A DNA stretch of 64,000 bases from Chryseobacterium defluvii. GTDB taxonomy: Bacteria > Bacteroidota > Bacteroidia > Flavobacteriales > Weeksellaceae. Where the stretch lies: NCBI RefSeq assembly GCF_003634775.1, contig NZ_RBXB01000001.1:248001-312000 (forward strand), given 5' to 3'. This document shows, one piece after another, positions 1 to 64,000 of this stretch. The translations under genes and the position numbers were made by a program. Position 1 is the first letter of the stretch, and every line of letters starts with the position of its first letter. The notes beneath the pieces are model-generated. The model did not search any database, was not told the DNA's origin, and saw only the letters and a program-made list of their open reading frames with translations.

Positions 1-1532
1 AGGTTTCTAAAGTAGAGCTTTCTCAATATAAAGCTTATGATCAGAAAAGTGATAAAGCAGATCTGCCTCTTTATCTGATTAATAAAAATAATTCGAACTA
101 CGGATTTCAGTTTAAAGATAAAACAGGGAAAGTGATCAATACCAAAGATTTGGTATTCTCTCCGACAGTTAACGGAAACTCAGTGACCATGACCGCTAAT
201 TACGGCGGTGCTGTTATCCAGTTTATCTATACATTACTTCCGAAATACACCCTAGATTTTAAAGTAAGAACCCAGGGACTTGCCAAGGTTACTTCTGATA
301 CAAAAGCAGATTTCATCTGGAACTATAATGTAAGAAACTTAGAAAAGGGTAGATCCCAGGAGCAGTCACACTCGGAATTTTCTTATGCATTCAATAATTA
401 TAAGGATTATGATTACGATGCAAGAACAACTATGGATGAGCCGGAGGAAACTTTAAACTGGATAGGAGTAAAACAGCAGTTTTTCTCATCAATCATTGAA
501 GCTAAGACCGGATTTACACAAAGTAAAGGAAGTCAGGAAAATGTGGAAGAAGGAGAATATCTGAAGAAATTCAATTACGAAGGTTTTGTTCAGATGACCG
601 GGAATGAATTGAACCAGGATTTTTCATGGTATTTCATGCCGTTGGATCTGCCTTTATTGAAATCTTATGATAAAAACTTTGATGAAATTTTACCATTAGG
701 CTGGTCGTTTATCGGATCCATGAACCGTTGGTTCTTTATGCCGATGTATAACTTTATTTCTTCTTGGGGAGTTACTGCAGGCTGGGCTATTTTCATATTG
801 ACAATCATTGTAAAGCTTATCCTGTCGCCAATTATGTACAAACAGCATAAATTGAGTGCGATGATGAGAGTGATCCGTCCTGAAATTGATGAGGTGAATG
901 CCAAATTGAAAGATGCAGACCCGATGAAGAAGCAACAGGCGACTATGGAAGTGTACAGAAAAGCAGGTGTCAATCAAATGGCAGGTTGTTTGCCGGCATT
1001 GGTGCAAATCCCGATTTTCTATGCCTTATTCCGTTTCTTCCCGAACTTTATAGATTTAAGAGGGGAGGGCTTCTGGTTTGCAAAAGACTTAACTGCTTAT
1101 GATGATCTCATTAAGTTACCATTTAACATTCCTTTCTTAGGCGATCATTTAAGTGTGTTCGCGTTGGCATGTACGGTGGTAATCCTTATTTATACCATTA
1201 TGACTTCAGGAAATATTCAGCAGCCACAACAGGAAGGAATGCCGAACATGAAAGTATTAATGTATATCTTCCCGATTACATTCCTGTTCTTCCTGAATAC
1301 ATCTGCATCCGGTTTATCTTGGTATTATTTTGTATCAAATGCCATCAATATTTTAATTATCCTTGTTATTAAATACTGGATTTTGGATGAGAAAAAGATT
1401 CACGCACAAATTCAGGCTAATAAAGAAAAGCCAAAAGCGGAAGGAAAGTTCCAAAAGAGAATGAGAGAAATGATGGAGAAAGCTCAGGAGCAACAGAAAA
1501 TGACAGAGCAGCAAAGAAATAAAAAGAAATAA
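1..1532 (+). CDS. yidC: Membrane protein insertase YidC (5' end missing)
   Basis: The reading frame is already open at the left edge, so this is the C-terminal part of the gene; the GTG near 132 is internal. The visible part starts in the large periplasmic domain of Gram-negative YidC and continues into the conserved 60-kDa inner-membrane insertase domain, starting about 'SSWGVTAGWAIFILTIIVK' and including the segments 'AGCLPALVQIPIFYALFRFF' and 'MYIFPITFLFFLNTSASGL'. It ends in a lysine-rich cytoplasmic tail, as expected for ribosome contact. The protein inserts and folds inner-membrane proteins, alone or with SecYEG. A strong hairpin terminator follows directly. The family call is secure; only the N-terminus is unseen. 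Confidence 0.95.
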   Translation, partial: VSKVELSQYKAYDQKSDKADLPLYLINKNNSNYGFQFKDKTGKVINTKDLVFSPTVNGNSVTMTANYGGAVIQFIYTLLPKYTLDFKVRTQGLAKVTSDTKADFIWNYNVRNLEKGRSQEQSHSEFSYAFNNYKDYDYDARTTMDEPEETLNWIGVKQQFFSSIIEAKTGFTQSKGSQENVEEGEYLKKFNYEGFVQMTGNELNQDFSWYFMPLDLPLLKSYDKNFDEILPLGWSFIGSMNRWFFMPMYNFISSWGVTAGWAIFILTIIVKLILSPIMYKQHKLSAMMRVIRPEIDEVNAKLKDADPMKKQQATMEVYRKAGVNQMAGCLPALVQIPIFYALFRFFPNFIDLRGEGFWFAKDLTAYDDLIKLPFNIPFLGDHLSVFALACTVVILIYTIMTSGNIQQPQQEGMPNMKVLMYIFPITFLFFLNTSASGLSWYYFVSNAINILIILVIKYWILDEKKIHAQIQANKEKPKAEGKFQKRMREMMEKAQEQQKMTEQQRNKKK

Positions 1533-1545
1533 CATATCATAACAG

Positions 1546-1580
1546 AAAGAGAAGCAAATTATTGCTTCTCTTTTTTATTT
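1546..1580 (+). terminator. Rho-independent terminator after yidC
   Basis: A 12-bp inverted repeat (1546-1557 with 1562-1573, loop ATTA) is followed by a T run, 14 nt past the yidC stop. It lies between convergent yidC and rnhB and may serve both. Confidence 0.85.
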
Positions 1581-1639
1581 AGAGGGATTTTAAATTTCAT
1601 TTCTGAAGGCTGTAAAATCATAATTCAAATTTGAAAAAT

Positions 1640-2224
1640 TTAATCGTATTCAAGCCTGAAGGATCTTCTGTGATATTTGGTAGGACCATGCTTCGAAAGC
1701 GCTTCCTGATGCAGTTTGGTTGCATACCCAAAGTTTGTATTCCAGCCATACTGCGGGAATTCATCATGCAACCTAATCATCAATCTATCTCTGTAGTTCT
1801 TTGCTAAAATAGATGCTGCAGCGATAGATAATACTTTAGCATCGCCTTTTATAATACATTGATGGGGAATATAATTATAGGGATGGAATCTATTTCCGTC
1901 TACTAAAATAAGTTCCGGCCTTATAGTTAATTGATCTAATGCTTTATGCATCGCATGTATGCTGGCGTTCAATATATTGTGCTGGTCTATGAACTCTGCA
2001 GGAAGTTCAGCAATGGCATAGCTTTTAACATTATCTTTAATGTAGTCATCCAATTGCATACGGGTCTGAAAATTTAACTTTTTGGAATCATTAACTAAAC
2101 TTTGCTTAAAATTATCACCTAAAATGACAGCTGCAGCCACCACAGGACCACTTAAACAGCCTCTTCCTACCTCATCGCACCCTGCTTCGATGTAATTATC
2201 CGTCCATTTCTTTAACAAATCCAT
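1640..2224 (-). CDS. rnhB: Ribonuclease HII
   Basis: RNase HII cleaves the RNA strand of RNA-DNA hybrids and starts removal of single ribonucleotides from DNA. The N-terminal motif 'AGCDEVGRGCLSGPVVAAAV' holds the first catalytic Asp and Glu, 'LILVDGN' gives the next Asp, and 'SIAAASILAKNYRD' is the family signature. About 194 aa is normal for bacterial RnhB. I chose the ATG at 2224; a TTG four codons upstream (2236) is also in frame but less likely. A perfect TAnnTTTG -7 box on the minus strand (2255-2248) lies just upstream. The gene is convergent with yidC. Confidence 0.93.
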   Translation of the reverse strand: MDLLKKWTDNYIEAGCDEVGRGCLSGPVVAAAVILGDNFKQSLVNDSKKLNFQTRMQLDDYIKDNVKSYAIAELPAEFIDQHNILNASIHAMHKALDQLTIRPELILVDGNRFHPYNYIPHQCIIKGDAKVLSIAAASILAKNYRDRLMIRLHDEFPQYGWNTNFGYATKLHQEALSKHGPTKYHRRSFRLEYD

Positions 2225-2247
2225 AAATTTTAACAATTTCCCTCATA

Positions 2248-2255
2248 CAAAATTA
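2248..2255 (-). promoter_or_regulatory. Candidate -7 box for rnhB
   Basis: TAATTTTG on the minus strand fits the Bacteroidetes -7 consensus TAnnTTTG. No convincing -33 TTTG at the usual ~19-bp spacing was found, so support is partial. Confidence 0.35.
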
Positions 2256-2358
2256 ACAATATTTCAACAATTATGGAAAAAATAATAATTTTTTGGGTTT
2301 TTGTTTTGTGTTTTTAAGAAAGTTTTACAAATTTGTACTAAGCAAAAATTAATTTGAT

Positions 2359-5300
2359 ATGAAGAAACTAACAGCAGGTGTGCTTACGTTAGTGTTATCT
2401 TCTTCTTTAGCTGTGGCCAATGCCCAGGAAACGAAGAATGACACAGTAAAAACACAAGACATTGAAGGTGTAGTCGTTACCGCGCTCGGTATTAAAAGAG
2501 AAAAGAAAGCTCTTGGATATTCTTCTCAGGAAGTGAAAGGAGAAGATATCAGTAAAGCTCCTACTACAAACTTTCTTAATAACTTGTCGGGAAAAGTTGC
2601 CGGTTTGGATATTAAGCAGGGAACTAACTTTGGTGGATCTACGAATGTTGTATTGCGTGGATACAAATCAATTTTAGGAGATAACCAGGCTTTATTTGTA
2701 GTAGATGGGGTTCCTATTATCAATAGTAATATCAACTCAACTGATCAAAAAACAGCAAGAGGTGGATATGACTATGGTAATACGGCTTCAGATATTAATC
2801 CCAATGATATCGAAACCCTTAACGTACTCAAAGGGGCTGCTGCAACAGCACTTTATGGTTCTCGTGCTCAAAATGGGGCAATTATCATTACAACAAAAAA
2901 AGGAAGTAAAAGAAATAAAGGAGTAGGCGTTGAGTATAGCTCATCTTTTACTGTTTCTTTTGTAGATAAAACTACATTCCCTGAATATCAAACAGAATAT
3001 GGGCAGGGATACTTAGGACAAGGATTTGGAAGTTACCAAGGTTTCCCAAGAGTTTCATTTGGACATGATGCTTCCTATGGGCCAAAATATGATGGAAGTC
3101 TTGTTTGGCAATATGATGCTTTCATTCCCGGATCTCCAACATTTGGACAAAGAACAGCTTGGGAAGTTGCTAAAAATGGCCCAATTGAATTCTTTAATGT
3201 TGGGACAAACACTGTAAATAATATTTCCTTAAATGGCGGAAACGATGTTGCAACATACAGATTCTCTTATGGAAATACGTATGCAACGGACATTATGCCG
3301 AACAGTAAATTGAATAAGAACAATTTTGCTGGTAATGCGAGTTACAAGTTTACAGATAAATTAACGGCTAATTTATATGCTAACTTTATTACTCAGAGAA
3401 CTCAGGGAAGAAGCACAACAGGATATAGTGACAACATTATGTCCAATTTCAGACAATGGTGGGCTACTAACGTAGATTTGAAAGAACAGGAAGCGTTGTA
3501 TAATATGTCTCATCAGAACTATACCTGGAATATTAAGAGTGTTTCGGATATCAGACCACAATATTGGGATAACCCGTATTTCAAAGTATATGAAAACTAT
3601 CAAACTGACTCCAGAGACAGGTTAGCAGTAAATGCAAGCTTAAATTATGACCTTACTCCGGATATTAGCTTAATGGGTAGAGTGGGTAGAGACGGGTATA
3701 CAATGAAAGTGGAAGAAAGGAGAGCTGTAGGTTCAGTAGCGGCCCCATTCGGATTGAACGATGTAGACCAGCCTTCAGGTTATGCGGTATCTAATTATAA
3801 TGTTTCCGAGACCAACTATGATTTCTTGGCAACATATAAAAAGACATTGAATGATTTTAATATCAATGCCTTATTAGGAACGAACTTAAACGTTCAATCT
3901 AATGAGATCAATCAGCAATCGACTTCCGGGGGATTATTAATTCCTGGATTATATACCATAAGTAACTCGGTATCTACACCGGCACTACCATTCCTTTCCG
4001 AAACAGAAAAAAGAATATTCGGCGTATTTGCTCAGGCATCTTTAGGGTATAAAAACACTTACTATTTAGAAGGAACCATCAGAAGAGATCAGTCAAGTGC
4101 TTTACCTGATGATAACAATGTTTATTGGTATCCATCAGTATCGGGAAGTTTAGTGTTCTCTAATTTAATTAAGCAACCGTGGTTGTCTTTTGGTAAAGTG
4201 AGAGCTGCGTATGCTCAGGTAGGATCAGATACAAATGCTAACTTATTATCAAATGTATATCTGGCTCAAAACCCATTCTTATCATCAATGTATGCTTACA
4301 ATACCATTGCTAAGAATAAAGATCTTAAGCCTCAACGACTTGATAACATAGAACTAGGTGCAAATATGGAGTTCTTCAAAAACAGATTAGGTTTTGATGT
4401 TGCTTGGTTCAAAAATAAAGCATTTGATCAGATTCTTGCATTACCGGTATCTACGGGAACAGGTTCTGGAAGCCAGTATAAAAATGCAGGAACATTGGAA
4501 ACAAAAGGATTTGAAATTTCAGGACATGTAGTTCCAGTTAAAACTTCAGATTTTACATGGAATATTGATGTAAACTGGTCTAACCCTAACACTAAAGTAG
4601 TGGAACTAGCTCCTGGTATTGAAAATATCCAATTAGGATCTTTACAGGGAGGAGTTTCTATTAACGCGCCTTTAAATCAGGATTATGGAACAATCTGGGG
4701 CGCCGATTTTGTATATGCTAACGGCCAGAAAGTTGTTGGTGAAAATGGAGCTTACTTATCTACAGATTCATCAGATAAAAATCTTGGATCATTCCAGGCA
4801 AAATGGATGGGTGGTTTAAGAAACAGCTTGACTTATAAAAATCTATCATTCAGCTTCTTAATTGACGTGAAACAAGGAGGAAAAGTATTCTCTCTAGACC
4901 AATATTATGGGTATGGAACAGGTTTATATCCTGATTCAGTAGGATTGAATGATTTAGGAAATCCTATCAGAAATACATTGGCTAATGGAGGAGGAGTTAT
5001 TCTTCCGGGAGTAATGGTTGATCCTAATAACCCTAATAATTATATTGTAAATACCACAAGACTAGACAAATCTCAATCCAGCCAGGTGTTAGGAACTGAC
5101 CCACCACCAGCAGCGTTTGTATATGATGCAAGTTTTGTTAAATTAAGAGAAGTTGCTATAAGCTATAAATTACCTAGCAGTGTATTAGCCTCCACATTTT
5201 TGAGAGACTTAACTGTGGGATTGGTAGGAACTAACCTATGGATCATTCATAAGAATTTACCATATGCAGATCCGGAAGCTGGATTATCTTCAGGAAATAT

Positions 5301-5370
5301 CCAGGGATATCAGTCTGGGCCAATGCCGGCAACACGTAACATCGCATTTACTTTAAAAGCTAACTTCTAA
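2359..5370 (+). CDS. SusC/RagA-family TonB-linked outer-membrane transporter
   Basis: A 1003-aa outer-membrane protein with an N-terminal signal peptide ending near 'VANAQ'. Shortly after comes a TonB-box-like 'IEGVVVTALGI', then the plug domain ('LNNLSGKVAGLDI', 'VLRGYKSILGDNQALFVVDG', 'NVLKGAAATALYGSRA'). The rest is a 22-strand-type barrel with the SusC-specific ending. It lacks the N-terminal carboxypeptidase-regulatory-like domain that many SusC proteins carry. SusC proteins import large nutrients (glycans, peptides) with a SusD lid, powered by TonB-ExbBD. The SusD gene follows after 11 nt. No adjacent glycosidase or peptidase gene shows the substrate. Confidence 0.93.
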   Translation: MKKLTAGVLTLVLSSSLAVANAQETKNDTVKTQDIEGVVVTALGIKREKKALGYSSQEVKGEDISKAPTTNFLNNLSGKVAGLDIKQGTNFGGSTNVVLRGYKSILGDNQALFVVDGVPIINSNINSTDQKTARGGYDYGNTASDINPNDIETLNVLKGAAATALYGSRAQNGAIIITTKKGSKRNKGVGVEYSSSFTVSFVDKTTFPEYQTEYGQGYLGQGFGSYQGFPRVSFGHDASYGPKYDGSLVWQYDAFIPGSPTFGQRTAWEVAKNGPIEFFNVGTNTVNNISLNGGNDVATYRFSYGNTYATDIMPNSKLNKNNFAGNASYKFTDKLTANLYANFITQRTQGRSTTGYSDNIMSNFRQWWATNVDLKEQEALYNMSHQNYTWNIKSVSDIRPQYWDNPYFKVYENYQTDSRDRLAVNASLNYDLTPDISLMGRVGRDGYTMKVEERRAVGSVAAPFGLNDVDQPSGYAVSNYNVSETNYDFLATYKKTLNDFNINALLGTNLNVQSNEINQQSTSGGLLIPGLYTISNSVSTPALPFLSETEKRIFGVFAQASLGYKNTYYLEGTIRRDQSSALPDDNNVYWYPSVSGSLVFSNLIKQPWLSFGKVRAAYAQVGSDTNANLLSNVYLAQNPFLSSMYAYNTIAKNKDLKPQRLDNIELGANMEFFKNRLGFDVAWFKNKAFDQILALPVSTGTGSGSQYKNAGTLETKGFEISGHVVPVKTSDFTWNIDVNWSNPNTKVVELAPGIENIQLGSLQGGVSINAPLNQDYGTIWGADFVYANGQKVVGENGAYLSTDSSDKNLGSFQAKWMGGLRNSLTYKNLSFSFLIDVKQGGKVFSLDQYYGYGTGLYPDSVGLNDLGNPIRNTLANGGGVILPGVMVDPNNPNNYIVNTTRLDKSQSSQVLGTDPPPAAFVYDASFVKLREVAISYKLPSSVLASTFLRDLTVGLVGTNLWIIHKNLPYADPEAGLSSGNIQGYQSGPMPATRNIAFTLKANF

Positions 5371-5381
5371 ACGAGAAAAAA

Positions 5382-6818
5382 ATGAAAAAAATATTAATAG
5401 GTACCCTATTTTCGATGTTGGTGCTGAACAGCTGCGCTGACGAAAGTATCAACGAAGATCCACATAGTGCATATACTACAACTGCTGAGTCTGTAGTATC
5501 ATATGCTCAAAAATCTTTAGCTGATTATGTTAATACCCCGAGTGTTAACGAAAATAACTTCAGATTAACCATGCAATATTGGCAGGAAACAACTTATGTT
5601 AACGAAAGTAACTATGATTTTGTTAACAGAAATGTTTCCAATAATATCTGGACAGACAATTATGTTCAGGTACTTAACAATCTGAATAAGGCTAAAGAAC
5701 TTACAGAAAGCTATAGTCCTACGGCTGCAGAAATATCAACATGGCCTGTAACCAAGAAAAATCGATTAGCTATTATTGATTTAATGATGGTGTACACTTA
5801 CCAGAATATGGTAGATACATTTGGTAATGTCCCTTATAGCCAGGCATTACAATTGGAGGCTTTTCCTCTTCCTGCGTATGATGATGCTGCAACAATCTAT
5901 AGCTCATTAATCCAAAGAGCAAAAACGGATGTACAATCACTTGCTACAGGAAGTTCTTTTGGTGCCGGAGATTACTATTATCAAGGAAATATTGCTAAAT
6001 GGAAAAAATTTGGTAATTCCTTATTATTAAAATTAGGTATTGCGATTGCTGACTCTAATCCTTCGTTGGCACAATCTACTGTTACTGATGCTATTGCAGG
6101 CGGAGTATTTACTTCATCAGCAGATAACTGTCAATTACCATATCAGGCAGCTTCTCCGAACTATAATCCATTATATGATGCATTAGTAGCAAGTGGAAGG
6201 GATGATTATATTGCTGCAAAGCCGTTTGTTGATTTCTTATTAGCAAATAATGACCCTAGAATTTCATCTTACTATCAATTAAACGAAGATGATGAATATG
6301 TTGGGCAAGTGGTAGGACAACCGGGAGAAGTAGATGTATTTTCCAGAATTGGAGAATTCGCTCATGAGCCAACTCACCCTGGAACTATCATGAACTATAC
6401 GGAAGTAGCATTCTATCTTGCTGAAGCTGCTGCTAGATGGGGAACTTCAGTTCCTGCAACTGCTTATGCAACTGCAGTTCAAGCATCAATGGATGAGTGG
6501 GGTGTTTCTGCTGTAGATGCTACTGCTTATTTAGCTGCGCATCCTTATAATGCTGCTAACTGGAAGCAATCTATAGGTTTACAGGCATGGGCTGCATTAT
6601 TTAACCAGGGGCAAACTTCTTGGAACTTCTATAGAAGATTAGATTATCCTGTATTACAGGCATCTGCTACAGCTGCTCCTGAAGCTGGTGGTAAAGTTCC
6701 TGTAAGAATGACTTACCCTGTAAGAGAACAGTCTGTAAATGGAACTAACTGGGCTGCTGCTTCATCAGCAATTGGTGGAGATAAATTAACAACAAAACTG
6801 TTCTGGGATAAATTCTAA
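5382..6818 (+). CDS. SusD/RagB-family nutrient-binding outer-membrane lipoprotein
   Basis: A 478-aa lipoprotein. The signal peptide ends in a lipobox-like 'LVLNSC', with Cys as the lipidated residue followed by an acidic 'ADES' stretch, which favours outer-membrane surface export in Bacteroidetes. The helical TPR-like SusD fold is suggested by segments such as 'VLNNLNKAKEL' and 'MVYTYQNMVDTFGNVPYSQAL' and by a C-terminal 'NWKQSIGLQAWAALFNQGQ' region followed by 'RRLDYP'. It would form the lid over the SusC channel encoded just upstream; the two are co-transcribed with 11 nt between them. The short length and these motifs suggest the SusD/RagB-like subgroup. Substrate unknown. A terminator hairpin follows. 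Confidence 0.9.
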   Translation: MKKILIGTLFSMLVLNSCADESINEDPHSAYTTTAESVVSYAQKSLADYVNTPSVNENNFRLTMQYWQETTYVNESNYDFVNRNVSNNIWTDNYVQVLNNLNKAKELTESYSPTAAEISTWPVTKKNRLAIIDLMMVYTYQNMVDTFGNVPYSQALQLEAFPLPAYDDAATIYSSLIQRAKTDVQSLATGSSFGAGDYYYQGNIAKWKKFGNSLLLKLGIAIADSNPSLAQSTVTDAIAGGVFTSSADNCQLPYQAASPNYNPLYDALVASGRDDYIAAKPFVDFLLANNDPRISSYYQLNEDDEYVGQVVGQPGEVDVFSRIGEFAHEPTHPGTIMNYTEVAFYLAEAAARWGTSVPATAYATAVQASMDEWGVSAVDATAYLAAHPYNAANWKQSIGLQAWAALFNQGQTSWNFYRRLDYPVLQASATAAPEAGGKVPVRMTYPVREQSVNGTNWAAASSAIGGDKLTTKLFWDKF

Positions 6819-6843
6819 TTCTAAAGCAGATATATAAACTGTA

Positions 6844-6868
6844 AACCGCCTTCGGGCGGTTTTTTTAT
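6844..6868 (+). terminator. Rho-independent terminator after the SusCD pair
   Basis: The GC-rich hairpin AACCGCC-TTCG-GGCGGTT (6844-6861) is followed by seven or more T. A UUCG tetraloop makes it very stable. Confidence 0.92.
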
Positions 6869-6873
6869 TTCCG

Positions 6874-6881
6874 TATATTTG
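6874..6881 (+). promoter_or_regulatory. Candidate -7 box for argS
   Basis: TATATTTG matches TAnnTTTG perfectly and lies 54 nt before the argS ATG. The only -33-like sequence at 19-bp spacing is TTCG (6851-6854) inside the upstream terminator loop. Confidence 0.45.
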
Positions 6882-6935
6882 TATTTCCAAAAAGCAGGCA
6901 ATTTCATATGCCTTTCAAAAACGAATATAAAATAC

Positions 6936-8702
6936 ATGAATATTAAAGATATCATAGAAGAAAAACTTTCGGGGATTATTTTAAATGTGTACCAGTTAAA
7001 AGATATTAATCTGGAAGTTCAGGAAAATAAAACCGAATTTGAAGGTGATTTTACAATCGTAACCTTCTCATTGGTAAAACAGCTTAAGAAAAATCCTGAA
7101 AGCATAGGTATTGAATTAGGAGAATCTTTGACCGCCCAAACTGATCTGGTTGAAAGTTTCAATGTGGTAAAAGGTTTCCTTAATATTAAAATCAATAACC
7201 AGTTTTTTGTAGACAACTTCAGATCATTACATGATAGTTTTTCAAAAATTGAAAGAAAGAATTCAACCGTAATGGTGGAATATTCTTCTCCGAATACCAA
7301 CAAGCCTTTGCACTTGGGACATATCAGAAATAACCTGTTAGGATTTTCGGTAGCTCAGATTTTGAAAGAAGCGGGATATGATGTGATTAAAACTCAGATC
7401 ATCAATGACAGAGGAATTCATATCTGTAAATCGATGTTGGCCTGGGAAAAATTCGGGAATGGAGAAACACCGGAAGCAACCCATATAAAAGGAGATAAGT
7501 TTGTCGGAAACTACTATGTGGAATTTGATAAAAATTACAAAAAAGAAATTTCAGAACTGGTTGAGCGGGGAGTTGCAGAAGAGCAAGCTAAAAAAGAGGC
7601 GCCGGTGATGAAGGAAGCTCAGAAAATGCTTTTGGACTGGGAAAATGAAGATGAGAAAGTGAGAAACCTTTGGAATGAAATGAATTCTTGGGTATATAAA
7701 GGTTTTAATGAAACGTATAAAAGATTAGGAGTAGATTTTGATCAGGTTCAGTACGAAAGCAATACTTATTTATTAGGAAAAGATCTAATCCAGGAAGGAC
7801 TGGATAAAGGTGTATTATATCAAAAAGAAGACGGATCGGTTTGGTGTGACTTAACGGATGAAGGCCTTGATCAAAAGCTTTTATTACGTTCAGACGGAAC
7901 ATCCGTATACATGACTCAGGATTTGGGAACTGCTGTAGAGCGTTTTAAAGATAATGATATTCAAAAGCTGATTTATACGGTAGGAAATGAGCAGGATTAC
8001 CATTTCCAGGTTTTATTTAAAATTCTTAAAAAATTAGGCTATTCTTGGGCCGATCAGTTATTCCATTTATCATATGGAATGGTAGAGCTTCCGGAAGGAA
8101 AAATGAAATCCCGTGAAGGAACCGTAGTAGATGCGGATGATCTGATGCAGGAAATGTATGAAACAGCAAAATCGAAAGCACAGGAATTAGGAAAGCTGGA
8201 AAATCTTTCAGAGGAAGAAAAAGAAGCTTCTTACGAAACCGTAGGTCTGGGAGCATTGAAATATTTCATGCTGAAAGTAGATCCTAAAAAGAAAATGTTA
8301 TTCAATCCTGCGGAAAGTATTGAGTTTAATGGAAATACAGGACCATTCATTCAGTATACTTATGCTCGTATTCAATCTTTGCTTACAAAAGCAAGTTATG
8401 AACATACAGAAGTTTCCAAGATAGATATCAATGAATATGAGAAAGAGCTGATCATGTTGTTAGCCAATTACAAAACCGTTGTAGAGAAAGCTGCGGAAGC
8501 TTTAAGTCCTGCTTTGGTTGCCAATTATGTATATGATTTAGTGAAATCGTATAACTCGTTCTATCAAAATCAAGATACACCGATTGTAAAGCTTGAGGAC
8601 GAGAATCTGAAGCAATTCCGTTTGAACTTATCGGATTTAACAGCCAAAACAATAAAAAAATCCTTGGAATTACTGGGAATAGGAACCGTAAACAGAATGT
8701 AA
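6936..8702 (+). CDS. argS: Arginyl-tRNA synthetase
   Basis: This class I aminoacyl-tRNA synthetase charges tRNA-Arg with arginine in the cytosol. At 588 aa it has the usual length. The N-terminal additional domain is followed by 'NTNKPLHLGHIRNN', the HIGH motif near residue 126. 'GKMKSREGT' near residue 390 stands in the KMSKS position, a replacement normal for ArgRS. The C-terminal DALR anticodon-binding domain contains 'TGPFIQYTYARIQSLL', and the protein ends '...GIGTVNRM'. An upstream TTG (6879) is in frame, but the ATG at 6936 gives the canonical N-terminus and follows a good -7 box. The gene is a single unit between two terminators. Confidence 0.96.
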   Translation: MNIKDIIEEKLSGIILNVYQLKDINLEVQENKTEFEGDFTIVTFSLVKQLKKNPESIGIELGESLTAQTDLVESFNVVKGFLNIKINNQFFVDNFRSLHDSFSKIERKNSTVMVEYSSPNTNKPLHLGHIRNNLLGFSVAQILKEAGYDVIKTQIINDRGIHICKSMLAWEKFGNGETPEATHIKGDKFVGNYYVEFDKNYKKEISELVERGVAEEQAKKEAPVMKEAQKMLLDWENEDEKVRNLWNEMNSWVYKGFNETYKRLGVDFDQVQYESNTYLLGKDLIQEGLDKGVLYQKEDGSVWCDLTDEGLDQKLLLRSDGTSVYMTQDLGTAVERFKDNDIQKLIYTVGNEQDYHFQVLFKILKKLGYSWADQLFHLSYGMVELPEGKMKSREGTVVDADDLMQEMYETAKSKAQELGKLENLSEEEKEASYETVGLGALKYFMLKVDPKKKMLFNPAESIEFNGNTGPFIQYTYARIQSLLTKASYEHTEVSKIDINEYEKELIMLLANYKTVVEKAAEALSPALVANYVYDLVKSYNSFYQNQDTPIVKLEDENLKQFRLNLSDLTAKTIKKSLELLGIGTVNRM

Positions 8703-8709
8703 AAATAGA

Positions 8710-8738
8710 ACCTCCTGAATTCAGGAGGTTTTTTTATT
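8710..8738 (+). terminator. Terminator between convergent argS and yihY
   Basis: A perfect 22-bp palindrome built on AACCTCCTGAA/TTCAGGAGGTT (8710-8731) is followed by a T run on the plus strand; an A-rich stretch on the other side makes it possibly two-way. Confidence 0.9.
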
Positions 8739-8746
8739 CAAATCAT

Positions 8747-9676
8747 TCATGATTGTGAGGTTGGGTTTTTATGACTTTCGACGTACAATTTTGCCTTACT
8801 CCATTTGGCATGTTTGGAAGGGGTTATTTTATATCCTTTTCTATAAGTATATATTTTAGTAAACTCCGCACCGAAAAATATCAGCATACACGAATAATTG
8901 ATCCACATCATAATCAAAATCACAGTTCCGGCAGCTCCGAAAGGTGAAGTAGGCTTGAACTGTCCAAAATAAAGGCTTAATAAAAACTTACCCAGTGTAA
9001 ATAATAAAGTTGTCAGAAAAGCTCCTCTCCATACAGGCTGCCAATTCATCTTCACATCCGGGAGCACTTTAAACATCAGAGCAAACAGCAACATAACAAC
9101 TCCAAAACCTATAATAAAGTTCACGGTCTCAACAAACATATAGGTTTCAAAGCCGAAATAACTGGTGATCCAATTATTAAACAGACTGATGAATGAAGAT
9201 AAGATCATGGTGATCATCAGCAAAAAACCAAGGATCAGGATCATTCCCAAAGAATTAGCTCTGTCCAGCAGAAATTTGACGAATGCTTTTTTCGGGGCAG
9301 ATTCCACATCCCAAAGTGTATTCAAAGAATGTTGCAATTGAAAAAACAGGGTAGTGGAACCGAACACAAGAGATCCTATTCCCACAATTTTCATAAAAAC
9401 GTTTTCTTTATCAATCAGGGCTCCTGCAATCATATTTTCTATACTTTTGGCCGCATCCGACCCCATAATTCCGCTGATCTGGTTGCTGATTTCTCCCTGT
9501 ATCGCTTCTTCACCGAAAAAATATCCGGCAATCCAGATGATGATAATTAAAAGTCCGGGAATAGAAAATATGGCATAATAGGCCAAACTCGCCGAATCTC
9601 TCGAGGCATAAGAATCATTCCACTCTGTGAATGTATCTTTTAAGACTTCCCAGAAAAATTTTGCCCTGCTGATCAT
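8747..9676 (-). CDS. YihY/BrkB-family inner-membrane protein
   Basis: A 309-aa integral membrane protein with the family hallmarks 'SRDSASLAYYAIFSIPGLLI' near the N-terminus, a series of hydrophobic helices, and a late 'GAAGTVILIMMWINYSCMLI'. The family was once mis-annotated as ribonuclease BN; its role is not firmly known. I chose the ATG at 9676, one base after the tamL stop; an in-frame TTG at 9700 would extend into tamL. The close coupling suggests co-transcription with tamB and tamL and a possible envelope role, but that is inference. Confidence 0.85.
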   Translation of the reverse strand: MISRAKFFWEVLKDTFTEWNDSYASRDSASLAYYAIFSIPGLLIIIIWIAGYFFGEEAIQGEISNQISGIMGSDAAKSIENMIAGALIDKENVFMKIVGIGSLVFGSTTLFFQLQHSLNTLWDVESAPKKAFVKFLLDRANSLGMILILGFLLMITMILSSFISLFNNWITSYFGFETYMFVETVNFIIGFGVVMLLFALMFKVLPDVKMNWQPVWRGAFLTTLLFTLGKFLLSLYFGQFKPTSPFGAAGTVILIMMWINYSCMLIFFGAEFTKIYTYRKGYKITPSKHAKWSKAKLYVESHKNPTSQS

Positions 9677-9677
9677 G

Positions 9678-12005
9678 TTAGAAAGGATATCCGATTGCAA
9701 TATTCAAAATAAGATTATCTTTTCTCCAGCTGCTGTCTCCAAAGTTAACCTTATCAAAAGTCCATCTGTTACCTTTTTCATAATAAGGCACTCTCAAAGG
9801 CATAGCCAAATCTAACCTTAGAATTAAAATTGAAAAATCAAGTCGTAATCCTACTCCTGCACCTACGGCAATTTCACTTAAAAAGTTTTTAGAGAACTTT
9901 CCACCGGGTCTTTCGGGATCTTCGTTTACCAGCCAGATATTTCCGGCATCAGCAAAAACCGCAACATTTAAAAATTTATAAAGATTAGCACGGTATTCCG
10001 CATTCAGCTCCAATTTAATATCTCCTGCCTGATCAAAGAAAATTCCATCCGGCTGCGTTCTGGGATCATAACTTCCCGGTCCTAATGTTCTGGCACGGAA
10101 AGCACGGATACTGTTGCTCCCTCCTGCAAAAAACTGTCTGGAGAACGGAATATGCTCCGAGTTTCCATATGGATAGGCAAGTCCGGCAATCAATCTTGAA
10201 GCAAAAGAAGTTTTTTCGGCAAACTTGTGATAAAACCTGAAATCATTTTCAATTTTTGCGTACTGGCTGAAAGGAATGTCAAAGATTTCCTTTTGCTTAT
10301 CCTTTTTCACATTGGCCCCGGTAAATAAACCGGTGAGATTTCCGGCTAAATCAAGCATACCACGATAATACACCGTATTGGTTTTCTGCATCATGGTATT
10401 GGTGTAAGTATAAGTATAAATAGGACCGAAAATAAGTTGTCTTTCAACGACTCTTCGCAAAGCAGAACTGTTTTGAGCCAAAGAATCATATTTTGGAGTT
10501 ACATTGGCAGGAGAAACTAAGGTAACGTCGAATATTTTTAAATCGTGTTCCTTTCTCGCATTTTCTTTCCATACATAACCGAACGATGCATTAAAATTAT
10601 TCAATGTATAATATTGAGTACGGTTCTGGAACTCATATCCTAAACTGATATTGGTCCTCGGAACAAACGCGCTGGATGAATGGAAACGGAAAGGTGCGAC
10701 AATTCTCGGGATCGAAAGCTGTGCATTGGCTCCTGCACGGAAAATATTATTGGCATCTTTCGGACCTCCGATTTGTACATCAAAAGCGCCATAAACAGAA
10801 GCTTTGAATTGTTCGGCTCCACGGAAGAAATTTCTGTGAGTCCAGTTCAGGTTAAGCTCACTACCTGCGTAATTGGCGGAATTTGTTCTTCCCAATGCTT
10901 CAAGTCGAAGCGACTGCAGTTTTCTCGGAGTTAACAGATAATAGGTATCAAACTTATGATTCAGGGAATCTGAAACAATGAACTCATTTTTTACAAATTT
11001 GAAGACCCCTAAGCTGATCAGACGGTTCAATGTAAGATTATGGTCTGCACGGTTGTATAAATCTCCCCTCTCAAAATATAGCGCTCTGTCGAAGATTTTC
11101 GGTTTGAAAGTATGTTTGGGATCAATGACGTAAATGTCATTATAGGCATATTTAGAAAGTGAATCCGTATTCATGGGAATACTGTATTTACCGTCTTTTA
11201 CATCCTGTATGTTGTAATTGGGAAAAACAATCACCTTGTCAATAGTGAACTGTTGTTTGGCAAGATTAGGAGTATTATCTTTCAGTTTTACATTAAGCTC
11301 CACCTTATGGTTTTTACTTACCGTACTGTCTGCCTGAACAATGATATTGTCCGGATGAAAGTAATAGAACCCTTTTTCTTTTAATCCGTTATCAATCCGT
11401 TCTCTTTCTGTTTTGATGACATCCAGGTCAAAAGGCTTTCCTGTCTTCAGTAATGTTTTATCCGTCAGATTCTGAATTTCCTGATTGACAAGCGAAGAAT
11501 CTTTTTGAAATTTCACGCTGCTGATCAGATATCTTGCTCCCGGTCTTACCGTATAGATAACCTTTGCTTTTTTATTTTTAGAAACAGTGTCATAAGTAGC
11601 TCTTGCATTGAAATAACCCTTATTCTCAGAATGGTTTTCAATAATGTCTTTATTGAATTCCCTGTCAACATCTCCCAGTAAGACAGGTTTTTCTCCTACT
11701 TTATATTTCAGCCAGTAACGGAATCCTTTTTCCTTTTCAGGCTCTTTGGTAATATTATAGAAATATAATCTTGGACGTAATCCCAGAAATGAAGAATTGG
11801 GTTTTGGAGTCAGATTATCTTCCAAAGCCGTTTTCAGGTTGTTCTTTTCCTTCTTTGAAATGGTATCATCTTCAATCTTGATGTCCGCTCCGGTATACAG
11901 CATTTGCCCTTCTTTCAGAAATCTGGTGTTACTGCATGAAAATACAATCACGGAAAGTCCTGAAACAAATAAACAGGTAAGATAGGTATGGAATTTATTT
12001 TTCAT
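9678..12005 (-). CDS. tamL: TamL, BamA/TamA-like outer-membrane assembly lipoprotein
   Basis: A 775-aa Omp85-family protein. The signal peptide ends in 'VIVFSCSN', a lipobox, so this is the lipid-anchored TamA variant known in Bacteroidetes as TamL. POTRA-like repeats fill the first half, for example 'VIYTVRPGARYLISSVKF' and 'LKEKGFYYFHPDNI'. The second half is a surface-antigen (D15) barrel with 'QFFAGGSNSIRAFRARTLGP', the conserved substrate-pore loop region, and a C-terminal strand ending '...LNIAIGYPF'. It should act with the TamB encoded upstream, which its start codon overlaps by 1 nt (TAATG). Likely role: assembly of a subset of outer-membrane proteins or lipid transport. Confidence 0.88.
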   Translation of the reverse strand: MKNKFHTYLTCLFVSGLSVIVFSCSNTRFLKEGQMLYTGADIKIEDDTISKKEKNNLKTALEDNLTPKPNSSFLGLRPRLYFYNITKEPEKEKGFRYWLKYKVGEKPVLLGDVDREFNKDIIENHSENKGYFNARATYDTVSKNKKAKVIYTVRPGARYLISSVKFQKDSSLVNQEIQNLTDKTLLKTGKPFDLDVIKTERERIDNGLKEKGFYYFHPDNIIVQADSTVSKNHKVELNVKLKDNTPNLAKQQFTIDKVIVFPNYNIQDVKDGKYSIPMNTDSLSKYAYNDIYVIDPKHTFKPKIFDRALYFERGDLYNRADHNLTLNRLISLGVFKFVKNEFIVSDSLNHKFDTYYLLTPRKLQSLRLEALGRTNSANYAGSELNLNWTHRNFFRGAEQFKASVYGAFDVQIGGPKDANNIFRAGANAQLSIPRIVAPFRFHSSSAFVPRTNISLGYEFQNRTQYYTLNNFNASFGYVWKENARKEHDLKIFDVTLVSPANVTPKYDSLAQNSSALRRVVERQLIFGPIYTYTYTNTMMQKTNTVYYRGMLDLAGNLTGLFTGANVKKDKQKEIFDIPFSQYAKIENDFRFYHKFAEKTSFASRLIAGLAYPYGNSEHIPFSRQFFAGGSNSIRAFRARTLGPGSYDPRTQPDGIFFDQAGDIKLELNAEYRANLYKFLNVAVFADAGNIWLVNEDPERPGGKFSKNFLSEIAVGAGVGLRLDFSILILRLDLAMPLRVPYYEKGNRWTFDKVNFGDSSWRKDNLILNIAIGYPF

Positions 12006-15000
12006 TATTTAAACTCTACTACTTGATTTGTCTTATTCTCTCTAGCTCTGTTCTTTCTGGATTTTTGAAAAATCTCACGGAATTTATCATAGTCCAGTGT
12101 GATGATAAACCCGACTCCTGTTTCTACAATCTGCCCCTGAAGAGCCACCTGATATTCATTCTTACGATACGCACGCAACATGTATCTTCCATCTTTGGAA
12201 AGGCTGTAATCTACGGTAACGTCACCTGCAATATTCGTCATGTTCTCATTTTGTCTGGCTTCGCCTTCCAGTCCGAAATTACTTCCTACCGAAACTTTTA
12301 GACGGTCATTCAGTAATTTTTTGCTGATGTCTACATTCAGGTCGGTTCTTGTATTTTTTTCTCCGGAAGAATAATCCTCGGAAGATTCAAGGTCAAAATT
12401 CAAATCCACTCCTTTGATTAACCCGGATGCAAGATTATTCAATTGCTGAGAAAGAATTTTACTCACACTCTGTCTCGCCATGGATTCTGCGGAAAGTCCT
12501 GCACCGCTTTGGAACGGATTTTCCCCTACAAAACGGTTCAATAATAATAAAGCAAAAACCTGCTTGTTCATTTCAGACTCTTCGGTTCTCAGCTGGGCAA
12601 GTTTGGCATTTACATTATCTACAACAGAAGATGCCACCGCATTGTTTTCTTCTTCAGTGGTAATGTCAAAAGTGATCTGAGGCTTTAAGAGTTCTCCTTT
12701 CATTTTAAGTAAAGTATTGAAAGGAATTTTTTGCTTATACATATTCATATCAGCCGTTGACATACCGCTTAATTGTTGCTCCAGTAGATCAATCGGTGGA
12801 GCTTCGGTTTTATAAACGGCTGTGATGTCCAGATTAGCGGCAGTCGGTTCGCCGGTCCAGGTAATCGTACTTCCTTTCTGGATATCAAACTTACGTTTCA
12901 GGACACTTACTGTTAGCTCGTAAGAACCTTTTTCAACTTCATATACTCCTACCAGAGTTGTTTTTCCGGATGGGTCAATTCCCCCGGTTAATTGTGCTTC
13001 GCCTTGAAGTTTTACGAAATCTCCGTTCACTTTATCAATAAGAATGGACAATTGTGCTTCTTTATGAACTTCAATATTTACATTCACATCCATTCCTCTG
13101 ATACGGCTGTCGGTATTCAACGAATCTGCTTTGATCGTTTTATTGAGCACCACCTGATCCTGATCAATGAATTCAACAATACCTTCTCTTTCCTGTACCG
13201 AAGGAGTAGATTGAGGAAGTACGAAAGTGAAGTCCGTATTGTCTGTAACGGCTAATCTTCCATCAACTTTTGGGAGGTCTAGATTTCCACGAACATGCAG
13301 ATTCGCATCAATGGCGAGAGTTCCGTACATAATGGCTTCATTCGATTTTTCTGAATTGACCACTTTGAAGTCTTTGGCATTCACATCAAAATTGAAGGTA
13401 AAATCTCTATAATTTTGAGTAAGGATTTCCCCATTCAGAGCGAGGGAATTTCCATCTTTATCTTTTATTTTGAATTGATTGAAGGCTATTCCCCGGTTGG
13501 TAAAATCAATTTCATCGTTAATATTTCTGAAATCGCTTCCCGTTTGTGAAATCATCAGTCCTGCATTATTGAATTTTACTTTTCCTAAAATGTTAGGCTT
13601 TTCGGTACTTCCTGTGATTTTGAGGTTTCCTGAAAGATATCCTTCCGTATTGGTAATCGCATTCATCGTGAATCCCTGGATACTCTTCATCTGAAGCTGA
13701 TTGATATCCATATTGAGGTCAAATGTGCTGGAAGAAGTATTATAGTTTCCAAGAACTTTCACATCATTATTATTTCCTGAAAGGGCAATATCTGCATTGA
13801 GAAGTTTAGGGGAAGTGCTGTTTACTTTTACGGCCAGATTACCAACCGGACTTCCATACACCATAAGGTCAGAAATATTCAGATCGGAAGTGAACGTCAT
13901 ATCTTTCGTGACATTTCTGAGCTGTGCAGTTCCGTTGATGGTCCCTTTAGCCAGCAGTGAATCTTTTTTAATGATTTCCGTAATGGTTTCTATTTTAAAA
14001 TCTTTCAGCGAAACATTTAAAGGACTGGAAGGAGAATTGGTTTCCGATTGCAGCAGAATTTCACTTCCGGCGTTGGAAAGCCTGAAATTATCAGCTACAA
14101 TTCCGTTGCTGCTGATCTGGATTTTATTATTTTCGGCCACAGTCCAATCGTTGTAATTTAATTTTAAACCATTTGGATTCAACGAGATTTCCGTAACATC
14201 ATTCAAAGATTTTGCATTTCCTGCGATTAAGAAACGGGTCGTATTTTTTTCGTCTTTGGTGGTAATATGATAATTGAGAATGTTATTGGCAACATCTCCA
14301 TTGATATTTACCCTGTTCAAAGCAAAGCTTTCACTTTTTAATGATGCGACATCCAAATTATATTGTAAAGCCTGGTTTTCATTGGTCACCCGCAATGAGG
14401 CATCTTCAATTGAATTTTCCCCATATAAAACCTGTGGGATTTGTCCGTCTATTTCAATTTTCTGGGTATCGGCGTCATAATTTCCCACTACATTAATCGT
14501 TTCAAAGCTCTTCAGATCCGGAACAAATTTTCTGATCAGATCATCATTCTTGATTTTAGCATTAAAGGTAAAATATTGTCCGGCTTCAATCTTTTGGGCT
14601 TTATCCGGCTTCTGGAACTGGTAATATTGGTTGATGGTCTGCAGTAATGATCCGAAAATCTGAGTAAGCTTATACTTGCCTTTTAATTCTATATCTGCAA
14701 TCTGAGAATTCAGGTTAATTTTGGTTGAATCTGCTGTAGAAACAGCTTTTACATTCACTTCCTGGACTGGGAATACTTCTTTGGTATCAGAGAACGCGAA
14801 ATTTTGAAGATTGAGATAGCCGTTCAGATGATCAGGATCTAAATTGGTAAAATCGCCGTCAATTTTTCCTGCAATGATCATTGGCTTTTCATAGAAGCCA
14901 AGTTTGTTCAGATCAAGCTTAATGATGTTTCCGTTTACTTTTACCGTTGGATTTTTTTCGTCATAAACTCCGGAAGCAGTTAATTGTACATTGGCATTCG

Positions 15001-17026
15001 GGTCTTTTGAATTCAATACAACATCATAAGCACCACGATTGATTTTGCCCGTTAAATTCATATTCTGGTAGCGGTAGCCTTTATACCCGACTGAATTGAC
15101 ATATCCTTTCAGGTTTGCTTTGGCATTTTTAAAATCAAAACTTTCCCCTTTGGCAGAAATTTGTGCAGTAATAGATCCCAAATCCTTATTCTGAATGATT
15201 TTGCCGATCTGCAGGTTCTGAAGATTGGCTTTAACATCATATAACTCATGATTTTTCCTCCTCATGTCTACCTGAGCGACAATTCCGGCATTTCCCAGAG
15301 TTGAGGTAAGTTTCAGATTGGCGTTTACCACTTTTGTAGTTCCCTTAGCCGTACCTTTTATACTGAAAAAAGAGGGTAGAGAGATATTGGAAGGGATTGT
15401 ATTTTTAGGGACCAGATTGAAGATCGTTTTTCCTGATGAAGATAGTTCCCCGATCCGAAGGTCATAATATAAGTTCTCAGGATTCATTGCATTTCTGATT
15501 CTTCCGGATGCGGAAACTTTCAGCTGGTCCAGACCGGATAATTTCAGGTCTTTGATCAATAAATCATTTACTGTTCCATTGACCAAGGCATTCACATTTA
15601 ATATGGCATTGGGATATTTATTGAAAGGGACCGTATTTCTTAACGTCGGAACAAAATTCAGAATATCAGAAAATCCAATTTTGGAATTACGGATATTCGC
15701 TGAAATTCTTACCGTTCCCGGATTAGCGCTTAACTGTTCAATGGAATTATAATTTAGAATAATTTCATCCCGCAAAACGGTTTTGGGAGTTTGTAGGTAA
15801 AGATCTTTCAGGTAAGCCTGTTTTTCGTCATAAATAAAATCGGTATTAAATTTCTGGATATTCAAACCCCGTGCTTCCTGGATTTCTGCGGAATTCACTG
15901 TCCCTGCAAAAGTGTTGTTCTTCATTCTGAAATTTCTGGCTTCCAGATTCATTTTGGAAAAATTCAGATGGTTAAAATCCATTCCTGTTTTTGTGGGAGC
16001 TATTGCTGTATTATTATAAACAACCTTCACATCATTGAGAAGAAGCTTGCCTAAAAGCAATTGGAGGGCTTTTTCCGGTTCAGGCTTTACCGTTGGTTGT
16101 TTTGAATTTTTTGGATTCGCATTTTCTGCAGGCAGATAAAGATTGGCATTAATATCCGCACCGGAGAGTATCACATTGGAAATGTTGTAAGAATTATTTT
16201 CCAGATCAAGTTTATTGACTTTAGTGCTTAATTCTTTAAACAGAACTTTGGCGAAAGTTTTGGTATTGTCATCACCGTAATCAATATCGAAGTTGGTCAG
16301 TTTTATTCCCCTTAAACCAATTTTCATGGGCTTTTTCTGATTGAGGGAATCCACTTTTTCTTCTACATTTTCAGCAACTTCCTCTACCAGATCCTGTTTT
16401 AACTTCAGCTTTAAACCGTCAAGATTGATATCATTGAAAGCATAGGTGTTTTTATCTAGATCAAATGTTCGTACTCTTGTATCAAACGACCGGAAATATA
16501 CTTTAAGGTCATTTCTGGATTGCTGGTCGTTGAAAGTAACTCCAATATCTTTTAGATTGATTTTATCCAGGGAAATAATAAAGGGTTTAGATGGGCTTTC
16601 TTCTTCATCTTTCGTTGCAAAAGCATCAATGATATAATCAAAGTTGAATTTTCCATCCGGTTTTCTTACTACATGGGCCCGGACTCCTTCCATACTGGCA
16701 GAAGTAATATCTGCGGTGGAATTGATCAGTTTGAGCATGTGTAAACCGACATCAAGCTTTCTGACCGCTAAAAGAGTATCTTTATTCTGACCTTCCAGAT
16801 ACAGCTTTTCCATGACCAGGCTGTTAGGAAACCCAACGTATACTCTGTCTATGCTAACTTTTGTTTTGATTTTTTTCTCCAGGTAGACAACCAGTTTGTC
16901 TTTAAGGAAATTCTGAACTACCGGAAGTCGTAAACTGAAAATAAGCAGGGTAAGTAAAACCAATATCGAAATAATCGTTATTAGAATACCCCTTATAATT
17001 TTTCTTTTATTAATTTTCAGTTTCAA
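12005..17026 (-). CDS. tamB: TamB, giant inner-membrane-anchored translocation/assembly protein
   Basis: A 1673-aa AsmA/TamB-superfamily protein. The N-terminus has a basic start and one membrane anchor ('IIRGILITIISILVLLTLLI'). A very long periplasmic beta-rich region follows, with repeated short strands that would form a lipid-accommodating beta-taco. The C-terminal DUF490/TamB domain includes 'VGVYEVEKGSYELTVSVLKR' and 'RKFDIQKGSTITWTGEPTAA'. TamB spans the periplasm and pairs with TamA/TamL, here encoded immediately downstream. The start appears to be TTG at 17026: no ATG lies in frame before the anchor, and an upstream in-frame TGA closes the frame. A perfect -7 box sits only 16 nt upstream, implying a very short leader. 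Confidence 0.9.
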   Translation of the reverse strand: MKLKINKRKIIRGILITIISILVLLTLLIFSLRLPVVQNFLKDKLVVYLEKKIKTKVSIDRVYVGFPNSLVMEKLYLEGQNKDTLLAVRKLDVGLHMLKLINSTADITSASMEGVRAHVVRKPDGKFNFDYIIDAFATKDEEESPSKPFIISLDKINLKDIGVTFNDQQSRNDLKVYFRSFDTRVRTFDLDKNTYAFNDINLDGLKLKLKQDLVEEVAENVEEKVDSLNQKKPMKIGLRGIKLTNFDIDYGDDNTKTFAKVLFKELSTKVNKLDLENNSYNISNVILSGADINANLYLPAENANPKNSKQPTVKPEPEKALQLLLGKLLLNDVKVVYNNTAIAPTKTGMDFNHLNFSKMNLEARNFRMKNNTFAGTVNSAEIQEARGLNIQKFNTDFIYDEKQAYLKDLYLQTPKTVLRDEIILNYNSIEQLSANPGTVRISANIRNSKIGFSDILNFVPTLRNTVPFNKYPNAILNVNALVNGTVNDLLIKDLKLSGLDQLKVSASGRIRNAMNPENLYYDLRIGELSSSGKTIFNLVPKNTIPSNISLPSFFSIKGTAKGTTKVVNANLKLTSTLGNAGIVAQVDMRRKNHELYDVKANLQNLQIGKIIQNKDLGSITAQISAKGESFDFKNAKANLKGYVNSVGYKGYRYQNMNLTGKINRGAYDVVLNSKDPNANVQLTASGVYDEKNPTVKVNGNIIKLDLNKLGFYEKPMIIAGKIDGDFTNLDPDHLNGYLNLQNFAFSDTKEVFPVQEVNVKAVSTADSTKINLNSQIADIELKGKYKLTQIFGSLLQTINQYYQFQKPDKAQKIEAGQYFTFNAKIKNDDLIRKFVPDLKSFETINVVGNYDADTQKIEIDGQIPQVLYGENSIEDASLRVTNENQALQYNLDVASLKSESFALNRVNINGDVANNILNYHITTKDEKNTTRFLIAGNAKSLNDVTEISLNPNGLKLNYNDWTVAENNKIQISSNGIVADNFRLSNAGSEILLQSETNSPSSPLNVSLKDFKIETITEIIKKDSLLAKGTINGTAQLRNVTKDMTFTSDLNISDLMVYGSPVGNLAVKVNSTSPKLLNADIALSGNNNDVKVLGNYNTSSSTFDLNMDINQLQMKSIQGFTMNAITNTEGYLSGNLKITGSTEKPNILGKVKFNNAGLMISQTGSDFRNINDEIDFTNRGIAFNQFKIKDKDGNSLALNGEILTQNYRDFTFNFDVNAKDFKVVNSEKSNEAIMYGTLAIDANLHVRGNLDLPKVDGRLAVTDNTDFTFVLPQSTPSVQEREGIVEFIDQDQVVLNKTIKADSLNTDSRIRGMDVNVNIEVHKEAQLSILIDKVNGDFVKLQGEAQLTGGIDPSGKTTLVGVYEVEKGSYELTVSVLKRKFDIQKGSTITWTGEPTAANLDITAVYKTEAPPIDLLEQQLSGMSTADMNMYKQKIPFNTLLKMKGELLKPQITFDITTEEENNAVASSVVDNVNAKLAQLRTEESEMNKQVFALLLLNRFVGENPFQSGAGLSAESMARQSVSKILSQQLNNLASGLIKGVDLNFDLESSEDYSSGEKNTRTDLNVDISKKLLNDRLKVSVGSNFGLEGEARQNENMTNIAGDVTVDYSLSKDGRYMLRAYRKNEYQVALQGQIVETGVGFIITLDYDKFREIFQKSRKNRARENKTNQVVEFK

Positions 17027-17042
17027 ATTTTCGGGTTTTAAA

Positions 17043-17050
17043 CAAAGATA
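17043..17050 (-). promoter_or_regulatory. Candidate -7 box for the tamB-tamL-yihY unit
   Basis: TATCTTTG on the minus strand is a perfect TAnnTTTG, 16 nt before the TTG start of tamB. No clear -33 element at standard spacing. Confidence 0.45.
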
Positions 17051-17102
17051 ACAAATGAGGATTCAAATATTATCTCCGTTGGTATCCTAATTTGAATACA
17101 AA

Positions 17103-17185
17103 AATCCTGCCTTGGCTGCTCTATTATGGAATTTAGTTTAGTTTAGTCAAGTGAATTAGTTGATGAAACAGCCAAAGCCAGGATT
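17103..17185 (-). terminator. Long imperfect inverted repeat between ccoP and tamB
   Basis: Arms at 17103-17118 (AATCCTGCCTTGGCTG) and 17169-17185 pair with one small mismatch region across a 50-nt loop. Read on the minus strand, the hairpin follows ccoP and ends in TTTTTG, so it may terminate the oxidase transcript. The large loop makes this uncertain. A weaker GCCCCC/GGGGGC pair lies nearby (17194-17199, 17261-17266). Confidence 0.4.
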
Positions 17186-17311
17186 ATTTTAAAAGCCCCC
17201 TTAGATCATTTTATGTATGAAAAGGTTTTTGCAAAAAATGAAAATTCAAATGTTAGTAGAGGGGGCATATATGGCATTTATATAATTGAGTGTTTTTTTT
17301 AATTGTTGCCA

Positions 17312-18199
17312 TTATTCATTGATGTTTTCCCATTTTGCCTGTTCTCCTTGTGGAGCTGCTCCTCCCTGAGCCTCAGTGACGGGTGTTTTTTCCTGATTGA
17401 TGTGGTATACATAAGCCGCTATTTTTTCGGCATCTCTTCCTGTGATGGTTCCTTCTTTAATGAAAGGTCTCATAGTCGGGTTATTGGGAGAGCCATTTTC
17501 CAGCATCCAGAATACATTTTTAAAAAGCGTTTTTTCTTTAATATTGATCCAGTGTCCATCGGTAAGATTGGGTCCGATTCCTCCTTTTCCTCCATCAGAA
17601 TGACAGGTAACGCAATTGGTTTTAAAAAGCTGTTCACCTTCTGCAATATTATCGGCGCTGTATTTTGCTGTTTCCAGATTAACGGAAGGAGCGTTTTTTT
17701 CAAATTCTGCGATAGAAGCCATCATGGTTTGTGTTTCTGATTCATACTCAGAATCCGGATGTGCATAATCCGTGAAGGCAAACGCCACCATGTAAACAGC
17801 ACAAAATATACACCCGAACCAGAACAATCCGATCCACCATTTCGGAAGTGAATTGTCAAGTTCCGTAATTCCGTCGAAACCATGATCGATAAGGATATCC
17901 TTTTCTTCAGACTGGGATTGTTTTTTAAAGGCGGAGTTCCAAAGCTTTTGAAAATAAGACGTTTTTTTCTCTTCCAGGTATTGTTTCTTTTCTTCTTCCG
18001 TCAATCGGCTGAAGTTTTCATTTTCAATCAGATCTCCTATAGAATTCATGATGAAAAGAAGAATCGTAGTAATGATCAGCAATACCCAAAAATAAGGGGA
18101 GGAGAAATAATTTCCATCCTGGCTGAACATTTCGAATGCCATAATAGTTAAGCCTATCGTTACGGCAATATATACTGAAATTGGGGTTCTCGTTTTCAT
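17312..18199 (-). CDS. ccoP: cbb3-type cytochrome c oxidase subunit CcoP
   Basis: A 295-aa membrane-anchored cytochrome c of the cbb3 terminal oxidase. Two hydrophobic segments at the N-terminus are followed by a charged linker and the typical CcoP segment 'FDGITELDNSLPKWWIGLFW'. One heme-binding motif CVTCH lies near residues 195-199, with 'GPNLTDGHW' and 'MRPF' supplying the distal Met region. Classical proteobacterial CcoP has two hemes; the single-heme form is common in Bacteroidetes. Clear ATG start at 18199. It lies 23 nt downstream of ccoNO and should pass electrons to CcoN in the inner membrane. Confidence 0.93.
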   Translation of the reverse strand: MKTRTPISVYIAVTIGLTIMAFEMFSQDGNYFSSPYFWVLLIITTILLFIMNSIGDLIENENFSRLTEEEKKQYLEEKKTSYFQKLWNSAFKKQSQSEEKDILIDHGFDGITELDNSLPKWWIGLFWFGCIFCAVYMVAFAFTDYAHPDSEYESETQTMMASIAEFEKNAPSVNLETAKYSADNIAEGEQLFKTNCVTCHSDGGKGGIGPNLTDGHWINIKEKTLFKNVFWMLENGSPNNPTMRPFIKEGTITGRDAEKIAAYVYHINQEKTPVTEAQGGAAPQGEQAKWENINE

Positions 18200-18222
18200 T
18201 GTACTTTCATTTCATTTAATCT

Positions 18223-20502
18223 TTACTCTGCACTTGCTGTTTTGACATCAGTAGTCTTAATGTCGGTTCCCAATCTTTGCAGATAAGCAATCATGGCTAT
18301 GATCTCTCTTTGCTCAAGCGGTACGAATGTACCTCCTTTTGTCATTCTGTCTTTTTCTACCTGATCTTTTACATCTGTAGCTTCAGCATAAATTCTTTTA
18401 ACAATGGCTTTTGACTGATTATCTGCCCATTGATTGGCGGAATCTATCTGTGCTTTTGTATAAGGTACTTCGAAGGCATTTTTCATCAGCTTCATTTTAT
18501 TCACCATTTCAGAACGATCCAGCTTGTTGGTGATCAGCCAAGGGAAACGGGGCATAATGGAACCTGCAGAAGTAATTCTTGGATTGTACATATGTTTAAA
18601 ATGCCATGAATCAGGGTTTCTGCCTCCTTCTCGGTGCAAATCCGGTCCTGTTCTCTTAGATCCCCATAAGAAAGGTCTGTCATACACGAATTCTCCTGCT
18701 TTTGAGTATTGTCCGTTTTTACCTTCAAATCTTACGACTTCATCACGGAAAGGTCTTATCATTTGTGAGTGGCAGGAATTACACCCTTCACGGATATATA
18801 AATCTCTTCCTTCCAGTTCTAGCGGGGTATAAGGCTTTACAGCTGTAATTTGCGGAAGGTTACTTTTTACAGTAAGAGTAGGGATGATCTCTATCACTCC
18901 GCCTATAGCAATGGTTACAAAAGCTAAGATGGAGAGTAACTTTGGGGTTCTTTCCAGCCAAAGATGTATTCCTTCTCCTTCTTTTCTCTGGCTTCCGATA
19001 TTTGCTAAAGCAGGTGCTTCTGCAGGAACTTCTCTTTGGAATGAGCCTGATGTAATGGTTTTATAGACATTGATAGTCATTAAAATTGCTCCTGAAATGT
19101 AGAAAAGCCCTCCTAAGAACCTCATTTTGAAATAAGGAATGATAGCAGTTACTGTATCCAGCCAGTTTTTCCATAATAATGTCCCGTCCGGATTGAATTG
19201 TTTCCACATTAATCCCTGAGTGAACCCTGAAATATACATAGGCACTGCATAGAAAATAATTCCTAATGTACCCAGCCAAAAATGCCAGTTAGCCAATTTT
19301 ACAGACCAAAGTTTGGTTCTCCACATCACTGGAACAAGGTAGTACACAATTCCAAAAGCCATGAATCCGTTCCAGCCAAGCGCACCAATATGAACGTGAC
19401 CAATTACCCAATCTGTGTAATGTCCGATTTTATTTAAAGATTTTGTAGCTAAAAGCGGTCCTTCAAAAGTAGCCATACCATAACAGGTTACTGCTACTAC
19501 GAAGAATTTAAGGATAGGATTTTCTCTTACTTTATCCCAAGCTCCTCTTAGAGTAAGAAGTCCATTTAACATTCCACCCCAGGACGGTGCAATAAGCATA
19601 ATCGAGAACCCTGTTCCCAATGCCTGCGCCCATGCAGGAAGTGCTGTATACTGAAGGTGGTGAGGTCCGGCCCAAAGATAAACGAAGATTAATGACCAGA
19701 AGTGGATAATAGACAGTTTATAAGAGAATACCGGTCTGTCCGCTGCTTTCGGTAAGAAATAATACATCAAACCTAATACTGGGGTAGTCAATACGAATGC
19801 TACTGCATTGTGGCCATACCACCACTGGACAAGGGCATCTTTAACACCGGCGTACATTGAATATGACTTCCAGCCTGTAAAAGATAACGGAACCTCCAAG
19901 TTATTAAAGATATGAAGCATGGCAACAGCAATCCAGGTACCGATAAAGAACCAGATGGCTACATATAAATGTCTTACTCTTCTTTTCGCAATCGTTCCAA
20001 ACATATTGATACCGAATACGATCCAGGAGAAAGCAATCAAAATATCAATCGGCCATTCATGCTCTGCATATTCTTTAGAGGTATTGATTCCCATTAAAAA
20101 AGTAATCACTACACTGATGATCATGATCTGCCATGTCCAGAAATGAAGCCAGGACAACGTATCGCTGTACATTCTTGTTTTCAGTAATCTTTGTAAGCTG
20201 TAATAAGCACCACAAAAGAAGGAATTACATACAAAAGCGAAGATCACGGCACTGGTATGAAGCATTCTTATTCTTCCGAACCCCAAGGCCCCCTGTGTGT
20301 TGATTAATCCCTGGATATTGCCGCTTCTTAAACTCTGAATAGTAGTATCATCAGTTCCGAATAAGAATTCCGGAAGTTCAGGATAGAAAAGCATGAGTGC
20401 GGCTGTGAGTCCTAAAAGAAAACCAATAAGCCCAAATATAACGGTAGCATACAAGAATGCTCTGACAATAGTATTGTCATAATTAAATTTTTGCGTCTCC
20501 AT
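18223..20502 (-). CDS. ccoNO: cbb3-type cytochrome c oxidase, fused CcoN-CcoO subunit
   Basis: A 759-aa fusion. Residues ~1-480 are CcoN, the heme-copper catalytic subunit: about 12 membrane helices, the CuB/heme region 'WWYGHNAVAFVLT', 'GPHHLQYT' and 'HVHIGALGWNG'. Residues ~510-759 are CcoO, a membrane-anchored monoheme cytochrome c with CNSCHSQM near residue 570 and 'YDRPFLWGSKRTGPDL'. The fusion is typical of Bacteroidetes. The enzyme reduces oxygen to water with high affinity and pumps protons under low oxygen. No ccoQ lies between this gene and ccoP, and ccoG/I/S are not in the window. Start is the ATG at 20502. Confidence 0.95.
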   Translation of the reverse strand: METQKFNYDNTIVRAFLYATVIFGLIGFLLGLTAALMLFYPELPEFLFGTDDTTIQSLRSGNIQGLINTQGALGFGRIRMLHTSAVIFAFVCNSFFCGAYYSLQRLLKTRMYSDTLSWLHFWTWQIMIISVVITFLMGINTSKEYAEHEWPIDILIAFSWIVFGINMFGTIAKRRVRHLYVAIWFFIGTWIAVAMLHIFNNLEVPLSFTGWKSYSMYAGVKDALVQWWYGHNAVAFVLTTPVLGLMYYFLPKAADRPVFSYKLSIIHFWSLIFVYLWAGPHHLQYTALPAWAQALGTGFSIMLIAPSWGGMLNGLLTLRGAWDKVRENPILKFFVVAVTCYGMATFEGPLLATKSLNKIGHYTDWVIGHVHIGALGWNGFMAFGIVYYLVPVMWRTKLWSVKLANWHFWLGTLGIIFYAVPMYISGFTQGLMWKQFNPDGTLLWKNWLDTVTAIIPYFKMRFLGGLFYISGAILMTINVYKTITSGSFQREVPAEAPALANIGSQRKEGEGIHLWLERTPKLLSILAFVTIAIGGVIEIIPTLTVKSNLPQITAVKPYTPLELEGRDLYIREGCNSCHSQMIRPFRDEVVRFEGKNGQYSKAGEFVYDRPFLWGSKRTGPDLHREGGRNPDSWHFKHMYNPRITSAGSIMPRFPWLITNKLDRSEMVNKMKLMKNAFEVPYTKAQIDSANQWADNQSKAIVKRIYAEATDVKDQVEKDRMTKGGTFVPLEQREIIAMIAYLQRLGTDIKTTDVKTASAE

Positions 20503-20607
20503 AATTCCAATGTGTTGTCCAGAGATGATATTTATCCTTTATAGCTTCGTTTTTTTAGCCGGATTTTATTAGAGAAATAAATATCATGTAAGTGTATAAT
20601 GTTATGC

Positions 20608-20628
20608 CAAAGGTATTTATTAACTTTG
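20608..20628. promoter_or_regulatory. Divergent promoter boxes between ccoNO and the XRE gene
   Basis: Two perfect TAnnTTTG boxes lie back to back: TACCTTTG on the minus strand (20615-20608), toward ccoNO, and TAACTTTG on the plus strand (20621-20628), toward the small HTH gene. Only 5 bp separate them, so the promoters should interfere or be co-regulated. No clear FNR-type palindrome was found. Confidence 0.45.
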
Positions 20629-20684
20629 TTAGAGGCTAGTAGATATCCTTCTAAACTATACCGAAAACTACTAAAACAAATACT

Positions 20685-20993
20685 ATGAAAATATGCAGTC
20701 AAAACATTAGAAAAATCCGGAGAAGCAAGGACTTTACCCAAGAATATATGGCCTTCGAGATGGGAATTTCCCAGAAGGCTTATTCGGATATTGAAAATTC
20801 CAAGGTGAAAATCAACCTCGAGATCCTGACAAAAATCTCAGATATTCTTGACATTAAACCTTCGGAAATATGCAGCATTTCCCATAAATGCTCGGATGAT
20901 TATGAAGATAAATATCATGAGCTGCTCAATTATATAAAGCAAAATAATATTCCGGTTCCTGATGAATATTTAAAAGAGAATAAAATGAAATAG
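20685..20993 (+). CDS. Small XRE-family HTH transcriptional regulator
   Basis: A 102-aa protein with a Cro/C1-type helix-turn-helix at residues ~6-60 ('FTQEYMAFEMGISQKAYSDI', then 'ENSKVKINLEILTKISDIL'). The short C-terminal part ends 'NNIPVPDEYLKENKMK' and contains two Cys and several acidic residues. It is transcribed away from ccoNO from a promoter that abuts the oxidase promoter, so control of the oxidase genes or of itself is possible but unproven. A strong hairpin terminator lies ~80 nt downstream. Confidence 0.8.
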   Translation: MKICSQNIRKIRRSKDFTQEYMAFEMGISQKAYSDIENSKVKINLEILTKISDILDIKPSEICSISHKCSDDYEDKYHELLNYIKQNNIPVPDEYLKENKMK

Positions 20994-21074
20994 CGTATCG
21001 CAATAATTTTTGTCCAGGTTGTATTTTTATTCAATTCAAATGAAAATAAATAAAAGTATAAAATAGGTTTAACT

Positions 21075-21110
21075 AAAAGGAGTATTGGAATACAATACTC
21101 CTTTTAATTT
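21075..21110 (+). terminator. Hairpin terminator after the XRE gene
   Basis: A 12-bp perfect stem (AAAAGGAGTATT at 21075-21086 with its complement at 21094-21105) and a 7-nt loop, followed by a T-rich run. It is nearly symmetric and could act in both directions. Confidence 0.8.
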
Positions 21111-21420
21111 ATTGAAAATCATCCTATAAATTGTAGATAAACAAAAGTAGAATTTTACTGCTTTTTGTTTTTTTTAGATATGTTATTTAAAAAATAAAAT
21201 AATATTAATTTATTGTTATTAATTGATTAATATATTTTTTAATTATGTTTAAAATGTTTAATTTAGTGCCATATTTAATAACAATTCTAAAATGGAGAAT
21301 TTAATAAATTATTTGCTATGCTATATTTTGAAAATCATTTACATAGAATAGGATTTATTATTTCATTTCAAGCTGTTTTCAAGAATAATTTCTTCCAATA
21401 TTTAAAATAATCTTATTTTC
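21111..21420. other. AT-rich intergenic region with no gene seen
   Basis: About 310 bp of very AT-rich DNA before the secreted C1q-like gene. I see no ORF with protein-like composition, no perfect TAnnTTTG box and no strong hairpin; it presumably holds that gene's promoter. Confidence 0.6.
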
Positions 21421-22350
21421 ATGAAAAAAAAAGTACTTTTTAGTGCCTTATTGGCTTTTATTAATTGTGCCGTAATGTATGGCCAAACTGGTAATGTGGG
21501 AATCAACACAGTGACTCCGGGGAGTAATCTAACAGTAAATGGTTCCTTTGCGGCAACTTATCGAACTGTATCCACGAGTGGAGCTGTAGGTTCAAATGAC
21601 TATTATTTAGCTTATGATGGCGGTACCAACGGAACATTAACTTTACCGGCTGCAATAAGCGGTACGGGTAATTTTTTAGGACGTACTTATCATTTCAAAA
21701 ACACAGGGACAGCTACGCTTTCCATAGCAGCTAGTGGAGCAGAGTTGATTGATAACCAAAGTGGAGCTGGAGTGTCATCTATTAATATACCACCAGGTTA
21801 TTATGCTTTCTTTATAAATAAGGGTGGAACTACCGGAACAACATGGGAGCTTATTTTATTATCGAGCTCAAACAGTGTGCCTGCAGCGGCTTCTACTTAT
21901 CCCTTTTCTACGGTTGCAACGACTACCCGACAGACACTTCCTGCTACGCCAGGGGCATCTTATGTGGTGACAGAAATTAATTATCCTGAAGGGACGGTAA
22001 TCAATACAGGAAATGTTTTAAATACTGCAAATGGAAGATTCACGGCTCCTACAAATGGCTACTATATGTTTTATGGCTCCACTCAGTTTGATAATGGGGC
22101 TATTTCAGGAAATCCGACTTTTGGCTTTACGGTTTTGTATCTTGTAAAGAATTTCAGTACTAACCCGAATAATGTTTTAGTTCAGTCTTACCAGCCTAAT
22201 CCGGGGTCTCTTGTTGGAACGAATGTTTCCTGTGTTACTTACCTGAATGCAGGGGAAACGGTAAGTATGGCTGCGGTTGCTTCCGTTGCGAGCGGAAGCG
22301 TTTTTCAGGTGGTCGTAAGCTCATTATATGGATATAAAATAGCAAATTAA
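21421..22350 (+). CDS. Secreted protein with C1q-like C-terminal domain
   Basis: A 309-aa exported protein. The signal peptide ends about 'AVMYGQ', followed by 'GNVGINTVTPGSNLTVNGS', a start typical of many Flavobacteriia surface proteins. The middle (~50-150) is rich in Gly, Thr and Ser. The last ~130 residues resemble a C1q/TNF-like jelly roll: 'NGRFTAPTNGYYMFYGSTQF' and a final strand 'VVSSLYGYKIAN'. No T9SS sorting domain is seen. Function unknown; adhesion or binding is a guess. It is the last chromosomal gene before the integrative element. Confidence 0.65.
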   Translation: MKKKVLFSALLAFINCAVMYGQTGNVGINTVTPGSNLTVNGSFAATYRTVSTSGAVGSNDYYLAYDGGTNGTLTLPAAISGTGNFLGRTYHFKNTGTATLSIAASGAELIDNQSGAGVSSINIPPGYYAFFINKGGTTGTTWELILLSSSNSVPAAASTYPFSTVATTTRQTLPATPGASYVVTEINYPEGTVINTGNVLNTANGRFTAPTNGYYMFYGSTQFDNGAISGNPTFGFTVLYLVKNFSTNPNNVLVQSYQPNPGSLVGTNVSCVTYLNAGETVSMAAVASVASGSVFQVVVSSLYGYKIAN

Positions 22351-22379
22351 TATACGTATTGATCAATGGAAAATATTCA

Positions 22380-22411
22380 CAGCTCCGACATTAGTTGGAG
22401 CTGTTTTTTGT
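22380..22411 (+). terminator. Terminator after the C1q-like gene
   Basis: Stem CAGCTCC/GGAGCTG (22380-22403) followed by TTTTTTG, about 30 nt past the stop. Confidence 0.85.
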
Positions 22412-22421
22412 TGGTCAGAAA

Positions 22422-22450
22422 TAAAAAAGCCATCCTAAAAATAGGATGGC
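22422..22450 (-). terminator. Terminator abutting the left attachment site
   Basis: A 9-bp stem GCCATCCTA-aaaa-TAGGATGGC (22429-22450) is flanked by six A on the plus strand, i.e. a T run on the minus strand. It reads as a minus-strand terminator placed right after the tRNA-like core at 22451, which fits an original tRNA-terminator arrangement. Confidence 0.7.
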
Positions 22451-22467
22451 TTGTAGACCCACAGGGA
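22451..22467 (-). other. Left attachment core (att) of the first integrative element
   Basis: TTGTAGACCCACAGGGA occurs here and again at 46182-46198. On the minus strand it reads like the 3' end of a tRNA (end of T-arm, then acceptor strand GGTCTAC and A), directly followed by a hairpin terminator. Each copy lies just outside a tyrosine-recombinase gene. The complete tRNA is not in the window. That the repeat is an integration core is inferred from the exact match and position. Confidence 0.65.
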
Positions 22468-22613
22468 CTGTAAATATTTAATTAACTGAAATGTATTTTA
22501 CTTTTGTTTATTTTTAAAATTTTTAAATTATTGATTATAAGTATTTTAATTAATTTAAAAACTATATTGTAATTAAATAGATTAAGATTGATTTAAAATA
22601 AATTGGATTAATA

Positions 22614-22631
22614 TTGACTAGAAATTGACTA
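22614..22631 (+). repeat. Left pair of candidate integrase arm sites
   Basis: Two direct copies of TTGACTA start at 22614 and 22625, 11 bp apart. The same pair with the same spacing occurs near the right end (46121 and 46132). The first copy also supplies the -33 TTG of the integrase promoter. Confidence 0.5.
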
Positions 22632-22637
22632 AATGAA

Positions 22638-22645
22638 TATATTTG
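22638..22645 (+). promoter_or_regulatory. -7 box of the integrase promoter
   Basis: TATATTTG is a perfect Bacteroidetes -7 box with TTG 21 bp upstream (22614-22616). It places the transcript start downstream of the TTG codon at 22643 and so supports the ATG at 22670 as start. Confidence 0.55.
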
Positions 22646-22669
22646 TATTGTTCAAACTTTAACAATAAA

Positions 22670-23995
22670 ATGGCTACCGTAAAATTCATAATTCAGTCAA
22701 AGAAACCAAATTCAGTAATTTATGCAAGATTTTCCGTTGGAGTAAATCAGGTATTTAAACGTAAAACCCGCGAAACAGTCAATCCTGAAAACTGGAATTC
22801 TAAAAAAGGTTCAATTATTCAAAGGACAGCATTAAATAAGGATAACTTACAAAAGCAAAACGAACTTATTAGCACTTTAAATAAACTGGAAACATTCATA
22901 TTAGAACAGTACAGGAAAAGAACCGATACCGAAATTATTAACGGCGAATGGCTAGAAGAAATTATTACTGCTTATTATTCCGGAGGTCGTAAATTTGAGC
23001 AGTTGGATTTTATTGAAAATTATTTGGAGCATTATAAAACGGAAATTTTGCCTTTTAGAAAATATAAAGGAAAACCGATCACACAAAGAACCAAACAAAA
23101 GCACCTCACGATTATAGAAAAATTCCAGGATTTTTTAAAAACAGAAAAAAAGAGATTAAAAGTTTCGGATTATAATATTGCTGTTGGTAACAGATTTGTT
23201 ACTTTTTTGCGAGGACAGTATTTAAACGATAATACCGTAGGGAAATATTTAAAGTATACTAAAACCATTTTTAAAGATGCTAAGCTCGAAAATATTCAAG
23301 TCAATGAGCAATTAAATGAAATTAAGGGATTTACAACTGAAACACCGACTCCTTACCTTAAAATTGAGGAACTGAAAAGAATACAGAAATTACTAATTGT
23401 AAATGAAAGGCTTGAACAAACAAGGGACTGGCTGATTATCGGTTGTTACACCGGACAAAGAGCCTCAGATCTTTTTAGAATGACACCAGAAAAAATAATT
23501 AATATCAACGGAAAAGAATTTATTAATTTAAGCCAAAAGAAAACAAAAAATCCTGTTTTAGTTCCAATTCATGACGAAGTAAAGAAAATTCTTGATAAAA
23601 GAAAAGGGAGTTTTCCCCCACAGTATTCAACTAATTTAGAAAGTTCAAAAACTATTTTTAATGAGAATCTGAAAAAAATCTGTAAACTAGCGGGGATTGA
23701 TCGTCAAGAATATGGAAGGGTTTATGATGAAGTTAACAAACATTATGTATTTGGAAACTTTCCAATGCATGATTTAGTTTCATCCCATATCTGTAGAAGA
23801 ACATTTGCAACAATGTATTATTCTAAAATTCCTACTGCTATTATTATGAGTGTAACAGGACATAAAACCGAAACCGAATTTTTAGGTTATATAGGTATTG
23901 ATAATAATACGCTTTCTGAGCAGATGTATTCTTACTGGGAGAAATTAGATAGTAAGCAGGATAAAAACGATTTACAGATTAAGAATGTGAATTAA
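22670..23995 (+). CDS. Tyrosine recombinase / integrase of the first element
   Basis: A 441-aa site-specific recombinase. The N-terminal arm-binding region ('ATVKFIIQSKKPNSVIYARF') is of the kind found in Bacteroidetes integrative elements. A SAM-like core-binding domain lies at ~110-210. The catalytic domain has Arg in 'CYTGQRASDLF' (~264), Lys in 'SQKKTKNP', His-x-x-Arg in 'SSHICRRTFATMY' (~376), His in 'VTGHKT', and the nucleophile Tyr probably in 'EFLGYIGI' (~406). It should integrate and excise the 22451-46198 element. The ATG at 22670 is preferred over TTG at 22643 because the -7 box overlaps the latter. Confidence 0.92.
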   Translation: MATVKFIIQSKKPNSVIYARFSVGVNQVFKRKTRETVNPENWNSKKGSIIQRTALNKDNLQKQNELISTLNKLETFILEQYRKRTDTEIINGEWLEEIITAYYSGGRKFEQLDFIENYLEHYKTEILPFRKYKGKPITQRTKQKHLTIIEKFQDFLKTEKKRLKVSDYNIAVGNRFVTFLRGQYLNDNTVGKYLKYTKTIFKDAKLENIQVNEQLNEIKGFTTETPTPYLKIEELKRIQKLLIVNERLEQTRDWLIIGCYTGQRASDLFRMTPEKIININGKEFINLSQKKTKNPVLVPIHDEVKKILDKRKGSFPPQYSTNLESSKTIFNENLKKICKLAGIDRQEYGRVYDEVNKHYVFGNFPMHDLVSSHICRRTFATMYYSKIPTAIIMSVTGHKTETEFLGYIGIDNNTLSEQMYSYWEKLDSKQDKNDLQIKNVN

Positions 23996-24262
23996 TTAAA
24001 ATTTTGATTTTTTTCTTCTGTATTACTGTAATTCGTTTTGCGGTAATATTTTTTTTCTTTTAATTTTCTTAATAATTTAGGTTATTTAATAGCTTAAAAT
24101 AAATTTCAACCGAATATCTCCCTATCTGCTCACACGTAAGAAATACCAGAGATTTGTTTCTTAAACATTTTTATTTCTATTATCAGTGAATAGAATTTTA
24201 AAAATATTTATATCTTCGTAATTAAGATTTTAACGGAAAAATATAAAGCATTAGCTTTTTCT
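23996..24262. other. Non-coding region downstream of the integrase
   Basis: AT-rich, with no credible ORF. It contains a 19-bp sequence, CTTAATAATTTAGGTTATT, at about 24068, repeated at about 38193 inside the same element. Confidence 0.5.
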
Positions 24263-24369
24263 TGCCTTGGTAAACTGGTAATTTATAAAAGAAACAAGAA
24301 TAGCGATGCTCACGTCTGGCGTGGGCTTTTCTCTATTTGTTTCTAAGGTATACCAGTACCTCCAAGGCA
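24263..24369 (+). ncRNA. Long nested-hairpin element ahead of the Rhs operon
   Basis: Four nested helices form one ~107-nt stem: TGCCTTGG (24263-24270) with CCAAGGCA (24362-24369); ACTGGTA (24274-24280) with TACCAGT (24351-24357); an 11-bp helix 24291-24303 with 24333-24343 containing a 2-nt bulge; and GCTCACG (24308-24314) with CGTGGGC (24320-24326) closing a 5-nt loop. It could be a structured RNA, a folded single-strand DNA recombination site or a relic end of a mobile sequence. Strand and nature are not known. Confidence 0.5.
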
Positions 24370-24444
24370 GTAGGATTAGTTCCACGCTTTCTTATTTTCT
24401 AAATCACTGCAACCAATTGAATAAAATGTATCTAAAATATAATA

Positions 24445-24478
24445 CGACATAGTTTGTCGCTATGGAGATATAGCTTTG
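24445..24478 (+). promoter_or_regulatory. Palindrome-controlled promoter of the T9SS/Rhs operon
   Basis: The palindrome CGACA-N5-TGTCG (24445-24459) is followed 11 nt later by a perfect -7 box TAGCTTTG (24471-24478). There is no TTTG -33 box at ~19 bp; the palindrome occupies that place, as an activator site would. The same palindrome at the same distance from a -7-like box occurs at 34064-34097. Confidence 0.5.
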
Positions 24479-24565
24479 CAATAGATAAACAAAAATATGA
24501 ATTATGAATAAACTATTTCTATCAGGTTGAAAAGTTGATAATAAATTATTCTTTTCAAAATATGG

Positions 24566-24589
24566 GGTTTTTACGGATTGCGAAAAACC
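24566..24589 (+). promoter_or_regulatory. 5'-leader hairpin upstream of the T9SS gene
   Basis: GGTTTTT (24566-24572) pairs with AAAAACC (24583-24589) around a 10-nt loop, 40 nt before the ATG at 24630. No T run follows, so a leader structure is more likely than a terminator. Confidence 0.35.
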
Positions 24590-24629
24590 ACCAAATAAAA
24601 TAAGTTAGCAACTTTAATAAAATAAAAAC

Positions 24630-26186
24630 ATGAAAAAAAATTACAAAGGCGCACTCTTCCTGTGCGCATTCCTGAGTACATTTGCTTATTCTCAGGAAGT
24701 AGTCTGGCAGAAAGACATTAAATCCAATACCCAGGATTTTCTTTCACAAGTAACCACTACTATTGACGGACAGTATCTCATCACAGGAAGCTCTATTCAG
24801 GCATCAAAACAAACAGAAAGCAAACAAAACAATGGCTATGACTTTCATTTAGTCAAACTTGATCAACAAGGGAATGAAGTCTGGGAAAAATACTTCTCAG
24901 GACAGAACCATGATTTTTTATCTGCAACGGTGAATACTCAGGAAGGAGGCTTTCTTCTGGCTGGAACTTCATTTTCAGGAAAATCTTTGGATAAGAAAGA
25001 AGATTCCAAGGGAGGCTCAGATTTATGGCTTATTAAAATCAATGAATTCGGGGAAGAGCAGTGGCAGAAAACATTAGGCACAGCTTCCGATGAAGAAGCC
25101 AGAACTGTGATTCAAACCACAGACCTAGGCTATTTTGTGGCAGGAAATGTTCAGAACTCAGCTAAAGGATTTGGTTCTAAAGATATATGGATCATAAGAC
25201 TCGATAAAACAGGAAAACAGACTTCAGAACTGATCTTAGGAGGAAAAGGACTCGATGAAGTGGAGAAAATGATTCCGACCAAAGATGGAGGTGCATTATT
25301 AGGAATCTATTCCAGAAGCACTACCGGAGGATCAAAGAAAACTGAAAACTTTGGTGAAGGGGATTACTGGATCATCAAACTTTCCAAAGACGGAAAAGTA
25401 GAATGGGAAAAGAACTATGGTGGAAAAGCTGATGATCATTTGAGAACCCTTGCTTTAACTTCTACAGGATGTTTGATTGGTGGAGAATCAAGATCAGAAA
25501 GATCAGGAAACAAAACCTCTGGAATAGAAGAAGGAACCGATTTATGGCTGATTTCCTTAAATGAAAGAGGAGAAGAACAATGGCAGAAATCATACAACTT
25601 TAAGAACAGGGATGTACTTATGGGAATGAGTGTGATTAATCATCTCTCAACTGACAACTCTACCCTGTCAACTAAAGGAATCTTATTGGGTGGTTATACT
25701 CAGGCAGAAGGAAGAATAGAAAGTGATGATGAAACCTTCTGGATGCTGTATCTGAATCAGGAAGGAAAAGAAGAATGGAGAAAACATGTGAAAGGAGAAT
25801 CCAGGAAGAAGGAAGAAAGACTTTCAGATATTAAGCTTAACAGAGATGGCTCTATCATCTTGGCAGGAACCAGCGCAGAGGAATTAGGAAAAGAGAACTG
25901 GAAGATCGTGAAACTGGGAGACGGACAGATCGATCAACTAATAGAAAAACAGGACATCAGAGTCTATCCGAATCCTGTATCGGATTACACCTATGTAGAA
26001 ATCGGCTATGAGTTTAAGGAAGCGGATATTTTGCTATATGATATGAGTGGGAAGCTTCTGCAACAAACCAAGACGAAAAATAAAGTAACCAAGATCAATA
26101 CTCAGCCTCTGGTTCAGGGAGCTTACCTTGTGACTATTAAAACAGATATCAACAAAAACGCAAGTGCGAAAATCATTAAGAAATAA
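24630..26186 (+). CDS. T9SS-exported beta-propeller-like protein
   Basis: A 518-aa secreted protein. A signal peptide ends about 'TFAYSQ'. Residues ~25-430 hold repeated blades of the type 'DLWLIKINEFGEEQWQKTLG', with 'GGFLLAGTS'-like strands, suggesting a propeller. The C-terminal ~80 residues are a type A sorting domain ('IRVYPNPVSDYTYVEIGYEF', 'LLYDMSGKLLQQ', 'GAYLVTI'), the signal for the type IX secretion system that exports to the cell surface. It heads a tight operon with two Rhs-like genes (7-nt and 5-nt gaps), so it may help display or anchor the Rhs toxin; that is inference from context. Confidence 0.8.
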   Translation: MKKNYKGALFLCAFLSTFAYSQEVVWQKDIKSNTQDFLSQVTTTIDGQYLITGSSIQASKQTESKQNNGYDFHLVKLDQQGNEVWEKYFSGQNHDFLSATVNTQEGGFLLAGTSFSGKSLDKKEDSKGGSDLWLIKINEFGEEQWQKTLGTASDEEARTVIQTTDLGYFVAGNVQNSAKGFGSKDIWIIRLDKTGKQTSELILGGKGLDEVEKMIPTKDGGALLGIYSRSTTGGSKKTENFGEGDYWIIKLSKDGKVEWEKNYGGKADDHLRTLALTSTGCLIGGESRSERSGNKTSGIEEGTDLWLISLNERGEEQWQKSYNFKNRDVLMGMSVINHLSTDNSTLSTKGILLGGYTQAEGRIESDDETFWMLYLNQEGKEEWRKHVKGESRKKEERLSDIKLNRDGSIILAGTSAEELGKENWKIVKLGDGQIDQLIEKQDIRVYPNPVSDYTYVEIGYEFKEADILLYDMSGKLLQQTKTKNKVTKINTQPLVQGAYLVTIKTDINKNASAKIIKK

Positions 26187-26193
26187 ATACAAA

Positions 26194-29124
26194 ATGAAAA
26201 AAATAATTAAAGCTTTTAGTGTGATGATTGGAATCATCATATTTAATCCACTCGAAGCTCAGCAAGACATTAATTTTGGAGATTTTTCCAAGCCTGTGGC
26301 GTCAGTATCCTCTTTGGCCACCTATAATAAGACACCTGTATCATTAGCCGTTGGCACTACAAATGTGACTATTCCACTATTGACACTATCTTCAAAATCC
26401 AAAAATGTCACTATGCCAATACAGCTATCGTATAATCCGATGAATTTGAAGGTAACTGAGCCCGCAAGTGAAGTAGGAACCGGATGGTCATTATTTGGAG
26501 GAGGAGTTATATCAAGAGAAAATATTGGGCCTATAAACGAAGCTAAATACCGCCCCAATGCAACTGATTATAAGGCTGATGAATTTGATGATGTATTTCA
26601 CTATAACTTACCAGGTATTTCAGGAAGATTTAGGTTTAACCGAAATATTATTAACAACACAATTGATGTAGAAAATCTTTCCCCTAACAAGGTGAAAATA
26701 ACTTACATTAGAAATAGTGATCTCAATTTCTTTAAGATCAATAGTTTTACCATTACTGATGAAAAAGGATACAAGTATATCTTTAGCGATTACAGTGAGA
26801 GTTCAAGAGATGAAATCGCTTTGTATAGATCAGCTTTCTTTTTAACACAAATTAGATTGCCGAATGATATTCCTGTGGTGAGTTTAGAATATAGAAAAGA
26901 TGATAAGCACCTTAGCGATGATCCCCTTTCAGGAGTTATCTATAGAAGTTGTAAGCTCACTAAAATAATCTCTGAAGGAGTAGGTTCAATTGAAATTACT
27001 TATGTGTATGATGCTAATAAGGAAAACTCAATGAACGATCCATATAGCATTTCTCAGATCCTACTTAAAAATATGCAAGGGAATAGTATCTCTGGATATA
27101 GGTTTTCCTATACAGATCAAGGACTTTACACAATCGCGAGTGAGAGTAATGGTCGCAGAATGCTAGATAAACTTATTAAGCTAAATAAGGATTTAGTAGA
27201 GTACGAAAAAACAAAGTTTACTTATTATAATCCTAATGGAGGAGAAGTACACCCTTTTGGCCCATATTATTGGACCCCGACTTTTGATTCAAACAATGTT
27301 CGTGCTTATATTCTTCCCGGATTACTGAAGAATATAATTTCTCCAACCGGCGGTGTTGTTGAGTATAATTATGAACCACATGAAGTATTCTTCAATAGAA
27401 ATACGCCGGAGTATTTGCAGCACATGCAGTCTAGTAAGGGAATTGTTGATCCCATAATTCAGTATCAGGGAGATTTTGCTTCGGTTTTAAATATGGATAC
27501 TAATCAAAGTTCAACTTATAATTTAACTATTTCAGGAGACCCGGTTAAGCAGAAAACGGTATATTTTCAGTTTGCCATTGATGAATTGTATCAACCGGGT
27601 ATTTGGGTTCCGGACCCTCCTACAGATCCTAACGATAATCCGGATCCCAATAATCCAGGAGGAAGTCCCGGAGGTCATTATCATACCGAGCTAAAATATG
27701 TCCTGAAAAAAGATGGAGTGATAATAAATTCTTATAACAATTCAAATACACAAACAGATTATTATCTGTATCCCGGAAATTATACTATTGAAGTAACTGG
27801 GACAGGAGGGAAAGCAAGGTTGTTGCAAGCCGAAATAAAACTAAAAAACCCTCCATATATCAACAAGAATATTGCTCTTGAGTATGGTGCCAGAATAAAG
27901 AGTATTAAAAATTACAATAGTAGTTCTGAAATCATACCAGTGATTACTGAGTCTTTCTCATATAATAATTTCAATGACATTAATAGTTCCAGTGGCTACC
28001 TATTTTGCAACGAAGCAGAGGACGAGAATATTACTCCGGGTTATGTCCTCTATAAGAATATAACAACAACAGATGAACAAAACGGTTATAGTAGATACTA
28101 TTACAAAACGCCTAATGACTATCCTAAAGTACCTTATACAGTAGATGGTAATTCTACAGAGTTTTGGGCAAATTACATGATAGCTAGGTCGGGTATTTTG
28201 GAAAGAAAAGAAGTTTACAATGCTCTAGATAACCTATTGTCCTCAACAGATTATAGCACCACCCTTGAAACACTAAATAATGTTCCTGATTTGAAGATAA
28301 ATGGATTTAATGGTATTCCAACAAGATATACCAAGCCGGCTTATGTCAAAAATACGATGGAGATATCCAGAACTTATGCTGGTAGCCAGTATATGGAAAA
28401 TAAAATTGAAATTACAAATAACAATATTGGGAATTATGAACCGGCATATGTGAAAGAATCTGCCTCTGATGGCACTATATCAGAAAAATGGGTAAGATAT
28501 GCTCTGGACAAAAACAATACACGTCTTTTGAATGCCAATATGGTATCGGTTCCATTGGAAATTGAAACAAAAGTAAATGGAAAATTGATAGGGAAAATTG
28601 AAACAAAATATGATGATATAAGCCACCTTTATCCGTCTTCAACAGTAACTACCAACCCCAATGATGGAAGTGTTAAAACATTTGAGAAGTTTGATTCATT
28701 TGATATGTATGGAAAAATACGCCAATTGACAGAAAGTATTAGTGAAGCTACAGGAATCGGAGTATCTAGTACAATTATTTGGGGATACAATCAAACTTTA
28801 CCAATAGCAAAAATTGAAGGAGCTAAACTATCAGATATTGGAAATCTTGCAGATGATATTATTGCAAAGTCAAATGCTGATATAAATACGTCCACAGAAG
28901 TTTCTCTTATCAATGCGTTAGACACTTTTAGAACTCATCCAGCATTAAAGGAATTTGAAATTACGACTTTTACCTATGATCCTTTAGTGGGAATTACCAC
29001 AATCACTCCGTCTAATGGAATGAGAGAAACCTTTGTTTATGATAATAATAGGCTGAAATCTACTTTAAACGTAAATGGAAACATTGTTCAGGAGTATAAG
29101 TATAATATGAAGCCACAACCCTAA
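26194..29124 (+). CDS. Large secreted Rhs/SpvB-like protein upstream of the toxin
   Basis: A 976-aa protein with a signal peptide ending about 'NPLEAQ'. The first ~130 residues include 'TNVTIPLLTLSSKSKNVTMP' and 'GTGWSLFGGGVISRENIGPI', resembling the start of SpvB/Tc-toxin and Rhs shell proteins. Long beta-rich stretches follow, with a proline/glycine/asparagine-rich insert near residues ~470-495, and a YD-type ending ('FVYDNNRLKSTLNVNGNIVQ'). It probably forms part of the shell or delivery structure for the next gene product. I chose ATG at 26194; an upstream in-frame start would overlap the previous gene. Confidence 0.7.
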   Translation: MKKIIKAFSVMIGIIIFNPLEAQQDINFGDFSKPVASVSSLATYNKTPVSLAVGTTNVTIPLLTLSSKSKNVTMPIQLSYNPMNLKVTEPASEVGTGWSLFGGGVISRENIGPINEAKYRPNATDYKADEFDDVFHYNLPGISGRFRFNRNIINNTIDVENLSPNKVKITYIRNSDLNFFKINSFTITDEKGYKYIFSDYSESSRDEIALYRSAFFLTQIRLPNDIPVVSLEYRKDDKHLSDDPLSGVIYRSCKLTKIISEGVGSIEITYVYDANKENSMNDPYSISQILLKNMQGNSISGYRFSYTDQGLYTIASESNGRRMLDKLIKLNKDLVEYEKTKFTYYNPNGGEVHPFGPYYWTPTFDSNNVRAYILPGLLKNIISPTGGVVEYNYEPHEVFFNRNTPEYLQHMQSSKGIVDPIIQYQGDFASVLNMDTNQSSTYNLTISGDPVKQKTVYFQFAIDELYQPGIWVPDPPTDPNDNPDPNNPGGSPGGHYHTELKYVLKKDGVIINSYNNSNTQTDYYLYPGNYTIEVTGTGGKARLLQAEIKLKNPPYINKNIALEYGARIKSIKNYNSSSEIIPVITESFSYNNFNDINSSSGYLFCNEAEDENITPGYVLYKNITTTDEQNGYSRYYYKTPNDYPKVPYTVDGNSTEFWANYMIARSGILERKEVYNALDNLLSSTDYSTTLETLNNVPDLKINGFNGIPTRYTKPAYVKNTMEISRTYAGSQYMENKIEITNNNIGNYEPAYVKESASDGTISEKWVRYALDKNNTRLLNANMVSVPLEIETKVNGKLIGKIETKYDDISHLYPSSTVTTNPNDGSVKTFEKFDSFDMYGKIRQLTESISEATGIGVSSTIIWGYNQTLPIAKIEGAKLSDIGNLADDIIAKSNADINTSTEVSLINALDTFRTHPALKEFEITTFTYDPLVGITTITPSNGMRETFVYDNNRLKSTLNVNGNIVQEYKYNMKPQP

Positions 29125-29129
29125 AAAAC

Positions 29130-32100
29130 ATGAATATGAAAAAGACCATATCAATAATTACATTTCTAATGATTGCTTGGTTTCAGGCACAGAATTTAAC
29201 AATAACTGAAAATTATGTCTATAACAGGACATATCTTGAAGCCGTAACATCAGAACAACCCGGTGCTAAACAGTTACAAAGTATTCAATATTTTGACGGT
29301 TTAGGAAGGCCAAAACAAAATACCGCCATTAAAGCTTCTCCTTCGGGAAAAGATATTGTTATCCCTTCGGTTTTTGATAATGATGGGAAACAAACGAAAT
29401 TGTATTTACCCTTACCTACAGATTCTCAAAACGGAGCTTTCCTTACCGCAGCTACAGAAAATGCTGTGAATACCTACTATGGTGTTAGTAATGCATTCTC
29501 TGAGGTGAAAGTTGAAAAATCACCATTAGCAAGAATTGAAAAATCAGCATCTTCGGGTCCAGACTGGCAAATAGGGGGAAACCACACCCGAAAAACAGAA
29601 TACCTTCTAAATACTGTAAATGAAGTAAAAAGATTTAGATCGGTTTCTACATGGAATACTTCAACACAAATTAATGATGTGTCTGTTACCATTGCTTCTG
29701 ACGATACATATACCTCCAATGGGTATTATAATGCTAACATATTGTTCAAGTTTGTTACAAAAGATGAAGATGATAATGAAACGCATACGTATACGAACGA
29801 TAAAAATCAAAATATACTAGTAAGAAAAATCAATAAGAAATCGGACGGAAGTATAGAAAACTTTGATACTTACTATGTGTATGACGAGTATGGGAACATT
29901 TCATTAATTATTCCTCCTAAAGCTGCAATTTCCCCTTTAACATCAATTTTAGCAGATCAATTATGCTATCAGTATAAATATGATAAATACAATAGGCTGG
30001 TGGAAGTTAAACTGCCTGGAAAAGACTGGGAATATATGGTCTATGACAACCAGAACAGATTGGTTGCCACTCAAGATGGGAATCTAAGAGCAAAAGGTCA
30101 GTGGGTATATTCGAAATATGATCAATTCGGGAGAATTGCTTTTTCTGGAATAGCGACAGGTTCTTCAAGAACTACTGAGCAATCAGCTGCTAATTCCTTT
30201 GGAATAAATAATGTTAAAAGGACCGATTTTGTATCTTTCAACATGCAAGGTTTGGATGTGTACTATGACCATAATGGTACCTATCCTGGAAATATCGGGG
30301 TTACCTTATTGTCTGTTAATTATTATGATACTTATCCTGGTGGGTCTCCCATTCAACCGACACAGATTCAAAATCAAACTACCTTATCTTCCTCGCCTGC
30401 AACTATTGCTTCAAATGGCTTTGCATCTATCAGGAGCACCAAAGCATTTCCAACTGTTAGTTATATCAAAAATATTGAGAACGATAACTGGTCTTCTTCT
30501 GTTATTTGGTACGATACTTTGGGAAGACCCATAGGTACTTATGGAAAAAACCATTTGGGTGGTTTTACTAAAACTGAAAGCGTACTTGACTTTGCAGGAA
30601 ACGCAACTGAAGTCAATACTTATCATTCCAAAAATACCTCCGCAACTGAGGTTACGGTAAAGGACAGGTTTGTTTACACGCAACAGAATTATTTATCAAA
30701 ACATTATCAGCAGATCAATTCCAATGCCGAAGAACTGCTTGCTGAGTATACTTATAACGATCTTGGACAGCTTATCAATAGAAAAACGGGTAATAATCTT
30801 CAAAGCGTAGACTATGTTTACAATATCAAGGGTTGGCTGACCAAAGTCAATGATCCGGCGAACCTGAATGGGAAACTTTTCGGATATGAACTAAAATATA
30901 CCAATCCTATTTATCCCGGCTATTCCTCACCAAGATATAACGGTAATATTGCACAGGTAGATTGGGCGACTGGAAATGATGGTGTGTTAAGAAGATATTC
31001 TTATCAGTATGATGCTTTAAACAGATTAGTGGATGCTAATTACTCAGAAACGACTAGTACTGTTCCAATAAATGAGTTTTTTAGTGAATCTGTGGCATAT
31101 GATTTTAATGGGAATATTACTAATTTCTATCGTAACTCGAAAGGTTTAAATGGAACGGCAGAACAAATTGACAGGCTTGAATATAGTTATGATGGAAACA
31201 GGTTGAAATTCGTAAAAGATGCAAGTCACAATATTTCTGGTTATCCAGATGGGGGAAACTTTATCTCTTACGATGCTAATGGTAATATGACCAATCATGT
31301 TGATAAAGGTTATACTGGGATCATTTATAATTTCCTGAATCTTCCTTCAAAATTCACTCATACCAATAAAGCTCTTGCTACTAATTATATCTATGCTGCC
31401 GATGGAACTAAAATGCAGATGAGCAATGGAGCGGCGGTGAGTGATTACTTGGGGAATTTTCAATATACAAGTACATCCGGAGCAATTACCTCGTCTGTTT
31501 TATCTAATGAAGAAGGTTATTTCGATTTTATCAACAACAGGTACGTATATCAATACAAAGATCACTTAGGAAATATCAGAATTTCTTACACAAAAGGTAG
31601 TGATGGCAAGCCTGTTATATTGGAAGAGAATAATTATTATGCTTTCGGCTTAAAACACTCAGGATATAATACAGGAGATACAACTAACAATAATTTTAAA
31701 TATCTTTATAACGGAAAAGAATTGCAAACCAATGGTAATTTAGATTACGGTTGGAGGCAGTATATGCCGGATTTAGGGAGATGGAATGGGATTGACCAGC
31801 TTTCTGAAAAATTCCATTTTACCAGCCCATACGCCTATGTTAGTAACAACCCGATTTCTAACATAGACCCTGACGGAAGGAATATATATAAGACAGCCTC
31901 TGGATGGGAAGTTACTGGTAGCGATATTTCATCGGTTAGTGCTTATTTTGATAATGGAGGCACACTAAAGGATTTGGATACAGCATTCAATTCATGGTTA
32001 GATGGTGGAGGCTCATTATTAGGTAACACTGGTGGATTTTGGAATGATTTTGATGAGACTATTCCGCTTCCTGAAGTTATCATTAAAGCAAAAGGGAACA

Positions 32101-32726
32101 AGCATAACTGGAATTTAGGAGAAAATTACCTGGTTAATATGCTTGCCATGAGGATGGCATTCAATCAAGCTATTGCTGGGTGGAACTATTCAAATGGCGC
32201 GACGACTTTTGATCCGATGACGTGGGTAAGAAATGATGGGCCTATTAGGTATATTGGGGGTGCAGGTGATCCTTGGGGAATTTGGGAAGTAGCGGGAATT
32301 GCTGCCTCATCTTCGGACAAATCAGAAATGAATTTGGCAGCTATACCATTATTGGTGCTGACAAGAAATGGCGATGATGCACTGAAGATATTAGCTGCAG
32401 AGAAAGGCTCTTTAAAAATGCCCTATAGCAAAAGTAGGCCATCATATGCTAAAGGGCAAGTAGATGAGGTTTGGGAAGCGGCAAAACAGAAAAATGGTAA
32501 AGTTTACGATCCAAATACAGGGGAAGAACTTATATGGGATAAAACAGTAAAACCTAGATCATGGGATATGGGACATTTACCAGGACATGAATACAGAACA
32601 TTGCATGAAAAATACATGAGTGGAAAAATAACAAAAGCAGAGTTTTTAAAAGAATATAGAGACCCTAAAAATTATCAACCAGAATCAAAATCAGCAAATA
32701 GAAGTCATAAATATGAACAAAAATAG
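29130..32726 (+). CDS. Rhs polymorphic toxin with C-terminal GH-E-like nuclease domain
   Basis: A 1198-aa secreted Rhs protein. After a short signal ('FLMIAWFQAQ') comes a DUF6443-like N-terminus ('QSIQYFDGLGRPKQN'), then YD/Rhs repeats ('YKYDKYNRLVEVKLPGKDWE', 'YSYQYDALNRLVDANYS'). The Rhs core boundary is near residues 860-915 ('FKYLYNGKELQTNG', 'YVSNNPISNIDPDGR'). Behind it lies a variable tip; its last ~60 residues ('WDMGHLPGHEYRTLHEKYM', 'EYRDPKNYQPE', 'ANRSHKYE') match the GH-E type of HNH-like nuclease toxin. Such tips are released into competitor cells and cut DNA or RNA. The immunity gene starts inside the last codons. Secretion through T9SS is inferred from the operon. Confidence 0.82.
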   Translation: MNMKKTISIITFLMIAWFQAQNLTITENYVYNRTYLEAVTSEQPGAKQLQSIQYFDGLGRPKQNTAIKASPSGKDIVIPSVFDNDGKQTKLYLPLPTDSQNGAFLTAATENAVNTYYGVSNAFSEVKVEKSPLARIEKSASSGPDWQIGGNHTRKTEYLLNTVNEVKRFRSVSTWNTSTQINDVSVTIASDDTYTSNGYYNANILFKFVTKDEDDNETHTYTNDKNQNILVRKINKKSDGSIENFDTYYVYDEYGNISLIIPPKAAISPLTSILADQLCYQYKYDKYNRLVEVKLPGKDWEYMVYDNQNRLVATQDGNLRAKGQWVYSKYDQFGRIAFSGIATGSSRTTEQSAANSFGINNVKRTDFVSFNMQGLDVYYDHNGTYPGNIGVTLLSVNYYDTYPGGSPIQPTQIQNQTTLSSSPATIASNGFASIRSTKAFPTVSYIKNIENDNWSSSVIWYDTLGRPIGTYGKNHLGGFTKTESVLDFAGNATEVNTYHSKNTSATEVTVKDRFVYTQQNYLSKHYQQINSNAEELLAEYTYNDLGQLINRKTGNNLQSVDYVYNIKGWLTKVNDPANLNGKLFGYELKYTNPIYPGYSSPRYNGNIAQVDWATGNDGVLRRYSYQYDALNRLVDANYSETTSTVPINEFFSESVAYDFNGNITNFYRNSKGLNGTAEQIDRLEYSYDGNRLKFVKDASHNISGYPDGGNFISYDANGNMTNHVDKGYTGIIYNFLNLPSKFTHTNKALATNYIYAADGTKMQMSNGAAVSDYLGNFQYTSTSGAITSSVLSNEEGYFDFINNRYVYQYKDHLGNIRISYTKGSDGKPVILEENNYYAFGLKHSGYNTGDTTNNNFKYLYNGKELQTNGNLDYGWRQYMPDLGRWNGIDQLSEKFHFTSPYAYVSNNPISNIDPDGRNIYKTASGWEVTGSDISSVSAYFDNGGTLKDLDTAFNSWLDGGGSLLGNTGGFWNDFDETIPLPEVIIKAKGNKHNWNLGENYLVNMLAMRMAFNQAIAGWNYSNGATTFDPMTWVRNDGPIRYIGGAGDPWGIWEVAGIAASSSDKSEMNLAAIPLLVLTRNGDDALKILAAEKGSLKMPYSKSRPSYAKGQVDEVWEAAKQKNGKVYDPNTGEELIWDKTVKPRSWDMGHLPGHEYRTLHEKYMSGKITKAEFLKEYRDPKNYQPESKSANRSHKYEQK

Positions 32727-33198
32727 TATAAATGAAGTTTTTCATATGGTCGATCTTAATAATTTGGAAGACTTAAGAAAAATTGTAGATGAGAGTAATG
32801 TCAATCTTTTTGTAAATGAGTTTGAACAAAATCTTTTACATATGGCGATTACAAGAAACTCTACCGAGGTATTTGATTACCTTTTATATTGTGATATAGA
32901 TGTAAACAAATTGGATAAAGACGGCAAAACTCCATTACATTATAGTACAGCTTATAGTAACTATGATTTTACAAAAAAATTATTAGAATCTACAGGTATT
33001 GAAAAAGATATAAGAGATCAATATGGTAATAATCCCATGTGGGTTGCAGTTTTTAATTCTCGCGGATCCTATGATGTAGTTAAATTATTAATGGAGCACA
33101 AAGCTGATGCAAAATCTAAAAATAATAGTGGTAGATCTGCTTTAGATTTTGCAAAACAAATTGAAGATGAGGAATTAATAGAAATTCTTGAGTCCTAA
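32713..33198 (+). CDS. Ankyrin-repeat immunity protein
   Basis: A 161-aa protein overlapping the toxin gene end by 14 nt. It contains about four ankyrin repeats: 'FEQNLLHMAITRNSTEVFDY', 'DGKTPLHYSTAYSNYDFTKK', 'YGNNPMWVAVFNSRGSYDVV', 'SGRSALDFAKQIEDEELIEI'. No signal peptide, so cytosolic. Ankyrin proteins are a known immunity class in polymorphic toxin loci, and position right after the toxin tip strongly suggests it neutralises the GH-E-like nuclease. A terminator follows. Confidence 0.82.
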   Translation: MNKNSINEVFHMVDLNNLEDLRKIVDESNVNLFVNEFEQNLLHMAITRNSTEVFDYLLYCDIDVNKLDKDGKTPLHYSTAYSNYDFTKKLLESTGIEKDIRDQYGNNPMWVAVFNSRGSYDVVKLLMEHKADAKSKNNSGRSALDFAKQIEDEELIEILES

Positions 33199-33217
33199 TG
33201 ATTAACAATTAAAACTT

Positions 33218-33249
33218 AAGAAGGTATCCTTTTGAGATACCTTCTTTTA
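33218..33249 (+). terminator. Terminator after the ankyrin gene
   Basis: An 11-bp stem, AAGAAGGTATC (33218-33228) with its complement (33236-33246), followed by TT and TAG. It separates the toxin operon from the next gene. Confidence 0.8.
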
Positions 33250-33286
33250 GAAGCTTTCTCCAAAAAGCATATACAATTTAAATAAT

Positions 33287-33919
33287 ATGGTATCCTATGA
33301 AGGAATTGAAATAAATGTAAATGATAACATTTATCTGGAAACTAAAGGGATAAATTCTTATTTAGATAAGGAAATTAGGGTTTCTATTGGTAACCAACAC
33401 CAAGATGATTATATAGATGTTATTAAATATATAATAGATTACATTATTGAAAACAAACCTATTATTTCTGAAAATCAGAATATAGGATATTATTCATGGC
33501 TTTTGCAATTTCGATTAGAAAATAAAAACTATTTTGATCTTTATGAAGTAAATTCCGATGGGAATGATTTTAATAAAGGCTGTGATATAGCAATTTCAAT
33601 CACTAGAAGTCAATCTGAATTATGTTCACATTATGGCCTGCCTGCTCAATTTCCTAATTTTAATCAGATGATTGTTATTTCTGATGGAGTTTATGAGGGA
33701 AAAGATATTGAAGGAATCAGATATGAGTCGCCTGAACATATGTCAGGATGGTGGTTAATTACTGATGATTATGATAATAATATTGAATCTTTAAAGACAG
33801 TTCATTTTCACCATGTAGTTTTTACCCGACCGGATATTTTAAAATATTTGTCTTTGCCATTTGGTTATAGATTTTTAATGCAAAACGGAAATGTTGAAGT
33901 ATATAAAAATGACGAATAA
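33287..33919 (+). CDS. Probable orphan immunity protein (Imm33/SUFU-like ending)
   Basis: A 210-aa cytosolic acidic protein. The second half contains 'EHMSGWWLITDDYDNNIESL' and 'HHVVFTRPDILKYLSLPFGY', reminiscent of small immunity families with a conserved SGWW segment. Polymorphic toxin loci often keep spare immunity genes for toxins carried by competitors, and this one sits alone downstream of the Rhs operon between two terminators. The exact family is uncertain from reading alone. Confidence 0.5.
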   Translation: MVSYEGIEINVNDNIYLETKGINSYLDKEIRVSIGNQHQDDYIDVIKYIIDYIIENKPIISENQNIGYYSWLLQFRLENKNYFDLYEVNSDGNDFNKGCDIAISITRSQSELCSHYGLPAQFPNFNQMIVISDGVYEGKDIEGIRYESPEHMSGWWLITDDYDNNIESLKTVHFHHVVFTRPDILKYLSLPFGYRFLMQNGNVEVYKNDE

Positions 33920-33981
33920 TAGTTAGAAGATTATATCTATCTTTCAAAAAAAGAAAAAATCTGATTCACAAACAATTATAG

Positions 33982-34010
33982 AACCTCCACTAGTTTGGAG
34001 GTTTTTTTAT
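33982..34010 (+). terminator. Terminator after the orphan immunity gene
   Basis: AACCTCCA (33982-33989) pairs with TGGAGGTT (33996-34003), followed by a T run. Confidence 0.85.
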
Positions 34011-34063
34011 AACCATTTCAATTTTAAAGGCTTTACTACAGTATTGCTAAAATATTTTTTATA

Positions 34064-34097
34064 CGACATCCTTTGTCGCATTAGCTTATTAATTTAG
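34064..34097 (+). promoter_or_regulatory. Second copy of the palindrome-controlled promoter
   Basis: CGACA-N5-TGTCG (34064-34078) is followed 11 nt later by TAATTTAG (34090-34097), a 5-of-6 match to the fixed positions of TAnnTTTG. The layout is identical to 24445-24478. It precedes the gene at 34136 by 38 nt. Confidence 0.45.
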
Positions 34098-34135
34098 TGT
34101 CTGCTAACTAAGTCACTATTTTAAAATGAAATACA

Positions 34136-34927
34136 ATGGAAGGTACAAAATATCAAAAAGAAGTTGAAGAATTAAAAATGGAATTATTTGGATATAAAGT
34201 ATTATCCTATGAAGTTGATTTGGTTGGAGGGTTGGAAAAATCTATGAACATGGTTTTCCAAAAACTTAATAAAGCTTTTGAGTTTAATAGCCCTATTGCG
34301 GAGGATGAAATATTACAGTTAGGAAATGATATTCAGCGTAGAGCCGTTGAGATATTTTCACTTTCTTCACAAGAAATGAAGGTATTTGAAACTTTTAAAT
34401 ATGCATTAAACCCGGAAGATAAAACGATTTACTTTCAAAGTAAATGCATATTGGAGGTACTTTCAAACTATTTATTATCCATTGAATCCAAATTGGATTT
34501 TGATGATAATGACCCAATTTTTGACCTTTTACATTACCTGTATAATTCCAATATTGAAGATGATAAAGAAGAGGCTTTAAATATCCTGATTGAATTTAAT
34601 CTAAAATTATATGGTTTTATCATATACAGGGATTATTTAAAAATCATAGGGTTTCTAAACAATGATTTTTTAATTTCCCCTCATGACAACCATATCCCGA
34701 TCAGGATTGCGATGTTGGATTCCCTCAACCTTATCAGTGAGCTTAATAACAGCGTTCCCAACAAAGAAAATATTTACAGGATTATTCATGCTATTGTAGG
34801 AGGAAATGAAGACAACGTAAAAAAATATTGTCTGTCATTAATTGGTAAAAATAGTTTGTCACAAAAGCAGATCACCAAAAAGCACAAAGAGTTTGCACAA
34901 AAATATATTAATGAAAAGAAGATATAA
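34136..34927 (+). CDS. Unknown protein, first of two tandem paralogues
   Basis: A 263-aa cytosolic, mainly helical protein that I do not recognise. The N-terminal ~175 residues are acidic; 'YALNPEDKTIYFQSKCILEV' aligns with the second copy. From about residue 183 ('DNHIPIRIAMLDSLNLISEL') to the end ('HKEFAQKYINEKK') it is almost identical to the product of the gene at 35003. The Lys-rich C-terminus could bind nucleic acid. A palindrome-type promoter lies upstream. Mobile-element regulators are common here, but nothing in the sequence proves that role. Confidence 0.6.
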   Translation: MEGTKYQKEVEELKMELFGYKVLSYEVDLVGGLEKSMNMVFQKLNKAFEFNSPIAEDEILQLGNDIQRRAVEIFSLSSQEMKVFETFKYALNPEDKTIYFQSKCILEVLSNYLLSIESKLDFDDNDPIFDLLHYLYNSNIEDDKEEALNILIEFNLKLYGFIIYRDYLKIIGFLNNDFLISPHDNHIPIRIAMLDSLNLISELNNSVPNKENIYRIIHAIVGGNEDNVKKYCLSLIGKNSLSQKQITKKHKEFAQKYINEKKI

Positions 34928-35002
34928 TAAAGACTAGGTATTATTTATCATCATCTATTATGATTTATTTTTATCTTGTATTAAGATTTAAATTATTGAA
35001 AA

Positions 35003-35791
35003 ATGGATGTAACAATTGATAAAAAAATATTGGATGATTTGGAAAAAGGTTTTTTTATAAATACAATATTGTCTTATGAGCCATATCTTATTCATAATTT
35101 GGAAACAAGTATTAATGTACAATTTGAAGATTTTTACAATATTTTTGAAAGTCAAGTCCCCCTTATAAGTGAAGGCGATGATTTTGATGTTATAGAAAAC
35201 CAACAATTTTATTTAAATACATTTTCTCTGAATGATTATTTAGATGTCTTTAATAACTTTGAATATGCGATAAATACTAAAAATAAAAAAATATACTTTG
35301 CAAGCAGTGATATTTTAGAAATTTTCTCAAAATTTTTAGTAAAGGTTAAAGGTGAGTTAACATTTACAGAAAACGATCCTGTATTTGATTTTGCATATTA
35401 TAATTTTCATCCTGACGCAGAAGAATACAGACAGGCAACTGTTAAAATAATTATAGATTTTGGATTGAAATTAAATGGCTTTTTACTTTACCGAGATTTT
35501 GAAATTATTTTTAAACAGATAAATAAAGAGTTGATAATTCAGCCCAATGATAACCATATCCCAATTAGAATTGCCATATTGGATTCCTTAAACCTTATCA
35601 ATGACCTTAATAATAATGTCCCCAATAAAGAAAATATCTACAGGATTATTCATGCTATTGTTGGAGGAAATGAAGACAATGTGAAAAAATATTGTTTGTC
35701 ATTAATTGGTAAAAATAGTTTGTCACAAAAGCAGATCACCAAAAAGCACAAAGAATTTGCACAAAAATATATTAATGAAAAGAAATTCTGA
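35003..35791 (+). CDS. Unknown protein, second of two tandem paralogues
   Basis: A 262-aa paralogue of the preceding gene, 75 nt downstream. The N-terminal two thirds are diverged ('FEYAINTKNKKIYFASSDIL' corresponds to the first copy), whereas the last ~85 residues are nearly identical in protein and in DNA, with only a few base changes across the final ~120 nt. The split suggests gene conversion or cassette-like exchange of the N-terminal part. No signal peptide or membrane segment. Function unknown. Confidence 0.6.
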   Translation: MDVTIDKKILDDLEKGFFINTILSYEPYLIHNLETSINVQFEDFYNIFESQVPLISEGDDFDVIENQQFYLNTFSLNDYLDVFNNFEYAINTKNKKIYFASSDILEIFSKFLVKVKGELTFTENDPVFDFAYYNFHPDAEEYRQATVKIIIDFGLKLNGFLLYRDFEIIFKQINKELIIQPNDNHIPIRIAILDSLNLINDLNNNVPNKENIYRIIHAIVGGNEDNVKKYCLSLIGKNSLSQKQITKKHKEFAQKYINEKKF

Positions 35792-35867
35792 TTTAATTAA
35801 AATAGACCCCAACTGTACCCTAAGCATACCCCTAAAGAGTAAAATACGGTAAGCATATTTTAAACCT

Positions 35868-35901
35868 TTGTATTGTGAAACAAACAAAAATCACAATACA
35901 A
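35868..35901 (+). promoter_or_regulatory. Perfect inverted repeat overlapping the start of the HTH gene
   Basis: TTGTATTGTGA (35868-35878) and TCACAATACAA (35891-35901) form an 11-bp perfect inverted repeat with a 12-bp spacer. The second arm ends on the A of the ATG at 35901. It may be an operator for self-control or an RNA hairpin that hides the start codon. Confidence 0.55.
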
Positions 35902-36179
35902 TGGAATCTATTAATTTTATCGGGGTTGAGCCTGAAAACCTCATCAATGAAATCGTAAGTAAGGTAAAAGAATCCTTGCTTACAGACTTAGAAAAAACTT
36001 TCAAGGAAAAAGAGCCGAAACGCTATCTTTCCGCAGATGACATCTGCGAACGCTTCGGAGTATCAAAACCCACCATCCATGAGTGGCGTAAACGCGGAAT
36101 TCTGAAATCCTATAAACTCGGTTCCAGGGTTTATTACAGATTGGATGAGATAGAAAATGCAATGATTGTTAACGATTAA
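35901..36179 (+). CDS. Excisionase-like helix-turn-helix DNA-binding protein
   Basis: A 92-aa protein. After a helical N-terminus, residues ~45-90 form a MerR/excisionase-type winged HTH: 'YLSADDICERFGVSKPTIHE', then 'WRKRGILKSYKLGSRVYYR' and 'LDEIENAM'. Such proteins act as recombination directionality factors or regulators in Bacteroidetes mobile elements. ATG at 35901 is preferred over an upstream TTG because the inverted repeat lies across the latter. It leads a run of element genes. Confidence 0.82.
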   Translation: MESINFIGVEPENLINEIVSKVKESLLTDLEKTFKEKEPKRYLSADDICERFGVSKPTIHEWRKRGILKSYKLGSRVYYRLDEIENAMIVND

Positions 36180-36189
36180 ATTTTCTATC

Positions 36190-36624
36190 ATGCCAATCTC
36201 TAACAACAATTACCGAACTATTATATACAAGTTAGATGAGGTCAAAAAGACCTTTCGACAGTATAAAATACAGGATGACATACAACCAACTATAGAAAGC
36301 CATTTTCTGCCTGAATTGCTTCGTGTTGAAAAGAATAACGGGTACAATACCTTTAGCGGGTTTAACAACCTTTTACAGCTCCGTGATGTCTCCAATTGGT
36401 CTTTATGCACAAGACAAGGTTTAAAACCTACCGGAATCAATCATTTCTATAGCACAGACTTATTTATAGAAAATGACAGACTGTTATGTATTCTCTACTA
36501 TCCAAAAGAAGGTCAAATCATTGAATTAAATGTTTTCCGGGAATTTTACCCATGTAAGAAATCAGGAATTCCGGAAAGAGTAAGAGAAATTACTCAAAGT
36601 ATAGCCCATAAAAAAGAGATATAA
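36190..36624 (+). CDS. Conserved-looking mobile-element protein of unknown function
   Basis: A 144-aa cytosolic protein not recognised. It contains 'PISNNNYRTIIYKLDEVKKT', 'WSLCTRQGLKPTGINHFYST' and a C-terminal 'REFYPCKKSGIPERVREI'. It sits between the excisionase-like gene and the Rep-like gene, a typical position for element accessory replication genes. ATG at 36190 was preferred over an in-frame TTG at 36166, which would overlap the previous gene. Confidence 0.5.
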   Translation: MPISNNNYRTIIYKLDEVKKTFRQYKIQDDIQPTIESHFLPELLRVEKNNGYNTFSGFNNLLQLRDVSNWSLCTRQGLKPTGINHFYSTDLFIENDRLLCILYYPKEGQIIELNVFREFYPCKKSGIPERVREITQSIAHKKEI

Positions 36625-36695
36625 AACTTATATCCCTTTCGTTGTTCAAACTTGACAAAGATGAGAATCTTTTGTCTTTACAAAGACAAGAAAAT

Positions 36696-37739
36696 ATGCC
36701 GACCGACTTTGTAAAATTTCAATATATGGATAAGAATTATGAGCTTCCCACGGATAAGACCGATTTTATTATTTCCGTGAATAATGAGACAGGAGAGACC
36801 GATGATAAAAAAGAGGGTAAATATTTTGGTATGCAGATCATTAAATATTCCTCAGGTCGTGTGATGATTAAGGGAAGCATTCACAAATTTTTTAACCGTA
36901 CCGATTTTAACGGAAACGATTTTGATATGCAAAACCTTTCCATTGCACTCAAAGACCTTGAAACAGAAATAGGCTTAAAACCTGAATACTGCAAACTGGA
37001 AAATATCGAAATAGGAGTGAATATACAATTACCATTCAATCCCAATAAGATATTACAAAACTTACTCTTTCACCGATCCGTAGAATTTAATAAAACCATT
37101 TCCGGAGCTTTTTATTACCAATCGGCAAAGAGAGACTATATTGTTAAAATATACAATAAAACAGCACAGTATGAAAAGAAACTAAAGAAGTATTCCGAGA
37201 ATCAAAGCTTTATGAAACCTGACGAAAAGAAGCAGTTTACGTTATTCAAAAAGACAGTAAACGAACATTTACAACCCAATACCTTACGATTTGAGTTGAA
37301 GTTTTTAAAAATGAATGTGTTGAATGATCTGGGTATTGTATATCTATCAGACCTTATAAAACCTGAAATGGTGGATACATTCAAAAACCTATTATTAAAA
37401 GAATTTGAGGAAGTCTATTTCTATGACTACACTACCGATGAAACCAACATGAAAAAAACAGAAATAAACAAGCTCAAAGATTACCGGAATCCTAATTACT
37501 GGGTCAACCTCAACAAAAAAGATAAATATTACCACAAGAGAAAGTTTCAGGAAATGACATTGAAATATTCTCAAAATATAAAAGCAAAAGTTTTGGAACT
37601 GATAAAACAGAAAATAGAAAAGATGAGAGAAAAAAGTTTAGACTTTTCGACCGACAATTTTACAGAAAATGGAAAACGGAAATTTAGACTTTTCGACCGT
37701 TCAGATATAGGGTCAAAAAGTCCAAAATTAACCACTTAA
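36696..37739 (+). CDS. Putative replication initiator (G2P/Rep-like)
   Basis: A 347-aa protein with 'YQSAKRDYIVKIYNKTAQYE' and 'LRFELKFLKMNVLNDLGIVY', motifs of the kind found in phage/plasmid rolling-circle-type Rep proteins (gene II/X-like) of Bacteroidetes elements. The C-terminus is strongly basic. The first in-frame codon is TTG at 36642; the ATG at 36696 gives a cleaner N-terminus ('MPTDFVKFQYMDKNYELP'). If right, the element could replicate after excision. The assignment rests on a few motifs and is tentative. Confidence 0.5.
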   Translation: MPTDFVKFQYMDKNYELPTDKTDFIISVNNETGETDDKKEGKYFGMQIIKYSSGRVMIKGSIHKFFNRTDFNGNDFDMQNLSIALKDLETEIGLKPEYCKLENIEIGVNIQLPFNPNKILQNLLFHRSVEFNKTISGAFYYQSAKRDYIVKIYNKTAQYEKKLKKYSENQSFMKPDEKKQFTLFKKTVNEHLQPNTLRFELKFLKMNVLNDLGIVYLSDLIKPEMVDTFKNLLLKEFEEVYFYDYTTDETNMKKTEINKLKDYRNPNYWVNLNKKDKYYHKRKFQEMTLKYSQNIKAKVLELIKQKIEKMREKSLDFSTDNFTENGKRKFRLFDRSDIGSKSPKLTT

Positions 37740-37750
37740 AACTAAGAGAG

Positions 37751-38068
37751 ATGAAAAAGATAGTTTCAACGAAAAATAAGGCTCAAAATGCAGATATTGA
37801 GAATTGTGATTTATTAAAAAATAGGCAGGAAAATGAAAAAGATAGTAAAGGAGGCAACAGAGAAAAAAAACAGGAAGAACAGGAATTTGAAGTAAAGATG
37901 TTGGAAATTGATTTTGTAGAATTAGATATGAGTTTTTTGGATATATTAGATATTGAAGTTGACTTATATGAATTGGAAATAACAGAGTTGATTTTAGAAA
38001 TGCCGGAAATAGATTTAGATTTTCCCGAATTTGAAATACTGGATTTTGACCTGTTTACTGATGAATAG
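37751..38068 (+). CDS. Small, extremely acidic protein of unknown function
   Basis: A 105-aa protein. The N-terminal ~45 residues are charged with Lys, Glu and Gln. The remainder alternates hydrophobic residues with Asp/Glu ('LDMSFLDILDIEVDLYELEI', 'EMPEIDLDFPEFEILDFDLF') and has almost no basic residues. It follows the Rep-like gene by 11 nt. Such composition can mimic DNA or cap a basic partner, possibly the basic Rep tail, but no family is recognised. Confidence 0.5.
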   Translation: MKKIVSTKNKAQNADIENCDLLKNRQENEKDSKGGNREKKQEEQEFEVKMLEIDFVELDMSFLDILDIEVDLYELEITELILEMPEIDLDFPEFEILDFDLFTDE

Positions 38069-38293
38069 AGAGGTTTTAAAAGTAAACATACCGTATTTAA
38101 CAGATGTCGTTTCTGGATATATTTTAAAACGCTTGTAAGTGCTATAAACAAAGGGTTTGCAATGAAAACAAGCTAAAGTAGGTGTAAAGTTCCTTAATAA
38201 TTTAGGTTATTAATTTGAATTGAAAAAGAAAACGCAAAATTAAGCAGAACAAATATAAATACTAATAGAAACTAACATTTAAAAGTTAAAATT

Positions 38294-38884
38294 ATGGGAA
38301 GATGGAGCAATTGCCCTGATGAAGTCGAAAGCTTGAAAAATATTACAATTAATGATTTAAAAAAATTGTGTTACTTGCAACCTAATGTGTACCTCAACAG
38401 AAATATTTTCTGGACGAACCAGATAGGAGAGAGAACAAGTTCTATTACCATTGTAATAGATACTTCCGATACCGATGGTTACATTACTTTTGATTATACT
38501 TACAACCAATCACAAAAGATCAATTATAAAGTTCGCTTAATTACCCGTCCTTCCAATTTAGGAAATGGTTTGTTATGGTTTTTTGTTTGTCCCAGTACAC
38601 AAAAAGTTTGCAGGAAATTACATCTTAACAGCGGATACTTTCTACACCGGACAGCATTTAATGGTGTCTATTATGAAAAACAGTTACAGTCTAAGAAATG
38701 GAGAGAATGGGAAAGGATGTTTGGTTCTTTCTTAGATGATAAGATCTATGAAGAAATGAATAAAAAGCATTTTAAGAAATATTATAAAGGTAAGCCAACA
38801 AAAAAATATCTACAACTCATGAAGAAAATTAATTCCAGAAAAGTCGTCAATTTTGAAGATATTGAGAAAGCTTTATTGTTGTAA
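38294..38884 (+). CDS. Conserved mobile-element protein of unknown function
   Basis: A 196-aa protein, 'MGRWSNCPDEVESLKNITIN' at the start and 'FFVCPSTQKVCRKLHLNSGY' and 'FLHRTAFNGVYYEKQLQSKK' in the middle, with a Lys-rich helical C-terminus. The paired Cys and basic character hint at nucleic-acid contact. Proteins of this look recur in Bacteroidetes mobile elements, but I cannot name a function. It lies directly before the tracrRNA. Confidence 0.5.
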   Translation: MGRWSNCPDEVESLKNITINDLKKLCYLQPNVYLNRNIFWTNQIGERTSSITIVIDTSDTDGYITFDYTYNQSQKINYKVRLITRPSNLGNGLLWFFVCPSTQKVCRKLHLNSGYFLHRTAFNGVYYEKQLQSKKWREWERMFGSFLDDKIYEEMNKKHFKKYYKGKPTKKYLQLMKKINSRKVVNFEDIEKALLL

Positions 38885-38936
38885 GATTTGTTTTATAGCA
38901 GTTTATCAGATTTGGTTGTATAGGAATGTAAGGAAT

Positions 38937-39022
38937 TTAAAGAAAAATGCCCCGAAGATAGTCGAGGCGCTAAATGTTTTCACAACGGAATAATCCTTAT
39001 TGTGAATTGCTTTCAAAAATTT
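38937..39022 (-). ncRNA. tracrRNA of the type II-C CRISPR system
   Basis: Positions 39000-39021 are identical over 22 nt to the complement of the CRISPR repeat, i.e. the anti-repeat. Reading leftward on the minus strand it continues into a nexus-like AAGGATTATTCC enclosed by TTCACAA/TTGTGAA, then a hairpin GCCTCGA...TTCGGGGC (one mismatch) and a T run at about 38946-38941. This order matches known tracrRNAs. A perfect promoter lies just upstream (39029-39059). It pairs with the crRNA repeat, enabling RNase III processing and Cas9 loading. Confidence 0.88.
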
Positions 39023-39028
39023 ATAATT

Positions 39029-39059
39029 CAAATATAACGAAATCCATTTTACATATCAA
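39029..39059 (-). promoter_or_regulatory. tracrRNA promoter
   Basis: On the minus strand: TTG (39059-39057), 20 bp, TATATTTG (39036-39029). The -7 box is perfect and start of transcription about 7 nt later falls at the first base of the anti-repeat region. Confidence 0.7.
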
Positions 39060-39127
39060 TAAGGAAAACCGTAATTTAAATATTTTTTTTCTGCTTATTT
39101 TTATGTGTTTACAAAACTACAATTGCT

Positions 39128-42100
39128 ATGATTAAAAATATACTTGGATTAGACTTAGGTACAAATTCAATCGGTTGGGCACTAGTTCGGCAGGATTTTG
39201 AAAATAAATTAGGTGAAATTCTTGGAATGGGAAGCAGGATTATTCCTATGTCTCAGGATATTTTGGGAGAATTTGGAAAAGGTAATTCTGTTTCTCAAAC
39301 CGCAGAACGTACAGGCTACAGAAGTGTAAGAAGGTTGCGTGAAAGATTTTTATTACGTAGAGAAAGACTTCACAGGGTTTTGAATGTCTTAGGCTTTTTG
39401 CCAGAACATTACGCTTTACAGATTGATTTTGAAAATAGATTTGGTAAGTTTAGAGCCGAAACAGAGCCTAAATTGGTTTATGATGATGAGGGATTTATTT
39501 TTAAAAATTCCTTTGAAGAAATGCTCTCAGATTTCAAAAAACATCAACCTAGGCTTTTAGAAAATAACAGGAAAATTCCTTATGATTGGACAATTTATTA
39601 TCTCCGAAAAAAGGCACTTACTCAAAAAATTGAGAAAGAAGAACTAGTCTGGATTCTTTTGAACTTTAATCAGAAGCGTGGTTATTACCAGTTGAGAGGT
39701 GAAGAGGAAGAAGAGAACCCTAATAAATTAGTGGAATTTTATTCTTTAAAAATTATAGATGTTTTAGCCGATGAACCTCAAAGAGGAAAACCGGATATTT
39801 GGTATTCACTGATTTTAGAAAACGGATGGATTTACAGACGATCGAGTAAAATTCCTTTATTTGATTGGAAAGATAAGATAAAAGATTTTATTGTAACTAT
39901 TGATTTAAGTGATGATGGAAGCATTAAAAAGGATAGAGAAGGAAATGAGAAAAGGAGTTTTCGAGCACCAAGTGAAAATGATTGGACACTTGTAAAAAAG
40001 AAAACAGAGCAGGAAATCGACCAATCGCATAAAACTGTTGGAACATATATTTATGAAACTTTGCTTCAAAATCCCAAGCAAAAAATTAAAGGAAAACTAG
40101 TTCGTACAATTGAAAGAAAATTCTATAGAACTGAACTCAAACAAATTCTGGAAAAACAGAAAGAGTTTCATCCGGAATTACAAAATGATGATTTATATAA
40201 TGATTGCGTGAGAGAATTATACCGCAATAATGAAACTCATCAACTGACATTGAGCAAAAAAGATTTTGTTCACTTATTTTTGAATGATATTATTTTTTAC
40301 CAAAGACCTTTAAAAAGTCAGAAATCTTCTATTTCCAACTGTACTCTTGAATTCAGAAAATATAAAGATGAAAATAAAGTAGATCAGACACAATATTTGA
40401 AAACTATTCCAAAATCAAATCCATATTATCAGGAATTTCGTATTTGGCAGTGGGTGTTTAATTTGAATATTTACAAAAAAGATGATGATACGAATGTAAC
40501 TAAAGAATTTTTAAGAAATATTCAAGACTATGAAACTCTGTTTGGCTTCTTAAATAACAGGAAAGAGGTGGATCAAAAAGCATTGTTAAAACACTTTAAA
40601 TTAAATGAAAAAACACATCGTTGGAATTATGTAGAAGACAAAAAGTACCCCTGTAATGAAACCAAAACAATGATTTTGACGAGGTTGGAAAAAGTTGAAA
40701 ATTGTTTGGTTAATTTCCTGACAAGAGAAATGGAACAAAGTATATGGCACATTATCTATTCCGTCAATGATAAAACAGAATATGAAAAAGCATTAAAATC
40801 ATTTGCCAGAAGAAATAATTTAGATGAAAGTTCATTTTTTGAAGCCTTTAGAAAATTCCCGCCATTCAAAAGTGAATATGGTTCTTTTTCAGAAAAAGCG
40901 ATTAAGAAATTGCTGCCAATAATGCGTTTGGGAAAATATTGGAATTGGGAAAATATTGATGAAAAATCTCAAGAAAGAATTGGAAAAATTATCACAGGAG
41001 AATTTGATGAGAATATCAAAGATAAAGTCAGGGAAAAAGTATTACATCTTACGAATGAAAAACATTTTCAGGGTTTGCCATTATGGTTGACTCAATATAT
41101 AGTTTACGGACGTCATTCGGAAGCTTCAGTTTTAGGAAAATGGAATTCTGCAGATGATTTAGAAGAGTTCCTAAAAGAATTTAAACAACATTCGCTTCGT
41201 AATCCAATTGTAGAGCAAGTGATTACCGAAACCTTACGCGTTGTAAAAGATATTTGGTTGAAATATGGGAACGGAGCAAAAGATTTCTTTAATGAAATTC
41301 ATATTGAGTTAGGAAGAGAAATGAAGCTTCCCGCTGAGGAAAGAGAAAAACTAACTCGACAAATTTCTGAAAATGAAAATACCAGTCTTCGAATTAAAGC
41401 TTTATTAGCTGAAATGATGAATGATAATGAAGTCGAAAATGTTCGTCCTTTTTCTCCGATGCAACAGGAAATTCTTAAAATTTATGAAGAGGGGGTTTTA
41501 AATTCTGATATTGAAATTGAAGATGAATATTTAAAAATCAGTAAAACAGCACAGCCTTCTTCATCCGATTTAAAGCGTTATAAGCTTTGGCTCGAGCAGA
41601 AATACCGCTCACCCTATACAGGAGAAATTATTCCGTTAAACAAATTATTTACTCCTGAATACGAGATTGAGCATATTATCCCTCAAAGCCGTTATTTTGA
41701 TGATAGTTTCAGTAATAAAATTATATGTGAATCAGCAGTTAATAAATTGAAAGATAATCACATTGGTCTTGGTTTTATTAAACAGTTTCACGGAACAACT
41801 GTAGAATGCGGTTTGGGAAGGAATGTAAGAATTTTTGAAGTAGAAGCCTATGAAGATTTTGTAAAGAAACACTACGCTAAAAACCGTAGTAAGAGAACAA
41901 AACTTCTTTTAGAGGAAATTCCTGAAAAAATGATTGAACGCCAGTTGAATGATACAAGATACATCAGCAAATATATTTCAGGAGTACTTTCTAATATTGT
42001 TAGAATAGAAGACGGAACAGATGAAGGAGTAAATTCTAAAAATATTGTTCCGGGAAATGGAAAAATCACAACACAATTGAAACAAGATTGGGGATTGAGT

Positions 42101-43417
42101 GATGTCTGGAATGAATTAATACTTCCACGTTTTGAAAGAATGAACCAATTGACCAATTCAAGTGATTTTACAGTATGGAGTAAAAATCATCAGAAATTCT
42201 TACCTACAGTTCCAGTTGAATTTTCAAAAGGATTCTCTAAAAAAAGGATAGATCACCGACATCATGCAATGGATGCTTTGGTAATTGCATGTGCAACAAA
42301 AGATCATATTAACCTTCTAAATAATCAATCAGCAAAATCAGATACCAAAAGATACGATTTAAAGAGAAAGCTGATGAAATTTGAAAAGGTAGTTTATAAT
42401 CATCCTCAAACCGACGAAAAAGTTGAAAAAGATGTTCCTAAACAATTTTTGAAACCTTGGAATAACTTTTCTGTTGATGCGAAAAACAAATTGGAAACAA
42501 TTATTGTAAGCTTTAAGCAAAATTTGCGTGTTATTAATAAAGCTACTAATAATTATGAAAAATGGATTGAAAAAAATGGCGTTAAAACAAAAGAACTGGT
42601 AAAGCAAAAAGGGATAAATTGGGCGATACGAAAACCAATGCATAAAGAAACTGTTTCAGGAAAAGTTGATTTATCATGGGTTAAAGTTCCGAAAGGCAAA
42701 ATATTAACGGCGACAAGAAAAAGTGTAGATTCTTCATTTGACCTGAAAACAATTGCTTCAATTACCGATACAGGGATTCAGAAGATTCTGAAAAATTATT
42801 TGGAGTTTAAAGGCAGTCCTGAATTAGCATTTTCTCCGGAAGGAATTGAGGATATGAACAGAAATATCGAAAAATTTAATGAAGGTAAACCACATCAACC
42901 TATTAATAAAGTCAGAATTTTTGAGCTTGGAAGTAAATTTCCCGTAGGACAAACAGGGAATAAAAAAAATAAATATGTAGAGGCTGCCAAAGGAACAAAT
43001 CTGTTTTTTGCTGTATATGAAAATAAAAACGGGAAAAGAAGTTATGAAACAATTCCATTAAATGAAGTAATTGAAAGACAAAAACAAGGTTTGGATTCTG
43101 TTCTATTTAAAAGTAAAGAAGACTTCTTACTATGCCCAAATGATTTAGTTTATATTCCTTCAGGCGATGAGGTTGAAAATGTGTATAATATAGATTTTGA
43201 GAATTTTACGAAGCAAAAAATGGCAAATATTTATAAAGTGGTTAGCTTTTCTGGAAGTCAGATATTTTTTATTCAGCAGAATGTTTCTGTATCAATTGTA
43301 AATAAAACCGAATTTTCCACTTTAAATAAAATGGAAAGGTCGATTGATGGATTAATGATTAAAGATAATTGTGTTAAGTTGAAAATAGATCGTTTAGGTA
43401 ATATTTTAAAAACATAA
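39128..43417 (+). CDS. cas9: CRISPR-associated endonuclease Cas9, type II-C
   Basis: A 1429-aa RNA-guided DNA endonuclease, within the size of long Bacteroidetes II-C Cas9. RuvC-I 'ILGLDLGTNSIGWALV' (Asp9), an arginine-rich bridge helix near 64-90 ('RSVRRLRERFLLRRERLHR'), RuvC-II 'IHIELGREMK' (Glu727), HNH 'YEIEHIIPQSRYFDDSFSNK' (His849), RuvC-III 'DHRHHAMDALVIACA' (His1046, Asp1049). All expected catalytic residues are present, so it should be active. The C-terminal region includes the PAM-interacting domain; its PAM cannot be read. cas1 and cas2 follow (7-nt gap, then 4-nt overlap) and no csn2/cas4 is present, which defines II-C. Confidence 0.97.
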   Translation: MIKNILGLDLGTNSIGWALVRQDFENKLGEILGMGSRIIPMSQDILGEFGKGNSVSQTAERTGYRSVRRLRERFLLRRERLHRVLNVLGFLPEHYALQIDFENRFGKFRAETEPKLVYDDEGFIFKNSFEEMLSDFKKHQPRLLENNRKIPYDWTIYYLRKKALTQKIEKEELVWILLNFNQKRGYYQLRGEEEEENPNKLVEFYSLKIIDVLADEPQRGKPDIWYSLILENGWIYRRSSKIPLFDWKDKIKDFIVTIDLSDDGSIKKDREGNEKRSFRAPSENDWTLVKKKTEQEIDQSHKTVGTYIYETLLQNPKQKIKGKLVRTIERKFYRTELKQILEKQKEFHPELQNDDLYNDCVRELYRNNETHQLTLSKKDFVHLFLNDIIFYQRPLKSQKSSISNCTLEFRKYKDENKVDQTQYLKTIPKSNPYYQEFRIWQWVFNLNIYKKDDDTNVTKEFLRNIQDYETLFGFLNNRKEVDQKALLKHFKLNEKTHRWNYVEDKKYPCNETKTMILTRLEKVENCLVNFLTREMEQSIWHIIYSVNDKTEYEKALKSFARRNNLDESSFFEAFRKFPPFKSEYGSFSEKAIKKLLPIMRLGKYWNWENIDEKSQERIGKIITGEFDENIKDKVREKVLHLTNEKHFQGLPLWLTQYIVYGRHSEASVLGKWNSADDLEEFLKEFKQHSLRNPIVEQVITETLRVVKDIWLKYGNGAKDFFNEIHIELGREMKLPAEEREKLTRQISENENTSLRIKALLAEMMNDNEVENVRPFSPMQQEILKIYEEGVLNSDIEIEDEYLKISKTAQPSSSDLKRYKLWLEQKYRSPYTGEIIPLNKLFTPEYEIEHIIPQSRYFDDSFSNKIICESAVNKLKDNHIGLGFIKQFHGTTVECGLGRNVRIFEVEAYEDFVKKHYAKNRSKRTKLLLEEIPEKMIERQLNDTRYISKYISGVLSNIVRIEDGTDEGVNSKNIVPGNGKITTQLKQDWGLSDVWNELILPRFERMNQLTNSSDFTVWSKNHQKFLPTVPVEFSKGFSKKRIDHRHHAMDALVIACATKDHINLLNNQSAKSDTKRYDLKRKLMKFEKVVYNHPQTDEKVEKDVPKQFLKPWNNFSVDAKNKLETIIVSFKQNLRVINKATNNYEKWIEKNGVKTKELVKQKGINWAIRKPMHKETVSGKVDLSWVKVPKGKILTATRKSVDSSFDLKTIASITDTGIQKILKNYLEFKGSPELAFSPEGIEDMNRNIEKFNEGKPHQPINKVRIFELGSKFPVGQTGNKKNKYVEAAKGTNLFFAVYENKNGKRSYETIPLNEVIERQKQGLDSVLFKSKEDFLLCPNDLVYIPSGDEVENVYNIDFENFTKQKMANIYKVVSFSGSQIFFIQQNVSVSIVNKTEFSTLNKMERSIDGLMIKDNCVKLKIDRLGNILKT

Positions 43418-43424
43418 TATTAAG

Positions 43425-44653
<1,229 letters not shown>

Positions 44654-44671
44654 ATTTTAAATTCTAAAAAT

Positions 44672-44707
44672 AAAAACAATCTGCTGAAAATCAATAGATT
44701 GTTTTTT
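44672..44707. terminator. Two-way terminator between cas2 and the CRISPR array
   Basis: An 11-bp stem AAAAACAATCT/AGATTGTTTTT (44672-44682 and 44696-44706). A T run follows on both strands, so it can end cas transcription from the left and array transcription from the right. Confidence 0.75.
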
Positions 44708-44710
44708 GAG

Positions 44711-46067
44711 GTTGTGACTAATCACGAAGATAATAATTTTTGAAAGCAATTCACAACTAATTTTACAGGATGAACATCTATAGGGTTGTTGTGACTAATC
44801 ACGAAGATAATAATTTTTGAAAGCAATTCACAACAGTAACACATCCGGTAGCGGTGTCCCACTCGTTGTGACTAATCACGAAGATAATAATTTTTGAAAG
44901 CAATTCACAACTATAGTCTCAAGGACCTGTTTTGATGAAATGTTGTGACTAATCACGAAGATAATAATTTTTGAAAGCAATTCACAACAAATGCTGAAGC
45001 GGGGATCTTTTCTAAATCGTTGTGACTAATCACGAAGATAATAATTTTTGAAAGCAATTCACAACGTCTTCCTGATGCGTCTACTGGGATTAGTGGTTGT
45101 GACTAATCACGAAGATAATAATTTTTGAAAGCAATTCACAACGGTATGATTATGATGATAAAGGTTCTGTTAGTTGTGACTAATCACGAAGATAATAATT
45201 TTTGAAAGCAATTCACAACTTAGAGGTATGCCAACTTTAGCCCCTATATGTTGTGACTAATCACGAAGATAATAATTTTTGAAAGCAATTCACAACTAAA
45301 ATTATTACAAGTCGTAAAGTTACTCAGTTGTGACTAATCACGAAGATAATAATTTTTGAAAGCAATTCACAACTAAGGATCAGATCGCCTTTTTCATTCT
45401 TAAGTTGTGACTAATCACGAAGATAATAATTTTTGAAAGCAATTCACAACTGCTGATACCTCCATCACTGTTTCCAGCCCGTTGTGACTAATCACTAAGA
45501 TAATAATTTTTGAAAGCAATTCACAACGGAAGTTGAGTTCACGAAAACTGGTATCAAGTTGTGACTAATCACGAAGATAATAATTTTTGAAAGCAATTCA
45601 CAACAGCTTCGGTAATTAACCGCGCGGTGTTATTGTTGTGACTAATCACGAAGATAATAATTTTTGAAAGCAATTCACAACGCTTTTGTTCGGCATCTGT
45701 ATAGATATATTGTTGTGACTAATCACGAAGATAATAATTTTTGAAAGCAATTCACAACCGCTTACTCGGATTGGAACTCAACTTTTGAGTTGTGACTAAT
45801 CACGAAGATAATAATTTTTGAAAGCAATTCACAACACGAACCAATGATGATTGATCAGACTTACTGTTGTGACTAATCACGAAGATAATAATTTTTGAAA
45901 GCAATTCACAACAGCAATGCAGCCGCATCTTTATAGTCTTGTGTTGTGACTAATCACGAAGATAATAATTTTTGAAAGCAATTCACAACTGGCAAGCATG
46001 TTGGAAATTGCATCCGGATGTTGTGACTAATCACGAAGATAATAATTTTTTGAAAACAACTCACACT
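44711..46067 (-). CRISPR. Type II-C CRISPR array, 18 repeats and 17 spacers
   Basis: Repeats of 47 bp start every 77 bp from 44711 to 46020, so all 17 spacers are 30 bp. Repeats run from GTTGTGACTAATCACGAAG to TGAAAGCAATTCACAAC on the plus strand. The repeat at 45481 has one base change (CACTAAGA). The last, 46020-46067, is degenerate at its right end (insertion, GAAAACAACTCACACT). Because the tracrRNA anti-repeat lies on the minus strand, functional crRNAs must be transcribed from the minus strand. I noticed no spacer match within this window by eye. Confidence 0.97.
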
Positions 46068-46120
46068 TATTAGCATTTCATAAATAAGTGAGGTCAATTA
46101 TGAAAATAAGAATAAACTTA

Positions 46121-46138
46121 TTGACTAATGGTTGACTA
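46121..46138 (+). repeat. Right pair of candidate integrase arm sites
   Basis: TTGACTA at 46121 and 46132, 11 bp apart, the same orientation and spacing as the pair at 22614/22625 near the left end of the element. Confidence 0.5.
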
Positions 46139-46141
46139 AAA

Positions 46142-46172
46142 AAATAAAAACCACTTGATTATCAAGTGGTTT
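46142..46172 (-). terminator. Terminator next to the shared attachment site
   Basis: AACCACTTGA/TCAAGTGGTT (about 46150-46171) is a near-perfect palindrome preceded by an A-rich run (T run on the minus strand). As at 22422-22450, it lies on the tRNA-3' side of the core at 46182. Confidence 0.65.
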
Positions 46173-46181
46173 AATTTCAGA

Positions 46182-46198
46182 TTGTAGACCCACAGGGA
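46182..46198 (-). other. Shared attachment core between the first element and the prophage
   Basis: An exact second copy of the 17-bp core at 22451-22467. It ends the first element and begins the second, whose integrase gene lies 131 bp further right. The third copy, with the complete tRNA, would be expected beyond the window on the right. Confidence 0.62.
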
Positions 46199-46304
46199 TC
46201 AATGTTTATAAATTATATTAAATCATTATTAATTGAAATGCTTTATTAAAAGCTAAAACGATTTATTATCAATCTTTAATAATCTTATTCAAGCTATAAA
46301 AAGT

Positions 46305-46326
46305 GTGTATAAAACTGTGTATAAAA
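46305..46326 (+). repeat. Paired GTGTATAAAA repeats beside the prophage integrase
   Basis: Two copies of GTGTATAAAA start at 46305 and 46317, 12 bp apart, between the core and the 3' end of the prophage integrase. By position they may be that enzyme's arm sites. Confidence 0.4.
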
Positions 46327-46328
46327 TC

Positions 46329-47603
46329 TTATTTTTTATTGAACTTATTCATTTCGGATTTTTTTAAATCATCTACAATTGCAATGTAAGGTTTCATTGA
46401 TTGATAATCCTTATGTCCAGTCCATTTCATTATTACTTCAGCTGGAATACCCAAATATAGACTATTTACTATGAAGGTTTTACGGCCAATATGAGAACTC
46501 ATCATTTCATAAAATGGATAGACTTCATCAAATCTTTTTTCTCCAATAAAATATACGTAATTAACTGGTTCATCAAATTCTAAAATACTTCCTATTATTT
46601 TTATCTGTTCATTAATTTCCTTTTCACTTTTTACTGGAAGAGATTTTACGCCTTGAAGGCTACTATATTTTGATAAGATTTCTTTAGTATAATCGTTCAA
46701 ATCGATTTTAATTGCATCCGTTGTTTTCTGTGTTGTAACATAAAAGAAATCATCCCGGATCTGAGTTTTTTTTAAAGCAAATACATCTGAATATCTTAAT
46801 GAACTAAAACAACAAAATGCAATAATATCCCTTGTTTCTTCCAAGTGTTTTTCTGATGGTTTAAATTTGTGATTATAAAATTTCATTAACCTTTCCCAAT
46901 TCATAAAAATTGGCTCGTTCAGATCAAAATTTGCACCCTTAAACTTTGGATAGAAAGTTTCATGTAAATCTCCATCATAAAAGCCTTTTTTCTTTGCCCA
47001 TTTTAGGACGGTTCTAACATCCTTAATAGTTCTGGACACGGTTGTATTTTTGTGTGGAGCACCAGGTTTACCCGTTTTAATGTTAATAGGTTCGGTTTGG
47101 AAATATTTCACAAATTTCACTAAATCTTTTTCCGTAACATTCTTTATGATTAGGTTGCTATTATAAAAATTCAAGTGATTTTCCAGTTTTTTAAATCTGT
47201 CATAATTTGATTTTGTCCAGGAATCCCTTTCTCCTGTTTCGTTTGCATACTCTAAAGCTGATTGAGCAAAAGTAGGATTAATAATTTTTTTTTTAGATTC
47301 AGATCTGCCATTTTTCTCACTAAATTTCAATTGGAGTTCTTCGGAGGAGGGGAATCTATTTTCTAAAATTTCAAACTCATCAAAAATTTTTTTTATGGTT
47401 TCTTCAATTTTATCCAGATCTTTATTCCTTGAATCTTTACGATTAACAATTCTTTGGTGTTCTTTATCCCATTCGGATGCTTTAACAGTAATTCCAGTGT
47501 ATAACTCGGGACGATTTGAATTGAAGGAAACGAATGCCCTAACAGGACTGTCAAGGTCTTTTTTTGATTTATTTATATAGAAATTTACTTTATGTTTGAG
47601 CAT
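46329..47603 (-). CDS. Tyrosine recombinase / integrase of the prophage
   Basis: A 424-aa recombinase distinct from the first one. The N-terminal arm domain ('LKHKVNFYINKSKKDLDSPV') is followed by a core-binding domain and a catalytic domain with Arg in 'CCFSSLRYSDVFALK', His-x-x-Arg in 'SSHIGRKTFIVNSLYL', His in 'KWTGHKDYQS' and Tyr in 'MKPYIAIVDD'. It reads toward the att core, the usual layout for temperate phages. ATG at 47603. Confidence 0.92.
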   Translation of the reverse strand: MLKHKVNFYINKSKKDLDSPVRAFVSFNSNRPELYTGITVKASEWDKEHQRIVNRKDSRNKDLDKIEETIKKIFDEFEILENRFPSSEELQLKFSEKNGRSESKKKIINPTFAQSALEYANETGERDSWTKSNYDRFKKLENHLNFYNSNLIIKNVTEKDLVKFVKYFQTEPINIKTGKPGAPHKNTTVSRTIKDVRTVLKWAKKKGFYDGDLHETFYPKFKGANFDLNEPIFMNWERLMKFYNHKFKPSEKHLEETRDIIAFCCFSSLRYSDVFALKKTQIRDDFFYVTTQKTTDAIKIDLNDYTKEILSKYSSLQGVKSLPVKSEKEINEQIKIIGSILEFDEPVNYVYFIGEKRFDEVYPFYEMMSSHIGRKTFIVNSLYLGIPAEVIMKWTGHKDYQSMKPYIAIVDDLKKSEMNKFNKK

Positions 47604-47607
47604 TTAA

Positions 47608-47895
47608 TCAATCATTGTTTTTTAAAGGTCCTTTCCCGGTTACAAGCCAATGCGCTGAAAAATTATATTTTTCTACCATTAACGTTAATAAGTTAAGTGG
47701 GAATTGTCGATGCGGTTCCTTAGTAAGTCTGGCCATATTGCTAGTATTTAAATTATTAATAACACAAAAAGTATGAAATCCTCTTAAGTTTTCGGTTGCT
47801 ATAACGTGGTAAACAGCTGTAAAAAAACGTCTAACAATAGGGAAATCGTTAGAGATTCTTTCGATATTCTCTTCGTATTTTGTTTTGGTTTTCAT
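47608..47895 (-). CDS. Small HTH-like phage regulator
   Basis: A 95-aa protein with 'HTFCVINNLNTSNMARLTKE' resembling a recognition-helix region and the ending 'NFSAHWLVTGKGPLK', which recurs in Bacteroidetes phage repressor-like proteins. I chose ATG at 47895; an ATG at 47931 is in frame but would overlap the upstream gene by 23 nt. It lies 4 nt before the integrase and may regulate lysogeny or excision. Confidence 0.55.
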   Translation of the reverse strand: MKTKTKYEENIERISNDFPIVRRFFTAVYHVIATENLRGFHTFCVINNLNTSNMARLTKEPHRQFPLNLLTLMVEKYNFSAHWLVTGKGPLKNND

Positions 47896-47908
47896 AAATG
47901 TTTTTATT

Positions 47909-48451
47909 TTACCAATCTTTATTTCCTTCATATTTTGTGTTCATAGATTCTTTCAGTCCATCAATGAGTTTATTGACTTTTATTGAAATTTGTTCTTTAA
48001 TGTTTTTCCATGCTACTTTATTTGGTTGTCCTCTTGATGGCCTTGGAACCTCATTAGATTCTGTAATCATTCCGTAGCTAATTGCTGGATTACCCATCAC
48101 GGTTGTGCCGGAATGCCGGAATGCATAAAATTTATATTTATACCTACCATTTTTAACGAAAATGCTTATTTTAAAATCAACATCACCTTGTACTGCGGAA
48201 GATCCAAAAAATAATTTACTAGGATTGTAAAACATTTTTCCATTCCCTGAAAGTTCACCATTATTTCTGTCTTCTGTTGCGATTACATACTTTTCATCAT
48301 TAAAGCTTTTGCCTATCCAGTTTCTGGCTCGGTTAAATAACTCGTCCTTTGTAATTGTAGAGTCTACTTTAATAACTTCTTCAAATTCGAAATATTGGGA
48401 AGAAATAATACCTGAAATAAAAAAACAAGTAAGGATTAAAATTTTTTTCAT
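47909..48451 (-). CDS. Exported DUF4468-like protein in the lysogeny region
   Basis: A 180-aa protein with a signal peptide ('ILILTCFFISGIISSQY') and the DUF4468 pattern 'ITKDELFNRARNWIGKSFN', 'VDFKISIFVKNGRYKYKFYA', 'AWKNIKEQISIKVNKLIDGL'. DUF4468 proteins are secreted Bacteroidetes proteins of unknown role. Placement between repressor and integrase means it is expressed from the prophage in the lysogen, the position of a lysogenic-conversion gene. Confidence 0.75.
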   Translation of the reverse strand: MKKILILTCFFISGIISSQYFEFEEVIKVDSTITKDELFNRARNWIGKSFNDEKYVIATEDRNNGELSGNGKMFYNPSKLFFGSSAVQGDVDFKISIFVKNGRYKYKFYAFRHSGTTVMGNPAISYGMITESNEVPRPSRGQPNKVAWKNIKEQISIKVNKLIDGLKESMNTKYEGNKDW

Positions 48452-48465
48452 AATATATTAGATTT

Positions 48466-49290
48466 TTAATAAACATCAGAAAAAGAACTTTCTACTTTCA
48501 TGACATAATAAAGCATTTTAACAGTGTTTAAAGAAACGTGAACATTATGGGCATATTCTGAGCTAGGGTTCCAGGAATCAACTGTTATTGTAGCTGTGTT
48601 TACGTTATGATCTATTATTTCCTTCAGGGTTGGTCGTCCGAAATCTGTGGAGGCTATTACCCATAAGGGAAATTTATTATATTTTAATTTATCTTTCCAG
48701 TGAATACGTTGTAATTCTCGCCCCCAAACAATACTCCCGTCAGGAACGTATCTGTTTACTTCTGTTCCCTCCATAGATCCTCCTTTTATTCTAAAAGCTG
48801 AATATTTTCCTTTAAGCGGACTTTTTACTACTGTCACATGTTGTTCAATGTCTACATAATCTGGATGCCTTGTATCTCCTTCATTATCCAACAGGCTTGC
48901 GGCAACATCCCATTCAAATAAAGGCATATACATTAGATACTCGCCATTGGGTAATTTTTCAAATCTATTTCCAAAAGAATTTTCTATTACTTCATTTTCT
49001 GCTTCATCTTCATTCATTTCTATGTAATCTACTGTGTCAACTTCTTTATTTGGTTCAATTTGTCTATTTTTTATAGCATTGCTGTATTGTAGCATTTCGC
49101 CATCACCAGTTAATAGCCAATCTATATTTAAATCGGTATAAATATTTTTGATTAATGTTAGTTTATCAGGCTGAATAGATTTTCTTATAGCATTTACATA
49201 CCCAGAAGACACATTTATAGATTCAGCGAACTTTCCTTGTGAAATTTTTTTGTTTTTCAAGTAAAATTTAAGTCTCTCTTTTACAGTCAT
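48466..49290 (-). CDS. Phage repressor, HTH plus S24 peptidase domain
   Basis: A 274-aa CI/LexA-type repressor. The N-terminal XRE HTH spans ~1-65 ('ISQGKFAESINVSSGYVNAI', 'DLNIDWLLTGDGEML'). The C-terminal S24-like domain has the nucleophile Ser in 'RIKGGSMEGTEVNRYVPDGS' and following strands. In this family RecA stimulates self-cleavage, inducing the phage. It is divergent from a cro-like gene, with palindromes between them. ATG at 49290. Confidence 0.88.
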   Translation of the reverse strand: MTVKERLKFYLKNKKISQGKFAESINVSSGYVNAIRKSIQPDKLTLIKNIYTDLNIDWLLTGDGEMLQYSNAIKNRQIEPNKEVDTVDYIEMNEDEAENEVIENSFGNRFEKLPNGEYLMYMPLFEWDVAASLLDNEGDTRHPDYVDIEQHVTVVKSPLKGKYSAFRIKGGSMEGTEVNRYVPDGSIVWGRELQRIHWKDKLKYNKFPLWVIASTDFGRPTLKEIIDHNVNTATITVDSWNPSSEYAHNVHVSLNTVKMLYYVMKVESSFSDVY

Positions 49291-49314
49291 TTAGTTATTT
49301 TTTAATTAAAATAC

Positions 49315-49383
49315 ATAGCAAAGCTATTGTTTATTATATAGCAATGTTATATATTTGCTTCATAGTTAACGTAAACATTTACG
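49315..49383. promoter_or_regulatory. Lysogeny switch: operators and divergent promoters
   Basis: O1 ATAGCAAAGCTAT (49315-49327) is a perfect inverted repeat and contains the minus-strand -7 box TAGCTTTG of the repressor gene (49326-49319). O2 ATAGCAATGTTAT (49338-49350) is a near copy 23 bp away. The rightward promoter is TTG (49327-49329), 20 bp, TATATTTG (49350-49357), so O1 and O2 cover its two boxes. A different palindrome, CGTAAA-CA-TTTACG (49370-49383), lies just before the cro-like ATG. Confidence 0.65.
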
Positions 49384-49399
49384 CAAATATAGAAAAGTT

Positions 49400-49648
49400 A
49401 TGAACATTAGCAAGATGGTTTACCAGAAAATTAAAGATGATTTATCATTCCGACTTGGTTTAGCCCAAGCAATGGGAATCTCAGAAAGACAAGTTCAAAA
49501 CTTGGTTAAATCAGCTGAAAGAGGAGTTTCGGTAAGATTGAGAGACTTTGTTGCTGTAGAATATTATAGATCAAAAGGTCTTTCAGATGATGAAATTTTT
49601 GAAAAGGAAATATCAACACAAAAAAAAGAAATAAATGAAAAAGTTTAA
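49400..49648 (+). CDS. Cro-like phage regulator
   Basis: An 82-aa protein: 'DDLSFRLGLAQAMGISERQV' and 'QNLVKSAERGVSVRLRDFVA' form a helix-turn-helix. It is the first gene of the rightward early operon, divergent from the S24 repressor, so a Cro-type role is likely. The palindrome at 49370-49383 may be its operator. It overlaps the next gene by 14 nt. Confidence 0.72.
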   Translation: MNISKMVYQKIKDDLSFRLGLAQAMGISERQVQNLVKSAERGVSVRLRDFVAVEYYRSKGLSDDEIFEKEISTQKKEINEKV

Positions 49649-49856
49649 CGTATTAAGGGCTTTCAGTAGAGCAAAAGTTTTTCCAAAAAATCAAAAGTAT
49701 CTGGGAAAAATTTTCATAAAGTCCATAAAGGAAAGTGACAATGCAGATGCAGCAAATGAGATTTTACTCGCTGCTTACATGCTAAAGCTTCCAAATTACT
49801 TCGAAATAGAAGATGAGTTTCACAAAAAATTCCCAATTAAATTTTCAAAAACTTAG
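49635..49856 (+). CDS. Small phage early protein, unknown
   Basis: 73 aa, basic N-terminus ('KKFNVLRAFSRAKVFPKNQK') and a helical middle ('ANEILLAAYMLKLPNYFEIE'). It overlaps the cro-like gene by 14 nt and is likely co-translated. Not recognised. Confidence 0.5.
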   Translation: MKKFNVLRAFSRAKVFPKNQKYLGKIFIKSIKESDNADAANEILLAAYMLKLPNYFEIEDEFHKKFPIKFSKT

Positions 49857-49860
49857 AAAC

Positions 49861-50175
49861 ATGTTACCTCCAGAAATATTAAACAAACCTCTTATTTCTA
49901 TGACTGGAAGCGAAATATTAGAATTATTCGGAGAAATTATTTCTAAGAATGATAAACCACAAGTTAACGATTTCACCGGCAAAAACTTGGTTTATGGAAT
50001 TAAAGGTTTAGCTGATTTGCTCAAATGTGGTAAGTCAAAGGCACAAGAAATTAAAAGCTCTGGAATTATTGATGAAGCTATAATCCAGACTGGAAAGAAA
50101 ATAATAATTGATTCTGAAAAAGCAATCGATTTATTAAAGAAAAATTCCCCGGCTGCAACCGAGGATGATGAATAG
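49861..50175 (+). CDS. DUF3853-family protein
   Basis: A 104-aa protein: 'LPPEILNKPLISMTGSEILE' at the start, then 'NLVYGIKGLADLLKCGKSKA' and 'GIIDEAIIQTGKKIIIDSEK', a winged-HTH/excisionase-like pattern characteristic of DUF3853 in Bacteroidetes phages and elements. Probably DNA-binding. ATG at 49861 is preferred over one at 49813 that would overlap the previous gene. Confidence 0.7.
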   Translation: MLPPEILNKPLISMTGSEILELFGEIISKNDKPQVNDFTGKNLVYGIKGLADLLKCGKSKAQEIKSSGIIDEAIIQTGKKIIIDSEKAIDLLKKNSPAATEDDE

Positions 50176-50199
50176 TTTAACCATTAAAGTCAAACATAT

Positions 50200-50520
50200 A
50201 TGTTAAGTACAAATGTAGGAATTATTTCTCCTATGGAACAAATAAAACTTCAAAAATTAGAAGCTTTTGTTTCAACAGATGAGAAAAAATACTTTGAAAC
50301 AGATTATACACTTTGCGAAGATGATAAAATAAGCATTGATGTATCATTAGAAATTGATTTGGATTTCCATCCGGATCTAGGAAAATCTCCTAAAAAATTA
50401 AAGGTTCATGTATTAGGCGGATATGATGCAAGAGAAAATGAAGACTTAGCTTTTAGTAAGTCCGACCTAAAGGAATTAGAGTCCTATATAGCAAAAAAAT
50501 TAATCCTTTATATCAACTAA
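50200..50520 (+). CDS. Phage early protein, unknown
   Basis: A 106-aa acidic cytosolic protein ('TLCEDDKISIDVSLEIDLDF', 'KVHVLGGYDARENEDLAFSK'). A second ATG at 50233 is a possible start. Part of the packed rightward operon; no family recognised. Confidence 0.5.
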   Translation: MLSTNVGIISPMEQIKLQKLEAFVSTDEKKYFETDYTLCEDDKISIDVSLEIDLDFHPDLGKSPKKLKVHVLGGYDARENEDLAFSKSDLKELESYIAKKLILYIN

Positions 50521-50522
50521 CC

Positions 50523-50711
50523 ATGAAATGGATTGTTATTAATTATGACAGAATAATGCTCATATTCTATCTGCTATTAGCTTTATCAAGTGTTTGTGTA
50601 TTGGTTCATCAATACTTTAAAGGACATTCTATCTGGGTTCCAGTGATTTTATTCTTGATCGCTTTCCAGGGGTTTAATATTCATTCTAAAAACATTTTAA
50701 ATGAAAGGTAA
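50523..50711 (+). CDS. Small two-helix membrane protein
   Basis: 62 aa with two predicted membrane helices ('IMLIFYLLLALSSVCVLVHQ' and 'IWVPVILFLIAFQGFNI'). Starts 2 nt after the preceding stop. A small phage inner-membrane protein; superinfection exclusion is possible but there is no direct evidence. Confidence 0.5.
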   Translation: MKWIVINYDRIMLIFYLLLALSSVCVLVHQYFKGHSIWVPVILFLIAFQGFNIHSKNILNER

Positions 50712-50898
50712 TGAAACAATTAATAAGTCTATGGTCATGGTTTTTTGTTCAGTACAGATACTTTCTTCAGTACCTAATGAAAATATAGTAGCAAAAAGAA
50801 ATATCCATAAGAGAAGACTTTGGAAAGTGTGGGTCTACGAAAACAAAAAGAACACATTGGATCAACAACGTAGGAATTTTGATTTAAATAACCATTAA
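50701..50898 (+). CDS. Small basic phage protein, unknown
   Basis: 65 aa, rich in Lys, Arg and Asn ('NIHKRRLWKVWVYENKKNTL'), overlapping the previous gene by 11 nt and followed by the ERF gene. Composition is compatible with a real protein but it is not recognised. Confidence 0.4.
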   Translation: MKGNETINKSMVMVFCSVQILSSVPNENIVAKRNIHKRRLWKVWVYENKKNTLDQQRRNFDLNNH

Positions 50899-50908
50899 AT
50901 AAAATAAA

Positions 50909-51583
50909 ATGAGTTCACTATATAAAAAGCTTCACCAAATACAAACCAAAATTAATGGTCTTGGTAAAGATAAAGCCAGCGGGCAATATGGTTATGTTTC
51001 CGGGGCCAAAGTATTCGAATTTATTCGGCCTCTTATGAATGATCTTGGTTTGATTTTAAAACAAGAAATTCTATCAATTGATAATGACCGCCAAGATTAT
51101 AAAACAGGAATCGGTACTCAGTATGAAAAACCAAAGTCTGAGATTCTTTCGAAAGTTATGATGCGATTCACTTGGATTGACATCGAAACTGGAGAAAAGG
51201 ATGAAAACTTATTTGGAGCTAACGGACAGAATGATTGGGAAAAAGGATTAGGTTCTGCATTAACCTATGCTGAAAGATATTTCTTCCTTAAGTTCTTTCA
51301 TATTCCTACTGACGAGGATGATATAGATAATGAGTTGAGGAAAAAGGTTGATGATGAAAAACATCAAAATAGCGCAGCAACACAGGCATCTGAAAATAAG
51401 CCTGCCAATACTACGACTACTCAAACTCCTCTGCCGTTCTTGAATGAAAATGATGAGAATTGGAAGAAAGTTGAGGAATCTATTAAGAAGGGAGAAAAGA
51501 TAAAACTGTCAAGCCTGCAAAAGAGATTTAAAATGAGCAAAGCAACAGTTGACTTACTTAAAACCAAATTTCAAATTCAATAA
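50909..51583 (+). CDS. erf: ERF-family single-strand DNA annealing protein
   Basis: A 224-aa recombinase. The ERF core is visible in 'GQYGYVSGAKVFEFIRPLMN', 'RFTWIDIETGEKDE' and 'GLGSALTYAERYFFLKFFHI', followed by 'PTDEDDIDNE', a typical ERF ending. The C-terminal part is a variable linker plus a basic helical tail. It anneals complementary single strands during phage recombination and probably works with the exonuclease encoded 2 nt downstream. Confidence 0.9.
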   Translation: MSSLYKKLHQIQTKINGLGKDKASGQYGYVSGAKVFEFIRPLMNDLGLILKQEILSIDNDRQDYKTGIGTQYEKPKSEILSKVMMRFTWIDIETGEKDENLFGANGQNDWEKGLGSALTYAERYFFLKFFHIPTDEDDIDNELRKKVDDEKHQNSAATQASENKPANTTTTQTPLPFLNENDENWKKVEESIKKGEKIKLSSLQKRFKMSKATVDLLKTKFQIQ

Positions 51584-51585
51584 TC

Positions 51586-52590
51586 ATGGGAGCAATGAAA
51601 AACACAGCTATCGAAGCACAAGAACAAGAAGCGATAAATATTCCACCAATTGAACAACCGGATGAGAGATCAAAACGTGAGATTTTAATTGATAGGCTAA
51701 TAAAGAAAGATATTCATATGTCCTACTCGAAATTAAAGAATCTTACTAGCCCTATCAATTTCATGAATGCATTGCTTCAGCCAAAAAAGAAAAATGCTGG
51801 AATGAACTTTGGAAGCATGGTTGATTGTCTTGTTTTGGAAGAGGATAAGTTCGAGGACAAGTTTGTTATTATTTCAAAAGGTCCTTCAAAAGGAAATCAA
51901 GAAGACATGGTGGATGAAATTATGAAATCTCACCCTCTTGATGATTTCGACAAAGTTTTTGAACAAGCATTTAAAAACAACTACAAAGCTGGGAAAATAG
52001 AATCTGTAGAACATTTAAGAGCTTATTGTAAAGCTTTATTAAATGGTAAAGATTGCGTTTCTCAAAGCGATTATGATTTAGCTGTAAAAATTGCAGATCA
52101 TCTTAAAAACGCTCCAGATGTAGCTGATGAGCTTTGTATTTGTGAGGAATTTCAAAAAATGATCAGATTTGAATTTATGGGATGGCAGTTCGTTGCAATT
52201 CTTGATACCTGGGCACCTTCTATTTTCCATGACATGAAATTTGTTTCCCAATTAAACCCTGATAAATTCAAATGGGAAATTGAAAAGTACGATTATGAAA
52301 TGCAAATTGGGGTTTATGCAAAAGGGTTAGAGATTCTGGGATTATCTATCAATCCAAAATTCAAATACATTCTTTATGATGATGACTTTAATTATTCGGT
52401 TCCGGAAATTGAGGTTGGTTATATCGATTTCTGTAAAAGAAAATTCGAATACTATGTAATGCGCCTTAATAAGATGGTGGAAGAAAAAGCCTTTGACAGA
52501 TCCTATGATTATTTCAAAAGCAAAAATGTGATCTATAAGCCACAGTGGGCTCCTGGATTTGATTATACAATCTTTCAAAATAACGAATAA
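51586..52590 (+). CDS. PD-(D/E)XK exonuclease, RecE/YqaJ-like
   Basis: A 334-aa nuclease. 'IHMSYSKLKNLTSPINFMNA' and 'AGMNFGSMVDCLVL' are the start of the family domain; 'AILDTWAPSIFHDMKFV' supplies the Asp...(D)xK active site and 'YEMQIGVYAKGLEILG' the Gln-containing helix. Such enzymes produce 3' single strands used by the ERF protein encoded upstream; together they form a Red-like pair. Its stop overlaps the next start. Confidence 0.82.
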   Translation: MGAMKNTAIEAQEQEAINIPPIEQPDERSKREILIDRLIKKDIHMSYSKLKNLTSPINFMNALLQPKKKNAGMNFGSMVDCLVLEEDKFEDKFVIISKGPSKGNQEDMVDEIMKSHPLDDFDKVFEQAFKNNYKAGKIESVEHLRAYCKALLNGKDCVSQSDYDLAVKIADHLKNAPDVADELCICEEFQKMIRFEFMGWQFVAILDTWAPSIFHDMKFVSQLNPDKFKWEIEKYDYEMQIGVYAKGLEILGLSINPKFKYILYDDDFNYSVPEIEVGYIDFCKRKFEYYVMRLNKMVEEKAFDRSYDYFKSKNVIYKPQWAPGFDYTIFQNNE

Positions 52591-52964
52591 TGGAATTACA
52601 AGGAACAGTGAAATTTATTGGAGCCATTCAAACTTATCAAAGTGGTTTCCAGAAGCGAGAAATAGTTATTCTAACAGAAGAACAATACCCACAGCCAATA
52701 AGTATTGAATTTTTATCTGATAAAATATCCTTGCTGGATAATGTGCAATCAGGTGAAAGTGTAAAGATTGGAATAAATATCCGGGGGCGAGAGTGGACCA
52801 ACCCACAAGGTGAAACTAAATACTTCAATTCCATAAATGGGTGGAGATTGGAAAAAGTAAATAAAGCCGGTTCACAGCCTCAAAACACACAAACCAATTC
52901 GGCTCCTGTATATAATAACGAAAATCCATTTGCTGGAGACGATGATGATGATCTTCCTTTTTAA
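52590..52964 (+). CDS. DUF3127-family SSB-like protein
   Basis: A 124-aa OB-fold-like protein: 'MELQGTVKFIGAIQTYQSGF', 'SVKIGINIRGREWTNPQGET' and 'YFNSINGWRLEKV'. The C-terminus is a flexible linker ending 'GDDDDDLPF', like the acidic tail by which SSB recruits repair and replication partners. It likely coats single-strand DNA during phage recombination and replication. Overlaps the exonuclease gene by 1 nt. Confidence 0.85.
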   Translation: MELQGTVKFIGAIQTYQSGFQKREIVILTEEQYPQPISIEFLSDKISLLDNVQSGESVKIGINIRGREWTNPQGETKYFNSINGWRLEKVNKAGSQPQNTQTNSAPVYNNENPFAGDDDDDLPF

Positions 52965-52976
52965 TTATTGAAAATT

Positions 52977-53414
52977 ATGAAAGCAATTGAAATCGAAACA
53001 ATCATCCGTGAGGGCAAATTCAGGCAAAATCTTGATTTAATAAAACAGGCAGCCCAAAAGTATGAAGGTAAAGAGATCATTGTGATTTTCAAAAGAAAAT
53101 ATAAGAAGAGATCCAATTACCAAAACAGTTTTTATTGGGGTGTTTGGATTCCTATACTTCAAAGAGCAATACATGAAACCTGGGGCGAGATAAGATCAGC
53201 TGAAGATGTTCATGATATTATAAAGATGAATTGCAATTATGAAGAAAAGATCAATGAAGAAACCGGATCATTTATAAGGGTTCCTCAATCCTCAACAAAG
53301 CTCAATACCTATGAATGGGAAAATGAATTCAAACAAAAAATTAGACAATTCGCGCTAGACTTTTTTAATGTGGTTCTTCCGGAACCTAATGAACAATTAA
53401 AAATAGACATGTGA
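52977..53414 (+). CDS. NinB-like recombination protein (tentative)
   Basis: A 145-aa protein: 'YKKRSNYQNSFYWGVWIPIL', 'AEDVHDIIKMNC' and a C-terminal 'FKQKIRQFALDFFNVVLPEP'. The pattern of an Arg-Ser-x-x-Gln-Asn segment followed by a WG helix resembles NinB-type phage recombination mediators, and the position next to ERF/SSB fits. ATG at 52977; the TTG at 52968 is less likely. Confidence 0.55.
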   Translation: MKAIEIETIIREGKFRQNLDLIKQAAQKYEGKEIIVIFKRKYKKRSNYQNSFYWGVWIPILQRAIHETWGEIRSAEDVHDIIKMNCNYEEKINEETGSFIRVPQSSTKLNTYEWENEFKQKIRQFALDFFNVVLPEPNEQLKIDM

Positions 53415-53578
53415 AAATAGGTGATGAAATGACATTAAACAAAGATGCGAAGTTCGGGAAAAGCTTCTGGGCTTCCAAAGGTGAAAAAGTAAAGGTGGTA
53501 GGAATAAGCGGGAACGCTATCACCTGTGAAAATAAAAAAGGATTAAAGTTTCCCTGCAACATTAAAGATTTAGAATAA
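53411..53578 (+). CDS. Small beta-rich phage protein, 55 aa
   Basis: A GTG start at 53411 overlaps the previous TGA by 4 nt (GTGA). The product contains 'NKDAKFGKSFWASKGEKVKV' and 'ISGNAITCENKKGLKFPC', an SH3-like pattern. An ATG at 53429 is an alternative start. It exactly fills the gap between two operon genes, which supports it; function unknown. Confidence 0.55.
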   Translation: MKIGDEMTLNKDAKFGKSFWASKGEKVKVVGISGNAITCENKKGLKFPCNIKDLE

Positions 53579-53579
53579 T

Positions 53580-54176
53580 ATGAAAACATTTCAAATTACA
53601 AAAGAACAAATTTCAAAAATTTATGCATGCTCAAATTCTGGATGGCTTAATGAAAAATTAAAAGAATGGTGGCCGGAAGCTTTTAACACAGAATTGCAAG
53701 TTGGTAACTGGTATAAATCAAAATCTAATAACATAGCCTTTTATCAGGGTGAAGGTGTTTTGACTTTTGGCATTAATGAACTAAGAGGTTGGATAGAATC
53801 CCCAAATTGGTTTAATGAATTCAATATTACTAAGCATAACTGTAGACCTGCTACAAAAGATGAGGTAAGAACTGCATTAATTGCTGAAGCAAAACGCCGT
53901 GGAATAAAATCAGGCTCATGTTTGAAAACACCTAAAAATTTCGGAAACGGAAAATTCTCTGACGGCTTATTTCTTAAAAGGGATTCGGAATTTGAATTTG
54001 ATTGGAATGACTTAAGAATTCGGAGTGCTACAATAGAAGGCAGTGCCGCTGTGATCTTTAAAGATGGAGTATGGGCTGAAATAATTCAAGAAAAAGAGGT
54101 TACAATGGAAGAAATATCTGAAAAATTCGGTGTTCCTCTTCTAGGTCTAAAAATAGTTAACAATTCAAAATCATAA
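53580..54176 (+). CDS. Phage protein, unknown
   Basis: A 198-aa protein: 'TFQITKEQISKIYACSNSGW', 'LQVGNWYKSKSNNIAFYQGE', and 'RPATKDEVRTALIAEAKRRG'. The last pattern recurs in phage hypothetical proteins of Bacteroidetes. It ends with NNSKS, and its last 15 bases are repeated at the end of the next gene. No function can be given. Confidence 0.55.
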   Translation: MKTFQITKEQISKIYACSNSGWLNEKLKEWWPEAFNTELQVGNWYKSKSNNIAFYQGEGVLTFGINELRGWIESPNWFNEFNITKHNCRPATKDEVRTALIAEAKRRGIKSGSCLKTPKNFGNGKFSDGLFLKRDSEFEFDWNDLRIRSATIEGSAAVIFKDGVWAEIIQEKEVTMEEISEKFGVPLLGLKIVNNSKS

Positions 54177-54179
54177 AAT

Positions 54180-54788
54180 ATGGAAAATTTCAAAGAAATT
54201 AAACAAGAAATTCTTGATCGAGCAAAGAATGTTGATGCTTGTAATGGTGAATACAAAAGAGCTTATAAAGCTGAAAACTATGAGGAACTTTTAAAAGTTG
54301 TAACAGATAATTTTAACTTTTGTTGTAATAATAAAATTATTGACTGTGAGCTTCTTTCAAGGATTGGAGAAAGTATATGTAATGAAAATAATTTGTTTTA
54401 TAACGTTTCAACAGATAAAGGGTTTTTACTAGCGGATTCCGCTACTGTTAGAGCTTCGGGTTCCGCTACTGTTGAAGCTTGGGGTTCCGCTACTGTTGAA
54501 GCTTGGGGTTCCGCTACTGTTAGAGCTTCGGGTTCCGCTACTGTTGAAGCTTGGGGTTCCGCTACTGTTGAAGCTTCGGGTTCCGCTACTGTTAGAGCTT
54601 CGGGTTCCGCTACTGTTGAAGCTTGGGGTTCCGCTACTGTTGAAGCTTGGGGTTCCGCTTACATCAATTCATATAATAGCATTGAACATAAAATTTCAGA
54701 AAAAGTAATTCTACGGTATTACTATGAAAATAGGGTTGTTCTTGCTGATGTAGAAAGTTTAAAACCATTACATAATTCAAAATCATAA
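54180..54788 (+). CDS. Phage protein with octapeptide SATV repeats
   Basis: A 202-aa protein. Residues 1-80 are globular; ~85-160 are nine tandem octapeptides of the form GSATV-x-A-x, alternating SATVEAWG and SATVRASG; the end is 'ISEKVILRYYYENRVVLADV' and 'LKPLHNSKS'. The underlying DNA is a 24-bp tandem repeat (about 54430-54660). Regular spacing of small and beta-branched residues suggests a left-handed beta-helix. Proteins with such repeats are seen in phages but their job is unknown. Copy number could change by slippage without shifting the frame. Confidence 0.65.
   Translation: MENFKEIKQEILDRAKNVDACNGEYKRAYKAENYEELLKVVTDNFNFCCNNKIIDCELLSRIGESICNENNLFYNVSTDKGFLLADSATVRASGSATVEAWGSATVEAWGSATVRASGSATVEAWGSATVEASGSATVRASGSATVEAWGSATVEAWGSAYINSYNSIEHKISEKVILRYYYENRVVLADVESLKPLHNSKS
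54430..54660 (+). repeat. 24-bp tandem repeats
   Basis: Nine units of GTTNGAGCTTSGGGTTCCGC-like form plus TACT occur in two main versions, encoding VRASGSAT and VEAWGSAT, and one hybrid, VEASGSAT. The hybrid points to recombination between units. Confidence 0.85.
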
Positions 54789-54792
54789 TCTC

Positions 54793-55398
54793 ATGGGAGA
54801 AAAACAAGTTATCGAAATCAACTCTGATCAGCTTGAAAGGTTAGCGGATCTAGCAAATGGAGAAAAGCAAATTGAGATCAAATCTGGATCTCTTAAAGAT
54901 CACTTTCTCACCTATTCTTATGAGCTGCTTGTAGGAGTAATGAAAGGTGACGAATTGACCAGAAAGGGGGTTCATATCGTGCACGATGATATGTTGGAGG
55001 CTTTTAAGCAGCTAGATGTTTTCCTGGCTCATATAGACGGGCTTTACCATTGGACAAATAATCAAACACCAATTCACGAATTAGAGGAGTTTGAAGGCTT
55101 GGAAAACTACTACGTTACTGCATTCAAAATTACAGGAACCGAAGAAAACAAATCTGTTATCCTTACAGGAGGTAAAATGGGAGTTTATGGCACTATTGGG
55201 TTTAGTACTCCAAAAATTAAACTGGACAATAGCAACTATTTATATGTTGAAGAGCTTCAAAACAGACTTCGTATTGTAATTGAGCAGGTTGAAGCCTATA
55301 TGAACGGAAAAACGGCTCCACAATATGAGCAGCTGTCAATGAATTTTGAAGCCGGAGATTCAGACGATGATGAGTTTAACAATGCAAAAGTAGATTGA
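54793..55398 (+). CDS. Phage protein, unknown
   Basis: A 201-aa acidic protein: 'HIVHDDMLEAFKQLDVFLAH', 'TAFKITGTEENKSVILTGGK' and an Asp-rich C-terminus ('FEAGDSDDDEF'). Within the early operon just before the helicase, so probably linked to replication or recombination; not recognised. Confidence 0.55.
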   Translation: MGEKQVIEINSDQLERLADLANGEKQIEIKSGSLKDHFLTYSYELLVGVMKGDELTRKGVHIVHDDMLEAFKQLDVFLAHIDGLYHWTNNQTPIHELEEFEGLENYYVTAFKITGTEENKSVILTGGKMGVYGTIGFSTPKIKLDNSNYLYVEELQNRLRIVIEQVEAYMNGKTAPQYEQLSMNFEAGDSDDDEFNNAKVD

Positions 55399-55399
55399 T

Positions 55400-55657
55400 A
55401 TGGAAAACGCAGATAAACCAATAAGTCCAACATTCATAAAATTCACTGAAAATGGTAATCCAAGACCAGTTTCTGAATATGAGGTTTCTCGAGGTGGATA
55501 TAGTGATTTCAGTATTGGTCTAACCAAACGAGAATACTTCGCAGGATTAGCATTGCAAGGTTTGGTAGGAAACACTCACAATAATTCTCCAAAATTTATT
55601 GCTGAGGTTGCGATAAAAATATCAGATGAGCTTTTAAAACAATTAGAAAATAATTAG
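55400..55657 (+). CDS. Small phage protein, unknown
   Basis: 85 aa: 'GLTKREYFAGLALQGLVGNT' followed by a helix ending 'ISDELLKQLENN'. This REYFAGLALQGL-type segment occurs in many phage hypothetical proteins. One nucleotide separates it from both neighbours' reading units, so it is translated as part of the operon. Confidence 0.6.
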   Translation: MENADKPISPTFIKFTENGNPRPVSEYEVSRGGYSDFSIGLTKREYFAGLALQGLVGNTHNNSPKFIAEVAIKISDELLKQLENN

Positions 55658-55658
55658 T

Positions 55659-56876
55659 ATGTCAATAGCTGAAATCGTAAAAGAAAATGCGCCGAATTTA
55701 TTCACAGTTGCTGAAAAGCCAAAATATACTCTCAGGCCATACCAAAAAGAAGCGGTTGAGGCGGGCATAAGATACTTTCAGGGAAACTCAAAAAAGAATG
55801 TAGTACTTATTCTTACCACAGGAGCAGGTAAATCTGTAGTGATAGCAAATATGCTTGCTCCTTTAACCGGAAAGACGGTGATCCTACAACCTTCAAAAGA
55901 AATCTTGGAACAAAACTTTGCAAAATACATCAGCCAGGGTTTTAAGGCTTCTATTTATTCAGCTTCAGCTGGACAGAAAAAGGTTGATACTATCACCTTT
56001 TGTACTATCGGAAGTATTATTAATAAAAAGCATCTTTTTGAAGGTCTGGAACACATTATCATTGATGAGTGTCATTTGGTAAACCCAAAAGGAGGAATGT
56101 ATGAGGAATTTATTTCTGCATTTCCTAAAGCTAAAGTTTTAGGGCTTACAGCAACTCCTTACAGATTACACAGTACCATGGAGGGAGCCCAATTGAAATT
56201 TATTACAAGAACCAAACCCAGGATTTTCGATGAGGTACTTTATTACGTTCAAAATTCTGAACTGTTTTATAATGATCCTCCATACTTAGCCAAACTTGAA
56301 TATTTCTCTTTTAATGTTGTGGATAGATCAATGCTACAGGTAAATAGTTCAGGAACCGATTTCACAGAGCAGTCCCTTAAAAGATATTACAAAATAATCG
56401 ACATGCCTTCCATTATTGTCAAGTATGCTAACAGATTACTCGCAAAAAAACCGAATCTTCTTGTTTTCTGCTCATTGATTGAAGAAGCTGAAAATGTTAC
56501 CCGGAGAATTCCTGGAGCTGTAATTCTTACAGGATCTACAAGAAAAGATGAAAGAGAAAGAATTCTTTCTCAATTCAAATCAGGAAAAATAAGATGTGTT
56601 GTAAATGTAGGAGTTCTTACGACCGGTTTTGACTATCCGGAATTAGAATGTGTCCTTATTGCCCGTAGTACAATGTCTTTGGCCCTTTACTATCAGATTG
56701 TAGGAAGAGTTATGAGAATAGCCCCTAACAAGGAAAAAGCATGGGTTGTTGATCTGGGAGGAAATGTGAATTTCTTCGGCAAAATTGAAACAATGAAAAT
56801 CGAGCAAACTCCAACCGGATTGTATTACATATCCAATAACGGGAGACAACTCACGAATGTACCATTTCAAAAATGA
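55659..56876 (+). CDS. DEAD/DEAH-box SF2 DNA helicase
   Basis: A 405-aa helicase: Q-motif-like start 'LRPYQKEAVEAGIRYFQ', Walker A 'TTGAGKSVVIANML', motif II 'IIIDECHLV', motif III 'GLTATPYR', motif V 'GVLTTGFDYPELECVLIAR', motif VI 'YQIVGRVMRIAP'. All ATPase motifs are present. It resembles RecG/UvrB-like or type III-res helicases in phages and should unwind DNA or branched structures during replication. Confidence 0.9.
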   Translation: MSIAEIVKENAPNLFTVAEKPKYTLRPYQKEAVEAGIRYFQGNSKKNVVLILTTGAGKSVVIANMLAPLTGKTVILQPSKEILEQNFAKYISQGFKASIYSASAGQKKVDTITFCTIGSIINKKHLFEGLEHIIIDECHLVNPKGGMYEEFISAFPKAKVLGLTATPYRLHSTMEGAQLKFITRTKPRIFDEVLYYVQNSELFYNDPPYLAKLEYFSFNVVDRSMLQVNSSGTDFTEQSLKRYYKIIDMPSIIVKYANRLLAKKPNLLVFCSLIEEAENVTRRIPGAVILTGSTRKDERERILSQFKSGKIRCVVNVGVLTTGFDYPELECVLIARSTMSLALYYQIVGRVMRIAPNKEKAWVVDLGGNVNFFGKIETMKIEQTPTGLYYISNNGRQLTNVPFQK

Positions 56877-56882
56877 TTTATA

Positions 56883-57128
56883 ATGAAAATTAAGATAAAA
56901 ATAAAAAAATCAGAGTTTAAGGCTCTGGCAGAAAGCGGTCTAATACCTCAATTACTTCAAGAGAAGAAAGAAAGTCGCCGAATTTTACGTACATTAATGC
57001 CTCTCTCTTTTTATCGATCAGGTGCAAGTACTCCTTCTTATGATCATCAGTCAGAAGCTTCTCCAAAGATTCAATCCGAGCTAAAAGACAGTGAATCTGA
57101 AGATTTAAACCCTCTAAATCATCCATAA
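56883..57128 (+). CDS. Small phage protein, plus strand (competes with an antisense ORF)
   Basis: 81 aa: 'KIKIKKSEFKALAESGLIPQ' then a low-complexity Ser/Glu-rich tail. It starts 6 nt after the helicase stop, in operon register. Its second half looks poorly folded, and a more protein-like ORF lies on the opposite strand, so only one may be real. Confidence 0.35.
   Translation: MKIKIKIKKSEFKALAESGLIPQLLQEKKESRRILRTLMPLSFYRSGASTPSYDHQSEASPKIQSELKDSESEDLNPLNHP
56917..57126 (-). CDS. Possible antisense small helical protein
   Basis: 69 aa on the minus strand: 'DDLEGLNLQIHCLLARIESL' and 'EYLHLIDKKREALMYVKFGD', well-formed amphipathic helices. A perfect minus-strand -7 box TAGTTTTG (57150-57143) lies 17 nt before its ATG at 57126. 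It opposes the operon direction. Confidence 0.4.
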   Translation of the reverse strand: MDDLEGLNLQIHCLLARIESLEKLLTDDHKKEYLHLIDKKREALMYVKFGDFLSSLEVIEVLDRFLPEP

Positions 57129-57170
57129 TAACTTGTTTTTTTCAAAACTAAGTAAAATAATTAAAGTAAA

Positions 57171-58091
57171 ATGGCAAGACCGCTAAAAATAGGATTGGAT
57201 TACTTTCCGCTCAATACCAATATAGATTCTGATGATAAAATACAGTTGGTAGAATCTGAATTTGGGAGCAAAGGCTTTGCCGTGATCATTAAGCTTTATT
57301 GTAAAATCTATGCCGACAAAGGCTACTATTACGACTGGACAGAGAAGGAAAAACTTTTGTTTGCTAAGAGGACAGGTGAATCTGTTGGCTTAGTCGATGA
57401 AATTGTTAAGAGGTCGGTTAAGTGGGGACTGTTTGAAGAGTCCGTGTTTAATCAGTTTCAAATTCTCACATCCGCAGCAATTCAAAGTAGATTTTTAGAG
57501 GCTGTAAATAGAAGAAAAAACATCGAAATGTTTAGTGAAATACTATTAATTGACATTAATGATCACGAAAACGGAATTAATGTTAACATTAATTCAATAA
57601 ATGACAACAATAGTACACAAAGTAAAGTAAAGGAAATAAAAGAAAAGAAAAATAAAGGAGTGGTTCCGCCTTCCGGCGAATCTTCCCCACCTAAAAATCC
57701 TAAAGATCAAAAACCAAAATCTGAAGGTGAAGAAAAGGGAAGTCCTCCCGAAGAACCGAAGGAGCCAATTGCTGATAAAATTGATTTTGCTAAACTCTTA
57801 CAGCTGATCAATAAAGAAACCGGGCGAGGTTTTCAGGTAATAAATGAAAATGTAAGGAAAAAGTTTCGGGCCAGGCTAAAAGAGGGGTATTCTAAAGAAA
57901 CTATTCTAAAAGCTATCAAAACTGCTCCGCAAAGTGAATATCATAAGGGTAATGGCTGTCAATATCTTACTCCGGAATTCTTTTCAAGATCTGATACACT
58001 GGATAAATATGGAAATGAAGCTTCAGCAACAAGTCCCAAAACGGAAGACCCTAAAGAACAACCTAAAATACTTGGACCATGGGCTTCGTAG
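57171..58091 (+). CDS. DUF4373 / DnaD-like replication initiation protein
   Basis: A 306-aa protein. The N-terminal DUF4373 (Lin1244/Lin1753-like) winged helix is 'LKIGLDYFPLNTNIDSDDKI', 'YCKIYADKGYYYDWTEKEKL'. A charged Pro/Glu/Lys linker (~155-205) follows. The C-terminal conserved phage domain is 'RKKFRARLKEGYSKETILKA' with 'YLTPEFFSRSDTLDKY'. Such proteins bind the phage origin and load helicase; the DnaB-like helicase gene overlaps the end by 13 nt. Confidence 0.85.
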   Translation: MARPLKIGLDYFPLNTNIDSDDKIQLVESEFGSKGFAVIIKLYCKIYADKGYYYDWTEKEKLLFAKRTGESVGLVDEIVKRSVKWGLFEESVFNQFQILTSAAIQSRFLEAVNRRKNIEMFSEILLIDINDHENGINVNINSINDNNSTQSKVKEIKEKKNKGVVPPSGESSPPKNPKDQKPKSEGEEKGSPPEEPKEPIADKIDFAKLLQLINKETGRGFQVINENVRKKFRARLKEGYSKETILKAIKTAPQSEYHKGNGCQYLTPEFFSRSDTLDKYGNEASATSPKTEDPKEQPKILGPWAS

Positions 58092-59170
58092 ATTTATTAG
58101 GACGTACTAGGGACCGTATGAGGTACATCCGGGAACATGGAGAGCTTGATCCCATTCATTTCGGATTCTACACTTGGAATCAATTTGATAAAGGTCTTTA
58201 CCTAATGGGTTCCAGAAAGACAACCATTCTGATCGGCGGGGAGCCCAATCACGGGAAAACACAGGTTGCAAATGAATTAGTGATACAGCTGATAGAAAAG
58301 CACAATTTCAAAGTTGCTCTATTTACTACTGAATCAGGTGATGTAGAAAAGGTTTTCTCCCAATTCTGCGGACTATATCAGGGAAAACCATATTCGAAAG
58401 TAAAACCGGATGGCTCAAAAAATTCTTTTGCAATGACTGATGCCGAAGCCGATGAAGCTGAACAATTTCTTTTGGATAAGCTTTATGTTTTCAAGCAGGA
58501 CAGAAAAAACTCCAGCTATCAAACATTGGATAATATCTACAAAGAATTAGAAAAAGCTGAGAGGCTATACGGGATAAAATTCGATACACTGGTTATTGAC
58601 CCGATATATGATGTTGATGATTTTGAGCCGAAAGCCAGCGAAGTATTGAGGTGTCTAAACAGGATTAACCTGGAAGCTGAGGAAAATAACCGCTATGATA
58701 TCATTGTAAACCACGTAGCGGAAACCCAGAAAACTTTCGATCCGAAAACCGGTAAAAGAAGAAAGCTTCTTGCTTTGGCAGATGAGTTCTATGGAGGAAA
58801 GAACAATAACAGGAAAGCGATGCTGCAGGTTTTAGTTCACCGCCCGGAACCAAACAATGATCCGGAGAAAGGACCAATAATTAAAGAGAACCAAACCAAT
58901 ATCCATATTCTGAAAGTAAAGCCTGAAGGAATTGCAAAATGGGGAATATATCCCATTTACTTCGACTGGAAAAGCCGAAGATATTACGAGGACTATGTAG
59001 AAAATGAGACAACAAAATTCGCTTTTGCCAGCTGTACAAAATTCTACGACCGAAGTCCTGTAAATAGTTTGAACATTAACACATTTAGATTTACACCAGA
59101 ACAAGCATTTGATAATGGACCACCAAAACAGCAACAAGGAGAAGATGATGAAGACGATTTTCCATTCTGA
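58079..59170 (+). CDS. DnaB-like replicative helicase / RecA-fold ATPase
   Basis: A 363-aa protein: Walker A 'ILIGGEPNHGKTQVANELVI', 'KVALFTTESGDVEKVFSQFC', Walker B 'FDTLVIDPIYDVDD', and 'NNRYDIIVNHVAETQKTFDP', the RecA-like core of DnaB. It lacks the N-terminal primase-interaction domain. The last residues 'GEDDEDDFPF' form an SSB-like acidic tail, unusual for a helicase. It would unwind DNA at the phage fork. Confidence 0.8.
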   Translation: MGFVDLLGRTRDRMRYIREHGELDPIHFGFYTWNQFDKGLYLMGSRKTTILIGGEPNHGKTQVANELVIQLIEKHNFKVALFTTESGDVEKVFSQFCGLYQGKPYSKVKPDGSKNSFAMTDAEADEAEQFLLDKLYVFKQDRKNSSYQTLDNIYKELEKAERLYGIKFDTLVIDPIYDVDDFEPKASEVLRCLNRINLEAEENNRYDIIVNHVAETQKTFDPKTGKRRKLLALADEFYGGKNNNRKAMLQVLVHRPEPNNDPEKGPIIKENQTNIHILKVKPEGIAKWGIYPIYFDWKSRRYYEDYVENETTKFAFASCTKFYDRSPVNSLNINTFRFTPEQAFDNGPPKQQQGEDDEDDFPF

Positions 59171-59171
59171 T

Positions 59172-59579
59172 ATGAGATTAAATTTCGCTGGCTGGATTAA
59201 GAAATGGAACGACGGAATTGCCACACAGGATGATTTTGAAACAAAGATCATGCTTTTGGAAAAACTTCAGAGAGGGTTTGCAATAATAACCAAGCTTCTT
59301 GAAGATAATGACAAAAAAATAATGATCAAAGCTCGCGGCAATTTAATTCCCGGAAGCAATGAAGCCAATGAAAAGGAGGTAATGGCACTTCTGGAAAATC
59401 AAAAAAAGCCATGGTATAAAAATCTCGAATCTGTAAGGAATGATCTTAATTATATCAGGCATGTTCTGGATAACATCTATGAGATCAAAAACCGAAGAAG
59501 CTATGAATGTTTCCAGCTCAGGGCCGAAAATCATAAACTCAGGGCCGAAATTGAAAGATTAAGAAATGAAAAAAAATAA
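59172..59579 (+). CDS. Phage protein with C-terminal coiled coil
   Basis: A 135-aa protein: 'RLNFAGWIKKWNDGIATQDD' at the start and a Lys/Glu coiled coil at the end ('CFQLRAENHKLRAEIERLRN'). The ATG at 59172 lies 1 nt after the helicase stop; ATGs at 59145/59148, preceded by AAGGAG, are alternatives that overlap the helicase end. Unknown function. Confidence 0.55.
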   Translation: MRLNFAGWIKKWNDGIATQDDFETKIMLLEKLQRGFAIITKLLEDNDKKIMIKARGNLIPGSNEANEKEVMALLENQKKPWYKNLESVRNDLNYIRHVLDNIYEIKNRRSYECFQLRAENHKLRAEIERLRNEKK

Positions 59580-59805
59580 ACCTAATTGGTTAAAGCAAAA
59601 ACCGAAGATGATGATGGATATAAATTTTAAAACTAAAAGAATGGAAAATACAATCAAAATATTGCTATCAGTAGTTAAAATCAAAAATAAAGCTCTTTAT
59701 TTTTTTAGTAGAAAACCATCACCTGAAAATTTTGAGATACGCAAAAAATATGAATTGGATATCGCTGAAATCGAAAGAGCAATTTTAATTCTGAAAGGAT
59801 TATGA
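59566..59805 (+). CDS. Small basic phage protein
   Basis: 79 aa: basic N-terminus ('KKNKPNWLKQKPKMMMDINF') then a helical part ('YELDIAEIERAILILKGL'). Overlaps both neighbours by a few bases, as expected for a translated operon gene. Not recognised. Confidence 0.5.
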   Translation: MKKNKPNWLKQKPKMMMDINFKTKRMENTIKILLSVVKIKNKALYFFSRKPSPENFEIRKKYELDIAEIERAILILKGL

Positions 59806-60215
59806 CCTGGAGTAAGTCTATTCTTAGTAAACTTCAAAAGGAAGGAAAAATTAAAAATGTTTTCATTCCTCCGGAGCCAAAAAACAAAATCAAAATTCCT
59901 AAAGAAATCGGAAAATATAAGCTTCACATCAATTCAGTACTTAAAAGTTCGGGATTAGAATTCAAAGAAGAATATCAATTCGATGAAAATAGAAAATTTC
60001 GGTTTGATTGGGTAATTCCTGAGCTAAAGACGGGAATAGAGTTCGAAGGAATAATGAGCGAAAAAAGCAGGCATACTACTATTGAGGGATTTTCTAATGA
60101 CTGTATTAAATATAACCTAGCTCAGTGCAACGGATGGAAAGTATTACGATACACGGTATTGAATTACCTGGAAATTGAAAATGACATAAAACTATTAATT
60201 GAAAAAGCAAAATGA
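59802..60215 (+). CDS. Vsr/DUF559-like PD-(D/E)XK endonuclease
   Basis: A 137-aa nuclease-like protein: 'FRFDWVIPELKTGIEFEGIM' gives the D...E-x-E active site and 'SRHTTIEGFSNDCIKYNLAQ', 'CNGWKVLRYTVLNYLE' the rest of the Vsr-type fold. In this operon it may resolve branched DNA or nick phage DNA; the exact substrate is unknown. The last 4 nt overlap the next gene. Confidence 0.75.
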   Translation: MTWSKSILSKLQKEGKIKNVFIPPEPKNKIKIPKEIGKYKLHINSVLKSSGLEFKEEYQFDENRKFRFDWVIPELKTGIEFEGIMSEKSRHTTIEGFSNDCIKYNLAQCNGWKVLRYTVLNYLEIENDIKLLIEKAK

Positions 60216-62938
60216 GATACGAAGAGTTTTTAAAAAATAAAGTAATTGTTTCGGAGGATTTCGGATTTGAAGTGTCTGAACTTTCTCCAAAACTTCACCT
60301 TCATCAGCCTGATATTGTAAGATGGTGTCTTAAAGGAGGAAGAAGAGCGATTTTCGCTTCTTTTGGGCTTGGAAAATCCATGATGCAGCTAGAAATAGCC
60401 AAGCAATGTATTTTAAAGGAAAATAAACCGTTTCTAATCGTTTGTCCTTTAGGGGTGATCGGTGAATTCAAAAGAGATAACGAAAAGCTTGAAACAGGAT
60501 TTGATATTTCATACATCAAAGATACTGATGATTTGGCTGTTCAGTTAGCCGAGAAAAAGGCAATTGACAACTATGGAGAAAAAGAGTTTGAAGCTGCTAA
60601 ATCAGAATATTTAGAATCATTAAATAATCAGGATTTAAGAATTTTTGACTTTGATCCGGCGACCATCTACATAACAAATTACGAACGAGTTCGTAAAGGG
60701 GATATAGATCCTTCTCTTTTTTCCGGAGTTTCATTTGATGAAGCTTCAATACTTCGAAATCTAAAAACCGAAACTACAAATTATGTTTTGAACCATTTTA
60801 AAAAAGTTCCTTACAGGTTTGTAGCAACCGCAACCCCGACACCAAATGATTTCATTGAAATTCTAAATTATGCAGAATATTTGGGTGTAGCAGACCGCGG
60901 ACACCTTCTTACTAGATTCTTCAAAAGAGATTCAACGAAAGCCGGAAATCTTCAGTTACTTGAAAGTAAAAAAGATGAGTTCTGGAAATGGGTTGCAACC
61001 TGGGCGGTATTCATCAATAAGCCTTCTGATCTTGGATATGATGATTCACAATATAACCTTCCAAAATTACATATACATGAAATTGAGGTTGAAAATTATA
61101 CAGATGAGGTAATTACCGATAAATATGGGAAACCAATTTTATTCAAAGATAATACAAAGTCATTGATCGATACTTCACGGGAAAAGTCGCAAACTGTAGA
61201 TATAAGAGTGCAAAAAGCTCTTGAAATAGTTCAGCAGAAAGGTCCCGAAGACAATTGGATTCTATGGCACCACTTGGAGGCAGAAAGAATGGAAATAGAA
61301 AAGAAATTTAAAGGATATTCTTTGAATTCTGTATTCGGCGCTCAGGATAATAACTGGAAAGAAGAGCTTTTAATTGGTTTCTCAGAAAATAAATATCAGA
61401 TTCTTTCTACAAAACCCAAAATAGCCGGATCCGGATGTAATTTTCAGCATGCATGTCATAAAATGATATTTGTAGGTATTGATTTCAAGTTTAATGATTT
61501 CATCCAGGCTGTCCACCGTGTTTACAGATTTATGCAATCTGAAGAAGTTCATGTGTATATAATATTCACCCAAAATGAAAGAGAAGTGTTAAAAACTCTA
61601 TTTGACAAATGGAGAAAGCACAAAGAGCTTCAAAATGAAATGATCTCTTTAGTAAGAGAGTACGGATTAAACTCAGAATTAATAAAATCTCAAATGGAAA
61701 GACAAATTTTCGCAAATGGCAGAAAACTTATAATTGGTGATGCCACATTATATAACAATGATACTGTAATAGTTCATTCGGATCCGGAAGAAATGCCCGA
61801 TAACTCAATTGGGATGCATTTAACTTCAATTCCTTTCGGTGATCATTATGAATATTCAGACAATTATAATGACTTCGGGCATAATGATGGAAATGAAGAA
61901 TTTTTCAAGCAAATGGAATTCTTAACCCCAGAATTATACCGAACATTAATGCCGGGCCGTATTGCAGCAATTCACGTAAAAGATCGCCCGCGTTATTCTC
62001 ATCAAACTGATGTACAATTTTTCACAATAGAACCGTTTTCCGATGCTACTGTAAGACATTTTACAAAACAAAAAGTGAAAGATCAAATTACAATCTGGGA
62101 AGGGTTGACGGCTGAGGATGGTATTTCAAATGAGTTGAAAGAAAAAAGATTGCAGGAGTTAAGGTCTGAATATGAAAATAGATTCCATTTTATTGGCCGT
62201 ATTACAATTACCACGGATGTTGTACGTGAGAATAATCAAACCTATCGTTTAGGTTGGGGTGAACAGCGGAAAGATGCTTCAAAAATGGGTGTTGGGATTC
62301 CGGAATATATTCTTCTTTTCCGAAAACCTCCTAGTCATACCAAAAATGCATACGCTGATGATCCTGTAGTAAAAAAGATTGATGAATATCTTTTATCAAT
62401 GTGGCAACTTGATGCTCATTCTTATTGGAAATCTTCCGGGAACCGGTTCCTTTCTGCCGAAGAAATTAAACGTTTCGACATGGATAGAATTTATAATGCC
62501 TGGAAAAAATACAATACATCTGAGGTTTATGACTATCAAAAGCATCTGGAAGCATGCAATATGTTGGAAGGAGAAGACAAGCTATCAAAACTCTTTATGA
62601 CACTTCCACCTCATTCAAATCAAGAATGTGTTTGGTCAGATATCAACCGTATGAATACGCTGAATGCAAAGCAAGTCTCATCTAAAAAAGAGAAACACAT
62701 TTGTCCTTTACAGCTGGATATCATTGAAAGGCTAATATACAGGTTTACCAATGAGGGAGATACAGTGGATGATTGTTTCGGTGGGCTTTTTTCCACTCCT
62801 TATGTTGCTCTTAAATTGAAAAGAAAGGCTAAAGCGTGCGAGCTTAATTCAGAGTATTTCAATGATGGAGTTAGCTATATCAATGCAATTAATTATCAAA
62901 TTAATATGCCAACATTATTTGATTTAATAGATGCCTAA
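60212..62938 (+). CDS. Helicase-DNA methyltransferase fusion
   Basis: A 908-aa two-domain phage protein. Residues ~1-480 are an SF2 helicase: 'AIFASFGLGKSMMQLEIAKQ' (Walker A), 'FDEASILRNL' (motif II), 'FVATATPTPNDFIEILNYAE' (III), and 'GIDFKFNDFIQAVHRVYRFM' (VI). Residues ~510-908 are an amino-methyltransferase: 'GMHLTSIPFGDHYEYSDNYN' holds the catalytic motif as SIPF instead of (D/N/S)PPY, and 'DDCFGGLFSTPYVALKLKRK' is the SAM site (DPF-x-GSGT degenerate). It may methylate phage DNA, or have lost activity. Confidence 0.82.
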   Translation: MRYEEFLKNKVIVSEDFGFEVSELSPKLHLHQPDIVRWCLKGGRRAIFASFGLGKSMMQLEIAKQCILKENKPFLIVCPLGVIGEFKRDNEKLETGFDISYIKDTDDLAVQLAEKKAIDNYGEKEFEAAKSEYLESLNNQDLRIFDFDPATIYITNYERVRKGDIDPSLFSGVSFDEASILRNLKTETTNYVLNHFKKVPYRFVATATPTPNDFIEILNYAEYLGVADRGHLLTRFFKRDSTKAGNLQLLESKKDEFWKWVATWAVFINKPSDLGYDDSQYNLPKLHIHEIEVENYTDEVITDKYGKPILFKDNTKSLIDTSREKSQTVDIRVQKALEIVQQKGPEDNWILWHHLEAERMEIEKKFKGYSLNSVFGAQDNNWKEELLIGFSENKYQILSTKPKIAGSGCNFQHACHKMIFVGIDFKFNDFIQAVHRVYRFMQSEEVHVYIIFTQNEREVLKTLFDKWRKHKELQNEMISLVREYGLNSELIKSQMERQIFANGRKLIIGDATLYNNDTVIVHSDPEEMPDNSIGMHLTSIPFGDHYEYSDNYNDFGHNDGNEEFFKQMEFLTPELYRTLMPGRIAAIHVKDRPRYSHQTDVQFFTIEPFSDATVRHFTKQKVKDQITIWEGLTAEDGISNELKEKRLQELRSEYENRFHFIGRITITTDVVRENNQTYRLGWGEQRKDASKMGVGIPEYILLFRKPPSHTKNAYADDPVVKKIDEYLLSMWQLDAHSYWKSSGNRFLSAEEIKRFDMDRIYNAWKKYNTSEVYDYQKHLEACNMLEGEDKLSKLFMTLPPHSNQECVWSDINRMNTLNAKQVSSKKEKHICPLQLDIIERLIYRFTNEGDTVDDCFGGLFSTPYVALKLKRKAKACELNSEYFNDGVSYINAINYQINMPTLFDLIDA

Positions 62939-64000
62939 TGAAAAATAAATATATTGAAATTGGACTTTTAGCGATCAGTCTTTTATATGTTGATCTTTTC
63001 TGCGGGGCTGGGGGAACTTCTACAGGCGTGGAAACTGCAAAAATTCACGGGGAAAAGTGTGCAAAGGTTATTGCATGTGTTAATCACGATGCCAATGCGA
63101 TCGCCTCACATGCAGAAAATCATCCGGAATCACTTCATTTCACAGAAGATATAAGAACCCTTGAATTAGGCCCATTAGTTGAATATGTTGCCAAAATGCG
63201 TAAAGAATACCCATTTGCAAAATTGGTTCTCTGGGCTTCATTGGAGTGTACAAATTTCAGCAAGGCAAAAGGTGGGTTGGCCCGTGATGCTGATAGTCGT
63301 ACACTTGCGGAACATTTAGATCGATATATTGAAGCCATAAATCCCGATTCCATTCAGATCGAAAATGTTGAGGAATTTATGAGCTGGGGGGATCTTGACG
63401 AAAAAGGAAAGCCAATCAGTAAAGACAAAGGACGGTTATATATAAAATGGGTAGATCATGTAAAGAAGTTCGGATATAATTTTGATTATCGCATTTTAAA
63501 CTCTGCTGACTTCGGAGCTTTGACATCACGAAAAAGATTTTTTGCACAATTCAACAAAGGTGAATTTCCCATTGTATGGCCTGAACCTACACATGCCAAA
63601 AATCCAGTAAATGGATTGTTTGAAAGCCTGGAAAAATGGAGACCTGTTAAAGAGGTTTTGGATTTTTCCGATGAAGGGGAAAGTATATTCGATAGGAAAA
63701 CATCTCTTGTAGAAGCTACATTGGAAAGGTTTTATTCCGGGTTAATAAAATTTGTTGCCGGAGGAAAAGATAAATGGTTATTGAAATACAATTCGATCAA
63801 CGGAAAAACAAGAAAGCATATTCCTCCCAGTGTAGATGAACCATGTCCCGTTATTTCTACTCAGGGAAGATTGGGAGTTGTTAATGCTAAATTTCTTGCA
63901 CAGTACAATTCTGGAAAAGACAGAGTAAAAAGTATAGAGGAGCCTTGCAATACAGTGACTACAAATAACCGATTTGCAAAAGTAGAATGTAGTTTTCTAT
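62938..64000 (+). CDS. C5-cytosine DNA methyltransferase (3' end beyond window)
   Basis: The frame opens at the ATG at 62938, overlapping the previous stop (TAATG), and is still open at the window end (354 codons). Motif I is 'YVDLFCGAGGTSTG', motif VI 'QIENVEEFMSWG', and 'SADFGALTSRKRFFAQF' is motif VIII. The catalytic-loop motif IV reads 'SLECTNFSKAKGG' in place of PCQ-x-FS, keeping the nucleophilic Cys. Phage enzymes of this type protect DNA from host restriction. Confidence 0.9.
   Translation, partial: MKNKYIEIGLLAISLLYVDLFCGAGGTSTGVETAKIHGEKCAKVIACVNHDANAIASHAENHPESLHFTEDIRTLELGPLVEYVAKMRKEYPFAKLVLWASLECTNFSKAKGGLARDADSRTLAEHLDRYIEAINPDSIQIENVEEFMSWGDLDEKGKPISKDKGRLYIKWVDHVKKFGYNFDYRILNSADFGALTSRKRFFAQFNKGEFPIVWPEPTHAKNPVNGLFESLEKWRPVKEVLDFSDEGESIFDRKTSLVEATLERFYSGLIKFVAGGKDKWLLKYNSINGKTRKHIPPSVDEPCPVISTQGRLGVVNAKFLAQYNSGKDRVKSIEEPCNTVTTNNRFAKVECSFL

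Follow-up and report, generated by a model that had tools for sequence, protein, structure and literature searches.

The type II-C CRISPR locus of the window, by which we mean the whole 64,000-nt stretch of Chryseobacterium defluvii DNA analysed here, raises the question of where its guide RNAs begin: whether each repeat carries a promoter of its own, and why the repeat farthest from cas2 has decayed in one half and kept the other. Based on sequence comparison, the answer we favour, with a probability of roughly 0.8, is that each repeat would be a two-part element. Its -7 box would start the guide of the next spacer, a terminator would stand on the cas2 side of the array, and the -7 half of the terminal repeat would have been kept.

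The locus and its array

The locus is of type II-C. Its plus strand carries cas9, cas1 and cas2, its minus strand a predicted tracrRNA, and it includes an array (Table 1). No further cas gene adjoins these three among the open reading frames listed and one further neighbour that was scanned. The predicted tracrRNA sits before cas9, and its antirepeat (39000-39021), which fits the first half of the crRNA repeat, pairs with repeat positions 2-23 (E 2e-8 in a sub-window scan); a GC-rich hairpin and a T-run form its predicted 3' end. The single Rfam match at the tracrRNA, CRISPR-DR50, was below threshold. Of the 141 loci where an antirepeat-like match was found, 92 have an exact box of the Bacteroidota type before the antirepeat, compared with 8.7 in shuffles, and TTG at N17-23 precedes 30 of the 90 exact tracrRNA boxes with enough preceding sequence. 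Separately, the end hairpin of the tracrRNA in the window (38949-38970) contains TATCTTCG on the minus strand, the identical eight letters of the repeat box described below; considering that this hairpin varies among relatives, the identity is probably a coincidence.

Table 1. Coordinates of the locus in the window and of related arrays in Riemerella phage records
Feature	Position	Strand	Basis
cas9	39128..43417	+	TIGR01865, 412.7 bits, cut-off 100
cas1 (type II family)	43425..44318	+	TIGR03639, 284.9 bits, cut-off 120
cas2	44315..44653	+	TIGR01573, 58.7 bits, cut-off 24.5
Predicted tracrRNA	38943..39024	-	sequence and antirepeat search; both ends inferred
Predicted tracrRNA promoter, TTG-N20-TATATTTG, exact Bacteroidota-type box	39029..39059	-	sequence
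Hairpin with T-run on both strands, cas2-array interval (leader)	44669..44707	.	minus -12.2 kcal/mol; plus from letters
Type II-C CRISPR array, 17 repeats and a decayed 18th	44711..46067	- (crRNA sense)	antirepeat; consistent with cas2-side terminator
-7 box TATCTTCG, cas2-proximal repeat	44725..44732	-	sequence; conserved in other repeats
Decayed terminal repeat, read as promoter-only	46020..46067	-	alignment to consensus
Intact -7 box TATCTTCG of terminal repeat	46034..46041	-	sequence
Predicted start site, terminal repeat	~46028-46029	-	inferred; 9-10 nt before spacer 45990-46019
Hairpin with T-run	46143..46173	-	-13.2 kcal/mol
Riemerella phage arrays, one to three spacers	RAP44 (L383) 1460-1640; CRP19 (L384) 2450-2780; CRP34 (L385) 1450-1640		

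The array holds 17 good copies of a 47-bp repeat, GTTGTGACTAATCACGAAGATAATAATTTTTGAAAGCAATTCACAAC, with 30-bp spacers and 77 bp from start to start. Sixteen of the copies are perfect and the one at 45481 has a single change; a search at up to 3 mismatches found no second array of this repeat in the genome. Since the crRNA strand is the minus strand, transcription of the array runs towards cas2 and the decayed repeat comes first. One spacer (45528-45557) fits Chryseobacterium phage MA9V-3 (PV245944) at 29/30, with ATGAATTCG as the 3' flank. For a check of the orientation by PAM, two targets, this one and the tape-measure gene matched by the Riemerella phage spacer described below, do not suffice to define a PAM.

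Read on the minus strand, every good repeat carries TTG at positions 2-4, then 21 bp and the box TATCTTCG at positions 26-33, as the original prediction had stated, and its letters are indeed one mismatch from TAnnTTTG. The box ends 14 nt before the repeat end and recurs every 77 bp up to 45957-45964, in 17 copies of which one, at 45495-45502, reads TATCTTAG. Taken by itself, the window gives the motif no advantage over chance. TTG N19-20 with the one-mismatch boxes TAATTTTT and AATTTTTG, which are as good, can be read from the plus strand of the repeats, and the rest of the window shows 1.2-1.7 matches per kb and strand to TTG, N17-23 and a one-mismatch box. Considering that 17 copies of one sequence are one observation, the motif cannot stand on the window alone.

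The -7 box in divergent repeats

We compared the array with those of related genomes. A Cas9 protein search of 296 genomes of the family gave a match in 142, and a TIGR01865 search of two overlapping samples of 395 genomes gave 82 (order) and 65 (phylum) above the cut-off. From part of the matching genomes 160 regions were taken, together with 80 loci chosen by Cas1 alignment (the best 80 of 536 confirmed), the nearest of which are mostly Chryseobacterium; Flavobacteriaceae, Bacteroidales, Cytophagales and Saprospiraceae are among the comparison loci. Arrays with repeats of 44-50 nt, the long class, numbered 176, and 164 were distinct after removal of 12 duplicates; these have 132 distinct repeat sequences, which fall into 61 clusters at 80% of the 3' part. 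Of 241 loci, the window included, 68 have no long-class array, and 36 further arrays, of the 36-nt class or with a short or odd consensus, were excluded from the counts. Loci of the same order with 36-nt repeats (L099-L101, L115, L120, L126-L128, L130, L131 and L134) have repeats of the GTTGTGGTTTGATTAAAG type without TAnnTTTG, and therefore the reading of the repeat as a promoter applies to the long class. In these loci, cas1 and cas2 lie opposite to cas9. Other 36-nt repeats (L168, L172) carry TATCTTAG or TACCTTAG.

The box and its place are conserved across the long class, and with a strand bias. On the crRNA strand, exact TAnnTTTG was found in 24 of the 61 cluster representatives, compared with a mean of 1.3 and a maximum of 6 in shuffled 3' parts, and a box with at most one mismatch in 59, compared with 17.4 and a maximum of 29. 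On the opposite strand the exact box was found in 0 of 61 and a box with at most one mismatch in 9. Shuffle controls preserve base composition only for the box, tracrRNA-box, hairpin and stem counts, and dinucleotides for the TTG-replacement and outside-promoter counts. Among the 59 boxes, 48 start at repeat positions 22-28 (ties taken as leftmost) and 49 end 12-17 nt before the repeat end. When starts are limited to positions 21-29, the 61 representatives comprise 23 exact boxes, 31 with one mismatch, six with two and one with three. The common departures from TAnnTTTG are the endings TTAG, TTCG and TTTA, and TATCTTCG of the window is among such. In the 54 representatives with a box start at 21-29, T1, A2, T5 and T6 carry 1.87-2.00 bits, values that are partly high by construction since the boxes were picked by match. 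The columns after the box carry 0.05-0.24 bits at positions 9-19 and 0.39-0.46 bits at 20-22, and the bases there are nearly random between clusters, for example GTATCTTTGATGTG, GTATCTTTGACATA and GTATCTTTGGTGCC.

Judged by their letters, the repeats contain the Bacteroidota housekeeping -7 box, from which the repeat of the window is one mismatch off, and a promoter-like box stands in every repeat on the crRNA strand. The original prediction that repeats may carry their own promoters is thus strengthened by a box at a near-fixed place that is exact on the crRNA strand only, and it draws this strength from the comparison, not from the window alone. For Flavobacterium psychrophilum, the available part of the source (PMC9723704) places the -7 box at -12 to -5 from the start. 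Most of our boxes leave 12-17 nt of repeat behind them, and the start should therefore fall within the repeat; we predict it at position 38 or 39, and the primary guide would open with about 9-10 nt of repeat.

A conserved stretch at this place could also reflect a hairpin or palindrome (TATC-N5-GATA) that is needed in the RNA or by Cas1-Cas2, with no promoter. Such a structure agrees with the pairing of TATC with GATA that can form in many repeats of the window's own group, and with the good preservation of the bases 9-13 nt before the spacer in 99 decayed terminal repeats (2 to 5 changes per base). However, stems of at least 4 bp around the box occur in 9 of 61 representatives, near the 6.4 obtained with a shuffled tail, and 19 of the 23 exact boxes have a stem of at most 3 bp. 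Among 89 terminal repeats, the stem bases n3 and n4 changed 6 and 6 times, more than T5 and T6, which such a structure would place in the loop (1 and 2). The hairpin is accordingly not favoured, and we regard it as the least probable of the explanations considered here.

A single long precursor is the rule in most CRISPR types, and the array could likewise be read from a single promoter, either beyond its distal end or in the leader beside cas2. A Riemerella study placed the promoters in the leader and, in the available part of its text, reported none in the repeats (PMC5006608). On the other side, the 200 nt beyond the distal end contain exact boxes no more often than chance predicts (17 of 127 compared with 16.8 expected; with TTG, 3 compared with 2.6), so that a distal promoter outside the array was rejected, and leader boxes that point towards the array fall below the chance count (3 of 160 compared with 13.3 expected). 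No exact minus-strand box occurs in the window from 44600 to 46451, where the hairpin with a T-run beyond the terminal repeat separates the neighbouring gene from the array; this hairpin could stop minus-strand transcription from the right-hand gene before the array. In the 140 nt on the cas2 side, a hairpin and T-run at or below -8 kcal/mol was found in the crRNA direction in 124 of 160 arrays (24 when shuffled), and a hairpin and T-run in the cas direction in 113 of 160 (11 when shuffled). The distal end, searched in the direction that a transcript from the leader side would take, gave 23 of 131 (14 when shuffled). Considering this excess on the cas2 side, the leader of the long class looks mostly like a terminator between converging transcripts, and the leader hairpin of the window is, from its letters and folding energy, a probable terminator for the array on the minus strand and for the cas operon on the plus strand. 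Accordingly, a long precursor from outside the repeats seems improbable to us, only a shade less so than the hairpin.

Asymmetric decay of the terminal repeat

Compared with the consensus, the terminal repeat of the window has position 2 deleted, changes at positions 8 and 12 and one base inserted after position 16, and positions 17-47 are unchanged. The damage is therefore confined, as had been claimed, to the half that would pair with the tracrRNA, and the half with the -7 box is intact. Since the TTG itself is damaged, the -7 half alone is retained.

The original prediction had asked for a comparison of terminal repeats in related arrays, and this showed the same asymmetry. After removal of 29 arrays near a locus edge and 4 with a related flank, 131 independent terminal repeats were available, of which 99 are degenerate and 26 wholly intact; the 32 that are intact or have one change were excluded from the decay counts. 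More changes were found in the outer 16 nt than in the inner 16 nt in 90 of the 99, fewer in 5 and equal numbers in 4, and the tracr half is thus the worse one in 90. The end repeat on the cas2 side has at most one change in 157 of 160 arrays. Over the 99 terminals, the change rate is 0.350 in the tracr half, 0.146 in the linker, 0.040 in the box core, 0.088 (35/396) in the other box bases and 0.053 after the box. The intact part begins at or before the box start in 86, inside the box in 8 and after it in 5; evenly spread break points would place 31% inside or after the box, compared with the 13 of 99 observed. In four of these 13 exceptions (L048, L050, L107 and L182) the box is no worse than the array's own, and over all 99 it is no worse in 85, of which 5 are better, and worse in 14. 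The A+T content of the decayed outer part is 0.68, compared with 0.67 in the surroundings, and shows no enrichment.

The TTG of the repeat did not behave as the selected -33 element that had been proposed, and we rejected it in this role: it is kept in 13 of the 99 decayed terminals, and the triplets overlapping or adjoining it up to position 7 are kept in 11 to 25, like the TTG. It is also not replaced above chance, a new TTG at N17-23 being found in 16 of 91 decayed terminals compared with 18.9 expected. Although the repeats contain TTG, its role as the -33 element of Bacteroidota housekeeping promoters is not supported. The repeat TTG belongs both to the tracr handle and to the end of the repeat, without necessarily serving a promoter. 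In the part of PMC7366714 available, a -33 TTG could not be identified in F. johnsoniae.

The asymmetric decay could arise by neutral renewal, in which the decayed terminal repeat recombines with an inner one, spacers are lost and the resulting hybrid has old outer and fresh inner sequence, so that the box is kept by its position and not its function. The drop of the change rate from outside inwards is as this explanation would have it, and half-intact terminal repeats would then require no promoter. For this reason the core T1 A2 T5 T6 was compared with the alternating bases n3 n4 T7 G8, which avoids the effects of an outward gradient and of renewal. Neutral renewal predicts that these alternating bases change equally, but the core changed in 16 of 396 cases and the interleaved bases in 35 of 396 (p=0.0086, uncorrected and one of several tests; p=0.057 for AT bases only). 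Of the 89 terminals with a TAnnTT core, 17 have changed in the last 7 nt, and in these the core is still spared, with 1/68 changes compared with 16/68 in the other box bases (p=0.0001) and 20/121 in the rest of the post-box segment (p=0.001). Conditioned the other way, 29 terminals gave 5/116 for the core, 20/116 for the other box bases (p=0.002) and 23/203 after the box (p=0.04). The core is spared in terminals whose inner end has already changed, and therefore it is protected in repeats that were not recently renewed. In the second, third and fourth repeats from the distal end, the core is also the least changed (3/384, 1/384 and 3/388).

On the other hand, over all 99 terminals the post-box segment and the core are about equally well preserved (AT bases, 34/874 or 0.039 compared with 16/391 or 0.041, p=0.88), as neutral renewal would have it, and among the 66 terminals with a changed inner part the two do not differ significantly (p=0.36). 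This indicates that something besides the -7 box also acts, perhaps the start region or renewal. Neutral renewal furthermore leaves the fixed box in divergent repeats unexplained. We therefore consider it unlikely as the whole explanation, though the most serious of the three rivals. Accordingly, the proposed selection on a promoter-only first repeat is partly supported, in that the core is better kept, and recombination without selection is weakened and still a rival. As a neutral control for the decay of last repeats, type V-A arrays, in which the last repeat should serve no purpose, were sought in viral contigs with a repeat motif; 103 stretches were found, judged by match counts alone, and among the 80 listed, 78 had a single match and 2 had two.

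Returning to the two-part repeat, we propose the following mechanism. The first half of the repeat (GTTGTGAATTGCTTTC... on the minus strand) would form the end of the previous guide and pair with the tracrRNA, and the second half would hold the -7 box of the TAnnTTTG type, here TATCTTCG, at which RNA polymerase would fire the next spacer towards cas2. Transcription would begin about 10 nt before the repeat end, and the guide transcript would run from inside one repeat through the spacer into the next repeat; read-through over further units may continue up to the terminator beside cas2. The tracr half of the cas2-distal repeat would be free to decay because no spacer lies upstream of it, and the -7 half would be retained by selection because the guide of the oldest spacer starts there.

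Phage-borne arrays and comparison with known systems

A search of phage records with the array of the window matched 33 records. Riemerella phages carry a tiny array in which the leader terminator is joined by a full repeat, a single 30-nt spacer and a half repeat; the half repeat keeps TATCTTTG and the spacer-side end, and the tracr half is lost. Eleven of the 19 matching records contain this 191-nt piece at full length and 99.5-100%, one of them being labelled a Shigella phage, and phage CRP19 carries two further units. At 27/30, the spacer matches a tape-measure gene found in one record of phage GDF21, and the three mismatches all lie within the first 12 nt. Another GDF21 record carries the cassette itself, so the target may be the phage's own gene or that of a relative. 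On the minus strand of the last 190 nt of a viral contig (L390), a half repeat, spacer, full repeat and terminator follow one another; the repeat differs, and the half repeat contains exact TATATTTG. The half repeats of these cassettes, read as promoter-only, speak for the two-part repeat. The cassettes represent one or two lineages, not many independent events.

Other viral sequences hold less. Single repeat-like units of the same repeat family were found in eight viral contigs (L386, L387, L389, L391, L405, L409, L410 and L417), with no second repeat within 200 nt of available sequence, L391 lying near the locus end, and they are candidates for RNA anti-CRISPRs. In L410, exact TATCTTTG lies 2 nt before the repeat. 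Several other single 17-mer matches from that scan resemble chance. In the Riemerella phages PJR4, CRP6 and GRAP2 (L396, L397 and L398, ~1200-1290), the leader terminator is kept and the repeat is decayed after ~12-16 nt, as though the phage uses the terminator alone.

Taken together, we put at a little better than even a wider reading in which the last repeat is a maintained promoter and no relic, selection having spared the -7 half only, and the array a chain of one-guide genes, whose smallest working unit phages have copied. Each such gene would comprise a half repeat as promoter, a spacer and a half repeat as tracr handle. The copied unit would be a half-repeat promoter, one spacer, one repeat and a terminator, its spacer matching a phage tape-measure gene in the Riemerella phages. 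If this reading is true, every spacer would be expressed singly, and old distal spacers would not be silenced by their distance from a leader promoter. The terminal repeat would be a readable record of promoter requirements, and a small ready-made guide cassette for Bacteroidota would be at hand. The lack of a reported promoter in Riemerella repeats may also be explained in this way.

Among known systems, repeat promoters were reportedly described for Neisseria by Zhang in 2013, as given by citing papers. In Campylobacter jejuni, a promoter in each repeat was mapped through transcript starts by differential RNA-seq, as the available part of the paper describes (PMC3656092). Our arrays resemble the II-C arrays of Neisseria meningitidis and C. 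jejuni, in the accounts available, in having one promoter per repeat, here predicted, that points into the next spacer. In the Neisseria and Campylobacter arrays, however, the -10 box belongs to the 3' part of each repeat and transcript starts are marked in the spacers (PMC3656092 for C. jejuni, available part), whereas our repeats, 44-50 nt long, have a Bacteroidota -7 box that mostly ends 12-17 nt short of the spacer, and their predicted start falls within the repeat, not in the spacer behind a box at the repeat end. Accordingly, the Neisseria-type scheme of the original prediction holds for one box per repeat and not for its plan, and the repeats here may work like that kind without being built like it.

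For the II-C arrays of Flavobacterium columnare and F. psychrophilum, a repeat-encoded promoter has been proposed and transcription towards the leader reported, both as predicted here; in F. columnare the direction rests on eight reads (PMC8092290 and PMC10309648, available parts). In these parts, that proposal names only a TTG, 33-35 bp before the spacer, and no -7 box in the repeat, and PMC10309648 assigns the TAnnTTTG box to cas9 only. In our comparison, by contrast, the -7 box is conserved and the TTG is not. RNA anti-CRISPRs (Racr) are solitary repeat units in phages, according to the available part of PMC10651486. The Riemerella phage pieces are like them in being repeat-like pieces in phage genomes with a small RNA, which for the phage pieces is predicted. 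They differ in that a half repeat and a full repeat flank a spacer, and they therefore look like one-guide genes, not solitary repeats. The open-licence papers covered, in their available parts, mention neither a -7 box within the repeat nor a terminal repeat reduced to its promoter. Judging from the literature available to us, repeat promoters as such are known, having been mapped in Campylobacter, cited for Neisseria and proposed in Flavobacterium from TTG alone; what our comparison would add is a Bacteroidota -7 box within the repeat, with a start predicted about 10 nt before the spacer.
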